This document shows, piece by piece, positions 1-64,000 of a stretch of DNA of 64,000 nt. The notes under the pieces are model-generated. The model worked only from the letters and a program-made list of their open reading frames with translations, was not told the origin of the DNA and searched no databases. The stretch covers positions 930,001 to 994,000 of the forward strand of contig CP021423.1 in the NCBI GenBank assembly GCA_002162075.1. Reading direction: 5' to 3'. Both the position numbers and the translations under genes were made by a program. The stretch is from Armatimonadetes bacterium Uphvl-Ar1. GTDB taxonomy: Bacteria; Armatimonadota; Fimbriimonadia; Fimbriimonadales; Fimbriimonadaceae. Numbering within the stretch: position 1 is the stretch's first letter; each line of letters begins with the position of its first letter.

Positions 1-1
1 G

Positions 2-202
2 GCGGTGATTGACATTCAGATCGAAACGCGAGGGGACGCGGTTTTGAGTTGTGATGGACAGAGTCGGTTGCATTTGTTGAGTGGGGATTCGGTGCGGATT
101 ACGAAATCTCCCCGCGTGACTCGCTTGGTGAGTGTGGATTCTCAGGATTTCTTGAGTAAGCTGGCGAATCGGTTTCAATGGAGCAAGAGCTCACGGATAT
201 GA
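2..202 (+). CDS. nadK: NAD kinase, carboxy-terminal fragment (gene enters from the left edge)
   Basis: This is the last ~66 residues of NAD kinase, the cytoplasmic enzyme that phosphorylates NAD to NADP. The frame is open to the window edge, so the true start is outside. The visible part fits the end of the family's beta-rich NAD-binding domain: an AVLSCDGQ segment, then LLSGDSVRITKSP, then a short helix before the stop at 200-202. The GGDG and NE/D motifs would lie upstream and cannot be checked. The stop codon overlaps the start of the ABC ATPase gene (ATGA at 199-202), which suggests translational coupling. The assignment rests on the two short segments, so it is good but not certain. Confidence 0.75.
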   Translation, partial: AVIDIQIETRGDAVLSCDGQSRLHLLSGDSVRITKSPRVTRLVSVDSQDFLSKLANRFQWSKSSRI

Positions 203-1116
203 TGAATTCAGCTTTGGAGGTGAAGGGGGTTTCGGTTGAGTTTTCAACTTCGGGCGGGACGATTCGAGCAGTTGATGGGGTGGATGTGGACGTTCAGCCG
301 GGGGAAGCACTCGCTTTGGTGGGGGAATCTGGTTGCGGGAAAACGACTTTGGCGCGGGCGATTTTGGGGCTTCAGCCAACGGCGGGAGGGGAGATTTCGG
401 TTGCCGGTGAGCGCGTTGATGGTCGAATGGGTGAGCAAGCGAAACGGATTGGAATGGTTTGGCAGGATCCTTTCGCGAGCATTCAGCCAAAGTGGAAGAT
501 TCGGCGAATTTTAGAGGAACCGTCGGCAATTTGTGGGGAGGGTGTCGAGATCGGTGCACTTCTTGACATGGTGGGCTTGTCGGAATCTTTGGCTGATCGG
601 TACCCCCATGAGCTGAGTGGCGGACAAAGGCAAAGAGCGGCTATCGCTCGGGCGATTGGCTTGAAGCCGCCGCTGGTGATTTGCGATGAGCCGACGGCGG
701 CTCTTGACTTGAGTATTCAGGCGCAGATTCTGAATTTGCTGAAGGATTTGAAAGCTGAAACGGGTTGTGCCTTCCTGTACATTACTCACGACTTGTTGAC
801 GGTTCGGTATTTGGCGGATCGAGTTGCGGTGATGTATATGGGACAGATTGTGGAGATCGGAGAAACCGCGAAGGTATTTGAAAATCCTAAGCATCCGTAT
901 ACTCAAGCATTGTTAGCATCTTCGCCGGATTTGTCCCAGCTTGGGGTGATTCCCGATGCTCCATTGGGAGAAATTCCTGATCCAACGCAGAAGATTGTGG
1001 GTTGCAGATTTGCGAGTCGGTGTCCTTTTGTTCAGGATGTTTGTCGGCAAACGACCCCGCAATTTGATGTGCCGACGGGACACCAGGCTTTGTGCCATTT
1101 TCCGCTTGTTCAGTAG
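199..1116 (+). CDS. Oligopeptide/dipeptide-type ABC transporter ATP-binding protein (OppF/DppF-like)
   Basis: Cytoplasmic ATPase that would power a peptide-type importer. In order it has a Walker A motif (GESGCGKTT), a Q-loop (VWQDPFASIQ), the signature LSGGQRQR, Walker B plus D-loop (LVICDEPTAALD) and the switch His (YITHD). The last ~70 residues are the Cys-containing oligopeptide-ATPase tail (GCRFASRCPF ... C ... ALCHF), which marks the Opp/Dpp subfamily. An upstream ATG at 178 is possible, but 199 gives the 4-base ATGA overlap with nadK and places the family's usual ALEVKGVSVEF near the start. No permease or binding-protein genes are adjacent, so its partners are encoded elsewhere. The substrate cannot be told from the ATPase alone. 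Confidence 0.9.
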   Translation: MMNSALEVKGVSVEFSTSGGTIRAVDGVDVDVQPGEALALVGESGCGKTTLARAILGLQPTAGGEISVAGERVDGRMGEQAKRIGMVWQDPFASIQPKWKIRRILEEPSAICGEGVEIGALLDMVGLSESLADRYPHELSGGQRQRAAIARAIGLKPPLVICDEPTAALDLSIQAQILNLLKDLKAETGCAFLYITHDLLTVRYLADRVAVMYMGQIVEIGETAKVFENPKHPYTQALLASSPDLSQLGVIPDAPLGEIPDPTQKIVGCRFASRCPFVQDVCRQTTPQFDVPTGHQALCHFPLVQ

Positions 1117-1172
1117 TCATTGCTATACCTAATTGGGGTACTGGATTTCCGGTAGATTATTTCTTAACAATT

Positions 1173-1862
1173 ATGTCGGACGGACTAACCCCGCGTCGAG
1201 CTTTAGCGGAAGAGCGTGAAGCAGTTGAACTTGATCTCCTCGAAATGGTGAACAAGGCAGTCGCGATGTTTAATTTATCCGTCCGGGGACTGCATACGGT
1301 TGATCGTGAGCTTGCGCGCGAAGCGTTGGCGGCGGATGACGAAATTGACCGCCTTGAGTTGGAGATTGAAGCACGGTGTTTGGATGTTTTAGCGTTGCAA
1401 CAGCCGATGGGCAGTGATTTGAGAGAGATCGGTACGGTTCTCAAGATCATCACGGATATTGAACGAGTGGGTGATTTGAGTGTTGATGTCGCGAAGATCA
1501 CGCTCAAGATTGACAAGTTGATGGGCCGAGCAGATTTTGTTGATTTACCTAAGCTCTCGAGCGTCGTGACTCGGATGTTGAGCGAGTCGGCGCAGATGTT
1601 TAGCCGGAAATCTGCGGATGGTTTGGAGCTGATTGCCCAGCTTGAAGACGAAGTTGATGATATGTATCGGGAGTTCCGTTCACAAACTCATGAGTTTATG
1701 CAAGCGCATCCGGAAGATATGGTGGTCGCGAGTTGGATGCTTTTGGCGTTGCACCACATTGAACGGGTTGCAGATCACGCGCTGAATATTGCGGAGCGAG
1801 TTGTCTTTATGGTGACGGGTGAGATGCGGCAAATTGTCCCAGATGACCCAGATCGTGGATAA
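1173..1862 (+). CDS. phoU: PhoU-family phosphate signalling protein
   Basis: Likely cytoplasmic regulator that links phosphate uptake to PhoR/PhoB-type signalling. The ~229-residue protein has the two three-helix PhoU repeats. Each carries the acidic metal-binding pattern: EIDRLELEIE with ITDIERVGD in the first, EDEVDDMYREF with LHHIERVADHA in the second. Length matches the family. An in-frame start at 1092 would add 27 unconserved residues and overlap the upstream gene, so ATG 1173 (MSDGLTPRR) is preferred. No pst transporter or phoR/phoB genes are nearby, so its partners lie elsewhere. Confidence 0.9.
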   Translation: MSDGLTPRRALAEEREAVELDLLEMVNKAVAMFNLSVRGLHTVDRELAREALAADDEIDRLELEIEARCLDVLALQQPMGSDLREIGTVLKIITDIERVGDLSVDVAKITLKIDKLMGRADFVDLPKLSSVVTRMLSESAQMFSRKSADGLELIAQLEDEVDDMYREFRSQTHEFMQAHPEDMVVASWMLLALHHIERVADHALNIAERVVFMVTGEMRQIVPDDPDRG

Positions 1863-1906
1863 TTCTGCGTCGCCCTCCCTTACTGCCTCGTCTGAAACAT
1901 TTAATC

Positions 1907-2338
1907 ATGTTGCCTTGGCTTTTGACTTATTCTGGGACAGTAACTGGGCCAGTACAGACGGAACCGCTGAAGACTAAGACGGTTCAAATTCGGTCGGCTC
2001 AGGCTGTGCCGATTGAGACTTTGGAATTGCGTCGCACCGCGGGAGTTCACGCGAAGGAAGGTGACCGAGTTACGGTGCGCTATCGTTTTTTTGATGAAAA
2101 CAGAGTGTTGGTTGACTCAGAACGGATGGGGTTTGAGTTTAGTTTTACATTGGGTGATGGTTCAGTTCCGGATGTTTTTGACATGGGGGTTTCAGGTTTG
2201 CAGTTGAAGGGATTCCGGCGTGCGCGTGTGAATCCGTCGGCATTGGGGGATGGATTTGAATCGCGATGGCCTGAAGTCAAGAAATCGGTGACATTTGAAG
2301 TTACTCTGGTTGGGTTGAGCAGACCGAGTTCGCCTTAA
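1907..2338 (+). CDS. FKBP-like peptidyl-prolyl isomerase domain protein (probable)
   Basis: A 143-residue protein whose second half resembles an FKBP-type prolyl isomerase. The pattern AKEGDRVTVRYRF ... LVDSERMGFEFSFTLGDG ... MGVSGLQLKGFRR follows the family order: GD-V-V-Y, then a DS turn, then F-LG-G, then G-V-GM--G--R. The first ~35 residues are unconserved and might be a weak export signal, but there is no clear cleavage site. Several active-site aromatics of true FKBPs are not evident, so it may be a binding or chaperone variant rather than an active isomerase. It sits 44 bp after phoU and just before the ABC exporter pair on the same strand. Confidence 0.5.
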   Translation: MLPWLLTYSGTVTGPVQTEPLKTKTVQIRSAQAVPIETLELRRTAGVHAKEGDRVTVRYRFFDENRVLVDSERMGFEFSFTLGDGSVPDVFDMGVSGLQLKGFRRARVNPSALGDGFESRWPEVKKSVTFEVTLVGLSRPSSP

Positions 2339-2360
2339 GATTGCGGGTAGAGTTTTTGTT

Positions 2361-3233
2361 ATGTTGGCGGACTTGAAGGAGCTTTGGCGTTTTCGCGAGC
2401 TTCTTTGGGCGATGGTTGAGCGGGAGCTCCGGATTCGTTATAAGAATTCGGCTTTGGGATTTTTGTGGAGCTTGTTGAATCCGCTGGTGACGGTAGCGGT
2501 CATGTGGAGCGTTTTCACGTTTTTGCTTGGGAATAACACTGAGAATTACAGCGCCTATATTTTGGCGGCGTATTTGCCGTTCTTGTTTTTCAACATGGCG
2601 TTAATGGATTCAGCGCAGTCGGTTTTGGGATCTTTGAATGTGGTGAAAAAGGTGTATTTCCCAAGGGAGATTCTTCCTTTGGCGAGTGTGATCGGGAATT
2701 TCATCCACTTTGTATTAGCTTTGGGAGTTTTCTTTATGTTCTTGTTTGGAGTGTGGGCGTTTACCGGTTTTCAGGTTGCGCCATTCACTTGGCGGTTGGT
2801 GGCCTTGCCGCTCTTGCTGATTCCATTCTTTGCGTTGGTTGTGGGTTGCTCGCTTCTGATCAGTGCTCTCAATGTGTTTTATGAGGATGTGAAGTACATT
2901 TTGAGTGTGTTTTTGTACTTGCTCTTTTTTGTCAGTCCGGTGATGTACTTTAGCGAGACTGTGCGAAGTGCCTTGGCAGGGCGGGCGAACGGCGCGTTGA
3001 TTGAAACGCTGTACCATTTGAATCCGGTGGCGACGTTTATCACGGCTTTTCGGAAAGTTTTGGTTCCACCGGGTCGGATTGAGATTATTCAGGATGGGGT
3101 GGCGGTGAAGGTTCCGCCTGCTCCGTTTGATTACACGATGGTCGGGGTTGCTTGTGTCCTCAGTTTCGTGTTGATGGTGTATGGTTACTGGGTGTTTAAC
3201 CGGATGAAATGGAGGTTTGTGGAGCGACCATGA
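2361..3233 (+). CDS. ABC-2 type polysaccharide/O-antigen export permease (Wzm/TagG family)
   Basis: Integral inner-membrane subunit expected to move a lipid-linked polysaccharide or teichoic-acid-like polymer. The amino end carries the family hallmark for these exporters: an amphipathic stretch ERELRIRYKNSALGFLWSLL before the first membrane segment. About six hydrophobic segments follow in the usual ABC-2 layout, including the NVFYEDVKYI loop and the SPVMYFSE re-entrant segment. At 290 residues it is of normal size. The last codon overlaps the start of the ATPase gene by ATGA (3230-3233), so the two subunits are translationally coupled. No glycosyltransferases are in view, so the polymer is unknown. 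Confidence 0.9.
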   Translation: MLADLKELWRFRELLWAMVERELRIRYKNSALGFLWSLLNPLVTVAVMWSVFTFLLGNNTENYSAYILAAYLPFLFFNMALMDSAQSVLGSLNVVKKVYFPREILPLASVIGNFIHFVLALGVFFMFLFGVWAFTGFQVAPFTWRLVALPLLLIPFFALVVGCSLLISALNVFYEDVKYILSVFLYLLFFVSPVMYFSETVRSALAGRANGALIETLYHLNPVATFITAFRKVLVPPGRIEIIQDGVAVKVPPAPFDYTMVGVACVLSFVLMVYGYWVFNRMKWRFVERP

Positions 3234-3970
3234 AAACGGGGATTGCGCTTGACATCCGGGAAATTCGCAAGACGTTTACGTTAAGTCACTCGGGGGCCGC
3301 TTCGCTCAAAACGGCTCTGCTCTGGTGGAAGAAGGCAAACCGAGAGAAGTTAGAGGTATTGAATGGCTTGACCATTCAGGTGAAGCATGGGGAGTGTGTT
3401 GCCCTGGTTGGGCGTAATGGAGCAGGTAAGTCTACGCTGTTGAGTTTGATTTCGAAAATTTACAAGCCAACAAGTGGGGAGATTGTGGTGGATGGTCGGA
3501 TTGCGCCGCTCCTGGAGCTAGGGGCCGGCTTTCACCCTGATTTGACCGGGCTCGAAAATATTCTGTATAACGGGATGATACTCGGGTTGTCGCGGAAGGA
3601 AGTCTTGGAGCGGACGCCCCAGATCGTTGCTTTTGCGGAGCTGGAAACGCATATCGATACACCAGTCCGAACCTATTCGAGCGGGATGCAGGCTCGGCTG
3701 GGGTTTGCGATTGCAGCTCATGTGGATGCAGACATTTTGATTGTCGATGAGGTTTTGGCGGTGGGTGATTATTCGTTCGAGAAGAAATGTTACGACTATA
3801 TTGATGAGTTCCGGCGGAAGGGGGGCACGATTTTGTTTGTGAGTCACAATCCGGACTCGGTTCGGCGGGTGGCGGATCGGGTGATTTGGCTCGCAAAAGG
3901 ACAAGTAAAAATGGACGGCTCAGTTGAGACCGTCCTTGAAGCTTATTTGGCCGCGGGCGAGGATCGCTGA
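3230..3970 (+). CDS. Polysaccharide ABC exporter ATP-binding protein (Wzt/TagH-type)
   Basis: ATPase partner of the preceding permease. It shows Walker A (GRNGAGKST), the Wzt/TagH-specific signature YSSGMQARLGFA, Walker B (ILIVDEVLAVGD) and the switch region LFVSHN. At 246 residues it consists only of the nucleotide-binding domain. It lacks the carboxy-terminal carbohydrate-binding domain of O-antigen Wzt proteins, so chain-length recognition must come from elsewhere. ATG 3230 is chosen because it forms the ATGA overlap with the permease stop; the in-frame ATG at 3209 lies inside the permease. It converges on the flagellin gene with only 6 bp between them. Confidence 0.9.
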   Translation: MKTGIALDIREIRKTFTLSHSGAASLKTALLWWKKANREKLEVLNGLTIQVKHGECVALVGRNGAGKSTLLSLISKIYKPTSGEIVVDGRIAPLLELGAGFHPDLTGLENILYNGMILGLSRKEVLERTPQIVAFAELETHIDTPVRTYSSGMQARLGFAIAAHVDADILIVDEVLAVGDYSFEKKCYDYIDEFRRKGGTILFVSHNPDSVRRVADRVIWLAKGQVKMDGSVETVLEAYLAAGEDR

Positions 3971-3976
3971 GCGAAC

Positions 3977-5431
3977 CTAGCCGCCACGGAGAAGTTGGAG
4001 GATGTTTTGGGGGGCTTGAGATGCCTGGGCCAAGACTGACATTCCACTTTGGCGCAGGATGTTGATCTTAGTGAATTCGGTCATTTCCTTTGCCATGTCG
4101 GCGTCTCGAATTGCGCTTTCAGAAGCGGTGAGATTTTCTTCGGCAATACCGAGAGACCGGACGTTGCTATCGAGGAAGTTTTGTTGGAATGATCCAAGCG
4201 ATCCTCGAATAACGCCCAGTTGTTGGACAGCTGAGTCAACGATTTCGATGGCCCGGGTTGCGCCGGTTTCCGTTGTCAGGTCAACTGTATCAATTGATTC
4301 TCCAGGATAGACTCCCAAGCCGAGATCTTTGGCGAAGACGCTGGGGAGTGAGAAACTGGCAAATTGATTTGCGTTCGCTCCGATTTGGAATCGAACCGCA
4401 CCAACGCTGAGGGCTCCCACCGGAGCGTTGGCGAGAGCTGTTCCGTTTCCGACGGAGGTCATAACAAGTCGGTTTCCGGAGGGACTTGTCAGGGTAAGGC
4501 CGTTGATTCCGGGGCCTTGACCGCCAGTGAATGTTTCGACGGTGGTTGACGGGCTTGGCTCGGTGGGAATCTCAACTGTGAAGACTCCGTCTACTCCAGT
4601 CGTCCCATTGCTACCGACACCACCGTTGAGGATGTTATTGGTTTCGACGTATTGGATGGGGAATCGGCTGCCGAATTCGTTTGAAGTAAGGGTGAAGGTT
4701 CCACCGTTGGCAAAACTTGCGGTTACCCCAGTGAGATTGGTCTTACTGTTGATTTTGGCAAGGATTGAAGCGGCGGTTTCTCCGGGCTCGCTGGTGAAAC
4801 TCACACCGTTGATAGCGAAGACACCGGGGTTGATGGGTGAGGCACCGTTAGCGACGGTTGTGGAGAGTGTGGCAACGGATTGGGTTGCTGCGGTCACTCG
4901 CGAAATGGTGAGATTTCCGGATCGAACGGTTTCTCCATTGACTGTACCGCCGATGTACAGGCTTTCCACGTTTGACACGTTCGTGATGTTGGTAACGGTT
5001 CCGCTTGCGCCGTTCAGAAGCTTTTTGTTGCCCCATGTGGATTGTTCGGCAATTCGGTTGAGGGAGGAGACAATGTTGCGGAGTTGGTTTTGATTGGCTT
5101 GGAGTTGGTTGGCGTCGACAACGGCGGTGTTTGCACTGCTGACGGCGAGGGAGCGAATGGACTGAAGAAGTCGGCTGACTTCTTCCAGTGCGCCTTCAGC
5201 CGTTTTTGACATGTTGACGGCATCTTGAGAGTTCCGGATGGCTTGTTGGATCCCGCTGATTTGCGAGCGGAGTCCTTCGGATACAACCATGCCGGCGGGG
5301 TCATCGCCCGCGCTGTTGATGCGCAGTCCGGTACTGAGCCGGGTGATGGACATTTGCATGTTGTTCTCGTTGATCGCAATTTGTCGCATTGCGGTCATTG
5401 CCGGGATATTGGTGTTAATCCTTAAACTCAC
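3977..5431 (-). CDS. Flagellin
   Basis: Major subunit of the flagellar filament, exported by the flagellar type III apparatus. The amino end (LRINTNIPAMTAMRQ, then the STGLRINSAGDDPAG motif) and the carboxy end (AESAIRDADMAKEM-like region, then LAQASQAPQNILQLL) are the conserved D0/D1 coiled-coil segments. About 230 residues in the middle form a variable, Gly/Thr/Asn-rich D2/D3-like domain. The start is GTG at 5431 with AGGAG about 9 bases upstream. At 484 residues it is mid-size. It is the only flagellar gene in the window, typical of flagellins placed away from the structural operons. A sigma-28-like promoter lies upstream. Confidence 0.96.
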   Translation of the reverse strand: MSLRINTNIPAMTAMRQIAINENNMQMSITRLSTGLRINSAGDDPAGMVVSEGLRSQISGIQQAIRNSQDAVNMSKTAEGALEEVSRLLQSIRSLAVSSANTAVVDANQLQANQNQLRNIVSSLNRIAEQSTWGNKKLLNGASGTVTNITNVSNVESLYIGGTVNGETVRSGNLTISRVTAATQSVATLSTTVANGASPINPGVFAINGVSFTSEPGETAASILAKINSKTNLTGVTASFANGGTFTLTSNEFGSRFPIQYVETNNILNGGVGSNGTTGVDGVFTVEIPTEPSPSTTVETFTGGQGPGINGLTLTSPSGNRLVMTSVGNGTALANAPVGALSVGAVRFQIGANANQFASFSLPSVFAKDLGLGVYPGESIDTVDLTTETGATRAIEIVDSAVQQLGVIRGSLGSFQQNFLDSNVRSLGIAEENLTASESAIRDADMAKEMTEFTKINILRQSGMSVLAQASQAPQNILQLLRGG

Positions 5432-5483
5432 TCTTGAACCACTCCTGGTTTTTTTCGAAATTTCTTTCGAGTCTTGTGTGAGA

Positions 5484-5511
5484 TTTTAGGAAGGATGTGG
5501 AACAAACTTTA
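5484..5511 (-). promoter_or_regulatory. Sigma-28 (FliA)-like promoter of flagellin
   Basis: Reading the minus strand, an exact TAAAGTTT (-35 consensus of the flagellar sigma factor) lies at 5511-5504. Twelve bases later comes TCCTAAAA (5491-5484), a 5-of-8 match to the GCCGATAA -10 box. The spacing is within one base of the usual 11. The predicted transcript would have a ~45-base leader before the GTG start of flagellin. This fits the class-III, late flagellar regulation known for flagellin genes. The -10 half is weak. Confidence 0.5.
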
Positions 5512-5555
5512 GTTTGAATTGAAAATCGGGTGGTTGCGGGGTGTATGGTGGGGGA

Positions 5556-6536
5556 ATGGCGGGTCGGTTTCGGTGGGGGATTGTGGGTCCGGGGAACATT
5601 GCGCGGAAATTTGGCGCGGGAGTACAACTTTCGGAGACAAGCGAAGTTGCGGTAGTCGGTTCACGCGATTTGGGGCGGGCAGAGGCATTCTGTGTGGAGT
5701 TTGGTGGGCGGGCGGTGGGCAGTTATGAAGCGGTTTTGAAGGCTGAGGATGTTGATGGGGTTTACATTGCAACGCCGCATCACCTACATGCTGAGTTGAC
5801 GATCGCGGCGGCGCAAGCGGGGAAGCATGTCCTTTGTGAGAAGCCGTGCGCGCTCAGATCTGAGGATGCATCCAGTGCGATAAAGGCTTGTCAAGATGCG
5901 GGTGTGTTATTTTGTGAGGCGTACCTGTACCGCACCCATCCTTTAACGGCGCAAGTCATGGAGGTAGTGCATTCGGGAAGATTGGGGGAGATTCGGCACA
6001 TAGCGGCGGAGTTTGCCTTTGGGGCAGCCGATGACTGGCAGAACGTCAGAACGGTTTTGGAGTATGGGGGAGGGGGCTTGATGGATGTTGGGGTTTATCC
6101 TGTGAGTTATGCGATGATGGTTTTTGGCGGCGAACCAGAGCGGGTGAGCTATTTGTTTAAGAAATCGGATGCGGGGTTCGACGGGTGGGCAACGGGGTCA
6201 ATGATTTTTGAAGGAGGAGGGACGGTGAGTTTTGGATGCGGGATTCATGTTCAGATGGAGAATCGTGTCCGGATTTTCGGAACCCAAGGGATGCTCGAAG
6301 TTTCAAGGCCGTGGGATTGCACGGAGGGGTTCCGTGTGAAGAATCACTGTTCTGATGATTGGGAAGAAATTGAGGGGATCAGGGCTGATCGATTTGGAAA
6401 CGAAGTTGATGTTTTTGTTCGGTCTTTGGATCATGGATTTGTGGCGACGATGACTCCTGATGATAGTTTGGCGGTGATGAGAACTCTTGATCGGTTAAGG
6501 GCGGACGGGGGACTTGTGTTTCCTGGAGACCCGTGA
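5556..6536 (+). CDS. Gfo/Idh/MocA family NAD(P)-dependent oxidoreductase
   Basis: Cytoplasmic dehydrogenase of the glucose-fructose oxidoreductase / inositol dehydrogenase superfamily, acting on a sugar or related polyol. The amino-terminal Rossmann fold starts with WGIVGPGNIARKF. The conserved EKP motif (LCEKPCAL), whose Lys is catalytic in the family, follows near residue 100. The carboxy half has the family's beta-sheet domain with GGGGLMDVGVYPVSYA carrying the usual D--G-Y motif. Start ATG 5556 follows a GGTGGGGGA ribosome-binding site; a GTG at 5541 is an in-frame alternative. It is transcribed divergently from flagellin. The substrate cannot be predicted from sequence alone. Confidence 0.9.
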   Translation: MAGRFRWGIVGPGNIARKFGAGVQLSETSEVAVVGSRDLGRAEAFCVEFGGRAVGSYEAVLKAEDVDGVYIATPHHLHAELTIAAAQAGKHVLCEKPCALRSEDASSAIKACQDAGVLFCEAYLYRTHPLTAQVMEVVHSGRLGEIRHIAAEFAFGAADDWQNVRTVLEYGGGGLMDVGVYPVSYAMMVFGGEPERVSYLFKKSDAGFDGWATGSMIFEGGGTVSFGCGIHVQMENRVRIFGTQGMLEVSRPWDCTEGFRVKNHCSDDWEEIEGIRADRFGNEVDVFVRSLDHGFVATMTPDDSLAVMRTLDRLRADGGLVFPGDP

Positions 6537-6575
6537 ATTGGAACTTCATAGGGGAGTGGTAGTCTGACGAAGAAG

Positions 6576-7031
6576 ATGACGGATCGGGAGTTTTTGGAAC
6601 AGTTGGTGGGGTACGAAGTGTGGGCGAATGAACAGTGGCTTGGCACATTGGGTCGCTTTAAGGATCGCGCCCGCGCAGAAGGGGTGATGCGTCACATTGT
6701 GGGGTGCTACAACGGATGGCTTGGGCTTGTTGCGGAGTGGGAAGGGAAGCCTCACGAAGAACTTGACCTTGAGGCGGACATGAAGGATCTTTTGAGGCGT
6801 TGGCGGGCGGTGGTACAGACACGGGAGTTGGACGAGGTTGTGGAATTCACGGGCGGAAAAGGGAACAAGCGTAGGCTTGCGGTTCGGGAATTGGTTCACC
6901 ATGTTTTGAACCATGGTTCCTATCACCGTGGTCATCTGCGAGGTCTTGCCGAAGCAGAGGGGCTCGCAGACTTCCCAGAGACGGATTCGCTCTACTACTT
7001 TATCCCGCGGCGATCTGAGAACCTGGATTGA
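6576..7031 (+). CDS. DinB/YfiT-like four-helix protein
   Basis: A 151-residue member of the DinB superfamily, small four-helix-bundle proteins that often hold a divalent metal through three His residues. Some members are thiol-dependent S-transferases, but most are uncharacterised. Visible hallmarks are YEVWANEQWL in helix 1, MRHIVGCYNGWL in helix 2 (first His), and the third-helix motif HHVLNHGSYHRGHLRG that supplies the other two His. The start follows the upstream oxidoreductase stop by 39 bp on the same strand. The 3' end overlaps the convergent CpaE-like gene by 32 bp. Function is unassigned. Confidence 0.85.
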   Translation: MTDREFLEQLVGYEVWANEQWLGTLGRFKDRARAEGVMRHIVGCYNGWLGLVAEWEGKPHEELDLEADMKDLLRRWRAVVQTRELDEVVEFTGGKGNKRRLAVRELVHHVLNHGSYHRGHLRGLAEAEGLADFPETDSLYYFIPRRSENLD

Positions 7032-8145
7032 TCGCCTGGGTGCCGGTATGGGCGGTCAGCAGGTTCGGGAGGATTTGGGATTGGAGGGATTTCAGGTTCT
7101 GATTCCATTTATCCCGGGGTTTAAATCGAGCTAGTGGAGTTCGGCACAACCATGCTTCCGCCATGAATTTGGAAGGCGGTAACGCTCCGGCGAATTTGAG
7201 TTGGCTGGAATCGGCGGCGACTTGGAGCTTGCGAAACGCGGATTTTGCGACTTCGGCTTTTGGTTGCTGGTTGAACAGGATGTTTATCGGAAGATTGGGA
7301 TTGGCCTCCAGTCCGGTTCGGATGATAACTAGGCTGTTGTGAAGACTTGTGGAGTCTGTGCCGGTCAGCAAAAGGAACTGATGGGCGAACTTGAGATAGC
7401 TCAGCTCGGCGTTATCGATGGTTGAGGGGAGATCAATGATGATATGATCGAATTGAGGAGCGAGTTGGGTTGGGGCGGCTCCGAGGTTAATTAGATCGCC
7501 ATATGTGAGGTGGGCGAGATCGGCAGCTCCGGGCTCTCCAGCGAGCAACCGGACACCTGACGTCGTGAGGGTCAGGCTGTCGTACGCGAGTGACTTGCCT
7601 CGGTGGAGGTCTTGGATTGTCGCAGTAGGTTTTGCGCCGAGCGCAATGTGGGCGGTGGGGCGACTGAAATTGGCGTCTATGAGGAGGACGCTTAGGTTTT
7701 GCTCGGCAAGTTGTACGGCGAGATTTGCCGCGACAGTTGTTGCACCGAGTCCTCCGGCGGCTCCCATGACGGCGGTGATCCGGCACGGCTGCCTTGCCCA
7801 ATCGATGGGGTTGTTTGGTTGTTCATTCAAAAGCTTGGGAGCTTTTGAAGAGAGTGATTCGAGGAAATCGGAGGCTTCGGGAACGGGGGCGGAACCGAAG
7901 TGGGTTTCAAAGGCAGCGGAGAAGATATCTTCGGGCACTCGAACCAGGGTGAGGTTGCGACCGAGTTGGAATTGAAGACGGTTGAGGAAATCAAGGTCGA
8001 ATGGACCTGGTCCAGCGCAGACGAGGGTTTGTTGGTCGGCTTTCAGGGGAAGGAGCCGATATTGCCGCGCGGTGGCGATTGGGAGGAGACGCAGGGCGTC
8101 AGGTTGTGCGATGAGTCTCGCGGTTTGAGCGTTGGTTTGGGCCAT
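7000..8145 (-). CDS. CpaE/TadZ-type MinD-like ATPase with an amino-terminal T2SSE_N (MshEN)-like domain
   Basis: A 381-residue two-domain protein. Residues ~10-90 (ALRLLPIATARQYRLLPL ... LDFLNRLQFQLGR ... FSAAFETHFG) resemble the T2SSE_N/MshEN domain found at the front of GspE/PilB-type ATPases, some of which bind cyclic-di-GMP. Residues ~120-360 form a MinD/ParA-like domain with a degenerate Walker A (GAAGGLGATT: both expected Lys are Ala) and a switch region IIIDLPS. Loss of the Walker A Lys is known in CpaE/TadZ pilus-localisation proteins. CpaE usually carries a response-regulator-like receiver here, so this pairing is unusual. It follows the cyclic-nucleotide-binding gene by 76 bp on the same strand, so the two may form an operon. 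I infer a role in polar placement of type IV or Tad pili. Confidence 0.75.
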   Translation of the reverse strand: MAQTNAQTARLIAQPDALRLLPIATARQYRLLPLKADQQTLVCAGPGPFDLDFLNRLQFQLGRNLTLVRVPEDIFSAAFETHFGSAPVPEASDFLESLSSKAPKLLNEQPNNPIDWARQPCRITAVMGAAGGLGATTVAANLAVQLAEQNLSVLLIDANFSRPTAHIALGAKPTATIQDLHRGKSLAYDSLTLTTSGVRLLAGEPGAADLAHLTYGDLINLGAAPTQLAPQFDHIIIDLPSTIDNAELSYLKFAHQFLLLTGTDSTSLHNSLVIIRTGLEANPNLPINILFNQQPKAEVAKSAFRKLQVAADSSQLKFAGALPPSKFMAEAWLCRTPLARFKPRDKWNQNLKSLQSQILPNLLTAHTGTQAINPGSQIAAG

Positions 8146-8221
8146 GAAAAAAACAACTCCAGCGGAAGGGTTGTTCCGTTTGAAGTTGTTTATGATGCCG
8201 ACAGGCTTGCGGGGTTTTTTG

Positions 8222-8677
8222 CTAGTCGATTTTGACGACGCTGTCGAGGGCGACGTTTGCGGCGCGGAGACGGGCGGTGAGGATTCGAGAGATGTTGAGG
8301 AGGATGACTTTTGCGATTTCGGGCTCGTTATTCATGAGAGCCCAGAGGTCGTTGTGGGGGATGGATGCGACTTTGACGTTGCCGGCGGCGGTGACGGTGG
8401 CAGAGCGTGGTTTGTCGTCGATGAGGGACATTTCGCCGATGACGGAGCCGGGGCCAGCTTGGGCAATTTCTTCTCCGGAAAAGCCTTTGATTTTAGCAGT
8501 GCCTTCCAGAACGATCATGAGGTCGGCGTCTTTGGCAAATTGCCGCACTAGAGTGTCGCCGCCATTGAATTCCTGATTGCTGGCGATTTGGGCGATCATT
8601 GAGATCTGAGCGACGTTGAGTCCCTGCATGAGGTAGTTGTTTTGCAGGGCGGTGTTGATATCCATGGCCATCGACAT
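8222..8677 (-). CDS. Cyclic-nucleotide-binding (Crp-type) domain protein without a DNA-binding domain
   Basis: A ~151-residue single-domain protein of the CAP/cNMP-binding fold. The beta-roll reads GGDTLVRQFAKDADLMIVLEG, followed by the phosphate-binding cassette region PGSVIGEMSLIDDKPRSATVTA. GEMSL and PRSATV match the cassette's G-E and R-[SA] residues that hold the cyclic phosphate. The chain ends after the carboxy helix (KVILLNISRILTARLRAAN), with no helix-turn-helix, so it should signal through protein contacts rather than DNA. Several start codons are possible (8713, 8677, 8671, 8665); 8677 is a compromise. It lies directly upstream of the CpaE-like gene on the same strand, so a shared role in pilus or motility control is plausible. 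Confidence 0.85.
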   Translation of the reverse strand: MSMAMDINTALQNNYLMQGLNVAQISMIAQIASNQEFNGGDTLVRQFAKDADLMIVLEGTAKIKGFSGEEIAQAGPGSVIGEMSLIDDKPRSATVTAAGNVKVASIPHNDLWALMNNEPEIAKVILLNISRILTARLRAANVALDSVVKID

Positions 8678-8756
8678 AGTTCCAGTATGCCAGGGTGGGG
8701 GGCTTGGGTGCAAGTTAAGACTCGGGAATTATTGTGATGATGAAAGGTGGGCAAAA

Positions 8757-8783
8757 TTAGCACTCTAGTCCCATGTCTGCTAA
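8757..8783 (+). promoter_or_regulatory. CIRCE operator 1 (HrcA-binding inverted repeat) upstream of groES
   Basis: The sequence is TTAGCACTC, nine bases, then GTCTGCTAA. The left arm is a perfect match to the CIRCE consensus TTAGCACTC. The right arm matches GAGTGCTAA at 7 of 9 positions, and the N9 spacing is exact. CIRCE is the operator of the heat-shock repressor HrcA and is typically placed before groES-groEL. It lies ~95 bp before the groES start. The hrcA gene is not in this window. Confidence 0.88.
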
Positions 8784-8810
8784 AGAATGGGCGTCTCCTT
8801 TAGTAGAATG

Positions 8811-8837
8811 TTAGCAAAGGTGCGCGGAGACTGCTAA
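8811..8837 (+). promoter_or_regulatory. CIRCE-like operator 2 upstream of groES
   Basis: A second inverted repeat with the same architecture: TTAGCAAAG, nine bases, then GACTGCTAA. The right arm matches the CIRCE consensus at 8 of 9 positions and the left at 6 of 9; the outer six bases of both arms are perfectly complementary. Its centre is 54 bp from operator 1, about five helical turns, so HrcA dimers on both would face the same side. It lies 40 bp before groES, probably in the untranslated leader or overlapping the promoter. Confidence 0.72.
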
Positions 8838-8877
8838 CGCGGGATGCGCGCCACACATTTCAGGAGATAAGAAACAG

Positions 8878-9170
8878 ATGTCAGCCATTCGACCACTTGG
8901 AGACAAGGTTGTTGTGAAGGTTCTTGAGGCGGAAGAGAAGACGGCGGGGGAATTATCCTGCCGGATTCAGCTAAGAAGAAACCGACTGAAGGCGAAGTAA
9001 TCGCCGTGGGTGAGGGTCGCGTGCTGGAAAATGGCAAGCGAAACTCTTTGACCGTGAAGGTTGGGGATCGCGTGATCTTCAGCAAGTACGGTGGAAATGA
9101 AGTGAATCTCGGCGGAGATGAAGTGACGATTTTGGATGAAGACCAAATCTACGCAGTTGTAACGAAGTAA
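8878..9170 (+). CDS. groES: Co-chaperonin GroES (one base missing in this sequence)
   Basis: Heptameric lid of the GroEL folding chamber. The start ([20 protein letters not shown]) is typical, with AGGAG 11 bases before ATG 8878. The frame breaks at the G run 8946-8950, where GCG-GGG-GAA-TTA should read GCG-GGG-GGA-ATT. As given, translation stops after ~40 residues. Restoring one G gives a 97-residue protein that continues [38 protein letters not shown] and ends [11 protein letters not shown], exactly family-like and of normal length. A truly dead groES next to an intact groEL is very unlikely, so a sequencing error is inferred. It is 12 bp upstream of groEL in one operon under the CIRCE operators. 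Confidence 0.93.
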
Positions 9171-10826
<1,656 letters not shown>

Positions 10827-10849
10827 GGCCCGGGCTGCTTGATTAATGA

Positions 10850-10895
10850 CTCCCCCCGGGCCGGTTTCGGTTCCGGGGGAGGTATTTAGTTTTTC
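10850..10895 (+). terminator. Terminator of the groES-groEL operon
   Basis: A strong GC-rich hairpin lies 24 bp after the groEL stop: CTCCCCCCGG (10850-10859) pairs with CCGGGGGAG (10873-10881) around a 13-base loop. A moderately T-rich tail (TATTTAGTTTTTCT) follows. The interrupted T tract makes it less than ideal, but position and stem strength support intrinsic termination. Confidence 0.75.
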
Positions 10896-11149
10896 TAAAT
10901 GGAAAGGCGTATTCTCGAAATTGAACCTGAACCACCGCCGCCAGGTAAAAATGAAAATGCTGTTAGTGCTAGGGCAAGTGTGAATAGGCACGTCGATATC
11001 CAGTAATGCAAAGTGTAGCTTTCGAGCTTTTGGTCGTCTCTGATGTCTCTATTGAGTTCATATTTTATTGATTGAAATTTTTGGTTGTGAACAAAGTAAA
11101 GAACCCAGCAAAGCAGTCCAGCCCCGAGAAGTATTGGCTGTACAGTCAT
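10895..11149 (-). CDS. Small membrane protein, paralogue of the gene at 11360-11584
   Basis: An 84-residue protein of unknown function. It has one membrane helix at the start (PILLGAGLLCWVLYFVHN), a charged linker (KYELNRDIRDDQKLESYT) and a second helix (ISTCLFTLALALTAFSFL). The tail is Gly/Ser-rich. The linker and second helix align clearly with the neighbouring 74-residue protein (shared YF-H--KF---KYE--RDI----KL--YT-H-WIS), so the two arose by duplication. I recognise no named family. A possible promoter lies just upstream on the minus strand: TTGTAA at 11201-11196, an 18-base gap, then GATAAT at 11177-11172. Confidence 0.6.
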   Translation of the reverse strand: MTVQPILLGAGLLCWVLYFVHNQKFQSIKYELNRDIRDDQKLESYTLHYWISTCLFTLALALTAFSFLPGGGGSGSISRIRLSI

Positions 11150-11359
11150 TAGGATTCATTATACATGCTGGATTATCGCGTCTCCTCCGTGTCTTTTACA
11201 ATGGACAACTTTAACGCTCTTGTGTTGGAATTTAGTTCTCCAATTTAACAGAAGAGTTGGAATTGGTCACAACTCTTAACTAAAGCATGTCGCTCCTATT
11301 CCTGGTTCACTTCGTGTAAATATGACTATGCGGGGAGATTTTTCTGGTCGGAATCTGGT

Positions 11360-11584
11360 CTAGTTCGTGAGTGATGGACGGCGAATGGCATACATTATCG
11401 AAAGAACTGCGAGAGCAATCAATCCTTTTGAAATCCAGAAGTGGATCGTGTAGTTGCGGAGTTTTTCTTCACTTTTGATGTCTCGATCAATTTCGTATTT
11501 GGCGTCTTCAAGAAATTTGGTGTGCATGAAGTATAGGATCCCAAACACGACCGCAAGTCCGAGGGCAATAGCTCTGTCATTCAT
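11360..11584 (-). CDS. Small membrane protein, paralogue of the gene at 10895-11149
   Basis: A 74-residue protein with two predicted membrane helices (AIALGLAVVFGILYFMH and GLIALAVLSIMYAIRR) joined by a charged ~25-residue linker (KYEIDRDIKSEEKLRNYT). The same layout and many of the same residues appear in the protein encoded 210 bp downstream, which supports a real gene despite its size. The open frame extends upstream to 11764 but that part is not hydrophobic and overlaps the next gene; ATG 11584 is the sensible start. Function unknown. Confidence 0.6.
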   Translation of the reverse strand: MNDRAIALGLAVVFGILYFMHTKFLEDAKYEIDRDIKSEEKLRNYTIHFWISKGLIALAVLSIMYAIRRPSLTN

Positions 11585-11598
11585 TTTATGTAATGGCT

Positions 11599-11829
11599 CT
11601 ATAATTGAAGAATACCTATGGCTTTTAGATTCGAAATCACTACTCCCGCTACAGCGAGCCAGGCCAGGATGACCAGAAGGGAGATACCTGAATCGATTAA
11701 CTCGAATGCGTTGGAACTCTCGCTTCCCTTTCGCAGCAATCTGACTCCGTACTTTATGTTGCATAGAGCGAAGAGGTTGGCAATCGCCACAGCAATTGAA
11801 ACCAGGAAACCAAAAAGTGAGAACTCCAT
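11599..11829 (-). CDS. Small two-helix membrane protein, unknown function
   Basis: About 76 residues from ATG 11829 (an in-frame ATG at 11838 would add three residues). Hydrophobic segments are FLVSIAVAIANLFALCNI and ISLLVILAWLAVAGVVISNL, with a short polar loop (RKGSESSNAFELIDSG) between them. It starts 14 bp upstream of the 74-residue paralogue on the same strand, so they are likely co-transcribed. I recognise no family. The support is the clean membrane pattern and operon-like spacing. Confidence 0.45.
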   Translation of the reverse strand: MEFSLFGFLVSIAVAIANLFALCNIKYGVRLLRKGSESSNAFELIDSGISLLVILAWLAVAGVVISNLKAIGILQL

Positions 11830-11950
11830 GGTGATCATTTTGCCTAAATGCGTTGGTTCTTTGCTCTTACTTCTGATTCCGGTTGGTAATTCTGATGACC
11901 TGACGCCAAATCAAGAGGTTAGATTAGCTCGCTCCGAAACAAGTTCATAC

Positions 11951-12235
11951 TCAATCTTGCTGTCGGTATTGAGAGAAAAAGCCTACGTTGACTGACCGGA
12001 CCAATTGGCGACTCTCATAGACAGCAAATGCGCAGCAAACCAAAAACAGAACCATGATAACGACGAGCGTGAAGTTTCGGAGTGCATAGCGATTAATAAG
12101 TGATTGGGACGGAGAACAGGTTGACATCCTGATTCCAACTTTTTGGAATCGATTTGCCAGAGCTATATAAGCAATCAGCAAAAGCCCGCCAAGAAGACCG
12201 GTTATGATGAGCCGGGCTGATGGCGTGATCTCCAT
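11951..12235 (-). CDS. Small two-helix membrane protein, unknown function
   Basis: A 94-residue protein with membrane segments LIITGLLGGLLLIAYIAL and LVVIMVLFLVCCAFAVY, separated by a basic, Ser-rich loop of ~30 residues. It is the first gene of a run of four small membrane proteins transcribed leftwards (12235 to 10895). No enzymatic motif or lipobox is visible. The 121 bp between it and the next gene contain no evident ORF. Function unknown. Confidence 0.45.
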   Translation of the reverse strand: MEITPSARLIITGLLGGLLLIAYIALANRFQKVGIRMSTCSPSQSLINRYALRNFTLVVIMVLFLVCCAFAVYESRQLVRSVNVGFFSQYRQQD

Positions 12236-12285
12236 TGTGAGACTTTACGAAACTCGGTCCGGCCACGTTTCAATGTGCATTCTGA

Positions 12286-13656
12286 CTATTTTTCGATTGT
12301 GAAGGAATCGAAAAGCTCGCCGTTGGCGAGGTGGGCGCGGTAGGTGATTTTGGTGGGGGTGACGTTGATGATCTGGTAGAGCTGTTTGTACTCTCCGGTT
12401 TTGGTCATGCGGGAGAGGGCGTCTTCGCCGACGTTATACATTTTGGGGCCGGAAACGGAGACGACGAAGTAGGTTTGTCCGACTTGGGCGGTGGCGCCGG
12501 TGGAGAGGTTGGTGATGTTGGGGCCCCGGAAGAGGGGTTCTGAGACGTTGAAATTTGGAGTTGGAATTTGCTGTCCTTTTTGTCCTTCCCCTGCGGATGA
12601 GGTGGACGAAGATTTATTTGCATCAAACAACCCCTCCCTTGCCCTCCCCAAACTTGGGGAGGGAACTGACGAATGCGAATGAGGGAGGTTCATGCGGCCG
12701 TAGGAGTGGTCGTGGCCTTGGAGAACGAGGTCGACTTTGTGTTTGAGGATGATGGGGAGCCAGAGTTCGCGGAGGGCTTTGTTGTCGCGGCCTTTGGCGG
12801 TGCTGTACATCGGGTAGTGGAACGTGAGGATTGTCCAGTTGGCCTTGGTTTCGCTGAGGGTTTTGTCGAGCCAGGCGGCTTGCTCGGCGGTTTTTTCGAG
12901 CGAATTCAGGCTGATGATGCGGGCACCTTGGAAATCAATGTAGTAGTTGGAATCTTCGAGGCCGGGGACGCCGTTGCGGGGATATTCGAATTGGGGGGTC
13001 CAGAGGCGGGTGATTTTTCCGGATTTGTATTCGTGGTTGCCGGGGGTGGCAACGGAGGGGATGGTGCTGTGGAGCCAGCCGCCGGCATAGAACCACTCGC
13101 CCCATTCTTTGTCGGCTTCGGGGATATTGATAAGGTCGCCCGCGTGGAGCATGAAATCGGCGTATGGGGCGTCTTTTTGGGCTTGTCGGATGACGCGGCT
13201 CCACATGGATTTGACGTTGTTTTGGGCGTCGCCGAAATAGACAAAGGTGAATGGGTCGTCCATTGCGGAAGCGGTGGTGAAGTCGAACCATTCGGACCAG
13301 GTTTCGCCATCGCCGACGCGGTAGCTGTATTTGGTTTTGGGTTTTAGTCCTTTGAGGGAGGCGGTGTGATAGTAGGCGGTTGGGCCTTCGGCGAGTTCGA
13401 GGGGTTGAGATGTGGCGTTTTGGGTGGTGGCGGTTGTGGTGAATCGGGGGTCGCCGGATGAGGGGGCAAATTGGATGAGGGCTTAGGCGACGGGGGCATC
13501 AGTTCGCCAGGTGAATGCGGCTTGGGTGGCGGGGTTGCCATTCCAGGTGTAGATCACTCTTTGGGGTTCGGTGGTTGCTTGGGTTTGTTTGGTGGCGACG
13601 AATGCGGCACTGGCGAGGGAGAGGGCGGCGACGGTGATGGGGAAGAGTGGTTTCAC
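12286..13656 (-). pseudogene. Purple-acid-phosphatase-like metallophosphoesterase with an internal stop codon and a repeat inserted in its coding sequence
   Basis: A secreted binuclear-metal phosphoesterase. From GTG 13656 the frame encodes a signal peptide (FPITVAALSLASAAFVA), then a fibronectin-III-like purple-acid-phosphatase domain, then the catalytic domain from about codon 130. Its metal motifs are FGDAQ, LHAGDLI, TPGNHEY, LTFHYPMYS and QGHDHSYGR. Codon 58 is TAA (13485-13483) with the same frame on both sides, so as given only the part after an internal start such as ATG 13263 (325 residues) could be made. A CAA-to-TAA change would explain it, either as mutation or base-call error. A C-rich palindromic repeat (12630-12665) lies in frame just after the GHDH motif and adds a Ser/Pro-rich loop. 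Confidence 0.75.
12630..12665. repeat. Dispersed palindromic repeat (type B) inside the metallophosphoesterase gene
   Basis: The element contains CCCTCCCCAAACTTGGGGAGGG (two short halves: CCCTCCCCAAA and TTTGGGGAGGG-like), preceded by ACCCCTCCCTTG. The same core occurs at 60249-60268 and, with a changed centre, at 31045-31070. It is translated in frame within the phosphoesterase. The perfect inverted symmetry and multi-copy nature suggest a REP-like or MITE-like element. Confidence 0.65.
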
Positions 13657-13708
13657 GCTTCCTTTAGTGTGGCAGAGTTTTTGTTAAGGGAAGGTTGTGG
13701 GTGGAGCT

Positions 13709-15048
13709 TTAGAAGATTCCTTGGAGTCGGCCGGTGGAGTCTCCGAGGTTATCCATTCGGACGCCCATGTGGTCGAGCATGTTGAGGAAGAGGTTGGTGA
13801 GGGGGGTGCCGTTTTGGTATTGGAGGTGTTGTCCGACGGGGACTTTTCCGCCCCCTTTTCCGGCGATGAGAAGGGGAGGTCGTCGTGGTTGTGGCGGTCG
13901 CCATCACTGATTCCGCCGCCGTAGAGGAGCATGGTGTTATCGAGGAGGGTGCCGTTTCCGTCGTCGATTTTGCTCATTCGGTTGAGGATGTAGGCAAGTT
14001 GCTGGGTGTGGTAGACGTCGATTTCTTTCTTTTTGAGGAGTTTATCGGGGGCTTTGCCGTGGTGGCTGATGTCGTGGTGTCCGTCTGTGATATTGATTTC
14101 TTGGTAGGGTCGGTTGCTGCCTTCGTTGGCGAACATGAAGGTGGCGATTCGGGTGAGGTCGGCTTGAAAGGCGAGGATCATCATATCGCCCATGAGTCGG
14201 ATGTGTTCGCCTCGATCGCGGGGGACGCCTCGGGGCACGTCGATTCCGTCGAGCATCATGGCTTTGCTGGAAGCTTCGTAGTTTTTGAGTCGGAGTTCGA
14301 TGTCTCGGATGGAAGTGAAATATTCTTCGATCTTTTGGGCGTCGCGGGTACCGAGACTTGTTCGGAGTCTTTGGGCGTCTTCGGCGACGAAATCAAGGAT
14401 TGAGAGTTCATATTCGCGTCGTTTAGCTTGGGATTCGGCGGATTGACGGTCGCCGGGGGCTCCGAAGAGTCGCTCGAAGAGGACGCGGGGGTTGACTTCT
14501 TTGGCGTTGGGGGTGGATTCGGATCGCCAGGAGATGCTGCTGGAGTAGGCGCATGAGTAGCCGGAGTCGCAGTTGCCGGCGAGGGCACCTCGTTCGCATC
14601 CTATTTCGAGGCTTGCGAATTTGGTTCGACTGCCGATCTGCTGGGCGGCGACTTGGTCGGCGGAGATTCCGACTTGGATGTCTGAGCCAGCGGTTTTTCG
14701 GGCTTGGACGCCGGTGAGCCAGGTTGCGGAGGATCGAGCGTGGTCGCCGGGGCCGTCGCCGTTGGCGAAGGCTTTCATTTGACTGAGGCCGGAGATAACG
14801 CTGATTTCTGATTTGAGACCGTTGAGAGGTTGGAGGATTTCGGGGAGTTGGGTGAGGCGACCGGGGTTGGTGGGTCGCCAATGTTGCATGTTGATCCCGT
14901 TGGGGACAAAGAGGTAAGCCATTCGAACTGGGCGAGCGGGGGCAGACACAGCGAGAGCCGTTTTGGGTGCGAGGGCTTCGAGGAATGGGAGGGTGACGAG
15001 GGCTCCGGCTCCCCGAAGGATCGTACGGCGGTCGATTTTTTGGCTCAT
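13709..15048 (-). CDS. DUF1501-like secreted protein (DUF1552/DUF1501 superfamily; one base missing)
   Basis: A ~446-residue exported protein of the alkaline-phosphatase-like DUF1501/DUF1552 group common in planctomycetes and relatives. The amino end has a twin-arginine-like leader (KIDRRTILRGAGALVTLPFLE), so Tat export is likely. The frame breaks at the G run 13873-13876 (minus: CTC-CCC-TTC should be CTC-CCC-CTT). Restoring one base continues as LLIAGKGGGKVPVGQH, then FLNMLDHMGVRMD and ends STGRLQGIF at 13709, giving a length divisible by three. It lies 15 bp downstream of the DUF1592 gene, a pairing common in these phyla. Its biochemical role is not established. Confidence 0.85.
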
Positions 15049-15063
15049 TTGGTTGGTTCTCCT

Positions 15064-17383
15064 TTAATTATTGGTTCTTTTGCGGAAGGCATCACTGAGA
15101 ATGATTTCGGTGATGAGGCGTTGTAGGGTTGGGTTTTTCTGGCGTTGGGCGAGGTTAGAAATTTGGACATGATCGGAGGCGGTGAGGCCGCGCCCGAGGG
15201 CGTAGGTCATCAGTTTTTCGGTGAGGGTGCGGGTGAAATCGACTTCTCGACTGGCGAGGTTTTTGCGCAGGTCGGCGAGTCCGTTGAGAGTGATTTTGCC
15301 GGGGAGTTCTCCGATGTTGTCAACGGGGAAGGTTCCGTCTTTTGTGCGGAAACCGCCGACGGCATCAAAATTTTCAAGGGTGAATCCGTAAGCGTCGAGG
15401 GGACGGTGGCACGATGCGCAGGATGGGTCGGCACGATGTTGGGCGAGGCGTTCGCGCATTCGTGTTGCGGTGATGGCTTCTTTCGTGTCGTCGAGAACAC
15501 CGACGTTTGGAGGTGGTGGGGGGGTGGAGTGCCGAGGATTTGCTCCATGATGAACTTGCCTCGCTTGACGGGGGAAGTTCGGTTTGGGTTGCTGGTGACG
15601 CTCAGGATTGCACCCATTCCGAGGAGGCCGCCTCGGTTTTGGGATGAGACATCGATGCGTCGGAAATTCTGGTCGAAATCGCCGGAGATTCCGTAATGCT
15701 TGGCGAGGCGATGGTTGAGAAAAGTGAATTTGCCGTTAATGAATTCGGTGATCGGACGGTTCTGGGTGAGCATGTCACGGAAGTAGAGAATGACTTCTTG
15801 ATTGAGGTCAACTTTGAGTTCTTGGTTAAAGTTGGGGAAAAGTTCGGGGTCGGCATCGTGTTCTTCGAGACGTCGGATTTGGAGCCACTGGGTGCTGAAG
15901 TCGGTTGAGAACCGTTCGGCTTTGGGGTCTGTGAGCATCCGCTGGACTTGGGCTTCGAGTGTTTTGGGTTTTGAGAGTTCTCCCGATGCGGCGAGATCGT
16001 ACAGGGTTTGGTCGGGGATTGAGTTCCAGAGGAAGAAACTCAATCGGGAAGCGAGTTCGTAGCCGTTGAGATCGCGTGATTTTCCGGCGGGTTCGATTCG
16101 GAACAGGAAATTGGGATTGACGAGGACGGCTTGAATTGCGACACGAATGCCCTGTTCGTAGCTGTCATTATTTTTTCGCACCAGTTGGTAGATGGTCATG
16201 ATGCGGTTCGATTCTTCGGGCGAGACGGGTCGGCGATAGGCTCGGGTTGCAAATTTGTCCAAGACTTCTCGGGCGGCGGTCAGATGATTTTTTGTCCCGC
16301 TGGGGGAGGCAGAGATGAGACGGCGGTGCGAATCGGGGAGACTAGTAGTTGTTCCGTCGGGGCCCCGAAGGGTGATTGAGTAAATGTGAAGGTTGCGGTC
16401 ACGGTTGGCGGGGTCGGGGCGTTGGGTTGGTAATAGTCGTTGGTGAACGCAACGTCGAGTTTGACGGTTCGAGTTGTGAGTCGGACGGGAATTTTGAACA
16501 GAGTTGGGGACAGAGTTTTGACGTTAAGGAGTTGGAAGTTTTGGTTGTTGATGCGGAGTTGGGCATCTGCGGGGCCGACTCCAGTTGCGGTGGCGGCGAG
16601 TTCGACTTCGATTTCATAGTCACCGGCCTCGACTTCTTGGAATGTGGTTGAGAACACTCCGTTGGCGTACATATTGAGAAAGCCTTCACCGGACATTGCG
16701 GAATTTTCGGGGAGGGCGCTTTTTTCGATGTCAACGGTCCGGATTTTGGGTTGAGGGATATAAATGGCTTGGTCGGTGATGGCTTGTGCCGCTCGCAGAT
16801 ACATTTCAAGGTGGAGCGGGGTCAGGGTGAGAACATCGCCGATGTTATCGAATCCGTAGCCGACGTCGTCGCTGGGAAAGTCGCGACTGAAATCGCCTTC
16901 GATGAAGAGGAGGTCTTGGATGACGTGGTTATATTCGGTGCGGTTGAGGCGGCGAATTGTGGGATTTATGGGCTTATCTTGCGTGGCGAGGGCGCGGGTG
17001 AGCCATTGAACCATGCGTTCTCGGTCGGCAAGGGAGGGGTTTCCGCCCTCGGCGGGGGGCATGACTTGGCTTCTAATGTTTTGAATGACTTTGTCAAATT
17101 TTTTGGGATTGGCAGCGACTTCAGCGGTAGTCGCAAAATCCCCCAGGTCCATTCCGGCGGCGGGTTTTTCGCCGCTATGACAAGAGAGACAGTTTTTTTC
17201 GAAGAGGTCGTATATTTCTTCGTCGAATTGTTTGTTCAGGGATTGGGCTTCGTTGGGGGTTTGGGAGATGGCGGGTTGCGGGGCTAATGTCGCGGCGGTT
17301 AGGCAGAATACGGCGGTCGCGAAGAATGCGGGAGAAGAAATGATTCGCCAATTCATTAGACTGATCGGCCTATTGTACGGCAC
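15064..17383 (-). CDS. Planctomycete-type cytochrome c / DUF1587-DUF1592-DUF1588-DUF1585 protein (two bases missing)
   Basis: A large secreted multi-domain protein of ~773 residues after correction. A signal peptide is followed by a haem-type CLSCHSG motif (residues ~65-71), a DUF1587-like segment (IRRLNRTEYNHVIQDLL), a carbohydrate-binding-like region, DUF1592 (FATRAYRRPVSPEE ... LASRLSFFLWNSIPD), DUF1588 (a second CxxCH, DPSCASCHRPLDAYG) and DUF1585. Two breaks are visible: near 16290-16298 (CCC run) and at the seven-G run 15518-15524. Each needs one base, and both corrections together make the length 774 codons. This family pairs with DUF1501 genes, as here. A role in periplasmic redox or polymer metabolism is only inferred. 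Confidence 0.87.
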
Positions 17384-17413
17384 TATTGGCTAGACTGTGC
17401 ATTAGTGAACGTT

Positions 17414-17991
17414 ATGAAGACGGCATTTTTCTTGATTTCAGGGTTGGTTTTGCTCGCGGGTTGGGATACGCGATTCTTCCGAAGCAATCCACACCGAAGG
17501 CAGACGATATGAAAAGCTTGGGCGATTTTACGATGAAGGACATCAATGGAAAGGATCAGCCGTTGAAGCAGTACGTTGGGAAAACGGTTATGATTGTCAA
17601 CACGGCGAGCAAGTGTGGGTTGACTCCGCAGTATGAAGGTTTGGAGGCACTTTATGATAAGTACAAGGATCAGGGATTTGTGATGCTGGGATTCCCTTGT
17701 AATCAGTTTATGGGACAGGAGCCGGGGACGGAGAAAGAGATTTTGGAGTTCTGCACAACGAAGTTTGATGTGAGCTTCCCGATGTTTTCAAAAGTTAACG
17801 TGAAGGGGCCGGATGCTCACCCTCTTTATCAGTGGTTGGTTCATGCCACTCCTGATTCTAAGGATGTGGAGTGGAACTTCGGCAAATTCTTGATCGCGAA
17901 AGATGGGAAGACGGTGACGCGATTCGGGAGTCGGACAACTCCTGGTGATGACGCGATCGTGGCGGCGATCGAAAAGTCACTCGCTGAATAG
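17414..17991 (+). CDS. Glutathione peroxidase family protein, cysteine type, membrane-anchored or secreted (one base missing)
   Basis: Thiol peroxidase that reduces hydroperoxides. Family motifs are clear: NTASKCGLTPQYEGLEALY with the peroxidatic Cys, LGFPCNQFMGQEPG with the second Cys and Gln, and VEWNFGKFLI with the catalytic Trp-Asn. The active residue is Cys, not Sec. In the given frame the first ~25 residues are unlike any leader. With one G restored in the run at 17463-17465, ATG 17414 opens the sequence MKTAFFLISGLVLLAGWGYA, a good signal anchor that joins the mature protein. Corrected length is 192 residues. It is divergent from the DUF1592 gene. Confidence 0.9.
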
Positions 17992-17997
17992 TCGTAA

Positions 17998-18779
17998 TTA
18001 GCTCTTGGTTTGAGGGGGGTCTTGGTCGTCCAGGCTCCCCTCAAATAGTTTGCGAAGGCGTTCGCGCTCTTCTCGCTCTTTTTCTCGGTTCATGACTTTG
18101 GATCGGAAGGAATCAAATTCTCGGTTTTCTTTGGCCTTTTGGCGTTGCTTTTCGAATGGTGAGCGGCCGGGGTGAGGCCGGGGAATTTGTTCTGACCGTA
18201 GAACCAAGCGGCAACAAGGGGGATGACGAGAAGGACACCAAAGAGGGGGGCTCCAGTGCCTAGACCGAACAAAACTAGTGCGCCGGTGATTAATGCAAGC
18301 CACTTCATCCGGAGTGGGAAGAAGATGAATGTGATCTCGGTTTCGGGTTGGAGGGCGCAGATGATGGTTGTGATGAAGGCGATGGGGAGCCATCCGCTAT
18401 AGAGGACGGCCGATGTTCCCGGGATGAGAAGATTGGCAATGAAGCCAATGAGGCCGAAGAAGAGCGTTCCGGAGAAGAAGTGGATGAGAAGACTTTGGGT
18501 GCCGAATCGTGATTCAAACATTCCGCCAAAACTGTAAAACCACATGAGTTGTAGTAGGAAGAAGAACAGTCCAACTCCGGAGCCATTGGTGATGAATGGG
18601 TAGGTGAGAAGAGCCCACGGTTTGGCGAGATCGAAGGCGAGAGCGAAGTTAGGAATAAGCAACGAGCCGAATTGGGGAATCCAGCAGAGTACGAATCCGA
18701 CCGCGAGCGCAATGATAAGGCCGATGGTGCCGGAGTTACTGCCAAGGGAGCGGGAATTGAATGCGAAACGTGATGCCAT
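17998..18779 (-). CDS. Rhomboid-like integral membrane protein, apparently lacking the protease dyad (one base missing)
   Basis: A ~260-residue protein with about six hydrophobic segments in the rhomboid layout (FVLCWIPQFG, then PWALLTYPFI as the W/P-containing first loop, then GGMFESRFG). The expected GxSG in helix 4 and the His in helix 6 are not seen (GTSAVLYSGW and VLLVIPLVAAWF instead), so it is probably an inactive rhomboid relative (derlin/iRhom-like role). The frame breaks at the GGGG run 18169-18172. One restored base joins the helices to a charged tail (RSPFEKQRQKAKENREF ... LDDQDPPQTKS) ending at 17998. It converges on the glutathione peroxidase gene. Confidence 0.65.
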
Positions 18780-18983
18780 TAGCGCTTGCTTATTATGTCG
18801 GTAAAAATGCGGTGATTTTTGGATGTTTTTGGGTCAAGATAGGGAGAGTTGCACGGGTTTTGCATCACATCGCGGGCTTGGTTCGTCGTGATGCTTGACG
18901 ACATTGGTGCGTTTGGGCAAGTTTGTGACCGGAATTGCTGGTGAAACGGGCACGATGAGCCGAGAAAGGTTGAGGACGACAGA

Positions 18984-19771
18984 ATGCAGTACTTCGTGAT
19001 TTGGACAGATGGGCAGAAGTTTGGCCCGGCAGACGTAACAGTTTTGAATGAGTGGGCGGCACAGGGTCGCTTGACTCCGACGACGGAATTGGAATCGGTC
19101 GTTGATGGAAGCCGGATGCAAGCGGGTAGCTTGCCGGGCTTGGTCTTCCCGGGTGTAGCGAGTACGCCAGCGGATATGGGGCAGCCGGCTCAGCCGAGCC
19201 AGTCCAGCCGACGCAAACGATGGCACCAACGGGTGGAGCGGATAGCTACTTTGTGATCGGCGCGGATGGATCGAAGTACGGTCCGGCAGATGCGGCGACA
19301 CTTTCACAGTGGGCGGCAGACAATCGGTTGAACCCGAATTCTGAATTGGAGAACGCGACGACGGGAGCCAGGGCGACGGCGAGCATGGTGCCGGGGATCA
19401 TCTTCCCGACGGCGGCAAGTGCGGCGGCGAATCCGATGCAACCGATGGGAGGGCCATCAACAGGAGGAGGTACCGGTCAATATTCTCAGGCTCCGACGAA
19501 TTATCCTCGGGCCGATTATTCTGATCCGAACGCCGGGAAGACGGAATTTATCGTCTCGTTGGTGATGTCAGCAATTGGTTTGTTGTGCTGTCCGATTGTG
19601 TTTAGCGTAGCGGGGATTGTTTTGGGAAGCATGGCCAAGAAGAAGGGTCACCCGAACGGTCAGGTCGCGATGATTCTTGGAATTGTCAGTTTAGTTCTTG
19701 GATGTGTGATCGGTGCCGCAGTTAATCTGAGCAATCCGGCCGTTCAATCCCTTATGAATGGGGGACGATAA
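18984..19771 (+). CDS. Tandem GYF_2-domain membrane protein with carboxy-terminal DUF4190-like segment (one base missing)
   Basis: As given there are two overlapping frames. The first (from ATG 18984) encodes a GYF_2-type domain (YFVIWTDGQKFGPADVTVLNEW). The second, from 19220, encodes a near-copy (YFVIGADGSKYGPADAATLSQW) followed by a Pro/Gly linker and two membrane helices (LVMSAIGLLCCPIVFSVAG and MILGIVSLVLGCVIGAAV) around GSMAKKKGHPNG, a DUF4190 pattern. One base missing near 19185-19203 would join them through a Pro-rich linker (QPEPVQPTQT), giving 262 residues. GYF_2 domains are thought to bind proline-rich peptides. Function unknown, possibly envelope-associated. Confidence 0.75.
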
Positions 19772-19775
19772 CAGT

Positions 19776-19810
19776 TTAAGGTGAAAAGCACTGGGAGCGG
19801 ATCACCTTAA
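19776..19810. repeat. Perfect 9-bp inverted repeat between two membrane-protein genes
   Basis: TTAAGGTGA (19776-19784) and TCACCTTAA (19802-19810) are exactly complementary around a 17-base loop. The repeat lies just after the stop of the GYF protein and 13 bp before the start of the next gene, beside its GAGGAGG ribosome-binding site. There is no T tract, so it is not a standard terminator. It could be an operator or an RNA hairpin that limits read-through or translation. Confidence 0.5.
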
Positions 19811-19823
19811 TCGAGGAGGAAAC

Positions 19824-20177
19824 ATGGAATCAAACTATCCACGAGACAATATGGGAGGGCAGCCAACGGAGGCTGAACTCAAACAGTTCAACTGGGGGGC
19901 ACTCTTGCTGAACTGGATCTGGGGACTGAACCACAAGCATTACATGGCTTTGCTGTGTTTCATTCCCTGTGTTGGGCTGATTTATGCCATTTACTTGGGC
20001 TTCAAAGGAAACGAGATTGCTTGGCAAAGCGGACGTTTTTCTTCGGCAGATGAGATGCACAAGTGTCAGGTGATTTGGGCGAAGTGGGGCGTTGGTGTCC
20101 TTGTCGCTGCAGTCGTTCTCAACATTTTGCAGGTCATGGTACTCGGTGCGGCCGTTGCTTCTGGCGCGGCGCGGTAA
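19824..20177 (+). CDS. Small membrane protein, DUF2628-like, unknown function
   Basis: A 117-residue protein with a polar start, the motif FNWGALLLNWIWGLNHKHYM, and hydrophobic stretches LLCFIPCVGLIYAIYLGFKG and WGVGVLVAAVVLNILQVMVLGAAVA. The FNWGA-L--WIWG pattern followed by a G-KGN--AW segment recurs in small bacterial membrane proteins that often sit near zinc-ribbon or GYF proteins; I do not know their function. An excellent ribosome-binding site (GAGGAGG, 7 bases before ATG) supports the start. A clear terminator follows, so it ends the transcription unit that may begin with the GYF gene. Confidence 0.75.
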   Translation: MESNYPRDNMGGQPTEAELKQFNWGALLLNWIWGLNHKHYMALLCFIPCVGLIYAIYLGFKGNEIAWQSGRFSSADEMHKCQVIWAKWGVGVLVAAVVLNILQVMVLGAAVASGAAR

Positions 20178-20194
20178 GTCAGATTGGTCAGCCT

Positions 20195-20225
20195 GAGGGG
20201 TTCAAAAGAACCCCTCATTTTTTTT
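20195..20225 (+). terminator. Rho-independent terminator
   Basis: A perfect 9-bp stem GAGGGGTTC / GAACCCCTC (20195-20203 and 20208-20216) with an AAAA loop is followed at once by ATTTTTTTT. This is a textbook intrinsic terminator for the 19824-20177 gene and separates it from the metal ATPase downstream. Confidence 0.95.
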
Positions 20226-20275
20226 CGTTAGGATATTGCTTTAGTGATTCTGATATTCCAGGTAAACCTATTGAT

Positions 20276-22125
20276 GTGATTGCGGCATTTCAGCGATTGG
20301 GACTCCGTGGGTGGCTGACCTTAGGTTGTTTCGTAGCGCTGGTGCTCTGCTTTGTGCCGGGCTTGGCTTGGATGGCTTTTGTGTCGATCTTGTTCGGCAG
20401 CGTTTTTGCATTGGGCTCTGCGTGGGAGTCGTTGCGTCAGCGACAGTTGGATGTCAATCTTTTGATGGTTTTGGCGGCGGTCGGAGCGGTGATGGTCGGA
20501 AGACCGGAGGATGCTGCGATGCTCCTTTTCCTCTTTAGTTTGAGCTCAACGCTGGAGGACTTTGCGTTGGGTAAGACGAAATCGGCGATTGCGGCGCTTG
20601 TGAAGCTGAGGCCGCAGAAGGCTCTTCGCGTTACTGATTCCGGGTTAGTTGAGGTTTCGGTCGAAGAGTTGATCGTGGGAGATTTGGTGCGCGTGAACTC
20701 TTTTGAGCGATTGCCCTCAGATGGAGTGGTGGTGAGCGGAGAGAGTTCGGTAGATGCGAGTGCGATGACGGGAGAATCGCAACCGGTGCCGGTCGGTATT
20801 GGGCATGAGGTGATGGGGGGGACTCAGAATTTGGAGGGGACTTTGACCGTTCGAGTGAGCCGCGGGGTGGGAGATTCAGCTCTAGACCGGATCGTGGGAT
20901 TGGTAGAGGACGCGCAGGAGAATAAAGCCAGTGGCGAAAGGATTTCGGCTTGGTTTGGACAGTGGTATACGATTTTGGTTTTGGTTGCGTTTGGAGTGTC
21001 TTTGGGAGTTCGGTTGTGGCTGGGGCAGGGGTGGGACTCGGCATTTTATGCGGCACTTGTGCTTTTGGTGGGTATGAGTCCGTGTGCTTTGGTAATTTCT
21101 ATCCCGGCATCAACTTTGAGTGCACTGGCCCATGCGGCAAGGCGTGGGATATTGGTTCGAGGGGGAGCATATATTGAGGCGGCTGCGAAAGTAGATTTTG
21201 TGGCGGTGGATAAGACGGGGACATTAACGGTGGGTCGTCCGGAAATGATTTCGGGGTGGGTTTTTTCTCAAAATGGCTTGCAAGATTGGCGGGAAGTACC
21301 TGAATTCATGCGTCGGGTGGCAGTGGTGGAGGCAGGCAGTTCGCATCCCTTGGCAAAAGCACTCGTGCGGTCAGTTGATGAGTCCGTTGAGGGGGTGGAG
21401 GTGCGGACAATTCCGGGGAAGGGGTTAGTTGGTCTGGTGGATGGGCAAGAGATTTGGGTCGGAAATGATCGGCTATTGATGGAGCAGGGGTTTGATATCC
21501 CCGTGGAAATTCATGCAAAAGCGGCGGAGGAGAAATCGCTAGGTCGGACGATGGTGTATGCCGCCGGGCCAGGAAACGTGGCTTTAGCGACGTTTGCAGA
21601 TGAGATTCGGAGGGAAGCGAAGGGGGTTCTAGAGGATTTGCGGAGTTTGGGGGTGAAAGAGGTCGTGATGCTCACGGGGGATAAGCCAGAAACTGCGGCG
21701 ATCGTGGCGAGAGAAGTGGGAATCGACCGAGTTGATGCGGCATTGCTGCCTGAAGATAAGGTGACGCATATTCAGGAACTGGCGAGGAAGGGAACAGTAT
21801 TGATGGTCGGGGACGGGGTGAATGACGCGCCTAGTTTGGCGCAGGCAACGATTGGGGTAGCGATGGGGGGATTAGGTTCGGATGTTGCGTTGGAAGCAGC
21901 GGATGTTGTTTTGGCGAGTGACCAGTTGAATCGGATTCCCGAGTTGATCCGATTGGGGCGACGAACCAAGGGGTTATCCTGGCGAATTTGGTGATTGCGG
22001 GGACGGTGATCGTGGTTTTGATCTTGGGTTCATTTGTTGTGAAGTTGCCCCTTCCGGTCGCAGTTGTGGCGCACGAAGGCTCGACGCTCTTGGTGATTTT
22101 GAATGGGCTCCGGCTTCTTAGGTGA
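20276..22125 (+). CDS. P1B-4 type heavy-metal-transporting P-type ATPase (one base missing near the end)
   Basis: A membrane pump predicted to export Co2+, Fe2+ or Zn2+. Signature residues, in numbering from GTG 20276, are: TGES actuator loop, SPCALVIS in the metal-site helix (Cys ~270; the SPC triad defines group P1B-4), DKTGTLT with the phosphorylated Asp ~312, SSHPLAKAL, and GDGVNDAP. The given frame ends prematurely at 21994. Restoring one G at 21970-21973 continues GVILANLVIAG and the P1B-4 last-helix motif VVAHEGSTLLVILNGLRLL to 22125 (616 residues). There is no amino-terminal metal-binding domain, normal for this group. The start is uncertain, since no ATG is near. Confidence 0.9.
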
Positions 22126-22158
22126 TTTAGGAGCGTTCTTTGGGGCAAAATGGGGGTG

Positions 22159-23145
22159 ATGAAGAATTGGCTTATTGGTGGGGTCGCAGTTCTTGCGATG
22201 GCAATGGTTGGATGTTCGGCTCCGGCGGCAGGTGGCGGTGAGACAACGACTCCGGCTAAAGAGGGTGAAGCAAAGAAGTTCAAGATTGCGGTGAGCATCC
22301 CAACGGCGACGCATGGTTGGACAGCGGGGGTTGTTGACTGGGCAGAGAAGGCGAAGGAGCAGTTTGCTTCGGATGCTGACATTACGATCTACGCTTCTGA
22401 GAGTGTGGATGACCAAGCGGATAAGTTGGGAACGCTGGCCACACAGGGATACGATGGACTTGTGATTCTGTCGTTTGATCCGGCAGCGGTCACGCCTGCG
22501 GTGAAGATGAACCGAGATTCATTTGGCTACATTGTGAGTGTTGATCGGGGCTTGGCTGAGCCAATTGCGGATGTTTGGATGCGGGGTGACAATATGAAAT
22601 TTGGCTCTGAAGCGGCGAAATTCATGGCGGAAAAACTCGGAGGCAAGGGGAACATCTTGGTTTTGCGCGGGATGGCTGGCCCAGTTGATGAAGATCGAGT
22701 GAAAGGCTTTGAAGAAGTGATGAAAGGATTCCCGGACATTAAGATCTTGGCGATGCAGCCGGGTGATTGGAATCAGGATAAGGCGTTCACGGTGACGCAG
22801 AACTTGCTTTTGAAGCACAAGGACGTCAATGCGATCTGGGCGGCAGATGACGATATGGCTCTAGGGGCTGAGAAAGCTCTCACGGAAGCTGGATTGTCCG
22901 ATGTTTGGATGGTTGGCGGAGGCGGCAGCAAAGTTGTCGTGAAGCGAGTGATGGATGGGGACAAGATGTTCCCGGCGACGGTGACCTATTCGCCGAAGAT
23001 GATTGAGCTTGCAATTGCTCGCATGGTTGCGGACTTGAAGGCAGGGAAAAAACCGAGCGGTACCCAAGTGGATGAAGTGTTACCGGTTGATTTGGTCTTG
23101 CCCGCGAATGCGAAGGATCATTATTTCGAAGATTCAGTTTATTGA
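22159..23145 (+). CDS. Sugar-type ABC transporter substrate-binding lipoprotein (Periplasmic_binding_4 fold)
   Basis: A lipid-anchored solute receptor of the ribose/galactose-binding class. A lipoprotein signal ends at a lipobox (AMAMVGC), then an Ala/Gly/Thr-rich tether. The two-lobe fold begins KFKIAVSIPTATHGWTAGVV and includes DGLVILSFDPAAVTPAV and GNILVLRGMAGPVDEDR, all typical. Start ATG 22159 gives a compact signal; an ATG at 22150 is an in-frame alternative. No permease or ATPase gene is adjacent, so it may serve a transporter encoded elsewhere or a sensory role. The ligand cannot be assigned. A strong terminator follows. Confidence 0.87.
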   Translation: MKNWLIGGVAVLAMAMVGCSAPAAGGGETTTPAKEGEAKKFKIAVSIPTATHGWTAGVVDWAEKAKEQFASDADITIYASESVDDQADKLGTLATQGYDGLVILSFDPAAVTPAVKMNRDSFGYIVSVDRGLAEPIADVWMRGDNMKFGSEAAKFMAEKLGGKGNILVLRGMAGPVDEDRVKGFEEVMKGFPDIKILAMQPGDWNQDKAFTVTQNLLLKHKDVNAIWAADDDMALGAEKALTEAGLSDVWMVGGGGSKVVVKRVMDGDKMFPATVTYSPKMIELAIARMVADLKAGKKPSGTQVDEVLPVDLVLPANAKDHYFEDSVY

Positions 23146-23160
23146 CGATTAGGAAAGAAA

Positions 23161-23201
23161 AATCCCCCGGTTCACCTTTGAGCCGGGGGATTCTTTGTTT
23201 T
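23161..23201. terminator. Bidirectional intrinsic terminator
   Basis: AATCCCCCGG (23161-23170) pairs with CCGGGGGATT (23183-23192) around a 12-base loop. A T-rich tail (CTTTGTTTT) follows on the plus strand, and an A-rich flank (AGGAAAGAAA) before it gives T residues on the minus strand. It sits between the convergent binding-protein gene and the thioredoxin gene, and can serve both. Confidence 0.9.
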
Positions 23202-23206
23202 CAACT

Positions 23207-23734
23207 TTAGTTGCTTTGAGCTTTGCTGGTGTTGATGATTTGCTCAAGTTTCTCGGTGGTGAGAGGATCCTCTTGGGCATTGGGGAAGCCTTGGAATCGG
23301 ACGACCTTATCTCCGCTGATTACCATGACGTGAGGAATCCCTTTTACGCCGAGAGCCTTGCTCATCTTCTTGGCGGGATCGGATGTGATGATGTACTTCG
23401 TCTCGTGTTTTTCGAGAAATGGATTGAGGGTTGAAGCTGGTTCATCGGAGACACCGACGATGACGAGGTCATCGCCGAATTTGGCTTGCCATTCGTTGAG
23501 TTTGGGGGAGAAGGCTCGGCAGGGGCCGCACCAAGTTGCCCAGAAGTCAACAAGAACAACTTTGCCTTTGAGATCGGGGACTTTGCCTTTGATGGTTTCG
23601 CCAAAGAACATCTCGGGAGCGGCTTTACCCCGGAAATCGTTGGTAGCGTAGAGTTCTTTCTTGATGTCGGTGGCGGGATAGCCCTTATCGGGTGTTGCGA
23701 GAATGACGGAGGCAAGGGCGAGGGTTGTGATCAT
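23207..23734 (-). CDS. Exported TlpA-like thioredoxin-fold protein
   Basis: A periplasmic thiol-disulfide oxidoreductase of the TlpA/ResA class. A short signal peptide (MITTLALASVILA) is followed by a thioredoxin fold: KGKVVLVDFWATWCGPCRAF with the redox CxxC, DDLVIVGVSDE, and the cis-Pro loop KGIPHVMVI. At 175 residues it is a typical single-domain member. Known relatives reduce apocytochrome or other exported disulfides. No cytochrome-maturation genes are adjacent, though haem-type motifs occur in the DUF1592 protein 6 kb away. It is transcribed leftward toward a bidirectional terminator. Confidence 0.92.
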   Translation of the reverse strand: MITTLALASVILATPDKGYPATDIKKELYATNDFRGKAAPEMFFGETIKGKVPDLKGKVVLVDFWATWCGPCRAFSPKLNEWQAKFGDDLVIVGVSDEPASTLNPFLEKHETKYIITSDPAKKMSKALGVKGIPHVMVISGDKVVRFQGFPNAQEDPLTTEKLEQIINTSKAQSN

Positions 23735-23775
23735 GGTTTTGTTATCCTTGAGACGGTTCTATTGTACTGAATGCT

Positions 23776-24258
23776 TTAGTTACGGGGAAAGTTCGGCGCG
23801 GTTGTAATCATGTAGACTTGACCGTGGTGGTATCCGGGGTGGAATCCTAGCCGTACAAATGCACCTTCGCCGGGGATGATGGGGCCGAGGGCGGATTTGA
23901 GTTCTTTTGTGCGAAGTGATTCACCCTTGGCGTACAGTTTTTCAATCCATTGATCGGCGATGTTGAGGGCTTGGTTGACAAAAGCGGGGGTGATTTCATC
24001 TTCCGTGAAAGGGAATGGGAGTTCGTTCACGGCTCCGTCGGTGGCGGCAGATTTAATGCGGGTTTCTTCGGGGGTTAGTTCGGCATCAAGAAGTTGGGAA
24101 GCGAAGGAGATTTCGACTCCGGCAACGTGGATTGCCATTTCTCCAATGGTGAGGGTGTTTTCGTGGAGGCGGAAGTTGAGTTGGTCTTTTGACAAGGATT
24201 TGATTGAGTCGGTGAATCGGGATCGGCTGAGGGCGCGGGTGGCGATGAAATCTTGCAT
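23776..24258 (-). CDS. DinB-superfamily four-helix protein
   Basis: A 160-residue protein starting MQDFIATRALSRSRF at ATG 24258. The frame opens earlier, but the first 48 residues are not conserved-looking and run into the divergent gene's promoter. Helical-bundle hallmarks are LHENTLTIGEMAIHVAGVE (first His), and the third-helix motif LGFHPGYHHGQVYMI with the metal-type His residues. It is the second DinB-like protein in the window; the two share the fold pattern but little sequence. Such proteins are often metal-dependent and of unknown substrate. Confidence 0.75.
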   Translation of the reverse strand: MQDFIATRALSRSRFTDSIKSLSKDQLNFRLHENTLTIGEMAIHVAGVEISFASQLLDAELTPEETRIKSAATDGAVNELPFPFTEDEITPAFVNQALNIADQWIEKLYAKGESLRTKELKSALGPIIPGEGAFVRLGFHPGYHHGQVYMITTAPNFPRN

Positions 24259-24310
24259 TCGTACACTATTTTGACTCGGATTTTTAACCAAGTAGGGGTA
24301 GTTTGCATTT

Positions 24311-25132
24311 ATGATTTCGGTGCTCGGCATGTTGGCAATTGGATTTGGGATTGAGGGCGAGTCTATCGATTCGGCTCGACTTGATGTGATGAGTTTCAAC
24401 ATTCGTTATGGTGATGCGGCGGATGGGCCAGATCGGTGGGAGTTGAGGCGAGATGGAGTTGTTGAACGTGTGAAGGCGCACCGGCCAATGGTTTTTGGTG
24501 TCCAAGAAGCCTTGGGTTACCAAGTGGAGTTTATTGCGGAACGCTTTCCGGACTATGAGTGGGTTGGGGTCGGGCGGGATGACGGGAAAATGAAAGGAGA
24601 ATTATCGGCAATCTTCATGCGGAAAGGTTTCCGAATGGGTGATCGGTCGGGAACTCGGTGGATCAGCACTACTCCAGAAGTAGCTGGTTCCTTGGGGGGT
24701 GATGCAACACTACCGCGAGTTTTTACATGGGTTGTGGTTCGGGTCGGAGGAAAAGAGATTTTGGTGATCAATACACATTGGGATCATCGTTCTGAATCAG
24801 CAAGACTTTTGGGGGCGGAGCAAATTTCCGCTTTTGCGGACACTCATCCCGGAATGCGCACGGTTTTGATGGGTGATTTTAACTGTGATTTGATCTCAGC
24901 ACCAGTTAGAAAATTGATTGACGGTGGATTCAAACTGTTAGATGTTCATGCTGGGCCTCGGTTTACATTCAATGCTTTCAACCCGGAGGCTACGGGCGGC
25001 GGGTGGATTGATCATATCTTCTATCGAGGGGCTTTGACCAGTAAGGGAGTGGTGGTTGATGATTCAAAAATGAAGAATGGAAGGTTTCCGAGTGACCATT
25101 TCCCGGTTCTAGCGAGTTTCGTTGTGCAGTGA
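24311..25132 (+). CDS. Exported endonuclease/exonuclease/phosphatase (EEP) family hydrolase
   Basis: A 273-residue metal-dependent phosphodiesterase or phosphatase of the DNase I-like fold. It has a short hydrophobic start (MISVLGMLAIGFG), probably an export signal. The catalytic motifs appear in order: LDVMSFNIRYGD (Asn), VFGVQEALGYQ (metal Glu), VINTHWDHRSE, VLMGDFNCD (Asp/Asn) and the last FPSDHFPVLA (catalytic His). The pattern RWELRRDGVVERVKAHRP is typical of the secreted group annotated as endonuclease/exonuclease/phosphatase with unknown substrate. It is divergent from the DinB-like gene. Confidence 0.9.
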   Translation: MISVLGMLAIGFGIEGESIDSARLDVMSFNIRYGDAADGPDRWELRRDGVVERVKAHRPMVFGVQEALGYQVEFIAERFPDYEWVGVGRDDGKMKGELSAIFMRKGFRMGDRSGTRWISTTPEVAGSLGGDATLPRVFTWVVVRVGGKEILVINTHWDHRSESARLLGAEQISAFADTHPGMRTVLMGDFNCDLISAPVRKLIDGGFKLLDVHAGPRFTFNAFNPEATGGGWIDHIFYRGALTSKGVVVDDSKMKNGRFPSDHFPVLASFVVQ

Positions 25133-25133
25133 T

Positions 25134-26297
25134 TTAGTCTGATTTTTCGTCCGGATTGGCTTTGACGACTTTGATTCGGTGGGCGAGGATGGGGATGTTG
25201 GGGAGAAGAAGGGCGGATGAGGCGAGCATGGCCCACCGGAATCCGGCGACCTGGGAGATTGAACCCAGGACAGGGCCGCTAAGAATTTCGCCAAAGCTGT
25301 GGGCTTGCCCGGCGAAACTCAGGACGGTGGCTCGGACATTTGATTCGGCGCGGCGGTTGAGCCAGGCTTTGATGAGAGGATCGAGCGCGCGTCGGGCGAT
25401 TCGAACGGCGAAGAATGCACAGATGACGACCGGGAAGATTTCGGCCCAACCGAAGACGATCATCCCGGCGGCGATTGAGATGACAAGGCCGAGGATGATC
25501 TGAAGGATTTTGAGAGGAGGGAGTTCAGTTTTGGCGCGGTTGACGATGGCGAGAACGATGATTGTTCCGAGCATGACTCCGCTTTGGAGGAGGGCCCATA
25601 TGCCTTCTGGGTTATTGAACAGAGTGGGAAGCGGAAAGGAGTCGAGGAAGCGTTTTTGCCAGAGGCGATCCATGGCTTCGGAACTGAATCCGACGAACAT
25701 TGTTGTGAGGACAACGGCAACGAGAGCGGCTCGAGTTTTAATGAGATTGAATCCATCTTTGAGGGTTTGAACAAGGTCGCCAAAATTATGAGTGTGATCG
25801 GGGGCTCGATGAAATCCTTTTTCGGTGGCTAGCAGTAGATAGACGACACCGAGAATGAGGAAGGCGACGGCTCCGGCTAGGATGGAGGCGCGCAGGGAAA
25901 TGAAGCTGAAGCCGAATGCGGCCCAAACACCGATAAATCGTCCGGCAAGGCTGTATTGGTTGCCGCTGATGAAGGCTTGATCGGCGGAAATTTCTGGGGT
26001 GACGGCGGTGAGTTCGTCGGCGATCCAGGCTTCACGGGCGCCGGACAGGAATGTCTCGGAGATTCCCCAGACGACAGCTCCGAGGGCGAGGAGGGCGAAG
26101 GGGGTGCTGAGGCCGGTGATCAGGAATGCAACTCCGGCCAGGAGGTAGCTGAGGGTAACGCTGAGTTTGCGGCTGTAGACATCGGCGATGACACCGGTGG
26201 GGACTTCACCGAGGAAAATTGTGATCTCGAAGATGGTTCCGAGGATGACAAGTTGGAAGTCGTTGAGGTTAGCTTCTTTGATAAAATAGATTGCCAT
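25134..26297 (-). CDS. Major facilitator superfamily transporter
   Basis: An inner-membrane secondary transporter with about 11 hydrophobic segments from ATG 26297. The MFS loop motif between helices 2 and 3 is present (GVIADVYSRKLSV), with its repeat-like counterpart in the second half. The ATG start would cut helix 1. In frame upstream the sequence reads KLYRSLLFTDGIINSIIGTL, a good first helix, back to a stop near 26380. No ATG, GTG or TTG lies there (CTG at 26360 is the best candidate), so either a rare start or a base error is involved. The substrate is unknown. It converges on the EEP gene with one base between stops. Confidence 0.85.
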   Translation of the reverse strand: MAIYFIKEANLNDFQLVILGTIFEITIFLGEVPTGVIADVYSRKLSVTLSYLLAGVAFLITGLSTPFALLALGAVVWGISETFLSGAREAWIADELTAVTPEISADQAFISGNQYSLAGRFIGVWAAFGFSFISLRASILAGAVAFLILGVVYLLLATEKGFHRAPDHTHNFGDLVQTLKDGFNLIKTRAALVAVVLTTMFVGFSSEAMDRLWQKRFLDSFPLPTLFNNPEGIWALLQSGVMLGTIIVLAIVNRAKTELPPLKILQIILGLVISIAAGMIVFGWAEIFPVVICAFFAVRIARRALDPLIKAWLNRRAESNVRATVLSFAGQAHSFGEILSGPVLGSISQVAGFRWAMLASSALLLPNIPILAHRIKVVKANPDEKSD

Positions 26298-26424
26298 CAG
26301 AGTTCCGATGATGGAATTGATGATCCCGTCGGTGAAGAGCAGAGATCTATAGAGTTTCAGCGGCTTGATTTGGGGATATTACTTGGTCTGGTAGGGTCAG
26401 GATGGAAATGATTTTGGTCGCGAG

Positions 26425-26467
26425 CAAAAAATAAAGAACCCCCTGAACCGTACTAAGTTACAGGGGG
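26425..26467 (-). terminator. Terminator of the rplJ-rplL operon
   Basis: On the minus strand CCCCCTGTAA (from 26467) and TTCAGGGGG (to 26439) form a strong stem. It is followed by TTCTTTATTTTTTGC, a good U-rich tail. It lies 24 bp past the rplL stop and isolates the ribosomal operon from the MFS gene on the same strand. Confidence 0.92.
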
Positions 26468-26490
26468 TTTTGAGATGTTGTAAGGGAAAC

Positions 26491-26874
26491 TTACTTGACT
26501 TCGACTTTCGCGCCGGCTTCTTCAAGCTTGGCTTTGAGTGCATCGGCTTCGTCTTTGCCGACTCCTTCCTTGAGCTTTTGGGGAGCGGTGTCGACCATGT
26601 CTTTTGCTTCCTTGAGTCCGAGGCCGAGGGCTTCTTTGACGACTTTGATGACGCCGAGTTTGTTTCCGCCTGCTTCTGCGAGAATGACATCAAATTCGGT
26701 CTTTTCTTCAGCGGCTTCGGCCGGTGCTCCACCACCCATCATCATGGGCATGCCCATCATGGGAGCGGCAGCGGTGACGCCGAACTTGTCTTCGAGAGCG
26801 GTCTTGAGTTCGCTCAATTCGAGAGCGGTCATTCCGCTGATTGATTCAACTAATTCTTCAACTTTGGTTGCCAT
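26491..26874 (-). CDS. rplL: Ribosomal protein L7/L12
   Basis: The stalk protein of the large subunit that recruits translation GTPases. At 127 residues it is standard. The amino-terminal dimerisation helices ([28 protein letters not shown]), an Ala/Gly/Met-rich hinge (residues ~34-54), and the carboxy globular domain ([25 protein letters not shown], then [13 protein letters not shown]) are all present; quoted stretches are split by the family's usual order. It follows rplJ by 72 bp in one operon and ends at a strong terminator. Confidence 0.98.
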
Positions 26875-26946
26875 TGTTTTGTTTGTTTTGTGTTTTATGT
26901 CTTGGCCCGGTTGGGGGCGGAGGGATGAAACTGTTTGAGCCTTGGC

Positions 26947-27492
26947 TTATGCAGCGGTTTCGTTGACTTTGTCGCTGACGGCACCAATAACGCGGATTGG
27001 ATCTGCGTAGAGGGCTTCAACGACGCCGACGAGGTTGGAGAGCGGAGCGGCCACTGCGCCAATAACTTGGGCAATGAGCACTTCTCGCGGCGGGAGCTTG
27101 CTGAGCACATCAACACTTTCGGCAGAGTAGGGTTTTCCATCGAGGAGTCCTCCTTTGACGACGAGTTTTTTGCTCGTCCTGGCGAAGTCCACGAGAACTT
27201 TTGCGCAGTCGGCTTCGTTTTCATAAACGAATGCGTATGCGGTTGTTCCGTTGGTCATTTCTTCGCCGAGTTTGTTGGCGTCATCCCCGATTGCCTTTCG
27301 GAACAGGGTGTTTTTGATGACGTGCAGCTCCCCACCTTTCGCCTTGAGTTCTTTTCTCAAGGTTTGGATCTCCTTTACCGAGAGGCCGCGGTAGTCCGCG
27401 AAATAGACGCCGGCCGCGCGCTGGTATTTCTCCTGCGTGGTGTCGACGACATTTGCCTTGGCTTGGATTTGGGGTTTTAGGGCTACTTCCAT
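26947..27492 (-). CDS. rplJ: Ribosomal protein L10
   Basis: Base of the ribosomal stalk; its carboxy helix binds L7/L12 dimers. The 181-residue protein begins with the usual helix and the motif YFADYRGLSVKEIQTLRKEL, then LHVIKNTLFRKAIGDDA, typical of L10. Known in many bacteria as an autoregulator that binds its own leader RNA. The region just upstream here contains a terminator-like hairpin that fits such control. It is not preceded by rplA/rplK as in many genomes: the upstream gene is an unrelated hypothetical. Confidence 0.98.
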   Translation of the reverse strand: MEVALKPQIQAKANVVDTTQEKYQRAAGVYFADYRGLSVKEIQTLRKELKAKGGELHVIKNTLFRKAIGDDANKLGEEMTNGTTAYAFVYENEADCAKVLVDFARTSKKLVVKGGLLDGKPYSAESVDVLSKLPPREVLIAQVIGAVAAPLSNLVGVVEALYADPIRVIGAVSDKVNETAA

Positions 27493-27524
27493 TTTGCCTT
27501 TGGATATTTTTGTTGTTGGTCAAC

Positions 27525-27570
27525 AAAAAAGGTCGGCTCTTGTCCAAGGTTTGAGGGACAGGAACCGACC
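27525..27570 (-). promoter_or_regulatory. Attenuator-like hairpin in the rplJ leader
   Basis: On the minus strand GGTCGGTTCCTGTCC pairs with GGACAAGAGCCGACC (one mismatch, one G-U) around a ~10-base loop. TTTTTTG follows directly, ending 33 bases before the rplJ start. No promoter fits in those 33 bases, so rplJ transcription must pass through this intrinsic terminator. That makes it an attenuator, consistent with the known L10-leader type of ribosomal autoregulation. The rest of the leader (~27570-27660) may hold the L10-binding kink-turn, which I cannot fold reliably by eye. Confidence 0.65.
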
Positions 27571-27726
27571 TTTTGAAACTGATTTCGCTGGGTTGTTTCG
27601 GTCTCTTTTTTCCTCGGCGGGCTGGTTTCTTATGGTCGCTTGATTGCAACGCCTGCTGTCTTTGGTTTTTGAGCCATGTGAATTATGGCACGTTGAAGGC
27701 TCGGTTGGAATGGGACTGGGGGGTGA

Positions 27727-28284
27727 TTAGGGCTCGTGGTCTTCGGGGTGAGGGGTGTATTGCCAGTCGAAGGCAGCGAGGAGATCGGTAAGGGTGGAGT
27801 CAAATTGGGGATGATACGGGTGGATGTGGGGGAAGGGGATTTCGACTTTTCCGGGTGAAAAGCCGATGGACTTGAGGCTCTGGATTGCGAGATTGAGGTC
27901 GTGGGAATAGTAATAGATCAGGTTATGGAAGTCGTAGACGATTTGGGTTTTTGATGGCTCGGAGTAGACCCAGACTTCGTGGCGGGCATCTCCTTCGATA
28001 AAGGACTGGAAGGTTTTGAGGAAGTCGTCTAGCTCCGGGTGGCTGAGCCAGGGGGATTGGTAGCACCCGGGGAGGATTTTATCGTCGCGGGGGACATTGA
28101 GAACATAGAGTGCGGCGAGGGGTTCGGAGAGATTTTGCTTGAGGCGGGTGATGATTTCGAGGGCGTTTTCTTGGAGGCCGATGACGAGGCGATTGGGTTC
28201 GATTTCATAATGTTTGGGATAATGATAGGCGGTAGGTTTGGGGCCGGGGATGCCGAATTTGAAATTGAGATTGCCTTCGGTCAT
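27727..28284 (-). CDS. Hypothetical protein
   Basis: A 185-residue protein I do not recognise. It is soluble-looking, with no signal peptide or membrane helix, and is rich in His, Pro and aromatic residues (PTAYHYPKHYEIEPN, then FPHIHPYHPQFD). A central region (VWVYSEPSKTQIVYDFHNLIYYY split around a TQIVYDFHN core) looks like a beta-strand followed by a helix. The start ATG 28284 is divergent from the DUF5615-like gene. Nothing in the neighbourhood suggests a function. Confidence 0.6.
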   Translation of the reverse strand: MTEGNLNFKFGIPGPKPTAYHYPKHYEIEPNRLVIGLQENALEIITRLKQNLSEPLAALYVLNVPRDDKILPGCYQSPWLSHPELDDFLKTFQSFIEGDARHEVWVYSEPSKTQIVYDFHNLIYYYSHDLNLAIQSLKSIGFSPGKVEIPFPHIHPYHPQFDSTLTDLLAAFDWQYTPHPEDHEP

Positions 28285-28323
28285 GGCTGGAAGTTTACTT
28301 GCTCAGGTGGTTAAATTGGGGTT

Positions 28324-28653
28324 GTGAAAGTGTTGTTGGATGAGACGATTCCGGAGGGGCTGGCGGAGCGGATGAGTGGGTTCAATGTTCTGGTGGCGCG
28401 TCGGATGGGGATGGTGGGGAAGAGTCAGGGGGCGGTTTTGCGGGAGGTGGAGGATTCGGCGTTTGACGTGGTGGTGACGGCGGATCGGCGGATGAAATTC
28501 CCGGGGGGCAATCTTTATCCTCGGTATGGGATTGTGGTGTTGGACATTCTGCCCGCGACAGAGGAGGGGTATTTGGAGCAGATGGATCGGATTCGGTCGG
28601 CGATTTTGGGGGCGAAGCCGGGGGTTGTGAATACGGTTCGGTGGCCGAGGTGA
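28324..28653 (+). CDS. DUF5615-like PIN-fold protein (possible toxin-type nuclease)
   Basis: A 109-residue protein starting at GTG 28324 (MKVLLDETIPEGLAERM). The LLDE start and the later DVVVTADRRMKF match the acidic positions of DUF5615 / Mut7-C-like PIN-fold proteins, which often occur as putative toxins paired with a small antitoxin. No antitoxin-like ORF precedes it: the gap to the divergent hypothetical gene is 39 bp. It may act alone, be an orphan, or be unrelated to toxin systems. It is just upstream of the REP/RAYT region. Confidence 0.65.
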   Translation: MKVLLDETIPEGLAERMSGFNVLVARRMGMVGKSQGAVLREVEDSAFDVVVTADRRMKFPGGNLYPRYGIVVLDILPATEEGYLEQMDRIRSAILGAKPGVVNTVRWPR

Positions 28654-28714
28654 CGGTGGTGTTAGTGAGTTATTGGGCTAGGTTTTGGCTTAGCTGTTAA
28701 CATTCCTCAACAGT

Positions 28715-28739
28715 CACTGGTCACAGACCAGTGCCACCC
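28715..28739. repeat. REP-type palindrome 1
   Basis: CACTGGTC-ACA-GACCAGTG followed by CCACCC. An 8-bp perfect stem with a 3-base loop. It shares the GGTC-nnn-GACC centre and the GTGG/CCAC tail with the four other copies in 28.7-29.6 kb. Confidence 0.75.
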
Positions 28740-28808
28740 AACAACACTTCTGGCGACACGGCTCGGATCTGTATGCTCATCGTGAAAGCTGAATTATGAT
28801 TGCCGGGG

Positions 28809-28832
28809 GTGGCATGGGTCTCTGACCCATGC
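28809..28832. repeat. REP-type palindrome 2, at the 3' edge of the RAYT gene
   Basis: GGTG followed by GCATGGGTC-TCT-GACCCATGC, a 9-bp perfect stem with a 3-base loop. It ends exactly at the stop codon side of the transposase gene (28833). It shows compensatory base changes relative to the other copies (GGGTC/GACCC instead of TGGTC/GACCA), as expected for a hairpin under structural selection. Confidence 0.75.
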
Positions 28833-29351
28833 TTAATGAATAGGATTGGACGCTGATGACCAGGGCCAAGCTTCAGACGTTTCGCATAGTCCTCTCTTTA
28901 CAGGATTGTTGTGGATGTATGAAATGCTGTTGTAGATAGCTTTATCCGACCACATATTTCGGTCATATCCCCCTCCAGGTTGCCAAAACCGATGAACTTC
29001 TTTGTTCCTTCCTGAGACTTCTACTCGACATAGATTTCTGATATTCGGAAAGTCTTTCAAGACTTTCTTTGCAACGGGACCCTTTAAATGGCGGAGAATG
29101 TTTGCGATTTGATATTCTTCATCTCTTGGCCAGATGAGCAAATGGCAATGTTCAGGCATAACGACATAAGCGATGACTTCTATGTTGAGTGCATCTTTTA
29201 TACGAGCGAGGTTCTGCACAAACGCTTCGGCTATGAGAGGATCAAAGAAAAATGGATGTCTGAGAAATGTTGAAAAAGTTAGCTCATGAGCATGGCAAGG
29301 ACAATTGTAGGACTTTCGAGTTTTGGGTTTTTCGGGATAGGATTGAAACAT
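28833..29351 (-). CDS. REP-associated tyrosine transposase (RAYT, IS200/IS605-like HUH enzyme)
   Basis: A single-strand DNA transposase of the Y1 HUH class. The HUH motif is HCHLLIWP, inside AYVVMPEHCHLLIW. The helix with the attacking Tyr is ISYIHNNPVKRGL, followed by the family's PWSSA motif. At 172 residues from ATG 29351 it matches the RAYT group, which is usually single-copy and flanked by REP palindromes. That is the case here: palindromes lie at both ends (28809-28832 and 29372-29400) and three more are near. The frame opens from a GTG at 29399 inside a palindrome, which is unlikely to be the true start. RAYTs are thought to mobilise or spread REP elements. Confidence 0.9.
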   Translation of the reverse strand: MFQSYPEKPKTRKSYNCPCHAHELTFSTFLRHPFFFDPLIAEAFVQNLARIKDALNIEVIAYVVMPEHCHLLIWPRDEEYQIANILRHLKGPVAKKVLKDFPNIRNLCRVEVSGRNKEVHRFWQPGGGYDRNMWSDKAIYNSISYIHNNPVKRGLCETSEAWPWSSASNPIH

Positions 29352-29371
29352 CTTCTTGAGAATTTCTGGTT

Positions 29372-29400
29372 GGTGGCAATGATCAGAGACCAATGCCACC
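29372..29400. repeat. REP-type palindrome 3, at the 5' edge of the RAYT gene
   Basis: GGTGGCAATGATC-AGA-GACCAATGCCACC: a 13-bp stem with two mismatches around a 3-base loop. The GGTGGCA/TGCCACC ends match the other copies. It lies 21 bp before the transposase ATG, so it bounds the gene. Confidence 0.75.
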
Positions 29401-29497
29401 TTTTACTGGTTCAAGGCCAATGCTAGCCACTAATGATCTTAGCCTATGCTATCAGTGATTAGTCAATGGCCAATGCCACGGGTCAACAAGAACTATT

Positions 29498-29534
29498 TTG
29501 TTGGAGCATTGGTCACAGACCAATGCTCCAACAA
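29498..29534. repeat. Perfect 17-bp REP-type palindrome 4
   Basis: TTGTTGGAGCATTGGTC (29498-29514), loop ACA, then its exact complement (29518-29534). It is the longest and most perfect of the five copies. Degenerate half-copies lie just before it (29407-29480, for example CCAATGCTAGCCAC and CAATGGCCAATGCCACG). Confidence 0.85.
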
Positions 29535-29586
29535 TGGTGGTTTCAGTTTGTAACATCAAGCATTGAGGTTTCTGATTCAGGCTAAT

Positions 29587-29611
29587 CATTGGTCAGAGAC
29601 CAATGCCACCC
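29587..29611. repeat. REP-type palindrome 5, next to the ispG stop
   Basis: CATTGGTC-AGA-GACCAATG followed by CCACCC. An outer pair CTAATCA / TGATTAG (29582 and 29612) extends the symmetry. It lies 5 bp from the end of ispG, so it may also act as a 3'-end hairpin protecting the ispG mRNA. Confidence 0.75.
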
Positions 29612-29615
29612 ATGA

Positions 29616-30893
<1,278 letters not shown>

Positions 30894-31424
30894 CGCTTGG
30901 TTTATTTTACGCTTTGAGGGAGTTTGAGTTTTTGGGGGGCCCGGGCGGCTTTGTTTTGCCTCGTCTCCGGGCTTTTAGGGGAGGCATTTTAGGCTTATCA
31001 ACGGTAATCTCCCCACCCCTTTTCCCTTTTCAACCCCACCCCATCCCCTCCCCAGTTTTGGGGAGGGGATTTGGACAACGGCACATTCATTGAGCTTTAG
31101 GTTTTTTCAACGGTGATCTTCCCACCCCTTCTCCCTCTCCATCAGGAAAGGGAGAGAGGACGATTTTCTCCGAGATGTGATTGATCTTTGCCCCCTCCTG
31201 AGTCCCCGGTTCAAGCCCGGGGCAGGCTCTCCCCCCGCGGGGGAGGGGGAAACAAGCTTGAAGAAGGAAGTTCGTTCGTTGTGAGCCTCCCCACCCCGTC
31301 CCTTTCCATTAGAGGGGAGAGATGAGGCGATGATCCTTGAGCTATTTGATAAGTTGGCCTCCCCAAATGGCTTTATATCTGGCATTACCAAATGGGTAAC
31401 AAGAATTTGCTGGGAAGGTAGGAT
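30894..31424. repeat. Gap of 531 bp without genes, filled with C/G-rich dispersed repeats
   Basis: No credible gene. Two repeat types are visible. Type A: CAACGGTAATCTCCCCACCC at ~30999 and CAACGGTGATCTTCCCACCC at ~31108, both leading into CCTTTTCCCTTTT / CCTTCTCCCTCTCC, with a third looser copy at ~31286 (CCTCCCCACCCCGTCCC). Type B, C-rich palindromes: CCCCTCCCCAGTTTTGGGGAGGGG at 31045-31069 (two halves around GTTT), and ~31191-31252, where CCCCGG-TTCAAG-CCCGGGG and CTCCCCCCGCGGGGGAG are adjacent hairpins. Type B recurs at 12630-12665 and 60200-60270. The carB2 promoter must lie in the last ~70 bp; its ribosome-binding site is GGGAAGG. Confidence 0.75.
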
Positions 31425-33098
31425 ATGGGTTTAGTGAAAGACACGGTTGTTGTACTGGGTTCGGGGCCGATTCGGATTGGGCAGGGGATTGAATTTGACT
31501 ACAGTTGCGTGCACTGCGTTTGGACTTTGCAAGCGATGGGGTATCGGGCGGCGATCATCAATAATAACCCGGAGACGGTGAGTACGGACTTTGATACGGG
31601 GGATGGACTTTATTTTGAGCCGGTGGCCCTGGATGAGGTTTTGGATGTCGTTGATCATGAAAGTGCGATTGGGGTTGTGTGCCAGTTTGGGGGGCAGACG
31701 GCGATCAACTTGGCGGAAGAGCTTGATGAATCGGGTGTGAAGGTTTTGGGGACTCAGCCGAGTGCCATTGCGGCGGCGGAGGATAGGGATCAATTTGAGA
31801 AGTTGCTGAATCGACTGGGGATTCCGAAACCGCAGGGCCGAGCGGTGCGGAGTCTGGGCGAAGCTCTGGTGGTTGCTGAGGAAGTCGGCTATCCAGTGTT
31901 GGTTCGTCCGAGTTTTGTATTGGGGGGCCGGGCGATGGCGATCATCTACGATGCCGACCATTTGCGCGGGTTTTATCAGGAGGCAGAAGATGCAAATCCG
32001 GGCCAGCCGGTATTGGTGGATAAGTATTACTTTGGTCAGGAGGCAGAAGTTGATGTGATCAGTGATGGGGTTGATACTTTGGTGCCGGGGATTATGGAGC
32101 ACGTAGAACGGGCGGGGATTCACTCGGGAGATTCGATGGCGGTTTTTCCTCCAGTGGGGATTGATTCGGCTTTGCAGGCGAAAATGGTGGATTATGCTTG
32201 CTTGATTGCCCGGGAGCTAGGGGTGCGAGGGATGATGAATATCCAGTTTGTTTTGGTGGATGGGGAGGCTTATGTTTTGGAAGTGAATCCGCGGGCAAGC
32301 CGAACGGTTCCGTATCTGAGCAAGGTGACAGGTGTGCCGATGGTGCAGTTGGCGACACGGTGCATGATGGGTCAGAGTTTGAAGGATTTGGGTTACGCGA
32401 GCGGCCTGTGGGAACTAGGTTCAACTGATGGACATGGTGTTGAAGGAGGCGAGGAGCCGCCACGAGCGGATGGTTCCGTGCGGACGAGCAAGCAGGTGCG
32501 GGCGGGGGTCGGTGAAGCGCGGCTCTATGCAGTGAAGGCACCGGTTTTTAGTTTCCAGAAACTGGCGATGGTGGAACCGAGTTTGGGTCCGGAGATGAAG
32601 TCAACGGGTGAGGTTTTGGGGATTGATTCCAGCTACGAAGCGGCGTTGTTCAAAGCCTTGGTGGCGAGTGGAATCACGTTCAAATCGAAAGGTCAGGTGA
32701 TCTTGACGGTCTGTGATGACGATAAGGCGGATGCGGTGGGGATTGCGCAATTGCTCTCCGAGCGCGGTTACCCGTTGGCGGCTACGGGAGGGACTTGTGA
32801 TGCGATTCGAGCGGCGGGGATTGAATGTGAGCGTTTGAACAAGATCAAGGACGGATCGCCGACGTTGCTTGATCGCCTGTATGCGGGGGAAGTGAGCTTG
32901 ATGGTGAACACTCCGGGTCCGGGGCAAGTGATGGGAAGTGACGCGAGCCGGATACGCAGGGCGTGTATTGAAACCGGCGTGGCTTGTGTGACAAGTGTGG
33001 ATACGGCAAGGGCTTTGGCTAAGGCTCTGGCGGTCTTTGAGAATCAGGAATTGGCGAGTTGCCGGACGATTCGAGAGCACATTTTGGGGCGCAGTTAA
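31425..33098 (+). CDS. carB: Carbamoyl-phosphate synthase large chain, carboxy-terminal half (split CarB)
   Basis: The half of CarB that phosphorylates carbamate and carries the allosteric domain. It starts MGLVKDTVVVLGSGPIRIGQG, which corresponds to about residue 550 of full-length CarB. The second ATP-grasp unit follows (PQGRAVRSLGEALVVAEEVGYPVLVRPSFVLGG split across strands, then LEVNPRASRTVPYLSK). An MGS-like domain fills the last ~140 residues (LATGGTCDAIR type). At 557 residues it has its own GTG/ATG start, a good ribosome-binding site and 531 non-coding bases before it, so it is a genuinely separate gene, as in some archaea and Aquifex. The amino half is not in the window; carA is 11 kb downstream. 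Insert GSTDGHGVEGGEEPPRADG near residue 335 is unusual. Confidence 0.92.
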   Translation: MGLVKDTVVVLGSGPIRIGQGIEFDYSCVHCVWTLQAMGYRAAIINNNPETVSTDFDTGDGLYFEPVALDEVLDVVDHESAIGVVCQFGGQTAINLAEELDESGVKVLGTQPSAIAAAEDRDQFEKLLNRLGIPKPQGRAVRSLGEALVVAEEVGYPVLVRPSFVLGGRAMAIIYDADHLRGFYQEAEDANPGQPVLVDKYYFGQEAEVDVISDGVDTLVPGIMEHVERAGIHSGDSMAVFPPVGIDSALQAKMVDYACLIARELGVRGMMNIQFVLVDGEAYVLEVNPRASRTVPYLSKVTGVPMVQLATRCMMGQSLKDLGYASGLWELGSTDGHGVEGGEEPPRADGSVRTSKQVRAGVGEARLYAVKAPVFSFQKLAMVEPSLGPEMKSTGEVLGIDSSYEAALFKALVASGITFKSKGQVILTVCDDDKADAVGIAQLLSERGYPLAATGGTCDAIRAAGIECERLNKIKDGSPTLLDRLYAGEVSLMVNTPGPGQVMGSDASRIRRACIETGVACVTSVDTARALAKALAVFENQELASCRTIREHILGRS

Positions 33099-33129
33099 AA
33101 CTTGAATTGACCTGGTAATCTGGACAGGT

Positions 33130-33630
33130 ATGGCAGAAGAGCGGCGCGACGAGCCGGAAGATTTTGATCAGCCGCCTTCGTTTTTTCCTTATGAAGAAGC
33201 GGCGGAGTTAGATGCGGTTGAGTCGATGGGGGAGCCGGTGGAGGTTCAGGTTGAGGCAGTGTTTGCGGCTCAGTCTCAAGATGCGATTCAGCGTTTTGTT
33301 CTGCTCAGTGATGGAAGCCGGAAGTTGCCGATTGTGATTGGGGGGTTTGAGGCGATGGCAATCAGTTTGCATTTGGATAAGCATCAGCCCGATCGCCCGA
33401 TGACGCATGACTTGCTGGCGCGGGTGGTGGACAAGCTTGGCGGTCAGGTATTGCGGATTATCATTGATGACTTTTTGGGTTCAACTTATTATGCAAAGGT
33501 TGTTTTGGAAGATGCGACAGCGGAGGAGATGGTGATTGACTCCAGACCGAGTGATGCGATTGCGCTAGCGGTTCGGGCCGGAGCCCCGATCTTTGTGGCG
33601 GAAGGGATTTTGGAGCAACACGGGCACTAG
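33130..33630 (+). CDS. Bifunctional nuclease (BFN/DUF151) domain protein
   Basis: A 166-residue protein with an acidic first ~35 residues and then a DUF151 domain. The core reads RFVLLSDGSRKLPIVIGGFEAMAI, then MTHDLLARVVDKLGG, then STYYAKVVLED and IDSRPSDAIALAVRAGAPIFV, all characteristic. Plant relatives have DNase/RNase activity in vitro; the bacterial role is uncertain, though it is widely conserved. It starts 31 bp after carB2 on the same strand and probably shares its transcript. The 3' end faces the lysozyme-like gene with a one-base gap. Confidence 0.9.
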   Translation: MAEERRDEPEDFDQPPSFFPYEEAAELDAVESMGEPVEVQVEAVFAAQSQDAIQRFVLLSDGSRKLPIVIGGFEAMAISLHLDKHQPDRPMTHDLLARVVDKLGGQVLRIIIDDFLGSTYYAKVVLEDATAEEMVIDSRPSDAIALAVRAGAPIFVAEGILEQHGH

Positions 33631-33631
33631 A

Positions 33632-34507
33632 TCAGTCGTTTGATGGGCTGAGCGTTTCTTCGGTGATGAGGTTTTGTGCTTCTTGGGATTTGATCTCATC
33701 TATTCGGGTTTGAAGATCTTCGGGGATATAAAGCAAGGGCCAATCGGTGAGATTAGTGCCATGAAGGGCGACATATGCGTCGGGAAGGAATTTAGTGAAG
33801 AGTTGACCGTAATCAAGGGGTAGAGCGTCTCCCCATGATGTTCCGCGCCAATTGACGGGGCCGGTGTTATATTCGTGGGCGATGACGGCGAGTTTGTGAG
33901 TCGTCCATCGGTAGGTGTTGGGGTTTTGGCCCGCGAGGCGGTTGGTTTGAGTGAGGGCATCCTGAAGATGCCGCGCGCCATCGAGGATTTGGGTTGTTTC
34001 GTTTTGCTGATAGTTGCGGGCGTAGGTCATGCGTTGCCAGTGGTTATCGAGTCCCAATTTTTCAGGATCTTGCTGGACTTGCATGACGCCCATACTTGTT
34101 CGGCGTCCGAAGCCAACGAAGAGGTCTCGACTGGCGGAATCGTTGAGTCGCCACGCTCCGGGGAGGCCTTGGGCGGTTTCGACATAGATGATGGTGGCAA
34201 TCATCCAATCGGGGACATTGAATGCGCGGGAAGCAAGTTGGATATCGTCCTTGTTGCGCTCCACGATCGCCCGGGCTTCATCGCGGTTGTAGTCGAGCGA
34301 CTGCAAGAATGACTTGACGGGGTTGGGGGAGTATGTTTCGACGGAATAGTCGGAAGGGGTTTGGGGGAGAGACGCATCAGCGACGGCGGGGAAGTAGATG
34401 GTAGGTGTCCAGAGGGCAACCGGAAGCAACAGAGCAAAGCGCAGCGGCTTAAGATTTCTGGTGGAAATCTCTGACAGACGAGGCCTTGCGGGAGTGGTTC
34501 GGCTCAT
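33632..34507 (-). CDS. Exported lysozyme-like (lytic transglycosylase-fold) protein, putative
   Basis: A 291-residue protein with a basic start and a hydrophobic signal (FALLLPVALWTPTIYFPAVA). The middle resembles the soluble lytic transglycosylase fold: WMIATIIYVETAQGLP places a Glu after a hydrophobic helix, and RTSMGVMQVQQDP recalls the family's S-G--Q- motif. Later AVIAHEYNTGP echoes the AYN/A-NAG segment. I infer peptidoglycan cleavage in the periplasm, with moderate confidence because overall similarity is only by motif order. It lies downstream of uppS on the same strand (gap 124 bp), fitting a cell-wall neighbourhood. Confidence 0.5.
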   Translation of the reverse strand: MSRTTPARPRLSEISTRNLKPLRFALLLPVALWTPTIYFPAVADASLPQTPSDYSVETYSPNPVKSFLQSLDYNRDEARAIVERNKDDIQLASRAFNVPDWMIATIIYVETAQGLPGAWRLNDSASRDLFVGFGRRTSMGVMQVQQDPEKLGLDNHWQRMTYARNYQQNETTQILDGARHLQDALTQTNRLAGQNPNTYRWTTHKLAVIAHEYNTGPVNWRGTSWGDALPLDYGQLFTKFLPDAYVALHGTNLTDWPLLYIPEDLQTRIDEIKSQEAQNLITEETLSPSND

Positions 34508-34631
34508 TGATGCTTGCTTTTTTTGGAGGTTTTGAATCTGGGACTAGGAAAAGTTTCGGCTTGCAACCATTAGGATACGACAGAAATGACGATTACGGGG
34601 GTCGCTTGGTTGTTGAACCTGGAAAAGGTCC

Positions 34632-35387
34632 TTACTGCGGATCGGCGAGGCCACCGAATTTTCGGATTCTCTTTTGGTAGTGGGCAACTGCTTCGAGGAG
34701 TTCCTTTTCTTTGAATTCGGGCCAGGTTGTTTGGGTAACAAAGAGTTCGGAATAAGCGGCTTGCCAAATCAGAAAGTTTGACCATCTGAGTTCGCCAGCG
34801 GTGCGGATCAGAAGGTCCGGCTCGGGGAGGGTGGGGTCGTAGAGGGCGGAATTGATGGATTCTTCTGTGATGTCGCCAGCGGGATTATCTTTGATGATTG
34901 TTTTGATCGCATCGAGGATTTCGGCGCGTCCGCCGTAGTTGATGGCAAGTGTGAAGACGATTCCGGTGTTGTGCTGGGTGTCTTCCTTCATTTCTTGAAG
35001 GGCTTCTTGGAGTCCGAGGGGGACTTCGTGGAGGCGTCCGATGGCTTGAGCCCGAACGTTATTTTCTTTGAGGCCCCGGAGTTCGTGTCGAGCAGCCTCT
35101 TCGATGAGAGCCATGAGCCCACCGACTTCATCTTCGGGACGACGCCAATTCTCAGCCGAGAATGCATAGACGGTGAGGTACTTGATGCCAAGTTGAGCGG
35201 CGGTCAGGAGGACATTTTTGAGGGTTTTGTAGCCTTGACGGTGGCCCCACAGTCTTTGGAATCCGTTGCCTTGGGCAAACCTTCCGTTGCCGTCCATGAT
35301 GATCGCGATATGAGCGGGGAGGGCATCAAGATTGATGCCTTGCTGGAGCGCATTGGTTTGGACTGAGTTGAGGGCGGATGCGGCCAC
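34632..35387 (-). CDS. uppS: Isoprenyl transferase / undecaprenyl diphosphate synthase
   Basis: Cis-prenyltransferase that makes the C55 lipid carrier for peptidoglycan and polysaccharide. The defining motifs are present: HIAIIMDGNGRFAQ with the catalytic Asp, LTVYAFSAENWRRP, and the carboxy-terminal RTAGELRWSNFLIWQAAYSELF split over the conserved R--GE-R-SNF-LWQ---sE pattern. GTG 35387 leaves the usual short leader and follows AAAGG; an ATG at 35441 would overlap the frr end by 41 bases and add a Lys-rich stretch. It closes the rpsB-tsf-pyrH-frr-uppS operon, a very common order in bacteria. Confidence 0.96.
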   Translation of the reverse strand: MAASALNSVQTNALQQGINLDALPAHIAIIMDGNGRFAQGNGFQRLWGHRQGYKTLKNVLLTAAQLGIKYLTVYAFSAENWRRPEDEVGGLMALIEEAARHELRGLKENNVRAQAIGRLHEVPLGLQEALQEMKEDTQHNTGIVFTLAINYGGRAEILDAIKTIIKDNPAGDITEESINSALYDPTLPEPDLLIRTAGELRWSNFLIWQAAYSELFVTQTTWPEFKEKELLEAVAHYQKRIRKFGGLADPQ

Positions 35388-35400
35388 TGAGGTGTCGCCT

Positions 35401-35955
35401 TTAGATTTCCATGACTTCGGCTTCTTTGACCTTTTGGACATCGTGCGTTTTGGCGACGTACTTGTCGGTGAGGTCTTGGACGCGTTTTTCTAGCCCTTTG
35501 AGATCGTCTTCGGTGATCTCTTTATTCTTTTGCATGTCGCGAAGTTCGTTGATAGCGTGGTGGCGTACGTTTCGGATCGCGATGATCCCTTCTTCCGCTC
35601 GTTTGGCGACTTCTTTGCTGAGGTCTTTTCGTCGCTCTTCGGTCATTGGTGGGAAGTTCAGGCGGATGCCAGTACCGTCGTTGTTCGGATTTATGCCGAG
35701 GTCAGAATTCTGGATTGCGCGCTCAATAGCTCCGGTCATGGATTTATCGTATGGGCTAATGAGGATTTGGCGCGGTTCGGGCACGCTGACGTTGGCGCAT
35801 TGGGTGATAGGGGTTGGAGTTCCGTAGTAGTCCACCATGATGGGTTCAAGGATTTGCGCGCTGGCGCGTCCGGTTCGGATACGTCCGAAATCGTGGACGG
35901 TGGCCTCGACCGCACTTTTCATCTTCCTTTCGGCTTCGTTCAGAACTTCGCTCAT
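35401..35955 (-). CDS. frr: Ribosome-recycling factor
   Basis: Splits post-termination ribosomes together with EF-G. At 184 residues it is standard. It begins SEVLNEAERKMKSAVEA, then FGRIRTGRASAQILEPIMVDYYGTP (here in shorter pieces: GRIRTGRAS and VDYYGTPTP), then INPNNDGTGIRLNFPP and LTEERRKDLSK-like text, ending in the long helical hairpin. Its start lies 9 bp after the pyrH stop, and its end is adjacent to uppS. Both spacings support one transcription unit. Confidence 0.98.
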   Translation of the reverse strand: MSEVLNEAERKMKSAVEATVHDFGRIRTGRASAQILEPIMVDYYGTPTPITQCANVSVPEPRQILISPYDKSMTGAIERAIQNSDLGINPNNDGTGIRLNFPPMTEERRKDLSKEVAKRAEEGIIAIRNVRHHAINELRDMQKNKEITEDDLKGLEKRVQDLTDKYVAKTHDVQKVKEAEVMEI

Positions 35956-35964
35956 TGTGCTATT

Positions 35965-36690
35965 TTATCCTCCTTGGACGAGGGTGCCTTCTGGTTCGCC
36001 TTTTAGGGCGCGGGCCATGCCTCCGGATCGGTTCAAATCTAGGACGACGACGGGCATTCCGTGCTCGCGGCACATTGTGAATGCGGTTTGATCCATCACG
36101 GCGAGGTTCTGGTTGATCGCCTCGGTGAATGTCAAAGTTTCGTATTTGGTGGCGTCGGCGTGTTTGCGGGGGTCTTTGTTGTAGACGCCGTCTACTTTGG
36201 TGGCTTTGAAAAGGGCATCGGCGTCAATTTCGAGGGCACGAAGAACGGATGCTGTATCGGTTGTGAAATAGGGGTTTCCGGTGCCTCCGGCGAACACGAC
36301 GACGCGGCCTTTTTCGAGGTGGCGGATTGCGCGTCGGCGTATGAATGGCTCGGCAACGGCAGAAATATCGAGGGCTGATTGGACTCGGGTTGCGATTCCG
36401 GCTTTTTCGATTGCAGATTGGAGGGCGAGACCATTCATGATCGTGCCCATCATTCCCATGTGATCGGCAACGGTGCGGTTGATGCCACCGGTTTCGCTGA
36501 ATGCTGAACCGCGGACAAAATTGCCGCCTCCGACAACGATGGCCACTTGGGCACCGAGGTCGTAGACGGCCTTGATTTCTTGAGCGATGTAATCAAGAGT
36601 TTCGGTGTCGAGTCCGACTCCGGACTCTCCGCCGAGCATTTCACCACTGATTTTCAGGAGGACTCGGCTGAAGCGGATTCCATCGCTCAT
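35965..36690 (-). CDS. pyrH: UMP kinase
   Basis: Hexameric kinase that makes UDP from UMP in pyrimidine synthesis. It starts MSDGIRFSRVLLKISGEMLGG (family: R-LLKLSGE-L-G), followed by VAIVVGGGNFVRG, the nucleotide motif and DHMGMMGTIMNGLAL. The GTGNPYFTTDTA segment is diagnostic for bacterial UMP kinases. ATG 36690 gives 241 residues; an ORF extension upstream to 36795 lies inside tsf and is not used. It follows tsf by 7 bp. Confidence 0.98.
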   Translation of the reverse strand: MSDGIRFSRVLLKISGEMLGGESGVGLDTETLDYIAQEIKAVYDLGAQVAIVVGGGNFVRGSAFSETGGINRTVADHMGMMGTIMNGLALQSAIEKAGIATRVQSALDISAVAEPFIRRRAIRHLEKGRVVVFAGGTGNPYFTTDTASVLRALEIDADALFKATKVDGVYNKDPRKHADATKYETLTFTEAINQNLAVMDQTAFTMCREHGMPVVVLDLNRSGGMARALKGEPEGTLVQGG

Positions 36691-36697
36691 TTTTGAA

Positions 36698-37540
36698 TTA
36701 TGCCTCTTCGGTTGCTTCTTCGCTGGATTGTCCAACGGCGAGGAGGTGGTACTGGGTAATTGACCCGCCGCCATTTTGGCTGAGGTAGTCAACAACCTTG
36801 GTTTTATTGTCCAAGTAGATCAGTTGTTCCAGCAAGACGGTTTCTTGATAGAACTCTTTGTTGATCCGGCCCTTGGCAATGTTTTCGGCAATGTTTTCCG
36901 GCTTTCCTTCTTCGAGTGCTCGTCGCTTTTGGAGGTTGAATTCGGCGTCGATTACTTCTTGTGGAATGTCTTCTTTCTTGAGGAAGCTCGGCTTGAACGC
37001 GACCACGTTGACGGCGACTTGCTTTCCGGCTTCGTCGTTGTCACCAGTGTAGGTGACGACGGATGCCCATTTGCCATCGTGGTGGTTGTACGAGAGGAGC
37101 TTGCCTTCGCTTGCGGTGTAGAACTCAGAAGCGCGGACTTGAATGTTTTCGCGAATCTTCCCGACGGCTTCGGCGATGTGCTGTTCGATGGTCAGATCAT
37201 CGACGACGACATCGGTTCCTGCTTTTCCGGCGGCGAGCATTCCGTTGACCATTCTGTCAACCATGGCTTTGAAGTCATCGTTGCGGCTGACGAAGTCGGT
37301 TTCGCACTCGACGATGATTCCGGCGGCGGATTTTCCGTCAGCGGCGACAACGACTTTTGCGATTCCTTCTTTGGTTGCGCGACCGGCTTTCTTTTGCCCG
37401 GCGGCAGCCCCTTTTTCTCGAAGGATGTCTTTTGCTCGGTCGATATCACCATCGGCTTCTTCGAGAGCCTTTTTACAGTCCATCATGGGCGCGTCTGTGA
37501 GTTCGCGCAGCTTTTTGACATCTTGTGCGGTGATCGGCAT
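36698..37540 (-). CDS. tsf: Elongation factor Ts
   Basis: Nucleotide-exchange factor for EF-Tu. The amino UBA-like domain (VKKLRELTDAPMMDCKKALEE) and the conserved TDFVSRND with the exchange motif (VECETDFVSRND) are both clear, followed by the two core domains and KTKVVDYLSQNGG. At 280 residues it is normal. Its ATG overlaps the rpsB stop by one base (TAATG at 37542-37538), a common coupling between these genes. Confidence 0.98.
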   Translation of the reverse strand: MPITAQDVKKLRELTDAPMMDCKKALEEADGDIDRAKDILREKGAAAGQKKAGRATKEGIAKVVVAADGKSAAGIIVECETDFVSRNDDFKAMVDRMVNGMLAAGKAGTDVVVDDLTIEQHIAEAVGKIRENIQVRASEFYTASEGKLLSYNHHDGKWASVVTYTGDNDEAGKQVAVNVVAFKPSFLKKEDIPQEVIDAEFNLQKRRALEEGKPENIAENIAKGRINKEFYQETVLLEQLIYLDNKTKVVDYLSQNGGGSITQYHLLAVGQSSEEATEEA

Positions 37541-38487
37541 TAGTTTGTTTCCTCTGTCTGGCCGGCTTCTTCGGCAGGAGCTTCGGTTGCGGCCTCTTCT
37601 TTTACGTCTTCGGCGGGGACTTCAGCGACGGCTTCGACTTTTGCCTCAGCGGGTGCTTCGGTGGTTTTGGCTTTGGTTGATTCCTCGAAGGACCGCAGGA
37701 ATTCTTGTTCCACTTCGCCGAAAGCTACGGGAGCAGATTCTTCGCCGTCAATTTCGGTTTCGGCTTCGGTTTCGGCAAGGAATCCATCTTCGTCGCCTTC
37801 TTTTTCGATGGGTTTGACTTCGAGGATTGCTTCGCAGAATTTGCTGGTGACGAGGCGAATTGATCGGATAGCGTCGTCGTTGCCCGGGATGACGATATCG
37901 GCATCATCGGGATCGCAGTTGGTATCGACGATGGCGACGATGGGGATACCGAGTTTGCGGGCTTCGAGAACAGCGATGGATTCTTTGTTAAGGTCAACAA
38001 TGAAGATGCACGAGGGCATAGATTCCATTGTTCGGATTCCGTCGAAGTAACGGGCGAGTTTGTCTCGCTCTTCCATTCGCTTGAGACCTTCTTTCTTGGG
38101 AAGTCGGGCCAAGTAGCCTTCTTCAATCATTCGATCTAGTTCTTTGAGGCGGACGATGCGCTGGCTGATGGTTTCCCAGTTGGTGAGCATTCCCCCGAGC
38201 CATCGGTCGGTGATGTAGTACTGACCGGACTTGGTTGCGGCTTCTTTGATTGCAGCTTGGGCTTGCTTCTTTGTACCGACGAAGAGGACGGATCCGCCAT
38301 CTTTGACGATGTTTTGGACGAAGTCGAGGCCATCTTGGAACAGCTTGATGGTTTGGTGGAGGTCAAGGATGTAGATTCCGTTGCGTGCGCCATAGATGTA
38401 GCGCTTCATTTTGGGGTTCCATCGTCGGGTTTGGTGTCCAAAGTGGACGCCTGCTTCAAGCAGGTCTTTCATACTGAGTTCGGGCAT
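37540..38487 (-). CDS. rpsB: Ribosomal protein S2 with a long acidic tail
   Basis: Small-subunit protein near the 3' domain of 16S rRNA. The core is typical: [20 protein letters not shown] with [20 protein letters not shown]-type text, then [25 protein letters not shown] and [14 protein letters not shown]. After residue ~230 it carries an extension of ~85 residues dominated by Glu, Ala, Pro and Val (for example [19 protein letters not shown]). E. coli S2 is ~241 residues, so this tail is notable. It opens the rpsB-tsf-pyrH-frr-uppS operon, and a foldable leader lies ahead of it. Confidence 0.98.
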
Positions 38488-38522
38488 TTATTGTGTTTTT
38501 CCTTTTGTGGGTTTTAGCCGCC

Positions 38523-38588
38523 GGATCGCCGTCTCTTTATGCGCCCTACCTCGCCTTTGTTGGGGCGACCCAGGGGGCACGGTGATCC
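38523..38588 (-). ncRNA. Candidate structured leader RNA upstream of rpsB
   Basis: On the minus strand GGATCACCGT (38588-38579) pairs with ACGGCGATCC (38532-38523), 9 of 10 positions. Inside it GCCCCCTGGGTCGCC can pair with GGCGAGGTAGGGC around a CCAACAAA loop. The element ends ~36 bases before the rpsB start. Ribosomal-protein operons often have such autoregulatory leaders. There is no T tract, so it is not a terminator. The fold is by eye only. Confidence 0.45.
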
Positions 38589-38666
38589 GTGAGAATTTGA
38601 CTCAGGTTCAATTGAGCCGGGGGAATGATACCGCCTTAGCTCCTGCGGTGGGGTCTTGAGTACCCG

Positions 38667-39221
38667 TTAGTCCTTGCAGGCTTCTTCTTCTGGATCAACT
38701 TCGTCAAATCCCTCAAACTCAGGATTGTGAAATTTTGCCAGGTTGGTGAGGCGTTCGATTTCAGCGGGCAAAAATGATTCGAGAAGTCTCCCGAGTTTTC
38801 TGACTTTCGACTTAACATTCGTTGTAACTGTCCAAATTTCTGTGTCTGGGCCACAGATGGTTAACGTTTGAGAGATAACATCTCCAGTAATAATTATCTG
38901 AACTTGATCACATTGTCCAAGCTTGGTGAAGTTCTTATGAATGGAGTTAGATTTTAGATCGAAGATGATCGGCTCTAATCGCCAATGTACAAAGAAAAGC
39001 AAAGCGACGCTGATTAGTAACAAAAAAAGGAGGTTGGGGAAATTTAGAGATTTCGTTATCTGATCGCTAAAGGAAAGTAATGTCATTACGCCGATGATAC
39101 AAGAAAGTACGTCCAAAAATGTTGTTCTCCTTCGTATGATCAATCGATCATTTTGCTGGATGATTAGAAAATCACTGATCTTGAATTTGTGTGTTAAGAC
39201 TTCTTTAGATGTTTTTATCAC
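38667..39221 (-). CDS. Hypothetical two-helix membrane protein
   Basis: About 184 residues from GTG 39221, which lies 17 bases inside the end of the GNAT gene. An ORF extension further upstream is only the shadow of that gene. The order is: a ~40-residue polar start (FKISDFLIIQQNDRLIIRRR), two membrane helices (LSCIIGVMTLLSFSD and LLFLLLISVALLFFVHW), then ~100 residues of soluble domain with many Ile/Thr/Lys residues and a very acidic end (DEVDPEEEACKD). The layout resembles bacterial PH-like or YcxB-like membrane proteins, but I cannot assign it. Base composition is more AT-rich than its neighbours. Confidence 0.55.
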   Translation of the reverse strand: MIKTSKEVLTHKFKISDFLIIQQNDRLIIRRRTTFLDVLSCIIGVMTLLSFSDQITKSLNFPNLLFLLLISVALLFFVHWRLEPIIFDLKSNSIHKNFTKLGQCDQVQIIITGDVISQTLTICGPDTEIWTVTTNVKSKVRKLGRLLESFLPAEIERLTNLAKFHNPEFEGFDEVDPEEEACKD

Positions 39222-39825
39222 AGTGACTCCAAAATTCGCGACTAAGAATAAGATTTTCGAGACACTCTTGAACTGTTTGCCATTCGGGACGGATGACGCT
39301 AAAGAAAACGGTGTCGCGGAGGGTGCCGTCGTGGATGAGGCGGTCGCGGCGGAGGGTGCCTTCTCGGGTGAGGCCGATGTTTTCCATCGCTCTTTGGGAA
39401 CGGAGGTTCTTGCTACTGGTGACGAATTGGACACGCTCTGCGCCCATGTCATCGAAAGCGGCCTGAATCATGACGAGTTTGACAATTGGGTTGAGGTTGG
39501 TGCCACGGTAGGGAGCAGCGATCCAGGTGTACCCGATTTCGAGGGAGTGATTTTCGTGAGAGACGTTGTAATAGCTTGATGAGCCGAGGACTTCACCGGC
39601 GGAATTGACAAAGACTTGGGCCATGTTCGGGGCGGCGATTCGGGCGGTAATGAACTCACGGATGTGTTCGGGAGAAGTTGATTTGGGCGGGAAACTGTAG
39701 AGATCCATCGTTGTGGGATCGACCAAGAGGGCGGCGTAATAGGCGTCGAAATGACCAAGGGTCAGGGGCTCGATTGTGACTCCGTGGAGAATCTTGGTGA
39801 TTGGCGCGGGGGTGAAAGGTGACAC
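39205..39825 (-). CDS. GNAT-family N-acetyltransferase (RimJ/RimL-like)
   Basis: A 206-residue acetyl-CoA-dependent acetyltransferase. It begins with the family's first strand (GVTIEPLTLGHFDAYYAAL) and contains the core LEIGYTWIAAPYRGTNLN, where the expected R-G-G/A loop binds CoA. QRAMENIGLTREGTLRRD and HDGTLRDTVFFSVI match the RimJ/RimL group (N--S---EK-GF--EG-LR, DG---D-----I). The substrate could be a protein amino-terminus or a small molecule. It is divergent from the serine hydrolase gene. Confidence 0.87.
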   Translation of the reverse strand: MSPFTPAPITKILHGVTIEPLTLGHFDAYYAALLVDPTTMDLYSFPPKSTSPEHIREFITARIAAPNMAQVFVNSAGEVLGSSSYYNVSHENHSLEIGYTWIAAPYRGTNLNPIVKLVMIQAAFDDMGAERVQFVTSSKNLRSQRAMENIGLTREGTLRRDRLIHDGTLRDTVFFSVIRPEWQTVQECLENLILSREFWSHCDKNI

Positions 39826-39982
39826 TGTGTGGCGTCATTTTACTATGCTCTACTGCCCGGGAGCGAATTCAACTTTCCTGGAGGGTCAGTGCATGACAAG
39901 TCAAGGTCAGTGGTTATGCAAATTGATTTGGAGTTGCGAAGTCAGGAAACCAAATTGCAGAGAGTTTCGTATCCTGCTTAGC

Positions 39983-41293
39983 ATGTTGACCCCCTTGGTT
40001 TTTTCGTTCCTGCTTGCGCAGTCCGATCCTGTTGAGACCATTGTCCAGAAGCACCTTGATTCGGGGCTTTTGGGCGTTGGAGTTGCCGTTGTGGAGGATG
40101 GCAAAGTGAGGCATTTGAAGACTTATGGAAAAGGGGCGACGGCGAAGAATGATGGACATTATCGGCTAGCATCGGTGAGTAAGCAGTTTACGGCGGGGGT
40201 GATTGTCCGGCTGGTTAGAGACCAGAAATTTGGATACGAGGACACTTTGGGCAAGTTGATGCCGGATACTCCCGCGGCTTGGCACAAGGTGACGGTGCGG
40301 CAGTTGTTGACCCATACGAGCGGGATTCCGAGTTACACCAATTCCGATAGATTTGAGTCGGTGGTGAGGAATCCGGTGACTCCGGATGGGATTTGGCAGT
40401 TCATGAAGGATGATCCGATGGACTTTGAACCAGGTACCGGTTTCAAATACAACAACACGGGTTATTGTTTGCTTGGTTCTTTGATCGAACGGACAACCAA
40501 GAAGGATTTCTATTCGGCACTTGATACGATTTTGCTCAAGCCTGCAGGCATGAGGGAAACCGGAACAGAGAAGAAGTTTAAGATTGCGGAGAGCTTTGGG
40601 GACGATGGAAAGGCGAGTTTCCCTTTGAATATGGACTGGCCCTACGCGGCGGGAGCGATCGTTTCTACGCTGGGTGATATGGTTAAGTGGGATCAGGCTT
40701 TGGCGGGAACCAAGCTCTTTTCAGAAGCGGAAAAGCAGTTGATGTTCAATCCGGATCCAGTAGCGAAAAGGACTGGCAACGATTATGGGTTTGGGTGGGA
40801 TTCTCAATATGTTGATGGGAAATTCTATAGCCATTCGCACACGGGGGGAATTCCAGGATTTTCAACGATTATTGAGCGGACGGTTGGTGGAGTTACGGTG
40901 ATCGTTTTGGCGAACCACGAGTATTCCGGGGTTGGCGTGATGAGCAGCGAGATCCGTGATTTGTTCGACCCCAAACCTAAGCCGGCAACGATTGAAGACA
41001 CACTCCCTGAGCTGACGGCGAAGCATCGGAAGATGATTGATGAACTGGTTGCCGGGAAGTGTGATGAGTCCTTGTTTTCACCGGAGTTTCTTCAGAAAGC
41101 TCCCCCCGCGATGCTTCTTGCTACTTCCAAGCGGTTCGCTGATCTTGGTGCTCTGACCGAGTTCACGTTATTGAAGTCGGAGGGAGAGAAAGCTGTACGT
41201 CGGACTTATCGCCTCGTTTTTGGCACGACTCCGTTAACCCTGCAAGTTGCGGTTGGCGAGGATGGACTGATCACAGGAATGGTGATTCGGTAG
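39983..41293 (+). CDS. Exported serine hydrolase of the beta-lactamase / class C (PBP-like) fold
   Basis: A 436-residue secreted hydrolase. ATG 39983 opens a signal peptide (MLTPLVFSFLLAQ); the longer frame from 39776 overlaps the divergent GNAT gene and is rejected. Motifs: SVSKQFTAG carries the nucleophile in SxxK, YNNTGYCLLG supplies the YxN element, and HTGGIPGF is the HTG-type third motif. Together these define class C beta-lactamase-like esterases and peptidases. The carboxy ~100 residues form an extra small domain. Members may be esterases, D-aminopeptidases or beta-lactamases; the substrate is not deducible. Confidence 0.92.
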   Translation: MLTPLVFSFLLAQSDPVETIVQKHLDSGLLGVGVAVVEDGKVRHLKTYGKGATAKNDGHYRLASVSKQFTAGVIVRLVRDQKFGYEDTLGKLMPDTPAAWHKVTVRQLLTHTSGIPSYTNSDRFESVVRNPVTPDGIWQFMKDDPMDFEPGTGFKYNNTGYCLLGSLIERTTKKDFYSALDTILLKPAGMRETGTEKKFKIAESFGDDGKASFPLNMDWPYAAGAIVSTLGDMVKWDQALAGTKLFSEAEKQLMFNPDPVAKRTGNDYGFGWDSQYVDGKFYSHSHTGGIPGFSTIIERTVGGVTVIVLANHEYSGVGVMSSEIRDLFDPKPKPATIEDTLPELTAKHRKMIDELVAGKCDESLFSPEFLQKAPPAMLLATSKRFADLGALTEFTLLKSEGEKAVRRTYRLVFGTTPLTLQVAVGEDGLITGMVIR

Positions 41294-41296
41294 CGG

Positions 41297-43494
41297 TCAA
41301 TTGCTCCATTGCGGGGGTGTGACTCCGTGAAGGTGGCGGATGAAAAAGTCCCTTCGTTTTCGTTCGCCAAAGGCTCCGCCACCGGTGTGGTCGTACCCGG
41401 GAAGATAGACGAACTCGAAGTCTTTGTTTGCTTTGATGAGGGCATCGGCGAGGCGGAAGGTGGATTCAGGCGGGACGTTTGAGTCAATTTCTCCGACGAT
41501 GAGAAGGAGATTTCCCTGGAGTTTGGCAGCGTTGGTGATGTTGGATTGGTCGTTGTAATGGGGGCCAACGGGATAGCCCATCCATTGCTCGTTCCACCAA
41601 AATTTGTCCATCCGGTTGTCGTGACAACCACATGAGCTGACGGCGACTTTGTAGAATTCTGGATGGAAAAGGAGGGCTCCGGTGGAGTTCTGACCGCCAG
41701 CGGAAGTTCCGTAGATGCCGACGCGGGCAGTGTCCATTTGGGGGAATTTCTCGGCGGCGGCTTTGACCCAAGCGATGCGGTCGGGGATTCCGGCATCGGC
41801 GACATTTTTCCAGGCGACATCATGGAATTTCTTGCCACGGTTGGCGGTGCCCATTCCGTCAATTTGGACGACGATGAATCCTAGTTCGGCAAGTCGTTGA
41901 TTCCCGAATATGGGGGTAAAAGCTTTGGGGACGTGGCTATCGTGGGGGCCAGCGTAGATGTCCTCGATGATTGGATAGGATTTTGCCGGATCCATTTGGG
42001 TGGGGAAGTGGATGATGCCGTAGATATCGGTGGTTCCGTCCCGCCCTTTGGCGACAAATTCGGTGGGGCCAGCGATTCCGGCATCGCGGAGGGGCTTGGC
42101 GTCACTGGACTCGATGGGAGAAATGGCTTTTCCGGTCCGGTCTCGCAGGATGTATGTGGGGGCTTTGGAGACCGTGCTGGACTTATCTATGAAGTAGGTG
42201 AAGTTGGGGTTGAAGATTGCTTGATGGTGACCGGGGCTGGGGGTGAGGTGAGTGAGACCGGTTCCGTTCAGTTGGGTTCGGTAGTAGTGAATGAAGTATG
42301 GATCTCCCGGTTCCCGGTGGTTTGCGGAGAAGATCACTTCGTCGTTGGTGAGATTCTCGACGTCGCGGACGACGTAATTGCCGGATGTGATCGGGTTAGA
42401 TTTTCCGGGAGCGGTGTAACGGTAGAGGTGGCTCCAGCCGGTGCGCTCGGATTGGAAAATCAGACTTTTCTCGTCGGGAGTGGGCCGGAAGAAGAAATTA
42501 CTGAGATGGATAAATGTGGGGGATTTTTCGTCTATCCACTCCGTGACCTGAGCGGATTCAAGGGTTATTTCGATTACTTTCTTCTGTTGAAATCCACGAA
42601 CGTCGAACTCGATCAGGACGGAAGGGGTTTCGCGGTAATTCCATGTCCGCATTGGGGGTGGTGATGACCAGGGATGTCCTCCGCAGATGATGGGTTCGTG
42701 AGCGACTTTTGTGACTTTGCTTGATGCGAGATTATAGATATGGGTTTCGCTGGTGTCGAGCTTGTCGCCGGGTTGGTCGTAAAGCCTGGTCGAGAGGGCA
42801 GCTCGGGTGGCATTTGGAGTTGCAGAGTTGAGGAACGAGACGGTTTTTCGGTCGCCGGGGATTTGGGTTTGGGCGATGATGTAGCGGGAATCGGGCGACC
42901 AGAGGATTCGGTTGAGATGGGGAATTGAGGCGACGGTCATCCACTCGGAGTCGGGTTGGTTGGGTCGGATTTGGAGATCGCCTTCGTTGACTCGGGCACG
43001 GGTTTGACGGTCTGGAGATAACTGACCGTTGTTGTTTTGGACTACTGGTGCTGGTTGTGGAGTTTCAGTGAGGGTGTTGGTTTTGCTGTCCCAGTTGTAG
43101 GATTTTCCTTGATGAGTGAGGGTGATGTTTTCGCCATTGACCCGCGTGATTTGGATCGGAAGACGTTCCGGGGAAACTTCGCGATTGAGCTTGAGAGCGA
43201 GGGCAGATGCGAGTTTGGTGTGGTCAAACAGGTCGGATTTGGACTTCGTGTTGACGGTGAAAATGGTGAATCGATGGGTGTCGGGTGTGAGCTGTCGGCG
43301 GTAATGGAACCGGTCGTTGTCAATCCAATTGAAGGTGAGATTCCAGTTGAGAACTTGGTTCGTGACTTGGTTTCCGAGATTAGCGGAGCGGCGTTGAAGC
43401 TCGGCAATTTCTTGAGTTGTTGGTTGGTAGGGGGGAGCTTGGCGGACGCAATTGTTACAGCAAAGGCTAGAGGCAGAAGGGCGAACGCTCGCAT
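41297..43494 (-). CDS. Secreted dipeptidyl-peptidase IV-like S9B peptidase (one base missing near the start)
   Basis: A two-domain exopeptidase: an amino-terminal beta-propeller and a carboxy-terminal alpha/beta-hydrolase. The catalytic motifs are YGTSAGGQN (Ser), VGEIDSNVPPES (Asp) and GYDHTGGG (His). The signal peptide is MRAFALLPLAFAVTIASA from ATG 43494. The frame breaks at the six-G run 43430-43435. Restoring one base continues PPYQPTTQEIAELQRRS and joins seamlessly to the long ORF, giving 732 residues. As written, only the part after an internal start would be made. It converges on the serine hydrolase gene with 3 bp between stops. Likely function: cleavage of Xaa-Pro or similar dipeptides from exogenous proteins. 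Confidence 0.9.
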
Positions 43495-43557
43495 GGATGT
43501 AATTTACCCTTAACGATTTAGGGTTAAAGCATTGAAAATTTGGGGTTTATTGGGGAT

Positions 43558-43938
43558 GTGCGCAATTGGTTGCTCGGTTTAATCGCGGGATTGGCATTAG
43601 TGGGCTGCGTTGCTGAGCCGCTTGTGGCTTCTGATTCGGTTCAGGTTGATACTTCAATAGGTTTCCGGAATCAGGAGGCGTTGCGGGAGCATTGGTCAAA
43701 GCACGGTCGGCAGTGGGGAAAGGTGACGATGGCGGAGTATTTGTATTTAGCTCAGGAACTCAGAGACACGGATGCTGACGGGAAGACTGTGATTGTGGGG
43801 TTTCGAAATGATGGGGTGGTGACAAAGTTTGATCGACGGGATGGTGAGTTTATTGCCTACAACCGGAACAAGGTGATTCGAACTTTCTTCAAGCCGGATG
43901 ACGGAGAACGGTATTTTAATCGCCAGATGCGGCGGTAG
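43558..43938 (+). CDS. Small lipoprotein with a KHG/FKP-type domain (nuclease-toxin-like pattern), function unknown
   Basis: A 126-residue lipoprotein: GTG 43558 opens a signal ending at a lipobox (LIAGLALVGC). The mature part has the ordered motifs LREHWSKHGRQWG, MAEYLYLAQEL, IVGFRNDGVVTKFDRRDGEF and IRTFFKPDDG. The H--KHG--(W/F)G ... EYL--A--L ... YD/FD ... G-I-T-FKP order is familiar from small domains at the ends of some polymorphic toxin or phage proteins. I cannot name it securely. No immunity-type gene is obvious. It lies between the S9B peptidase (divergent) and carA (same strand, 57 bp). Confidence 0.6.
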   Translation: MRNWLLGLIAGLALVGCVAEPLVASDSVQVDTSIGFRNQEALREHWSKHGRQWGKVTMAEYLYLAQELRDTDADGKTVIVGFRNDGVVTKFDRRDGEFIAYNRNKVIRTFFKPDDGERYFNRQMRR

Positions 43939-43995
43939 CGATGATTTTACTGGGGATGGGATTGGCTTGCAGGTAGAGTGAGATTTTAGAAGCGT

Positions 43996-45099
43996 ATGGA
44001 ATCCAAGTTATTGCTGGGGGATGGGTTTGAGGTTGTGGGACGTCGTTTGGGTGCTCCGGGTGATGCGGTGGGAGAAGTCGTTTTCAATACGGGAATGACG
44101 GGGTATCAGGAGATATTGACCGATCCGAGTTATGCGGGGCAGATTGTGGTTTTTACTTATCCGATGATTGGCAATTACGGAATTAATGAAGATGATTTTG
44201 AGAGTGATCGTATTCAGGTTGCGGGGATTGTCGTCAGGGAAGCTTGCAAAGATCCCAGCAATTGGCGGAGTAGGCGTACTTTAGGTGAATTGTTAGAGGA
44301 GCGGGGCATTCCGGCGATTGAAGGGGTTGATACACGGGCGTTGACACGGCGGATTCGATCAGCGGGGGTTACCATGGGCTTGGTCACGGATGCACTTAGT
44401 GGTGCTTCAGAGCGGCTCGGAGTTGTGGAGAACTATAGCGATCAGGAGTTTGTGGGAGTTGTTTCGACAAAAGAGAGTTACGGATGGGGTTACGGAGGGC
44501 GCGAAGATTTTAGTGAGCCGGGCGATGGATATAAGGCGACATTGGCGGTTTTAGACTGTGGGTTGAAGTTCAATATCTTGCGCCGATTTGCTGCTTTGGG
44601 GATTCAGAGCAAAGTGTTCCCGCATACAGCGAGTGCGGAAGAGATTTTGGCAAGTGGTGCTCACGGTGTTCTGCTCAGTCCGGGTCCGGGTGATCCGGCG
44701 AAACTGGCGGGAGTTGTCGAGACGGCAAAGAATCTGCTCGGGCAAAAACCACTTTTTGGCATCTGTTTGGGGAATCAGATTTTGTGTCAGGCGGTTGGAG
44801 GGTCAACTTACAAACTGAAGTTTGGGCACCGTGGGAGTAATCATCCGGTGAAGGATTTGGAGGATGGTTCGGTGACGATCACTTCTCAGAATCACGGCTA
44901 TGCGGTTGATGCAGACTCGCTAGACGAGTCGGTTGCGGTGGTTACGCAGTTGAATGTGAACGATGGAACGGTTGAAGGAATTCGGGTTAAGGGGTCAGAT
45001 GCGAGTTCGATTCAGTATCACCCAGAGGCGGCTCCGGGGCCTTGGGACAGCCGAAAATATTTTGTGCAGTTTGTTGATCGGATGATTCAGGCGAAATAG
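43996..45099 (+). CDS. carA: Carbamoyl-phosphate synthase small (glutaminase) chain
   Basis: Supplies ammonia from glutamine to CarB for arginine and pyrimidine synthesis. The amino domain has VVFNTGMTGYQEILTDPSY, typical of CarA. The class-I glutamine amidotransferase domain has GVLLSPGPGDP, the nucleophile in LFGICLGNQ and the His-x-Glu pair in IQYHPEAAPGP. At 367 residues it is complete. It is not next to carB: the carboxy half of carB is 11 kb upstream and no amino half is visible. Followed after ~37 bp by the S9D peptidase on the same strand. Confidence 0.97.
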   Translation: MESKLLLGDGFEVVGRRLGAPGDAVGEVVFNTGMTGYQEILTDPSYAGQIVVFTYPMIGNYGINEDDFESDRIQVAGIVVREACKDPSNWRSRRTLGELLEERGIPAIEGVDTRALTRRIRSAGVTMGLVTDALSGASERLGVVENYSDQEFVGVVSTKESYGWGYGGREDFSEPGDGYKATLAVLDCGLKFNILRRFAALGIQSKVFPHTASAEEILASGAHGVLLSPGPGDPAKLAGVVETAKNLLGQKPLFGICLGNQILCQAVGGSTYKLKFGHRGSNHPVKDLEDGSVTITSQNHGYAVDADSLDESVAVVTQLNVNDGTVEGIRVKGSDASSIQYHPEAAPGPWDSRKYFVQFVDRMIQAK

Positions 45100-45136
45100 C
45101 GCGACTTTTGAGGTTATAGCCAGGTAGGTTAACGTT

Positions 45137-47640
45137 ATGAACGTTCGGTCGTTATCGGCGATTGCATTGGGGTTAGTGGGGGCTTTTGCGCTTGCGGGTT
45201 CTGGAATGACTCGCGATGAGGTTTTGAAGGCAGAGGGGTATATCAAACCTTCAGCAGCCATTGAGAAGGCAGTGATGGCACCTTGGAACAAGAATGTTTC
45301 GGGAGGATCGCTGAATGCTCAGAAGACACACATGCTCATTACCGATGCAGGGGGACTCGTTGGTTTAGAGGCGTTGGGACGGAGTCACCGAATTTTGGGG
45401 GGAATGGCGATTGATTTAGTCGCGGAGCGCGATCGTGATTTGACAATTCGTTCGCTCGATGGGATGAGCGTGATGGAAGTTGCAACGGGATCAGTTGTGG
45501 CGATTCAGATGCCGAGGGGGGTTGAAGCAAACGGGCCAAGGTGGTCTCCAGATGGGCTTAAGATTGCGTTTGTGGGAGTAACCGAGCGAGAGACATCGCT
45601 CTACGTCGCTGATGCGAAGACCGGGAAAGTCAAAAAAGTGATGGATGGTCTCCGGATGACGGAAGTCACGTCAATGGACTGGTTGGCGGATTCCAAGCGG
45701 GTGGTGGTTCCGGTTCGACCAGAGGGATTGAAGATGCCGGTATTTGGTCAACTCCCGATGGGGCCCAAGGTGCGGAATAGCGATGTGAAACCCGATCCGC
45801 TGCGGACCTGGCAGAGCATGTTGGAGACGCCTGAAGATATCGCGTTGTTGAAGTATTTGCTCACGGCTCAAATTGGGATTGTTGATACGGATAATGGTCG
45901 CTTGCGGCGCATTGGGGAGCCAAAAATGCTGATGTCAGTTGATGCGGGGCCGTTTGCAAAGGGGTTTATTGTCAATGAGCACGAGGGCGAATTCAGTTAT
46001 CTTTTCCCGGCGAGCTCGATGGCAACCAAGCGATCGTTGCTCGATGAAAATGGCAAAGAAGTCGCGGTGTTGGCTTATTCGGGTCGCCGAGAAGTTCCGG
46101 TCAAGAAGGAAGACCAGCCGATTACTCGGACGGGATTGCAGTGGCGACCAGATGGAGCGGGCCTGAGCTATCTGCGGGATGAAGAGTTGCCGAAGGATTC
46201 CAAAGAGAAAGCGAAGAAGCAGCTTGTGTTGTGGAAGGCACCGTTTGGTAAAGATGATGTCGAGGTTATTTTTGAGCAAGCTGATGTCTTTAGCCTTGTC
46301 GGTTACGGAAGTGACGATAAGTCGGTTGTGATTAGTAAGGTGAACGGAAAGAAGACGGAGTTCTCTGTATTTACGCTGGGGGACAAGGCCGAGCCGAAAA
46401 AAGTTTGGGAGACAAGCTCTGACACTGACTTTTACTCTTCGCCGGGTGCGTTGATGTTTGAAGCGAAACCAGGGTTTGGTCGGGTGGTTCGGATGTCTGC
46501 GGATGCAGGATCAGTTTATTTGAGCGGTACTCGGTACTTCAAGAACCCTGAGGAACTGGCCCCCGACCGTTTGTTGATCGGTTGAAGCTGGACGGTGAAA
46601 TGAAGCCGGAGCGAATATGGGAAAGTTCGGCGGATGCTTTTGAGTCTGCAGATATGCTCGATGAAGGGACGAACTGGCTGATCAATCGCCAAAGTGCGAC
46701 AATGATGCCGCAGATTTTCTTCAAGTCTGGCAGTAGCGAAAAGCAACTCACAAACAATGTGGATTACCTTCCGGAAATTTCTGGTGCAACCCGCAAGCGC
46801 ATTCTGGTAACCCGGGCGGATGGGTTCAAATTCCATGTCAATGTGACGATTCCGGCAGGTGCATATAAAGCACCGGCGTTCTTCTGGTTCTATCCCACGG
46901 AGTACACGGATCAGAAGGTTTATGATGAGAGTCAGCGGACTTACAACAAGAATCGATTCCCGGTAGTGAGGAGTTCGTCACCAGAGATTTTGCTGAAGGA
47001 AGGTTATGTTGTCGTAGATCCAGAGTGTCCGATCACGGGTACGGAGACTGAAGCGAACAATACGTTTACTCATCAGCTTCGGAACAATTTAAGTGCGGTT
47101 ATTGATGCACTCGCGGAGGAGGACTTGATTGATCGAAACAAGTTGTCAATCGGAGGACACTCTTACGGTGCATTTGGCACGGCAACAGCCTTGATTCATA
47201 CCCCGTTCTTCAAGGCCGGTATTGCGGGAGCAGGGAACTACAATCGTTCTTATACTCCGTTTGGGTTCCAACGCGAGCCTCGCTCATTGTGGGTCGCGCG
47301 GGAGATGTATCAAGACATTTCGGCGGTGTGGCACGCAGAGAAGTTGACAGGTGCGCTTTTGATGTATCACGGTATGCAGGATCAAAATATGGGGACGTTC
47401 CCTGAGCATTCCGAGCGAATGTTTATGGCTCTGGAGGCACTTGGTAAACCGGCAGCCCTTTACATGTATCCTTTTGAAGATCATGGTCAGATTGCAATGG
47501 AAACGCGGCTTGATATGTGGGCCCGCTGGATTGCCTGGCTTGATAAGTGGGTCAAGAATCCGGATGTTCCTAAGCAAGAAGAGTCTAAGCCGGAGGGCGG
47601 AATCCCGCCTTTGGCGTGGAAAGTGGATATGCAGGGCTAA
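45137..47640 (+). CDS. Secreted S9-family (S9D/glutamyl-peptidase-like) serine peptidase (one base missing)
   Basis: An exported alpha/beta-hydrolase peptidase with a beta-propeller. The signal peptide is SAIALGLVGAFALAGSG. The propeller includes PRWSPDGLKIAFVG. The given sequence splits it into two frames (45137-46585 and 46582-47640). One C restored in the run 46560-46564 gives EELAPPRPFVDRLKLDGE and a single 834-residue protein. In corrected numbering the triad is Ser 676 (GGHSYGAFG), Asp 749 (GMQDQNMG) and His 783 (FEDHGQ). The GxQDxNxG-type Asp loop is characteristic of the glutamyl-endopeptidase-like S9D group. Its 3' end overlaps the convergent gene by 4 bp. Confidence 0.9.
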
Positions 47641-48620
47641 GCCGGAATCTCTTCGGGAAAGATCGGTTCGGCTTTGTGATCGTGGGCTCCTGATTCAATA
47701 TCAGAGGCTTGGCTGAGGGCGAACTCCCGGAGAAGGGGTTCGCTCTCGGTTTCAGCCGAATCTCGAAGAGCTTGAACGACTTGAGATCGGTGGTCAGGTA
47801 ACCACTCGACAAGATGGAAAACGGCGTGCATAGCGGAACGTCTTCCGATTTTGCTGGGAGCAGTCAGGCAGGCAATGAGAGCTTCGGCGGCGGGTTCGTT
47901 GCAGAAGTGTCCGCCGAGGACGACTCCAGCTTTGTAGATTGTGCGAGCAAAGTCGTCGGGGGCGTTGGCCATCAGATTGTGGATGGAGGTCACTACAGCT
48001 TGTACTTCGGCATCGGTACGACAGAAGGCTTTGTAATCCTCAAGCATGTCGAGGACGCACCACTGGGCTGTGCGGCGATTGGGGTGAAGAGTGTCGCTGA
48101 GGATCGTGACAAATGCCTCGGCAAATTGAACCCGTGAGGCTCGCTTTTCAATTTCGATCACGGCGGCATAGGCGACGTCGCGATCATCGGCAAAAAGCAG
48201 AGCGGCGAGTTGCGGACTTGAAAGTTCGCTGATTTGACCGTGGAATCGATTTTCGAACCCAATGGCTCGGCTGATCGAGTCCATTCTTTCGAACCAGGGG
48301 GCGGCGCCACTTTCGAGTTCAGCAAGGACTTCATCGAGAGAAGTACCCCGAGCTTCGTTCCAGAGATTGATGATTCGTCCAAAGAGTCCCTGTTCTGTTT
48401 CGGCCCACTGAACTTCGTACTCTTCACCTTGGAAGATGTGGGAGCTCGACTCTTTCCAATCGGCGGAGGTCACATGATAGTCCCGGCTAATCGCGTGCGG
48501 AGGCCAATGAAACGCATGGCGGTGGCCGGGATCGAGAGCGGGTACGGGGTGACCCTGGGGGTTTGCCCGTTTGACTGCTTCGGTAACTCCGGCGAGGACT
48601 TCTTGCGAGGTTGCGTTCAT
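47637..48620 (-). CDS. Hypothetical helical-repeat (HEAT-like) protein
   Basis: A 327-residue soluble protein without signal peptide. From residue ~140 on, helices of ~30-40 residues repeat with Ala/Leu-rich faces (VAYAAVIEIEKRASRVQFAEAF core AAVIEIEKRA; AEALIACLTAPSKIGRRSAM core EALIACLTA; SQVVQALRDSAETESEPL core VVQALRDSA). This pattern suggests HEAT/Armadillo-type repeats used for protein binding. The first ~120 residues are different, with many Trp and His (HAFHWPPHAISRDYH). I recognise no family. It is transcribed in the same direction as, and just downstream of, the large zinc metalloprotease (19 bp gap). Confidence 0.65.
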   Translation of the reverse strand: MNATSQEVLAGVTEAVKRANPQGHPVPALDPGHRHAFHWPPHAISRDYHVTSADWKESSSHIFQGEEYEVQWAETEQGLFGRIINLWNEARGTSLDEVLAELESGAAPWFERMDSISRAIGFENRFHGQISELSSPQLAALLFADDRDVAYAAVIEIEKRASRVQFAEAFVTILSDTLHPNRRTAQWCVLDMLEDYKAFCRTDAEVQAVVTSIHNLMANAPDDFARTIYKAGVVLGGHFCNEPAAEALIACLTAPSKIGRRSAMHAVFHLVEWLPDHRSQVVQALRDSAETESEPLLREFALSQASDIESGAHDHKAEPIFPEEIPA

Positions 48621-48639
48621 TCCTTGATTTGGTATAGCG

Positions 48640-51315
48640 TTATGGGGCTTCGTCTGGTTCCAAAATTTCGGCGATGGACTTAGCCATTGCTTTGAGATGG
48701 AGGGATGTCATTTGATCGAGCCCTGATTGTTTTAGTTTAGCCGCGATTTGGGGCTGGAGAGTTTCCAGCCAGAGATTGGCGATGAGTTCTCCGTCGGGAT
48801 GGATGGTTCCCGCCTCGGCGTCAACTTGGTTGATCAGATTTTCGAGGGTGTAAGTTTGGAGATCACGGCGAAGGGGAGTGATTGATCCAGGCTTGGTCAA
48901 CTCTGCGAATACTCCCTCGACGAACAGCTTGTAGTGCGTTTGCAGGGTGTACTTTGGTTGATTCCCCTTGAGCTTGAATTCGTTTTCCAAGATATTGGCA
49001 ATTCGATCCGGACTCATGAGGTCAGCAGCAGTGAGCATTTGCTGAGTTGCGATGTAGTTGCGAAGAGGGGCATTGTAGTCGCTGCCACCAGCATTGGGGT
49101 CTTGGGCCATGTTCAGGAGCACATCTTGGCTCAAATTGAGGGAGTTGACGCTCAGGGCCGTACTCATGATGAAGTTCATCGCATCCGTTTGCTGTTTTGC
49201 GCTTACGGGTTGGAGGTTTGGAACCTCACTGGTGTCTCCTCGGAGATGGCGTCGGAATTCGATTCCACCGATGGTTCGGGATGCGACAGAGGCGTTGCGG
49301 AAGGTTGTCCGAATGGTTCGGAGGAGGATGCTGTTTCGACGGGCGTAGCTCTCTCCAAAGCTGGTTGCGTTATTAATCGCATAGTTTCGGAGAAGAGTGG
49401 ATGCTCGGTCATTGACTTTGAGCGATTCGACAAGATCCGAGCCGAGATCCCACCGGACGCTGAGGGGATTGAGTCCGTCCGCGTCTTCATCGGTGAGGTA
49501 GAGCAAGCCAGGTTGACCGTATTTGCGGGCGATTTCTCCGAGGGTGAACTTTTCACTCTCGGTTGTTCGGTTTGGAATTTCGGCGTAGCCGTACTCGATG
49601 GCCCAGTTATCGTATGGTCCGACGACGGGGTTGTAGTAGCCGGGGTGTCCTTCGAGAATGGCAACGAGATTTAGAGGGGTGTAATCCATTACGCTGGAAG
49701 CGATGGCGGATTTCTTGATGCCTTCGTAATCTTTGAGGTCTTGCGTCGACTTGTAGGTTGATGCGGCGAAGTTGTGGCGCAGACCGAGACAGTGCCCGAC
49801 TTCGTGGGCGACGAGGTCGGCAACCATGAGTCGGACATATTCTCTTTCGTCAACGGGAACACCTTTGGCTTTCATCAAGTTGTAGGCGAAGGCGGCATTT
49901 TCGGCGAGTCCGTTGGCATGATTGCAGTTCGTCCGACTAAATCCGTGCTTGTGGAGTGTGGGGTCAATTTGGGATCGAATCAGAGATTCTTTGGACTCGG
50001 AATCGAACCATGGCTTGTGTTGGGTTCGCCCGATGACTTCGTCTCGGAATTCCGTGAACGCACCGGCGGGGTAGTTGGCGTCTACGGTGACTCCGGAGTT
50101 CAGGATTTCTCCGGTGATCGGGTCGGGCCGGAACCAGGCGACGGCGTAGGCTTGGTCGGTGGTCATGGTCCATCGGACGACGTTGTAGCGACCATCGGCG
50201 TGGTTGAAATCATCGTGATCCGGGGCATCTTTAACAACGAGGGCGTTTTTGAAGCCCGCTTTTTCGAAAGCGGATTGCCAATAGAGGATGCCATCGCGCA
50301 CGCCTTGTCGGTAGTACTCGGGGATTGAGTGATCGAGGTACCAGACGATCGGTTTGATCGGCTCGGAAAGTGCGGCGGTGGGGTCTTTCTTTTTGAGGTT
50401 ATAGCGTTGGATCAGGCGGGTTGTTCGGTCGGGAGTATTGAACTTCGCGACGTCGAAGAAGTCGGTGGTGAAATAGCCGACTCGGGGATCGGCCAAACGG
50501 GGTTGGTAGCCGGTTTCGCGGCGAAACCAGAGGTTGTAGTTGATGGTGAGAGGAAGGCTTCGCGAATCGGCAAGGGGCGGGCCAGAGATTCCGAATAAGG
50601 CTGAGAGGAGGGCAGCGAGGCCACCATCATCGCCTCCGCCGAGTTTCTTGAAGTGAAGTTGATAGCGAACAACGGAGTTTTCGGGGAAGCTGCGGATGGA
50701 TTCGACAGCAAAGTTTTGCTTGTCGGGCATGTATCCCGGACCGGCGACGCCGGTCGCCGAACGAACGTTGAAGAGTTCGCCGTGGAAAAAGTCAGTGGCG
50801 TTGATGAGGATGAGTTTTTTGATCGGGTCTTCGGCTTCGATGGAATAGTTTTCGAGAATAGCGTGGGGGAATGATCGCTCACTCGTTGCCGCCAATGGGT
50901 TGGAGTTGTCGAATCGATACTTGAGATTGGGTTTGACGAGCTGAATGTCCTCGGCTGGACCACGTCGAAATTCGAAAACGTCGATGGCATCGGCGTTCAG
51001 GGGGTCCCCGGCCTGAAGGCCATCGGTACCCACACCTACGGCAATCGTGGCTTGGGCGCAGAAAAGCTTGCCGAGTTGATCGTGAGTGAGTTCGATGAGG
51101 ATTTCGTTCTTTCGTTGATAAAATGTAAAGTCGCCGGTGAATTTCTTGAGGTCTTTGATCTTCTCGGAGTATTTTTGGGCGGCCTTTTGATCTTCGGTGA
51201 GTTCTGGTTTTGCAGGTTGTTCTTGCGGCTTGGCTTCGGGTTTTGCCTGAGCGGGGGCGAGAGTTGGTGTTCCAAGAATTGCAGCAAGGGCTAGAACGGC
51301 GAGAAGATTGCGCAT
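48640..51315 (-). CDS. Secreted zinc metalloprotease of the DUF5117/DUF5118 type
   Basis: An 891-residue exported metalloprotease. The signal peptide is LLAVLALAAILGTPTLAPAQA, then a Lys/Pro/Glu-rich linker. A large domain precedes the zincin motif HEVGHCLGLRHN at about residues 502-513 (HExxHxxGxxH), with a Met-turn candidate SSVMDYTP some 30 residues later, as in metzincins. The carboxy third is helical. This domain order is that of zinc-dependent metalloproteases common in Bacteroidota, Planctomycetota and Armatimonadota. It is most likely a digestive enzyme, consistent with the S9 and M28 peptidases around it. A terminator lies upstream of its start. Confidence 0.92.
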   Translation of the reverse strand: MRNLLAVLALAAILGTPTLAPAQAKPEAKPQEQPAKPELTEDQKAAQKYSEKIKDLKKFTGDFTFYQRKNEILIELTHDQLGKLFCAQATIAVGVGTDGLQAGDPLNADAIDVFEFRRGPAEDIQLVKPNLKYRFDNSNPLAATSERSFPHAILENYSIEAEDPIKKLILINATDFFHGELFNVRSATGVAGPGYMPDKQNFAVESIRSFPENSVVRYQLHFKKLGGGDDGGLAALLSALFGISGPPLADSRSLPLTINYNLWFRRETGYQPRLADPRVGYFTTDFFDVAKFNTPDRTTRLIQRYNLKKKDPTAALSEPIKPIVWYLDHSIPEYYRQGVRDGILYWQSAFEKAGFKNALVVKDAPDHDDFNHADGRYNVVRWTMTTDQAYAVAWFRPDPITGEILNSGVTVDANYPAGAFTEFRDEVIGRTQHKPWFDSESKESLIRSQIDPTLHKHGFSRTNCNHANGLAENAAFAYNLMKAKGVPVDEREYVRLMVADLVAHEVGHCLGLRHNFAASTYKSTQDLKDYEGIKKSAIASSVMDYTPLNLVAILEGHPGYYNPVVGPYDNWAIEYGYAEIPNRTTESEKFTLGEIARKYGQPGLLYLTDEDADGLNPLSVRWDLGSDLVESLKVNDRASTLLRNYAINNATSFGESYARRNSILLRTIRTTFRNASVASRTIGGIEFRRHLRGDTSEVPNLQPVSAKQQTDAMNFIMSTALSVNSLNLSQDVLLNMAQDPNAGGSDYNAPLRNYIATQQMLTAADLMSPDRIANILENEFKLKGNQPKYTLQTHYKLFVEGVFAELTKPGSITPLRRDLQTYTLENLINQVDAEAGTIHPDGELIANLWLETLQPQIAAKLKQSGLDQMTSLHLKAMAKSIAEILEPDEAP

Positions 51316-51385
51316 AGCGATTTGGATATTTTGGACGAGTTGAGGCTCAAAAAACCAGATTTGGCAGTGATTGAGTCCAAATTAA

Positions 51386-51422
51386 AAAACTCCGGAAGAC
51401 ACGGCGGGTGTTCCGGAGTTTT
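51386..51422. terminator. Bidirectional intrinsic terminator downstream of tatA
   Basis: AAACTCCGGAA (from 51386) pairs with TTCCGGAGTTT (to 51422) around a GACACGGCGGGTG loop. On the minus strand TTTTTTAATTTGG follows the stem, giving a good U tail for tatA transcripts. It separates tatA from the metalloprotease gene. Confidence 0.9.
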
Positions 51423-51442
51423 GGAATTGATTGCTAGCTCAA

Positions 51443-51664
51443 TTAGTTAGCTTTTGCGTTGGGTTCGTCGTCATCGACGGTTTTGAGTTCATCGAATGAG
51501 CGTTTGCCTTCTTCGACCCCTTTTTTGAACTCGCCCATACCACGTCCAAGTCCGCGCATCATTTGGGGGATTTTTGCTCCGCCAAAGAACAGGAGGATGA
51601 GGACGCCGATGGCAATGAGTTCGGGGGTGCCAAGAAATGCGATGCTGTTGAGGAGAATGCTCAT
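51443..51664 (-). CDS. tatA: Sec-independent (Tat) translocase subunit TatA/E
   Basis: Pore-forming subunit of the twin-arginine translocase. It has one short membrane helix (IAIGVLILLFFGGAKIP, with the FGGAKIP hinge diagnostic of TatA), an amphipathic helix (MMRGLGRGMGEFKKGVEEG) and an acidic tail. At 73 residues it is a normal TatA. tatB/tatC are not adjacent. A Tat substrate candidate in the window is the DUF1501 protein with its RR leader. Starts at ATG 51664 after the GGCGGAAC site. Confidence 0.96.
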   Translation of the reverse strand: MSILLNSIAFLGTPELIAIGVLILLFFGGAKIPQMMRGLGRGMGEFKKGVEEGKRSFDELKTVDDDEPNAKAN

Positions 51665-51705
51665 GGTTTTTGTTCCGCCGCTTTAGGTTATTATACGGTG
51701 GTTTG

Positions 51706-51730
51706 CCCCTGAACTAGACGGTTCAGGGGC
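51706..51730. repeat. Perfect inverted repeat between tatA and the pilin-like gene
   Basis: CCCCTGAAC (51706-51714) and GTTCAGGGG (51722-51730) pair around a TAGACGG loop (within one base on the left edge). It lies 19 bp past the stop of the 51749-52387 gene. There is no strong T tract, so it may be a weak terminator or mRNA 3'-end hairpin. Confidence 0.55.
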
Positions 51731-51748
51731 GGTTTGGTTCAATTTTGC

Positions 51749-52387
51749 TTATTGATTGATGTCAACTTTGGTCTTTTTGCCAGTTTGATCGGTGACGACC
51801 ATTTCACCGTCTGTGCCCATTCGGTACCACCCTCGGGGTTGACCCATCATTTTGGGGGAATCCTTGAAGTCTTTGTCCTTGAACGGCTCAGCGATGTTGC
51901 GTCCGGTGGAAGTTGTTTCAAAGAACATCACGGTATCGGCCGGGTCTTTGAGGTCAGAGAGCTTTTTGCCCGCAATTTCTGGGTTGTAAGCGATGAACGT
52001 GTTCACACCTGTGGTGCTGCACTTGAAGTCACCAGAGATATCAGTCACATTGCCCCAGTCCTTCATTGGGCCAGGGGCGTCTTTCAACTCATCCTTCATG
52101 CTTGTCGAGTGCTTGGTGTAATAAGGAGCGAGCTCGTCTTGCCAGGAATCGGCGGGTGGGAAGACACCTTTTTCTTTGACATATTCGTCCATCGCTTTAT
52201 CGAGGGTGGCGAGGGAGAACATGCAAGGAAACATGTCTTTTGTTTGGTTAAAAACAGTTGCAGTCATTGCACCGAAGGCGATGATGGCGATACAGCAGAA
52301 TGCGCCAAGAGCAACGAAAATCCAAACAAGGGGGTTTGTTCCTTGTTTTTTGGGAACACCCATTCCGGGAGGCGGAGCATAAGTCAT
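51749..52387 (-). CDS. Membrane-anchored protein with a prepilin-like extracytoplasmic part, unknown function
   Basis: A 212-residue protein. A short Pro/Gly-rich cytoplasmic start (MTYAPPPGMGVPKKQG) precedes one membrane helix (PLVWIFVALGAFCCIAIIAFGAM). The extracytoplasmic part (~170 residues) ends with GWYRMGTDGEMVVTDQ, resembling the DG---- end of DUF1559-type pseudopilins. NTFIAYNPEIAGKKLSDL and TVMFFETTS fit that resemblance, including the usual request-for-display W-N-F segment. It lacks the GFTLIE prepilin signal, so it would not be pilus-processed. A tethered minor-pilin-like role is my inference. Confidence 0.55.
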   Translation of the reverse strand: MTYAPPPGMGVPKKQGTNPLVWIFVALGAFCCIAIIAFGAMTATVFNQTKDMFPCMFSLATLDKAMDEYVKEKGVFPPADSWQDELAPYYTKHSTSMKDELKDAPGPMKDWGNVTDISGDFKCSTTGVNTFIAYNPEIAGKKLSDLKDPADTVMFFETTSTGRNIAEPFKDKDFKDSPKMMGQPRGWYRMGTDGEMVVTDQTGKKTKVDINQ

Positions 52388-52427
52388 TTCATTAGAATAT
52401 ACCGAAGTGAGATAGACTCAGGTTGCA

Positions 52428-53735
52428 ATGAACCGAGAGAAGTCTTATCCGCCGAGTGTTGACAAGTTGGCGAGATTGATCAACGATGATGCGGATTTGC
52501 ATGTTTATGCGGTGATGGCGGCACGAGAGGCGGTTCAGGCGGATGGGGATTGGGAACCGGTGGCTCGGAGCCGGTTTTTGCAGTGCGTTTCGCCGGGATT
52601 AACTCCTGTGATCAACATGAGCGGGGTGGTATTGCATACGGGTCTAGGGCGGGCGAGGTTGGCTCCCGAGGTTGCGGATTCGGTGACGAGTGCGGCGGGC
52701 AGTCACTCGCCGGTTGAGTTTGACTTGGATTCTGGTCAGCGGGGGGATCGCCAGGATCATGTCCGGTGGATTCTCACGGAATTGACGGGGGCAGAGGATG
52801 CCCTCGTTGTGAATAACTGTGCGGCGGCAGTGGTTTTGGCTTTATCGGCCGTGGCGGGCGGGGGTGTGGTTGCGCTTTCTCGGGGGCAGATGGTGGAGAT
52901 CGGTGGTCACTTTCGTATGCCAGATATTATCAAGATGTCCGGGTGTGATTTGGTGGAAGTGGGCTGTACGAACCGAACGCACTTGCGCGATTTTGAGCGG
53001 GTGATGGGCGAAGAGCCAGGAGTGCTTCTGCGATGCCATCAAAGCAATTTTGCTCAAGTAGGTTTTGTGAGTCAGCCTGATCCTGCCGAGCTTGCGAGCT
53101 TAGCGAAATCAAGAGGTTGGCGATTTGTAGATGACCTAGGGAGCGGTTGCCTGGTGGATACGGTTCGATATGGATTGCCGAAAGAGAGGACTTTGCGGGA
53201 GGCGGTAAGTGATGGGGCGGATCTGGTTTTGGCGAGCGGGGACAAACTTTTGGGGGGTCCCCAGGCGGGAATTTTGGTTGGTAATCGCGAATTGATCGGA
53301 CTCTGTAAAGCCCATCCATTGGCGCGGGCGATGAGGGTAGATAAGTTGACACTTGCGGGTCTGGAAGCAACGTTGCGAATGTACTTGGAAGGGCGGGAGT
53401 CGGAGATTCCGGTTTGGGCTGCCTGCTCGAAGCCTCAGGATGAAATACGGCGGGATTGTTTGGCCATGAAGAAGGCTTGGGGATCAGGAGTTGTTGCCGA
53501 GGGAACGACGGAACTTGGTGGTGGGAGTTTTCCGGGGGTTGGGGTGCCTACTTGGCGTTTCGGACTGGGGATTGGCGACGAGGGTGTCGCCAAGCGGTTG
53601 AGGGAGGCAGGGGTTATCGGACGGATCGAAGATGGTCAGATTTGGCTTGATCCGAGGACGGCGACACCTGACGAAATTCGAGAGGCCCGTTGGGTTTTGA
53701 AGGCAATCCGGGAGAATGAATCAGATGAGATTTGA
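52428..53735 (+). CDS. selA: L-seryl-tRNA(Sec) selenium transferase (SelA)
   Basis: PLP enzyme that converts seryl-tRNA(Sec) to selenocysteyl-tRNA. At 435 residues it is near normal length. Visible motifs: the VINMSGVVLHTGLGRA segment that opens the aspartate-aminotransferase-like fold, a NNCAAAVVLAL phosphate-binding region, the DDLGSGCLVD strand, and SGDKLLGGPQAG with the PLP Lys at ~273. GHFRMPDIIKMSGCDLVEVG (in its IGGHFRMPDI core) is highly characteristic. selB, selD and selC are not in the window. Some SelA homologues lack selenium function, but this one keeps all core motifs. The next gene starts inside its stop region. Confidence 0.93.
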   Translation: MNREKSYPPSVDKLARLINDDADLHVYAVMAAREAVQADGDWEPVARSRFLQCVSPGLTPVINMSGVVLHTGLGRARLAPEVADSVTSAAGSHSPVEFDLDSGQRGDRQDHVRWILTELTGAEDALVVNNCAAAVVLALSAVAGGGVVALSRGQMVEIGGHFRMPDIIKMSGCDLVEVGCTNRTHLRDFERVMGEEPGVLLRCHQSNFAQVGFVSQPDPAELASLAKSRGWRFVDDLGSGCLVDTVRYGLPKERTLREAVSDGADLVLASGDKLLGGPQAGILVGNRELIGLCKAHPLARAMRVDKLTLAGLEATLRMYLEGRESEIPVWAACSKPQDEIRRDCLAMKKAWGSGVVAEGTTELGGGSFPGVGVPTWRFGLGIGDEGVAKRLREAGVIGRIEDGQIWLDPRTATPDEIREARWVLKAIRENESDEI

Positions 53736-54195
53736 TATTGAGCGAGCAGAAGGGGCGCGGATGACGGCACTGGGGGCGGACAGTGAACCGTGGCTGAGAT
53801 ATTTGAGGATTCGGGACTGGGTGATGAAGCTGGGGCCGGTTATGGGAATGAAGCCGGAAGATGAACTTGGCTGGCGGACGTTTGTTTTGGTCGTGGACTG
53901 TTTCCCGGGAGATCCCGAGGATCAGGAACTCGAAGCGGAGGCTACGGCATTTCTTCGGGAGTGGATGAAACCGGGGCAAGCGGGATTGCTTGATTCGCAT
54001 GAGGCGGTTTTGTTGCTTGATGAGTTGATGGAGCAGGAGAAGATTCCGGCGGATGAGGCACTCGACCGGATGGGGAATTTGAAGGAATTGCCGCTGAGCG
54101 ATGAGGTGATGGCGGGTTTGATGGCGGTTGTTCCGCAACCGGAGCCAGATATGATGGCGATTCCGGAGGATGTTCTTGGCACGAACGAGAGCTGA
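53725..54195 (+). CDS. Hypothetical acidic protein coupled to selA (paralogue 1)
   Basis: About 156 residues, strongly acidic, predicted helical. ATG 53725 overlaps the selA stop (53733-53735); an in-frame start at 53716 is also possible. No family is recognised. A block MGMKPEDELGWRTFVLVVD ... EATAFLREWMKPG recurs in the next gene as MDEAELWGWRTVLVVGE ... EVLPEWMK, so the two are tandem duplicates. The pattern L(G)WRT--LVV followed ~25 residues later by EWM is the shared core. Its tight coupling to selA suggests co-expression, but a selenium role is only a guess. Confidence 0.65.
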   Translation: MRFDIERAEGARMTALGADSEPWLRYLRIRDWVMKLGPVMGMKPEDELGWRTFVLVVDCFPGDPEDQELEAEATAFLREWMKPGQAGLLDSHEAVLLLDELMEQEKIPADEALDRMGNLKELPLSDEVMAGLMAVVPQPEPDMMAIPEDVLGTNES

Positions 54196-54580
54196 GGTCT
54201 TGCGCGGGTTAGCGGTTGATTCGGGAGTTGTTGACCGGATTGATCGTCTGCAGGTGATGGTGGTGGCGATGGGGGATGCCCTGGCGATGGATGAGGCGGA
54301 ACTGTGGGGGTGGCGGACGGTTTTGGTGGTCGGTGAAGCTGGGCAGAGTCTGGGGGCAGAAGCTTTTGGGGAAGTTTTGCCGGAATGGATGAAAACTCGA
54401 GAGGAGTATTTGTTCCGGCAGTGTTGTTTGGTGGCGGAGGCCTGGGATGCGGCTTGGCTGGCCGGTGAAGGGGATTTGCGTCGGGTGGTTGTGAGTACGA
54501 TTGGATCGGCGGTCGAAGAGCGGGTTTTGGTGGCGTTTGAGAGTGTGGTGGATGTGATTGTGCCGCTGAAGAAGGGGTGA
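54176..54580 (+). CDS. Hypothetical protein, paralogue 2 of the selA-linked pair
   Basis: About 134 residues; the start is uncertain. ATG 54170 has its ribosome-binding site directly against it, while TTG 54176 follows GGAGG by six bases and is preferred. It overlaps the upstream paralogue by ~20 bases in another frame. The core MDEAELWGWRTVLVVGE ... VLPEWMK aligns with the neighbour. The second half (EEYLFRQCCLVAEAWDAAWLA and VVVSTIGSAVEERVLVAF in shorter pieces) is Ala/Val-rich and helical. Unknown function; likely part of a selA-X-Y operon. Confidence 0.6.
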   Translation: MARTRAEVLRGLAVDSGVVDRIDRLQVMVVAMGDALAMDEAELWGWRTVLVVGEAGQSLGAEAFGEVLPEWMKTREEYLFRQCCLVAEAWDAAWLAGEGDLRRVVVSTIGSAVEERVLVAFESVVDVIVPLKKG

Positions 54581-54620
54581 TTCTTAATCAAACCTGGAAA
54601 GAGATGGAAATCGAATTCTG

Positions 54621-55868
54621 CTAACTGAGCCAGTCTTGGGCGGCGGTATCTCCGGCGACGAAGCCGGTGGCCCAAGCGGCCTGGAGGTTGTAGCCGCCGA
54701 CAGGGCCAGCGATGTCGAGGACTTCTCCAGCGAGATAGAGCCCTTGGACAATTTGAGAGCGCATAGTTTGGTTATCAACTTCTTCTAAGCTGACGCCTCC
54801 GGCAACAACTTCACCTTTATCGAGAATGACTTCTTCTACTTCGCCGATTTGCCAAAACTTCATGGTTTGGGCGAGGATGTTGAGTTGCTTTTTGGAGACG
54901 GCTTGGGCGCGAGCGTCTTCGGGAATCTCCGCGACGGCGAGAATGAACGGGGCAACAGAATTTGGGACGAATTCTTCGACGATGGGGCGGATAAAGTGAT
55001 TTGGTTTTTGGGCTTTAAAGGTTTGGAGGTCGTTTTGGAACTCTTCCAGTTTTACGGTCGGGAGCAGGTCAATTTCAAGGGTTGCAGCAGCGGTGTGCCA
55101 GTGATCACTTACCTCGCGGGAAATGCCGAGGGCGCAAGGACCTGAGACTCCGTGGTGGGTAAAGAGCAGGTCGCCCTGCCACCGGGCAATTTCTTTGTTG
55201 TTGACCCGGGCTTTGAGAATGATGTTTCGGAGAGAGACGCCCGCTTTGACGGCTTGCCGTTTGAGACCGATTTCCATAGGGGCGAGGGCAGCGCGGATGG
55301 GGACGATGGTGTGTCCGAGGGTTTTGGCCCAGGGGAATCCATCGCCCGTGGTGCCGGATCGTGGGTAGCTAGAGCCGCCGGTGCAGAGAATGACGTGCTC
55401 GGTGGGGATGAGATCAGTCTCGGTTCGAACTGCGGAAATTCTGCCGCCGGGGGCGACGATTTCGGTGACTGGAGAATGGAATTTGATCTTGACCCCGGCT
55501 TCGTCGAGATATGTGTGCAAGATGCGGACGACATCTTTGGCGGTTTGATCAACGGGGAAGATGCGACCATCGGGCCGGGTGTAGACGCGGAGCCCCCGTT
55601 CGGTGAGCATATCAATGATTCGCGTATTGAGGAATCGGTAGCAGGCGGGGCGAATAAAATTTGCCTCGTTTTTGCGGAAGGCTTTGAGGACAAGTTCGAT
55701 CGGGCCGTCGTGAGTGATGTTGCATTTGCCCCCGCCGGAGATAAGGATTTTTGTACCGATGCGGTCGGTTTTTTCTAGAAGGAGGACAGGTACGCCTTGG
55801 GTTGCAAGAGTATGGCTAGCGATGATCCCGGCAGCTCCGGCCCCGATGACGACGACCGGTTGCTTCAT
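54621..55868 (-). CDS. BaiN/HI0933-family FAD-dependent oxidoreductase
   Basis: A 415-residue flavoprotein. It starts with the FAD-binding motif VVVIGAGAAGIIASHTLA and the family's LISGGGKCNIT. VILCTGGSSYPRSGTTGDG is typical of the HI0933 group, and the end has the second FAD-contact GLYLAGEVLDIAGPVGGYNLQ with AWATGFVAG. BaiN in gut clostridia reduces bile-acid intermediates, but most members have unknown substrates. It is single here, convergent with the selA-linked pair and followed upstream by the pseudopilin gene on the same strand. Confidence 0.93.
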   Translation of the reverse strand: MKQPVVVIGAGAAGIIASHTLATQGVPVLLLEKTDRIGTKILISGGGKCNITHDGPIELVLKAFRKNEANFIRPACYRFLNTRIIDMLTERGLRVYTRPDGRIFPVDQTAKDVVRILHTYLDEAGVKIKFHSPVTEIVAPGGRISAVRTETDLIPTEHVILCTGGSSYPRSGTTGDGFPWAKTLGHTIVPIRAALAPMEIGLKRQAVKAGVSLRNIILKARVNNKEIARWQGDLLFTHHGVSGPCALGISREVSDHWHTAAATLEIDLLPTVKLEEFQNDLQTFKAQKPNHFIRPIVEEFVPNSVAPFILAVAEIPEDARAQAVSKKQLNILAQTMKFWQIGEVEEVILDKGEVVAGGVSLEEVDNQTMRSQIVQGLYLAGEVLDIAGPVGGYNLQAAWATGFVAGDTAAQDWLS

Positions 55869-55892
55869 TTCATCCGAATGATACCGGGTGAC

Positions 55893-56279
55893 TTAGAGAA
55901 GGTTGTGGTTGGGCCGGGCTTGCCACCAATCCACATCACGACCTCGGAAGGTCGGTGTTTGACCGATTTGGCGGGCATTGTAGACACCGGGAATTGGCCC
56001 TACGGGCCATTTTTGGAGATATTGCCTCGTGACGAGGTTGTTATTGCTGCATCGCCCAGTTTGACCGCTCCGGAGTCCTTCTTCGAGTGCGCACCGGCTT
56101 TTGGCATCGTCAATTTGCTTGAGATTGGCGATGATGGTCTTGAGACGGGTGGCCTTTCTCGCCTTGAGGAGATTTGGGACAGCGATGGCGAGGAGCATCC
56201 CGATGATGAGGACAACGACCATCATTTCCACGAGAGTGAAAGCTCTTGATTTCTGATTGGTCGTTTGGTCTGATAACAT
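55893..56279 (-). CDS. Type IV pilin-like / type II secretion pseudopilin
   Basis: A 128-residue prepilin. The class-III signal is RAFTLVEMMVVVLIIG, cut before Phe; the conserved Glu at +5 is present, while the -1 position is Ala rather than the usual Gly. The hydrophobic helix continues MLLAIAVPNLLKARK. The soluble part (LKQIDDAKSRCALEEGL, then YLQKWPVGPIPGVYN) is of a type common in Armatimonadota and Planctomycetota. The GGGAG ribosome-binding site sits 5 bases before ATG 56279. It could belong to a type IV pilus or T2SS; no other pilus structural gene is near. Confidence 0.9.
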   Translation of the reverse strand: MLSDQTTNQKSRAFTLVEMMVVVLIIGMLLAIAVPNLLKARKATRLKTIIANLKQIDDAKSRCALEEGLRSGQTGRCSNNNLVTRQYLQKWPVGPIPGVYNARQIGQTPTFRGRDVDWWQARPNHNLL

Positions 56280-56427
56280 CGGTACTCCCGAGGGAGCCAG
56301 GTTGGCCCAGGTAAATGTTCGGAAGTTGAATTAGTTGTCTTTAGCAATTTTTGCGGTTGAGGATGAACAAGGTCAAAGGCACTTGAGGGGAGTAGGGTAA
56401 CTTTCACCTTGGATCAGTTGGTTTTTC

Positions 56428-57111
56428 ATGGTCAGTTTTGGCAAAAAGAGTGCGGTTTCGAAACAAGAATTTGCGATTGTGGGGCTTGGTCGGTTTGGAA
56501 CAAGTCTGGGCCGGAAGCTTGTTGAAACGGGTCATACGGTTTTGGGTTGTGACCGTGACCCGGCTTTGGTGCAACGCTACTCTCACCTGTTGACTCAGAC
56601 AATCGCTTTAGATTCAACCGATGAAGAAGCTCTGAAAGAGATTGATATCGTGAGTTACGATACGGTTATTGTTGCAATCGGTACGAATTTTGAGGCTAAT
56701 CTCTTGACATCTGTGGGCTTAAAATCGCTTGGAGTTCGCAATCTAATCTGCAAGGCGACGACGGAAATGCAGCGCGACATTTTGCTGCGGGTTGGGGTTG
56801 ACCGAGTTGTGTTGCCCGAATTTGAAGCAGGTGAGCGTCTCGCGACATTGATTACATCGCCGACCGTGGTTTCACAAATGACCTTGTGTCCGGGTTACCG
56901 AATCAGTGAAGTTGCGGTTCCGAAGGGGATGGTTGACCGGAGTTTGGACGATGTGGATATTCATGGGCGGATGGGATTGACGGTAGTTGCCTTGCAACGA
57001 GGAACGAATGTAATGCCGACTCCAAAAAAATCGACCGTTTTGCGTGAAGATGATTTGTTGGTTGTTCTAGGATCCGATGAAGCAGTTCAGAAACTCAGTA
57101 GCCACGTCTAG
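56428..57111 (+). CDS. ktrA: Potassium uptake regulator KtrA/TrkA (RCK domain protein)
   Basis: Peripheral gating ring of a Ktr/Trk K+ channel-transporter. The RCK_N domain begins FAIVGLGRFGTSLGRKL with the GxGxxG nucleotide motif and an acidic residue after the second strand (GCDRDPALV). TTEMQRDILLRVGVDRVVLPE is typical of KtrA. The RCK_C domain fills the last ~80 residues and ends LREDDLLVVLGS. At 227 residues it is a single RCK unit, as in KtrA rather than the double TrkA. It overlaps ktrB by 35 bp, a strong sign of a two-gene operon. Nothing recognisable as a c-di-AMP riboswitch precedes it. Confidence 0.93.
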   Translation: MVSFGKKSAVSKQEFAIVGLGRFGTSLGRKLVETGHTVLGCDRDPALVQRYSHLLTQTIALDSTDEEALKEIDIVSYDTVIVAIGTNFEANLLTSVGLKSLGVRNLICKATTEMQRDILLRVGVDRVVLPEFEAGERLATLITSPTVVSQMTLCPGYRISEVAVPKGMVDRSLDDVDIHGRMGLTVVALQRGTNVMPTPKKSTVLREDDLLVVLGSDEAVQKLSSHV

Positions 57112-58456
57112 GTTTTCGGCTCTGAGTCGGCGAGTTCCGATTGCAGTTCGATTGGTATTAGGTTTGGTGCTTTTGGTTTTGGTGGGCACAACTCTTTTGA
57201 GTATGCCGTTTGCGGATAACGGACGTTCGATTTCTTTTCAAGAAGCGATGTTTACTTCAGTGAGTGCGTTGGCGGTGACGGGTTTGTCAACGATTACTCC
57301 ATCGACTGATTTGTCTCCGGCGGGGAAAGTAATTTTGATGTTGCTGATTCAGGTCGGTGGAGTGGGTTATATGGTTTTGGCGATTTTGGTCTTTCGATTA
57401 TTGGGTCGGAGTATTTCGCTGACCGACCGGATGGCTCTGCAGGATTCGCTCGGGTTGATCAATTTGGGCGGGATTGTTCAGCTTTCGATTCGGGTCTTTT
57501 TGACGGTTTTGGTGATTGAGTTTATTGGGGCGGTGTTGCTCTTTTTCGTGTGGAGCAATTATGGGCCTCTGGTTGGGAAGCCGCCGGGTTACATTGCATT
57601 TTTCGCGATGTTTCATGCGGTGTCGAGTTTTTGTAATGCGGGGTTTGATATTTTTAACGGTAAGTACGTTTTCCCCACTGATACGGGGACTTTAGCAATT
57701 TTGAGCTCTTTGATTTACCTGGGTGGCCTGGGGATTCCGGTTTTATTTGATGCAATTACGACTCGGAATATCCGGAAGTTCAGTTTGCATTCTAAGTTGA
57801 CTTTGCTTGTTGCGACAGGGCTCGTTTTTTGGGGTGCTTTCGCGATTTTTGTATCAGAGTCTGTTCCGGGGGGGATGCTTGACGGCCTTTCTTTCTGGCG
57901 GGCTTTTGAACTATCTTTGGCGCAATCAGTGAGCTGCCGGACGGCGGGATTTGCATTCTTGGGGTCTTTGGGTGAATTACAGTCCTCATCAGTGATGGTG
58001 ATGGTGACTTTGATGTTTGTTGGATGTGGTCCAGCTTCGATGGGCGGTGGGATCACGACGGGGACATTTGTGTGTCTTGTACTCGCTTTGGTGAGTTATG
58101 TGAAGCGGCGGGACACTCCGGTTGTGTGGGGCAAGGCGATTCCGGGAGAAATGGTTCGCAAGGCGGCGGCGGTTTTGACCGTGGGCTTGTTTGTCGTTCT
58201 GACAGCAACTTGGCTGATCTTGATCACTCATCCAGGTTGGAGTTTGGAAGAAGCGGTATTTGAAGTTGTCTCAGCGTTTGCGACATGCGGACTGACTTTG
58301 GATCGCACCCTTGACCTTTCGATTTTTGGGCAGTATGTGATTATGTTTATGATGTTTTGGGGTCGATTGGGGGCTCTGACAATTTTGTTTGCCTTTACCC
58401 GACCGAGCGGCCCCAAGCGCCTTCGATATCCGGAAGAAAAGATTTTGATTGGTTAA
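57077..58456 (+). CDS. ktrB: Potassium uptake membrane subunit KtrB (TrkH family)
   Basis: Na+- or H+-coupled K+ uptake pore of four M1-P-M2 repeats. Each repeat's filter Gly is visible: TGLSTITP, CNAGFDIF, CRTAGFAF and ATCGLTLD. The third-repeat gate loop GPASMGGGITTGTF is also as expected for KtrB. With 459 residues and ~8-10 hydrophobic segments it is full length. ATG 57077 lies inside ktrA; the overlap implies translational coupling of the ring and pore subunits. The stop overlaps the convergent gene by 4 bp. Confidence 0.95.
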   Translation: MKQFRNSVATSRFSALSRRVPIAVRLVLGLVLLVLVGTTLLSMPFADNGRSISFQEAMFTSVSALAVTGLSTITPSTDLSPAGKVILMLLIQVGGVGYMVLAILVFRLLGRSISLTDRMALQDSLGLINLGGIVQLSIRVFLTVLVIEFIGAVLLFFVWSNYGPLVGKPPGYIAFFAMFHAVSSFCNAGFDIFNGKYVFPTDTGTLAILSSLIYLGGLGIPVLFDAITTRNIRKFSLHSKLTLLVATGLVFWGAFAIFVSESVPGGMLDGLSFWRAFELSLAQSVSCRTAGFAFLGSLGELQSSSVMVMVTLMFVGCGPASMGGGITTGTFVCLVLALVSYVKRRDTPVVWGKAIPGEMVRKAAAVLTVGLFVVLTATWLILITHPGWSLEEAVFEVVSAFATCGLTLDRTLDLSIFGQYVIMFMMFWGRLGALTILFAFTRPSGPKRLRYPEEKILIG

Positions 58457-58956
58457 AGATCGTAGGTTGTCTTTTTGGCGACGGCGACAGTTCCGCCATC
58501 TTCTTTGCGTTGAAGTTGGAGTTCGAGGAAGTCGTACAGCTTATTGACGCTGGGGACGAGGACGAAGAACACGACGGAGGCGAGGATTGCCATTCCGATG
58601 GCAAAGACCCACCAGGCATTGAAGAACGCCCAAGCTGCGAGTCCGGCGATGGCGGGAAGTTCGTAAATTGCACCGGCGGTGATGATCTTGCCTTTGACGA
58701 CATCTGAGCTGAAATCGTTATGGTTATCGAGGCTGGCAAGAAGGGGTTTGACGGCAACCGGGAAGCCAACGGCGGCAATGACGATTCCGGCGATCAGGCA
58801 GAAGAGCGGAAGGGTGAGATCAGCATCTTTTTGAGCCATGGACGGGGCGAGGAAATAGGCACCGACTCCGAGGCCGCCCATAAAAATGACGAACCAGATC
58901 ACGACGAGTCTGAGGTTTTGGCGTTGGTCGGCGTAGGGTGATTTCGGGTTAGCCAT
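58453..58956 (-). CDS. Hypothetical four-helix membrane protein
   Basis: A 167-residue integral membrane protein. Hydrophobic segments are VIWFVIFMGGLGVGAYFL, LPLFCLIAGIVIAAVGFPVAV, ITAGAIYELPAIAGLAAWAFF and WVFAIGMAILASVVFFVLVP. The loop between helices 2 and 3 is polar with Asp/His/Asn. There is a Lys/Thr-rich tail with no motif. It resembles small ATP-synthase-c-like or DUF-type membrane proteins only in layout. It starts with ANPKSPYADQRQN and converges on ktrB. Confidence 0.6.
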   Translation of the reverse strand: MANPKSPYADQRQNLRLVVIWFVIFMGGLGVGAYFLAPSMAQKDADLTLPLFCLIAGIVIAAVGFPVAVKPLLASLDNHNDFSSDVVKGKIITAGAIYELPAIAGLAAWAFFNAWWVFAIGMAILASVVFFVLVPSVNKLYDFLELQLQRKEDGGTVAVAKKTTYDL

Positions 58957-59032
58957 GTTAGTTCTTGCGGTTGCCCGGTGATTTTATCCCAGGTCACGAT
59001 GATGGTGGGTCAGGGAATGGTTAATCTTTAGA

Positions 59033-60153
59033 TCATAGGGCTTCGAGGGGGACGCCGAATTCGGCTCCGACGGCAAAAATATGGTCGTCTTTGTTTATGA
59101 GCTTGACGGTGTGGGAGTCGGTTTCGCCGACCGGAATGACGGACCGCCAGACGGGAGAAGTTGTTTCGCGGTGGTAGACCACGTACTTGGTTCCGGGCGC
59201 TGCTTGCCAAGTGATCGTGGTGTCGTGGGTTTGATCGCGTTTTATCTGGACCTCTTTTGGAGAGTCGCCCGCTTGGGCCAAGGTTGCCATGACGGCAAGG
59301 TTCGCGGCGGCAACGCGGGCAAGGTAGTCGAAATCCATCTTTTCGATGGTGTCATCGAGGGTGTGTTGATGGGCGAATTCTTCGTGAACTTCGATGAATC
59401 GAACGGCATTAAACCCGGCATTGGCAAAGGGGGTGTGGTCGCCTCCTCGGCCGAATCGGTCGCGGCGGAAGACGAGTTTGGCTCGAAATTCGGACTGCGT
59501 TTCGCGGATGATGAGTTCGGCGAACCGGGCGAGTTCGCGGGAGTTGTGAGTTTCGGCTTCTTCGGAGAAGATGCGGATACGTTGATCATCCTTTTGACCG
59601 CTGAGGTTTGAGGATGAACCGACGGTGTCGTTGTTGAGAACGGCGTCAATGATCCAGTTTTCGGATTTTGCGCGAGCAGCGAGGGCGGCTGCCCCGAGGA
59701 GGCCTTGTTCTTCGCCAGTGAAGGCGACGAACTGGAGGGTGTTGGGGTGGGATTGGGCGGCAAGGATTCGGGCGAGTTCGGCGGCGACGGCGACTCCGCT
59801 GGCATCATCGTTGGCACCGGGGGCGGGGCCCTCTTGGGGTTTGACTGATAGATTAAGGCTGTCGAGGTGTCCGCCGATGAGGATGCGGTTGGGCCGGGTT
59901 CCGGAGAGGGTGGCGATGACTTGAGTGCAGGGGGTTGGCTCGGGGATGCGGCGGCCCTGGGGAAGGGTGTAGTCCATGAGTTCGACCTGGAGGGATTTGT
60001 GTTGGTCGAGTTGGGCTTTGAGGGCTTCGCAGGCGGGGCGGAGGTGGGGGAAAGGGAGTTTCGGGTGGGGAAGGCGGTGAGGAGTTCGACGGTTTGGCGG
60101 AGGTGTTTGGGGTCGGGGGTATCGAGGGGGGCGAGGATGGCTCTCAGATTCAT
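59033..60153 (-). CDS. M28-family zinc aminopeptidase (one base missing near the start)
   Basis: A di-zinc aminopeptidase, ~373 residues after correction. Zinc ligands are visible in the M28 order: LIGGHLDSLN (His, Asp), GANDDASGVA (bridging Asp), FTGEEQGLLG (Glu pair, with catalytic Glu), LNNDTVGSS (Asp) and EEFAHQHTLDDT (His). The sequence as given breaks at the five-G run 60046-60050. One restored base joins MNLRAILAPLDTPDPKHLR to HLRPACEALKAQLDQHKSL and on to the catalytic domain. Carboxy ~80 residues look like a fibronectin-type beta domain (TTITWQAAPGTKYVVYH). No signal peptide is obvious, so it could be cytoplasmic or exported by another route. Confidence 0.9.
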
Positions 60154-60199
60154 GGATTCAGGTTGGCATATTTGAGGGAATGGGATTTACGCTGCTGCA

Positions 60200-60270
60200 A
60201 CCCCTCCCGACCCTGCGGGATACCCCCTGTTCAAGCCAGGGGCAAGCTCTCCCCAAACTTGGGGAGGGAA
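60200..60270. repeat. Dispersed C/G-rich repeat (type B) before the PhyH gene
   Basis: Starts ACCCCTCCCGACCC, then CCCCTG-TTCAAGC-CAGGGG (a 6-bp hairpin), then CTCCCCAAA-CTTGGGGAGGG. The two hairpins occur in the same order at ~31191-31252, and the last one also occurs at 12643-12663. It lies 60 bp before the PhyH-like start and may contribute to its leader. Confidence 0.7.
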
Positions 60271-60328
60271 ATTCTGGGATTGAATGGAGAATAAGCACAG
60301 AGTTTGCAAGGTGTCGTATTATTGAGGA

Positions 60329-61155
60329 ATGGATGCGCGGGAGGTTTTTGCGGGGGAGGGGTATTGGGTGGAGCGGGGGTTGTTCTCGCGAGAAGAGATT
60401 GAGCGGGTGAGAGAGCGATTTGGGGAGATCAACCGGGAGCGGCGCGGAGTTGTGGATGATGGGGTTGCGGCGGGTGATCCGCTAGCGGAGTATCCCCGGG
60501 TGATGATGCCGCATAAGTTCGATGAATTGAGCCGGGATTGGCTACTCGATCAGCGGTTGAAGGGGCTTCTTGAAAGTCTTTTAGGGGCGGCACCGGTGGC
60601 AGTCCAGACGATGTTCTATTTCAAGCCTCCGGGGGCGCGGGGCAGGCGTTGCACCAGGACAATTTTTACTTGCTCGCCAAGCCGGGGACGTGCGTTGCGG
60701 CTTGGATGGCGGTGGATGATTGTGACGAGGGGAATGGGTGTATGCGGATTGTGCGCGGGAGTCAGGATTTGCCGACTTTGTGTACGGTGGGGGCGGATAC
60801 GGCGGAGAGTTTTACGGATGTGACGGTTCCGGTTCCGCCGGGGATGGAAGTGGTTTCGATTGATATGCAGGCGGGAGATGTATTGTTTTTCAATGGATCA
60901 GTGATTCATGGGAGTGGCCCGAATCGGTCGGAGAATCGGTTCCGGCGGGCATTGATCGGGCACTATGTGACGGCGAAGGCGACGGAGGTGTCGCGTTACT
61001 ATCATCCGTGTTTGGACTTTGATGGGAACGAAGTCGCTTTAGGTGAAGCAGTTGGGGGTGGGGTGTGCGGGGAGTTTGTGGGGGGCGAGTTGCGGATGGT
61101 GGGTGTGGATGTTTCGGGGCGGGGAATCACTGAGAAACGATCTTGGGCTGCATAG
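60329..61155 (+). CDS. Phytanoyl-CoA dioxygenase (PhyH) family Fe(II)/2-oxoglutarate oxygenase (one base missing)
   Basis: A non-haem iron hydroxylase, ~275 residues after correction. It opens FAGEGYWVERGLFSREEIERV, the typical PhyH helix. The frame breaks at the GGGG run 60639-60642. One restored G joins KPPGARGQ to ALHQDNFYLLAKPGT, where HxD supplies two iron ligands. The distal His (FFNGSVIHGSGPNRS) and the 2-oxoglutarate Arg (RRALIGHYV region) follow. As given, two overlapping partial frames exist (60329-60823 and 60649-61155). Substrate unknown; family members hydroxylate lipids, small metabolites or secondary metabolites. Confidence 0.9.
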
Positions 61156-61176
61156 CGCAACCCAAGATCGCATTGA

Positions 61177-63372
61177 TTATTTCAGGGTGTATCTGAGTTG
61201 GGTTGAATTAGCCCACTGCCAAATGATGCCCGTCAGCGTTTGCCTGTAAGCAGGGTCATTCACGTCAAATGCTCCGGTGTGGTTAATCACTAAGATGCGG
61301 TCACCGTAGTCGATTGCTCCGATCCCCATCGATGAAGGTCCGGTATCGAAGTCTCGGCGAAGGTACTGCGGGGTTCCGGTGAAAAAGACCGGATCTTTTG
61401 ATGTTGGTGAGATCGGACCATTGAACACGGGAACGTTCCATTGCTTCTGAAATTTACCGTCCAGAGTGTTACCAAAGCCGTGAACTTGACCAACTATGTT
61501 CAGCTTGGCGGCAGCATAGACTCCATTGACCGGGGCGGGTTTGATCACCCATGTACCGCTGGCCATTCCTCGGTAATTCGGGTTGTTGGGGTACTCATCG
61601 AACACAATTGGGCTGAGTTCGAGGTGTCCTTGGGGAGTGTAGTCAGCTTCGGTATCAGCATAAAGTGGAGTTCCATCTTCGTACTTTGATTCGCCTTCGA
61701 GTCTTATCCGAGCGATTCCTACCGAATCATTCCCGGTTACTAAGTAGACCGTGCTGCTGGTTGTGGTGATGGTTCGACCGACTTTCCCTTTGTTGTCGTT
61801 TAGAACGGCGTTGGTGATTGCGCCCGGACCTTCGTCCAGAGTCCAGGTGTATGTGAATGGGTTTGTGAATCCGGAGTTGGGCTTGGCGGTCAGGAGCAAG
61901 GATTTCCCCGCTTCAAATTGCGATGTGCTGGGCTCGAGGTCGATCAATACTGACTTCATTGCTCCTCGGATGACTTTGCCCATTTCTCCCGTCGTATAGG
62001 TTTCGGCGAGCGGTCCGGCCTTGCTGGAGTAGTGCCACGAGCCGAGGGCGGAGAGAATTCTCATCGTGCCTCGGAATCCTTGAATTTGGGCGGAAGTGAG
62101 GCTTTTTGATGCAAGCCGATCTGCTAGTTCTGGATAGCTGGTGCGCAGGAGTGGCGCGACGGCTGCGAGCGTGCTGAATGCTTCGGAATCGCCACCGGCG
62201 GCAACACCAGCCATTCTGGAAACCAGTGGCCCAAGATCTGGCGCTGAAGACGTATCCCCGATGATTGCAGCAGATTCTGTGTTGATTTCTGAATACTTCG
62301 CGACGGATTCATCGAGGGCTCCCGGTGTGAAATCGACTAGGGGTGCGCCGAATGCATCCAAGACTGAAGCACTCATCACGGAAGAGTAAGCGCGTCGAAG
62401 CATTGGAACGAGACTTGCCCGCCATTTTGCGATTTCCGGCGCATAATCTGAATCGTTGAATACTGTGGGTTCGGGTTGTCCAAAAATTGGTTGAAGAACC
62501 ACCAAAGAGTACTGATCTTCGCTGTGGTTTTCTTCGTGGGGAAGCGGTATCGCCGTACTTCGCGACAAAGGATTGAACTTATTCTCGCTCCCGACGATGG
62601 CCGGGACGGTGGAATGGTTGACTCCATCTTTGTCCTTGAATCCGATGTTGTAGGCAAAGTAACTGCCTTCAGCTTTTGAAAAGAGATTGTCGATTGCGAC
62701 ACCCGGTGTTAGAGCGATTGGTTCGGCTCTTCTTGTTCGCGGGAATTGATCTTTGAAGATAAACGACGGGGGTGGGTCGCCGGGGGCGCGGGTCGCGGTG
62801 TTCTGTTCCCCGAGATTGTTTGTGAGAGACGCGGCACTGAGTGCGGTTATGGAGTTGGCAAGTGCCGTTTTGATGTTTGCATTTCCGTTTTCGAGAGCGA
62901 ATACATCGGTGGCAATTTCAGCCTCAAGAACAGTTTTGAGAGCATTTGACACTGTACTTTCGGCAATGCGATCCCAAAGGGTTCGGCGCTCCTCGGGGGA
63001 CATCTGTGATCCTCCCAAACTGAGGAAGATGAGGGTGTTTGCGCAATTTGCCGAGTTCAAGATTGTTGTGCTTGAGCGCGGATCGCGCATTCCTATGAGC
63101 ACGGTTTTGCCAGATGTGAGGTCATTTGCAGTAAGAAGGGCAAACGTTGAGGTCTGAACTTTCAGCTTGAAGCCGGTGGTGCCTGCTTGTGCAGATTCTG
63201 TTCCTGAGGCGATGGTCAGGTCCGGAACGGTTGCGTTGGGGATTTGAACGGTTCCGGTGATTTCCGACTGGATTGAGTTTGAGTTGGAGTTTGAACCTCC
63301 ACATGCCACCAGGAATGCCGTGGTGAGCAGAGCGGCGGCAAATAGGGAACGGGCTTGAGTGCGGCTTCTCAT
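61177..63372 (-). CDS. Large lipoprotein of unknown function
   Basis: A 731-residue lipoprotein. The signal (LFAAALLTTAFLVACGG) ends at a lipobox Cys followed by a Ser/Asn-rich tether. The middle is helical, while residues ~490-560 (SGFTNPFTYTWTLDEGPGA) look like a PKD/Ig-like beta domain. The end has repeated beta-rich text with conserved aromatic turns. No catalytic motif is recognised. It may be a surface or periplasmic protein; the carboxy part mentions no binding motif I know. Divergent from the short gene at 63536. Confidence 0.75.
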   Translation of the reverse strand: MRSRTQARSLFAAALLTTAFLVACGGSNSNSNSIQSEITGTVQIPNATVPDLTIASGTESAQAGTTGFKLKVQTSTFALLTANDLTSGKTVLIGMRDPRSSTTILNSANCANTLIFLSLGGSQMSPEERRTLWDRIAESTVSNALKTVLEAEIATDVFALENGNANIKTALANSITALSAASLTNNLGEQNTATRAPGDPPPSFIFKDQFPRTRRAEPIALTPGVAIDNLFSKAEGSYFAYNIGFKDKDGVNHSTVPAIVGSENKFNPLSRSTAIPLPHEENHSEDQYSLVVLQPIFGQPEPTVFNDSDYAPEIAKWRASLVPMLRRAYSSVMSASVLDAFGAPLVDFTPGALDESVAKYSEINTESAAIIGDTSSAPDLGPLVSRMAGVAAGGDSEAFSTLAAVAPLLRTSYPELADRLASKSLTSAQIQGFRGTMRILSALGSWHYSSKAGPLAETYTTGEMGKVIRGAMKSVLIDLEPSTSQFEAGKSLLLTAKPNSGFTNPFTYTWTLDEGPGAITNAVLNDNKGKVGRTITTTSSTVYLVTGNDSVGIARIRLEGESKYEDGTPLYADTEADYTPQGHLELSPIVFDEYPNNPNYRGMASGTWVIKPAPVNGVYAAAKLNIVGQVHGFGNTLDGKFQKQWNVPVFNGPISPTSKDPVFFTGTPQYLRRDFDTGPSSMGIGAIDYGDRILVINHTGAFDVNDPAYRQTLTGIIWQWANSTQLRYTLK

Positions 63373-63535
63373 TCTCAGAGTGTATTTTGGATTCGTGAAA
63401 TGACCGTGAAATCGCTGAATACATCCTGCCGAAGGGTTTTCAGATAGGGGTGATTCAACTGAAAGAACATTGAACTCATCTCTATACAGACACCGTCATT
63501 AGATTACCGGACTGAATTCTGGTGGGAAGAATCAA

Positions 63536-63895
63536 ATGTTTAAGTGGAAGAATTGGAAAACCTCTTTCATTGTATCGGGATTAGGGATTGCTTTCCTCTT
63601 AGTTCTTGTTAACCTCACAGTGCAAGATACGGCTTGTGAGATGAGGGCGCGCCAGTTGGGGATTCTTGGCAAGATCAACAATCTCAAAGCAAAAGGGATC
63701 TTGCATTGTCAGGCGACTTGGGACGATGTAACTGAGCCTGACGATTTACCATTTGCGACTACTGCTACTGATATTTCTACTTCTGACGGTACTGATTACT
63801 GGGGAAATCACTATGGTTCTGGACTCAGCACACTATCGGTTTACTGTTTCGATAGTGATCCTGACAGGCTAATCGTAATTTTCTCTGCTTACTGA
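63536..63895 (+). CDS. Small single-helix protein with pseudopilin-like ending
   Basis: A 119-residue protein with a basic start and one hydrophobic segment (SFIVSGLGIAFLLVLVNL). The remainder is extracytoplasmic, with four Cys (TACEMRARQ, HCQATW, YCFDSD). DGTDYWGNHY resembles the DPWG-PY loop of GspG-type pseudopilins, and the end LIVIFSAY is strand-like. No GFTLIE-type signal is present, so pilin assembly is doubtful. Start ATG 63536 has no strong ribosome-binding site (AGAATCAA). The 105 bases after it to the window end hold nothing I can support. Confidence 0.55.
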   Translation: MFKWKNWKTSFIVSGLGIAFLLVLVNLTVQDTACEMRARQLGILGKINNLKAKGILHCQATWDDVTEPDDLPFATTATDISTSDGTDYWGNHYGSGLSTLSVYCFDSDPDRLIVIFSAY

Positions 63896-64000
63896 TATTT
63901 ACTCACGAATCCCAGATCTAAAAAGAGGTCGCTTTATCCGCTCCTCAGGAGTATTGTGGGTAGAACCTTGATCGCTATCGTGTGAAGGGTACGTGTGAGC

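Follow-up and report, generated by a model that had tools for sequence, protein, structure and literature searches.

What does a MinD-type protein do when neither lysine of its Walker A motif is left? The question is raised by a gene of the bacterium Armatimonadetes bacterium Uphvl-Ar1 (family Fimbriimonadaceae), found in the window analysed here, a stretch of 64,000 nucleotides (contig CP021423.1, positions 930,001 to 994,000). A preliminary description of this DNA saw in the gene an MshEN domain fused to a CpaE/TadZ-type ATPase and proposed a pilus positioning protein gated by a nucleotide second messenger. We favour a different reading, at a probability of about 0.55: a maintained pseudo-ATPase, descended from a MinD/FlhG-like ancestor, would now act as a nucleotide-independent adaptor.

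Domain make-up of the fused protein

The gene and its parts are:
7000..8145, minus strand: fused MshEN_C / pseudo-MinD gene, 381 aa (ATG start)
7888..8106, minus strand: MshEN C-terminal subdomain, residues 14-86, without a preceding RLGxx c-di-GMP motif
7084..7782, minus strand: MinD/FlhG-like domain, residues about 122-354
7735..7764, minus strand: degenerate Walker A GAAGGLGATT, residues 128-137, both lysines replaced by Ala
7003..7071, minus strand: C-terminal tail; the membrane-targeting amphipathic helix of canonical relatives is missing

The fusion itself is borne out by profile searches. Pfam MshEN matches the 381-aa protein at E=1.5e-11 (44.5 bits, cut-off 23.1; profile positions 14-87 of 90), a PF05157 search of the whole genome recovers the same place at 3.7e-12, and AAA_31, CbiA and ParA each exceed their cut-offs within residues 122-354, indicating homology to MinD/ParA at the level of the fold; among NCBIfam models, archaeal MinD, BcsQ and related families score best and none reaches its curated cut-off. 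The CpaE/TadZ label does not fit best: the closest solved relatives are FleN (7e-20, residues 118-354) and archaeal MinD (9e-14), as opposed to only 4e-4 for 3fkq. As in TadZ/CpaE, the MinD-like domain follows a small N-terminal alpha/beta domain, but by profile this domain (residues 14-86) is MshEN_C rather than receiver-like, and it does occupy, as had been noticed, the position of the receiver-like domain of CpaE. Residues 1-95 show neither a receiver fold nor disorder: profiles point to PilB and MshE, the short MshEN part matches PilB among solved structures, and a model of modest confidence (pLDDT 62.9) has the helix-strand order of MshEN_C. Foldseek places PilF and MshE among the first six matches of this model, with weak E values of 0.07-0.16, and VIA-align ranks unrelated rows no lower; AlphaFold2 on the full protein, from a two-sequence alignment, reached a pLDDT of 37.7.

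In MshE, two 24-residue motifs of the N-terminal subdomain bind c-di-GMP, and this subdomain by itself binds the nucleotide as well as the whole does (PMC5013675; PMC11731258); the motif RLGxx... is carried by this nucleotide-binding subdomain, MshEN_N (PMC5013675). The window protein shares the C-terminal subdomain with MshE, PilB and PilF but lacks the N-terminal one with its two RLGxx motifs. A profile built from 14 N-terminal regions of fused proteins matches PilB 90-165 at 9e-11 and, weakly, MshE (5htl) 74-145 at 0.047 and PilF 71-121, in each case the C-terminal subdomain; the PF05157, PilB and MshE matches identify MshEN_C in the window protein in the same way. Both c-di-GMP motifs are absent from 17/17 fused proteins by the relaxed published pattern and by a looser one, and motifs five residues apart were found in none of the 17 by strict or loose patterns. 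Both patterns do detect the motif in other MshEN proteins of the same genomes, including split partners encoded beside MinD genes, and one other MshEN protein of the window's genome carries it (relaxed published pattern). The organism probably makes c-di-GMP, given the 11 GGDEF matches of its genome; since both motifs are missing here and in the 17 fused relatives, however, gating of the window protein by this nucleotide is unlikely.

Both Walker A lysines are alanine, as first described: the motif is G128-A-A130-G-G-L-G-A135-T-T in place of the SGKGGVGKT of relatives, the signature lysine and the P-loop lysine both being gone. The residues are identical in a second assembly whose protein is 95% identical (G006, the public MAG BC.035, contig PNMZ01000002.1). 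The switch-I aspartate has become Asn159, the DxAG glycine is lost, and so is the C-terminal amphipathic helix, the tail AHTGTQAINPGSQIAAG having a hydrophobic moment of 0.28, where canonical relatives reach 0.35-0.93. Asp157 (Walker A') and Asp238 have been kept. Doubts about ATP turnover were thus well placed, and its loss is very likely. Judged from its sequence, the window protein is a MinD fold by descent that lacks the catalytic residues and carries MshEN_C without the receptor half; it is best filed as an MshEN_C-fused MinD-type pseudo-ATPase.

Stepwise losses within one genus

The full two-domain architecture occurs in 17 proteins from 16 genomes and seven genera: 8/8 genomes of the window's genus have it, as do eight further genomes of the family (G008, G023, G085, G086, G032, G033, G024 and G029); in 291 genomes of the phylum, no full-length fused match lay outside the family at the threshold used. 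A scan of genome contigs with the single protein gave one close homologue, the remainder being distant ParA-type matches. In G032 the fused gene, canonical there, stands in two tandem copies (L040, 8741-11110).

Within this set the Walker defect is one end of a gradient, with a canonical ATPase and helix outside the genus and losses inside it. The fused relatives outside the genus, together with G002, have SGKGGVGK[TS] or GGKGGVGK[TS] as Walker A, a switch that is mostly IDCDFGLSN-like, D-T-[AG]-A-G as Walker B and, for most, an amphipathic helix such as LNLFQRIVEKL at the C-terminus. G001 has lost the signature lysine (SGSGGSGKT), has DANF and shows no clear helix; G003 and G005 (GAKGGVGTT) have lost the P-loop lysine and kept the signature lysine; G004, G007, G006 and the window protein have lost both. 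The six proteins without the P-loop lysine all have Asn, Gln or His in place of the switch-I aspartate, and all six lack the DxAG glycine and the C-terminal helix (highest hydrophobic moment of the last 22 residues at most 0.31, against 0.35-0.93 in canonical proteins). All other MinD/ParA-type proteins examined in these genomes retain SGKGGVGK[TS] or KGGVGKT. The six form one clade in the MinD tree (support 100/100), reached by a long branch of 0.81 changes per site, and an FlhA tree unites the same species (100/99); the sister of the clade is G001 in the MinD tree (93/90) as opposed to G002 in the FlhA tree (87/91).

These losses coexist with strong constraint. For the window gene (G000) and G006, dN/dS comes to 0.064 over the whole gene; the MinD part has 0.025, the MshEN part 0.095 and the looser linker 0.239. 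The pair G003 and G005 gives 0.052. Such low values argue that the window gene encodes a maintained pseudo-ATPase.

Gene neighbourhood and split pairs

Three neighbours of the fused gene bear on its possible partners:
8222..8671, minus strand: single-domain cNMP-binding protein, 149 aa, phosphate-binding motif GEMSLIDDKPRSATV, directly upstream
3977..5431, minus strand: flagellin (the genome has four)
9183..10826, plus strand: GroEL, divergent

Only 76 bases separate the fused gene from the cNMP gene, and the two likely share an operon. The linkage is conserved in eight genomes (the window's, G006, G007, G004, G001, G008, G003 and G005), covering most of the genus and one other genus; the cNMP proteins are 49-98% identical to the window copy, and the phosphate-binding motif GE.SL.DDKPRSATV is invariant in 8/8. 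The fused genes of G003 and G005, and no others, are separated from the cNMP gene by a pair of related PEP-CTERM-type genes, one of which gives a PEP-CTERM match (L034, 6772-9244; L035, 10841-13240). A same-strand flagellin lies downstream of the fused gene in all five genomes that have lost the P-loop lysine and whose contig is long enough (that of G007 ends too early). The other neighbours tested are DinB and an oxidoreductase, with GroEL lying beyond; GroEL is found near the fused gene in the genus and within about 6 kb in G023 and G032, and its presence in these two more distant genera supports the orthology of the fused genes. No pilus or Tad gene was found among the neighbours tested, and the MshEN assembly ATPases of the genome are more than 100 kb away. 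Elsewhere in the window, a metallophosphoesterase-like ORF (12286-13263, minus strand) contains at 12580-12660 an in-frame insert, SPSLGRAREG...SSAGEG, which matches about 20 other places of the genome in stretches of 24-45 bases and looks like a short dispersed repeat inside coding sequence.

The same two modules also occur as separate proteins. Two further MinD-type proteins of the window's genome, both canonical, are each encoded immediately after an MshEN gene (2183325/2183753 and 2224914/2224049). PilB, PilC and a pilin-like gene are found about 6 kb from the first pair. The second pair (L050, 9472-18626, near 2224000 of the window's own genome) closes a MoxR-DUF58-BatA-VWA cluster, an arrangement also seen at L044, L045 and L046, and its MshEN domain forms the C-terminus of a longer protein. 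Across the 37 genomes with loci in hand, an MshEN gene immediately precedes a canonical MinD gene, often overlapping it, in about 30. The split pairs resemble the fused gene in having both modules in identical order in adjacent or overlapping genes, and differ from it in comprising two proteins, a canonical MinD and an MshEN in which one c-di-GMP motif, or both, is often present. In 11 genomes (G048, G019, G012, G028, G013, G042, G101, G062, G061, G098 and G038) the two motifs of the split MshEN show the spacing known from MshE, exactly 29 residues, and in 8 of the 11 the final Gln is kept in both. MshEN genes with two perfectly spaced motifs, directly before a canonical MinD-type ATPase, were noted at L015, L018, L019, L023, L025, L048, L077 and L089, among others. 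These two-motif pairs are candidates for a c-di-GMP-controlled spatial switch, and the idea of c-di-GMP control put forward for the window protein fits, by sequence, the split pairs and not the fused protein.

The adaptor reading and its alternatives

We propose that the ancestor was a MinD/FlhG-like spatial-regulator ATPase with an N-terminal MshEN_C subdomain and a C-terminal membrane-targeting helix. Within the window's genus, both Walker A lysines (signature and P-loop), the aspartate of switch I and the membrane helix have disappeared step by step, while purifying selection has held the fold and the MshEN_C module. The window protein would then no longer bind or turn over ATP, nor cycle on and off the membrane, and would be a fixed adaptor that brings two partners together, one held by MshEN_C and the other by the MinD fold. 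Gene order is what points to this scaffold role and to the partners; most speculatively, the upstream cNMP-binding protein might be the regulator and the target might be flagellar.

A flagellar target invites a second reading, which we regard as doubtful, in which the protein, like FlhG, regulates how many flagella are made or how strongly flagellin is expressed, and cNMP control has replaced ATP control in a bacterium without FlhF. FleN (PDB 5j1j) is indeed the best solved match of the MinD-type domain, the cNMP gene lies upstream, a same-strand flagellin follows the fused gene in the clade without the P-loop lysine (at 87 bases in G004), and FlhF reaches the curated TIGR03499 cut-off in 0/85 family genomes while two control genomes reach it. 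The canonical fused relatives resemble FlhG/FleN further in keeping both lysines and in ending with an amphipathic helix, but the window protein has none of these; the DQAxxLR activator helix is replaced by the N-terminal MshEN_C, a search for this motif in the window protein gave no match, and the FlhF partner is missing from the family. Moreover, the gene lies outside the flagellar cluster and the fused genes of other genera are not beside flagellin. Co-occurrence was rejected as evidence: flagellin is present in 73 of the 85 genomes, typically in four copies, and flagella so nearly universal in the family cannot tie the fused protein to them (G063 is a non-flagellated member). A MinD-like match near flhA (L099) was also considered as an FlhG and rejected, being ParA-type.

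It is unlikely that the window protein is still an ATP-dependent MinD-type switch, whether as a heterodimer with a canonical paralogue supplying the lysines or through a non-canonical site in the style of TadZ. Two canonical MinD paralogues are available in the same genome, Asp157 and Asp238 are retained, and G003 and G005 keep the signature lysine. Yet the two lysines, the switch aspartate and the membrane helix have been lost together, and in every P-loop ATPase known the P-loop lysine works in cis. For a non-canonical site there is the precedent of TadZ, which binds ATP despite its atypical Walker A (cited in PMC13170226).

The pilus positioner of the preliminary description, in which MshEN senses c-di-GMP and the MinD part places the pilus, is very improbable. 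The GGDEF matches, the separate MshEN-MinD pair some 6 kb from the pilus genes and PilB as the best match of MshEN_C speak for it; yet the c-di-GMP-binding subdomain is absent (the motif is found in split partners and in 0/17 fused proteins), the ATPase site is gone, and no pilus gene was found among the neighbours, which are flagellin, an oxidoreductase, DinB, the cNMP-binding protein and, farther off, GroEL. Finally, a pseudogene or a gene under relaxed selection, which the loss of several catalytic motifs and the long branch might suggest, is hardly credible and was rejected on dN/dS values of 0.064 and 0.052 in two species pairs and an open frame intact in all.

The adaptor reading may be part of a wider scheme, which we advance tentatively: in this lineage, adjacent MshEN and MinD genes would make up a c-di-GMP-controlled spatial ATPase switch, the receptor gene lying just ahead of that for the ATPase under its control. 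The window gene would be a fused derivative that gave up the two nucleotide inputs to become a scaffold under its cNMP-binding partner, leaving within one genus a stepwise natural series from active to inactive MinD. No paper combining MshEN with MinD, FlhG or ParA was found in the open-access literature; the adjacent genes bear on c-di-GMP control of a MinD-type ATPase, a link not described in the papers found. MinD-type proteins are usually viewed as working solely by means of an ATP cycle, on which dimerisation and attachment to the membrane depend. The window protein is probably a fixed scaffold and not a switch, and the window's genus supplies natural intermediates for each loss. If this is true, a MinD fold that stays under strong selection after such losses would show that this fold can act simply as a scaffold as well.
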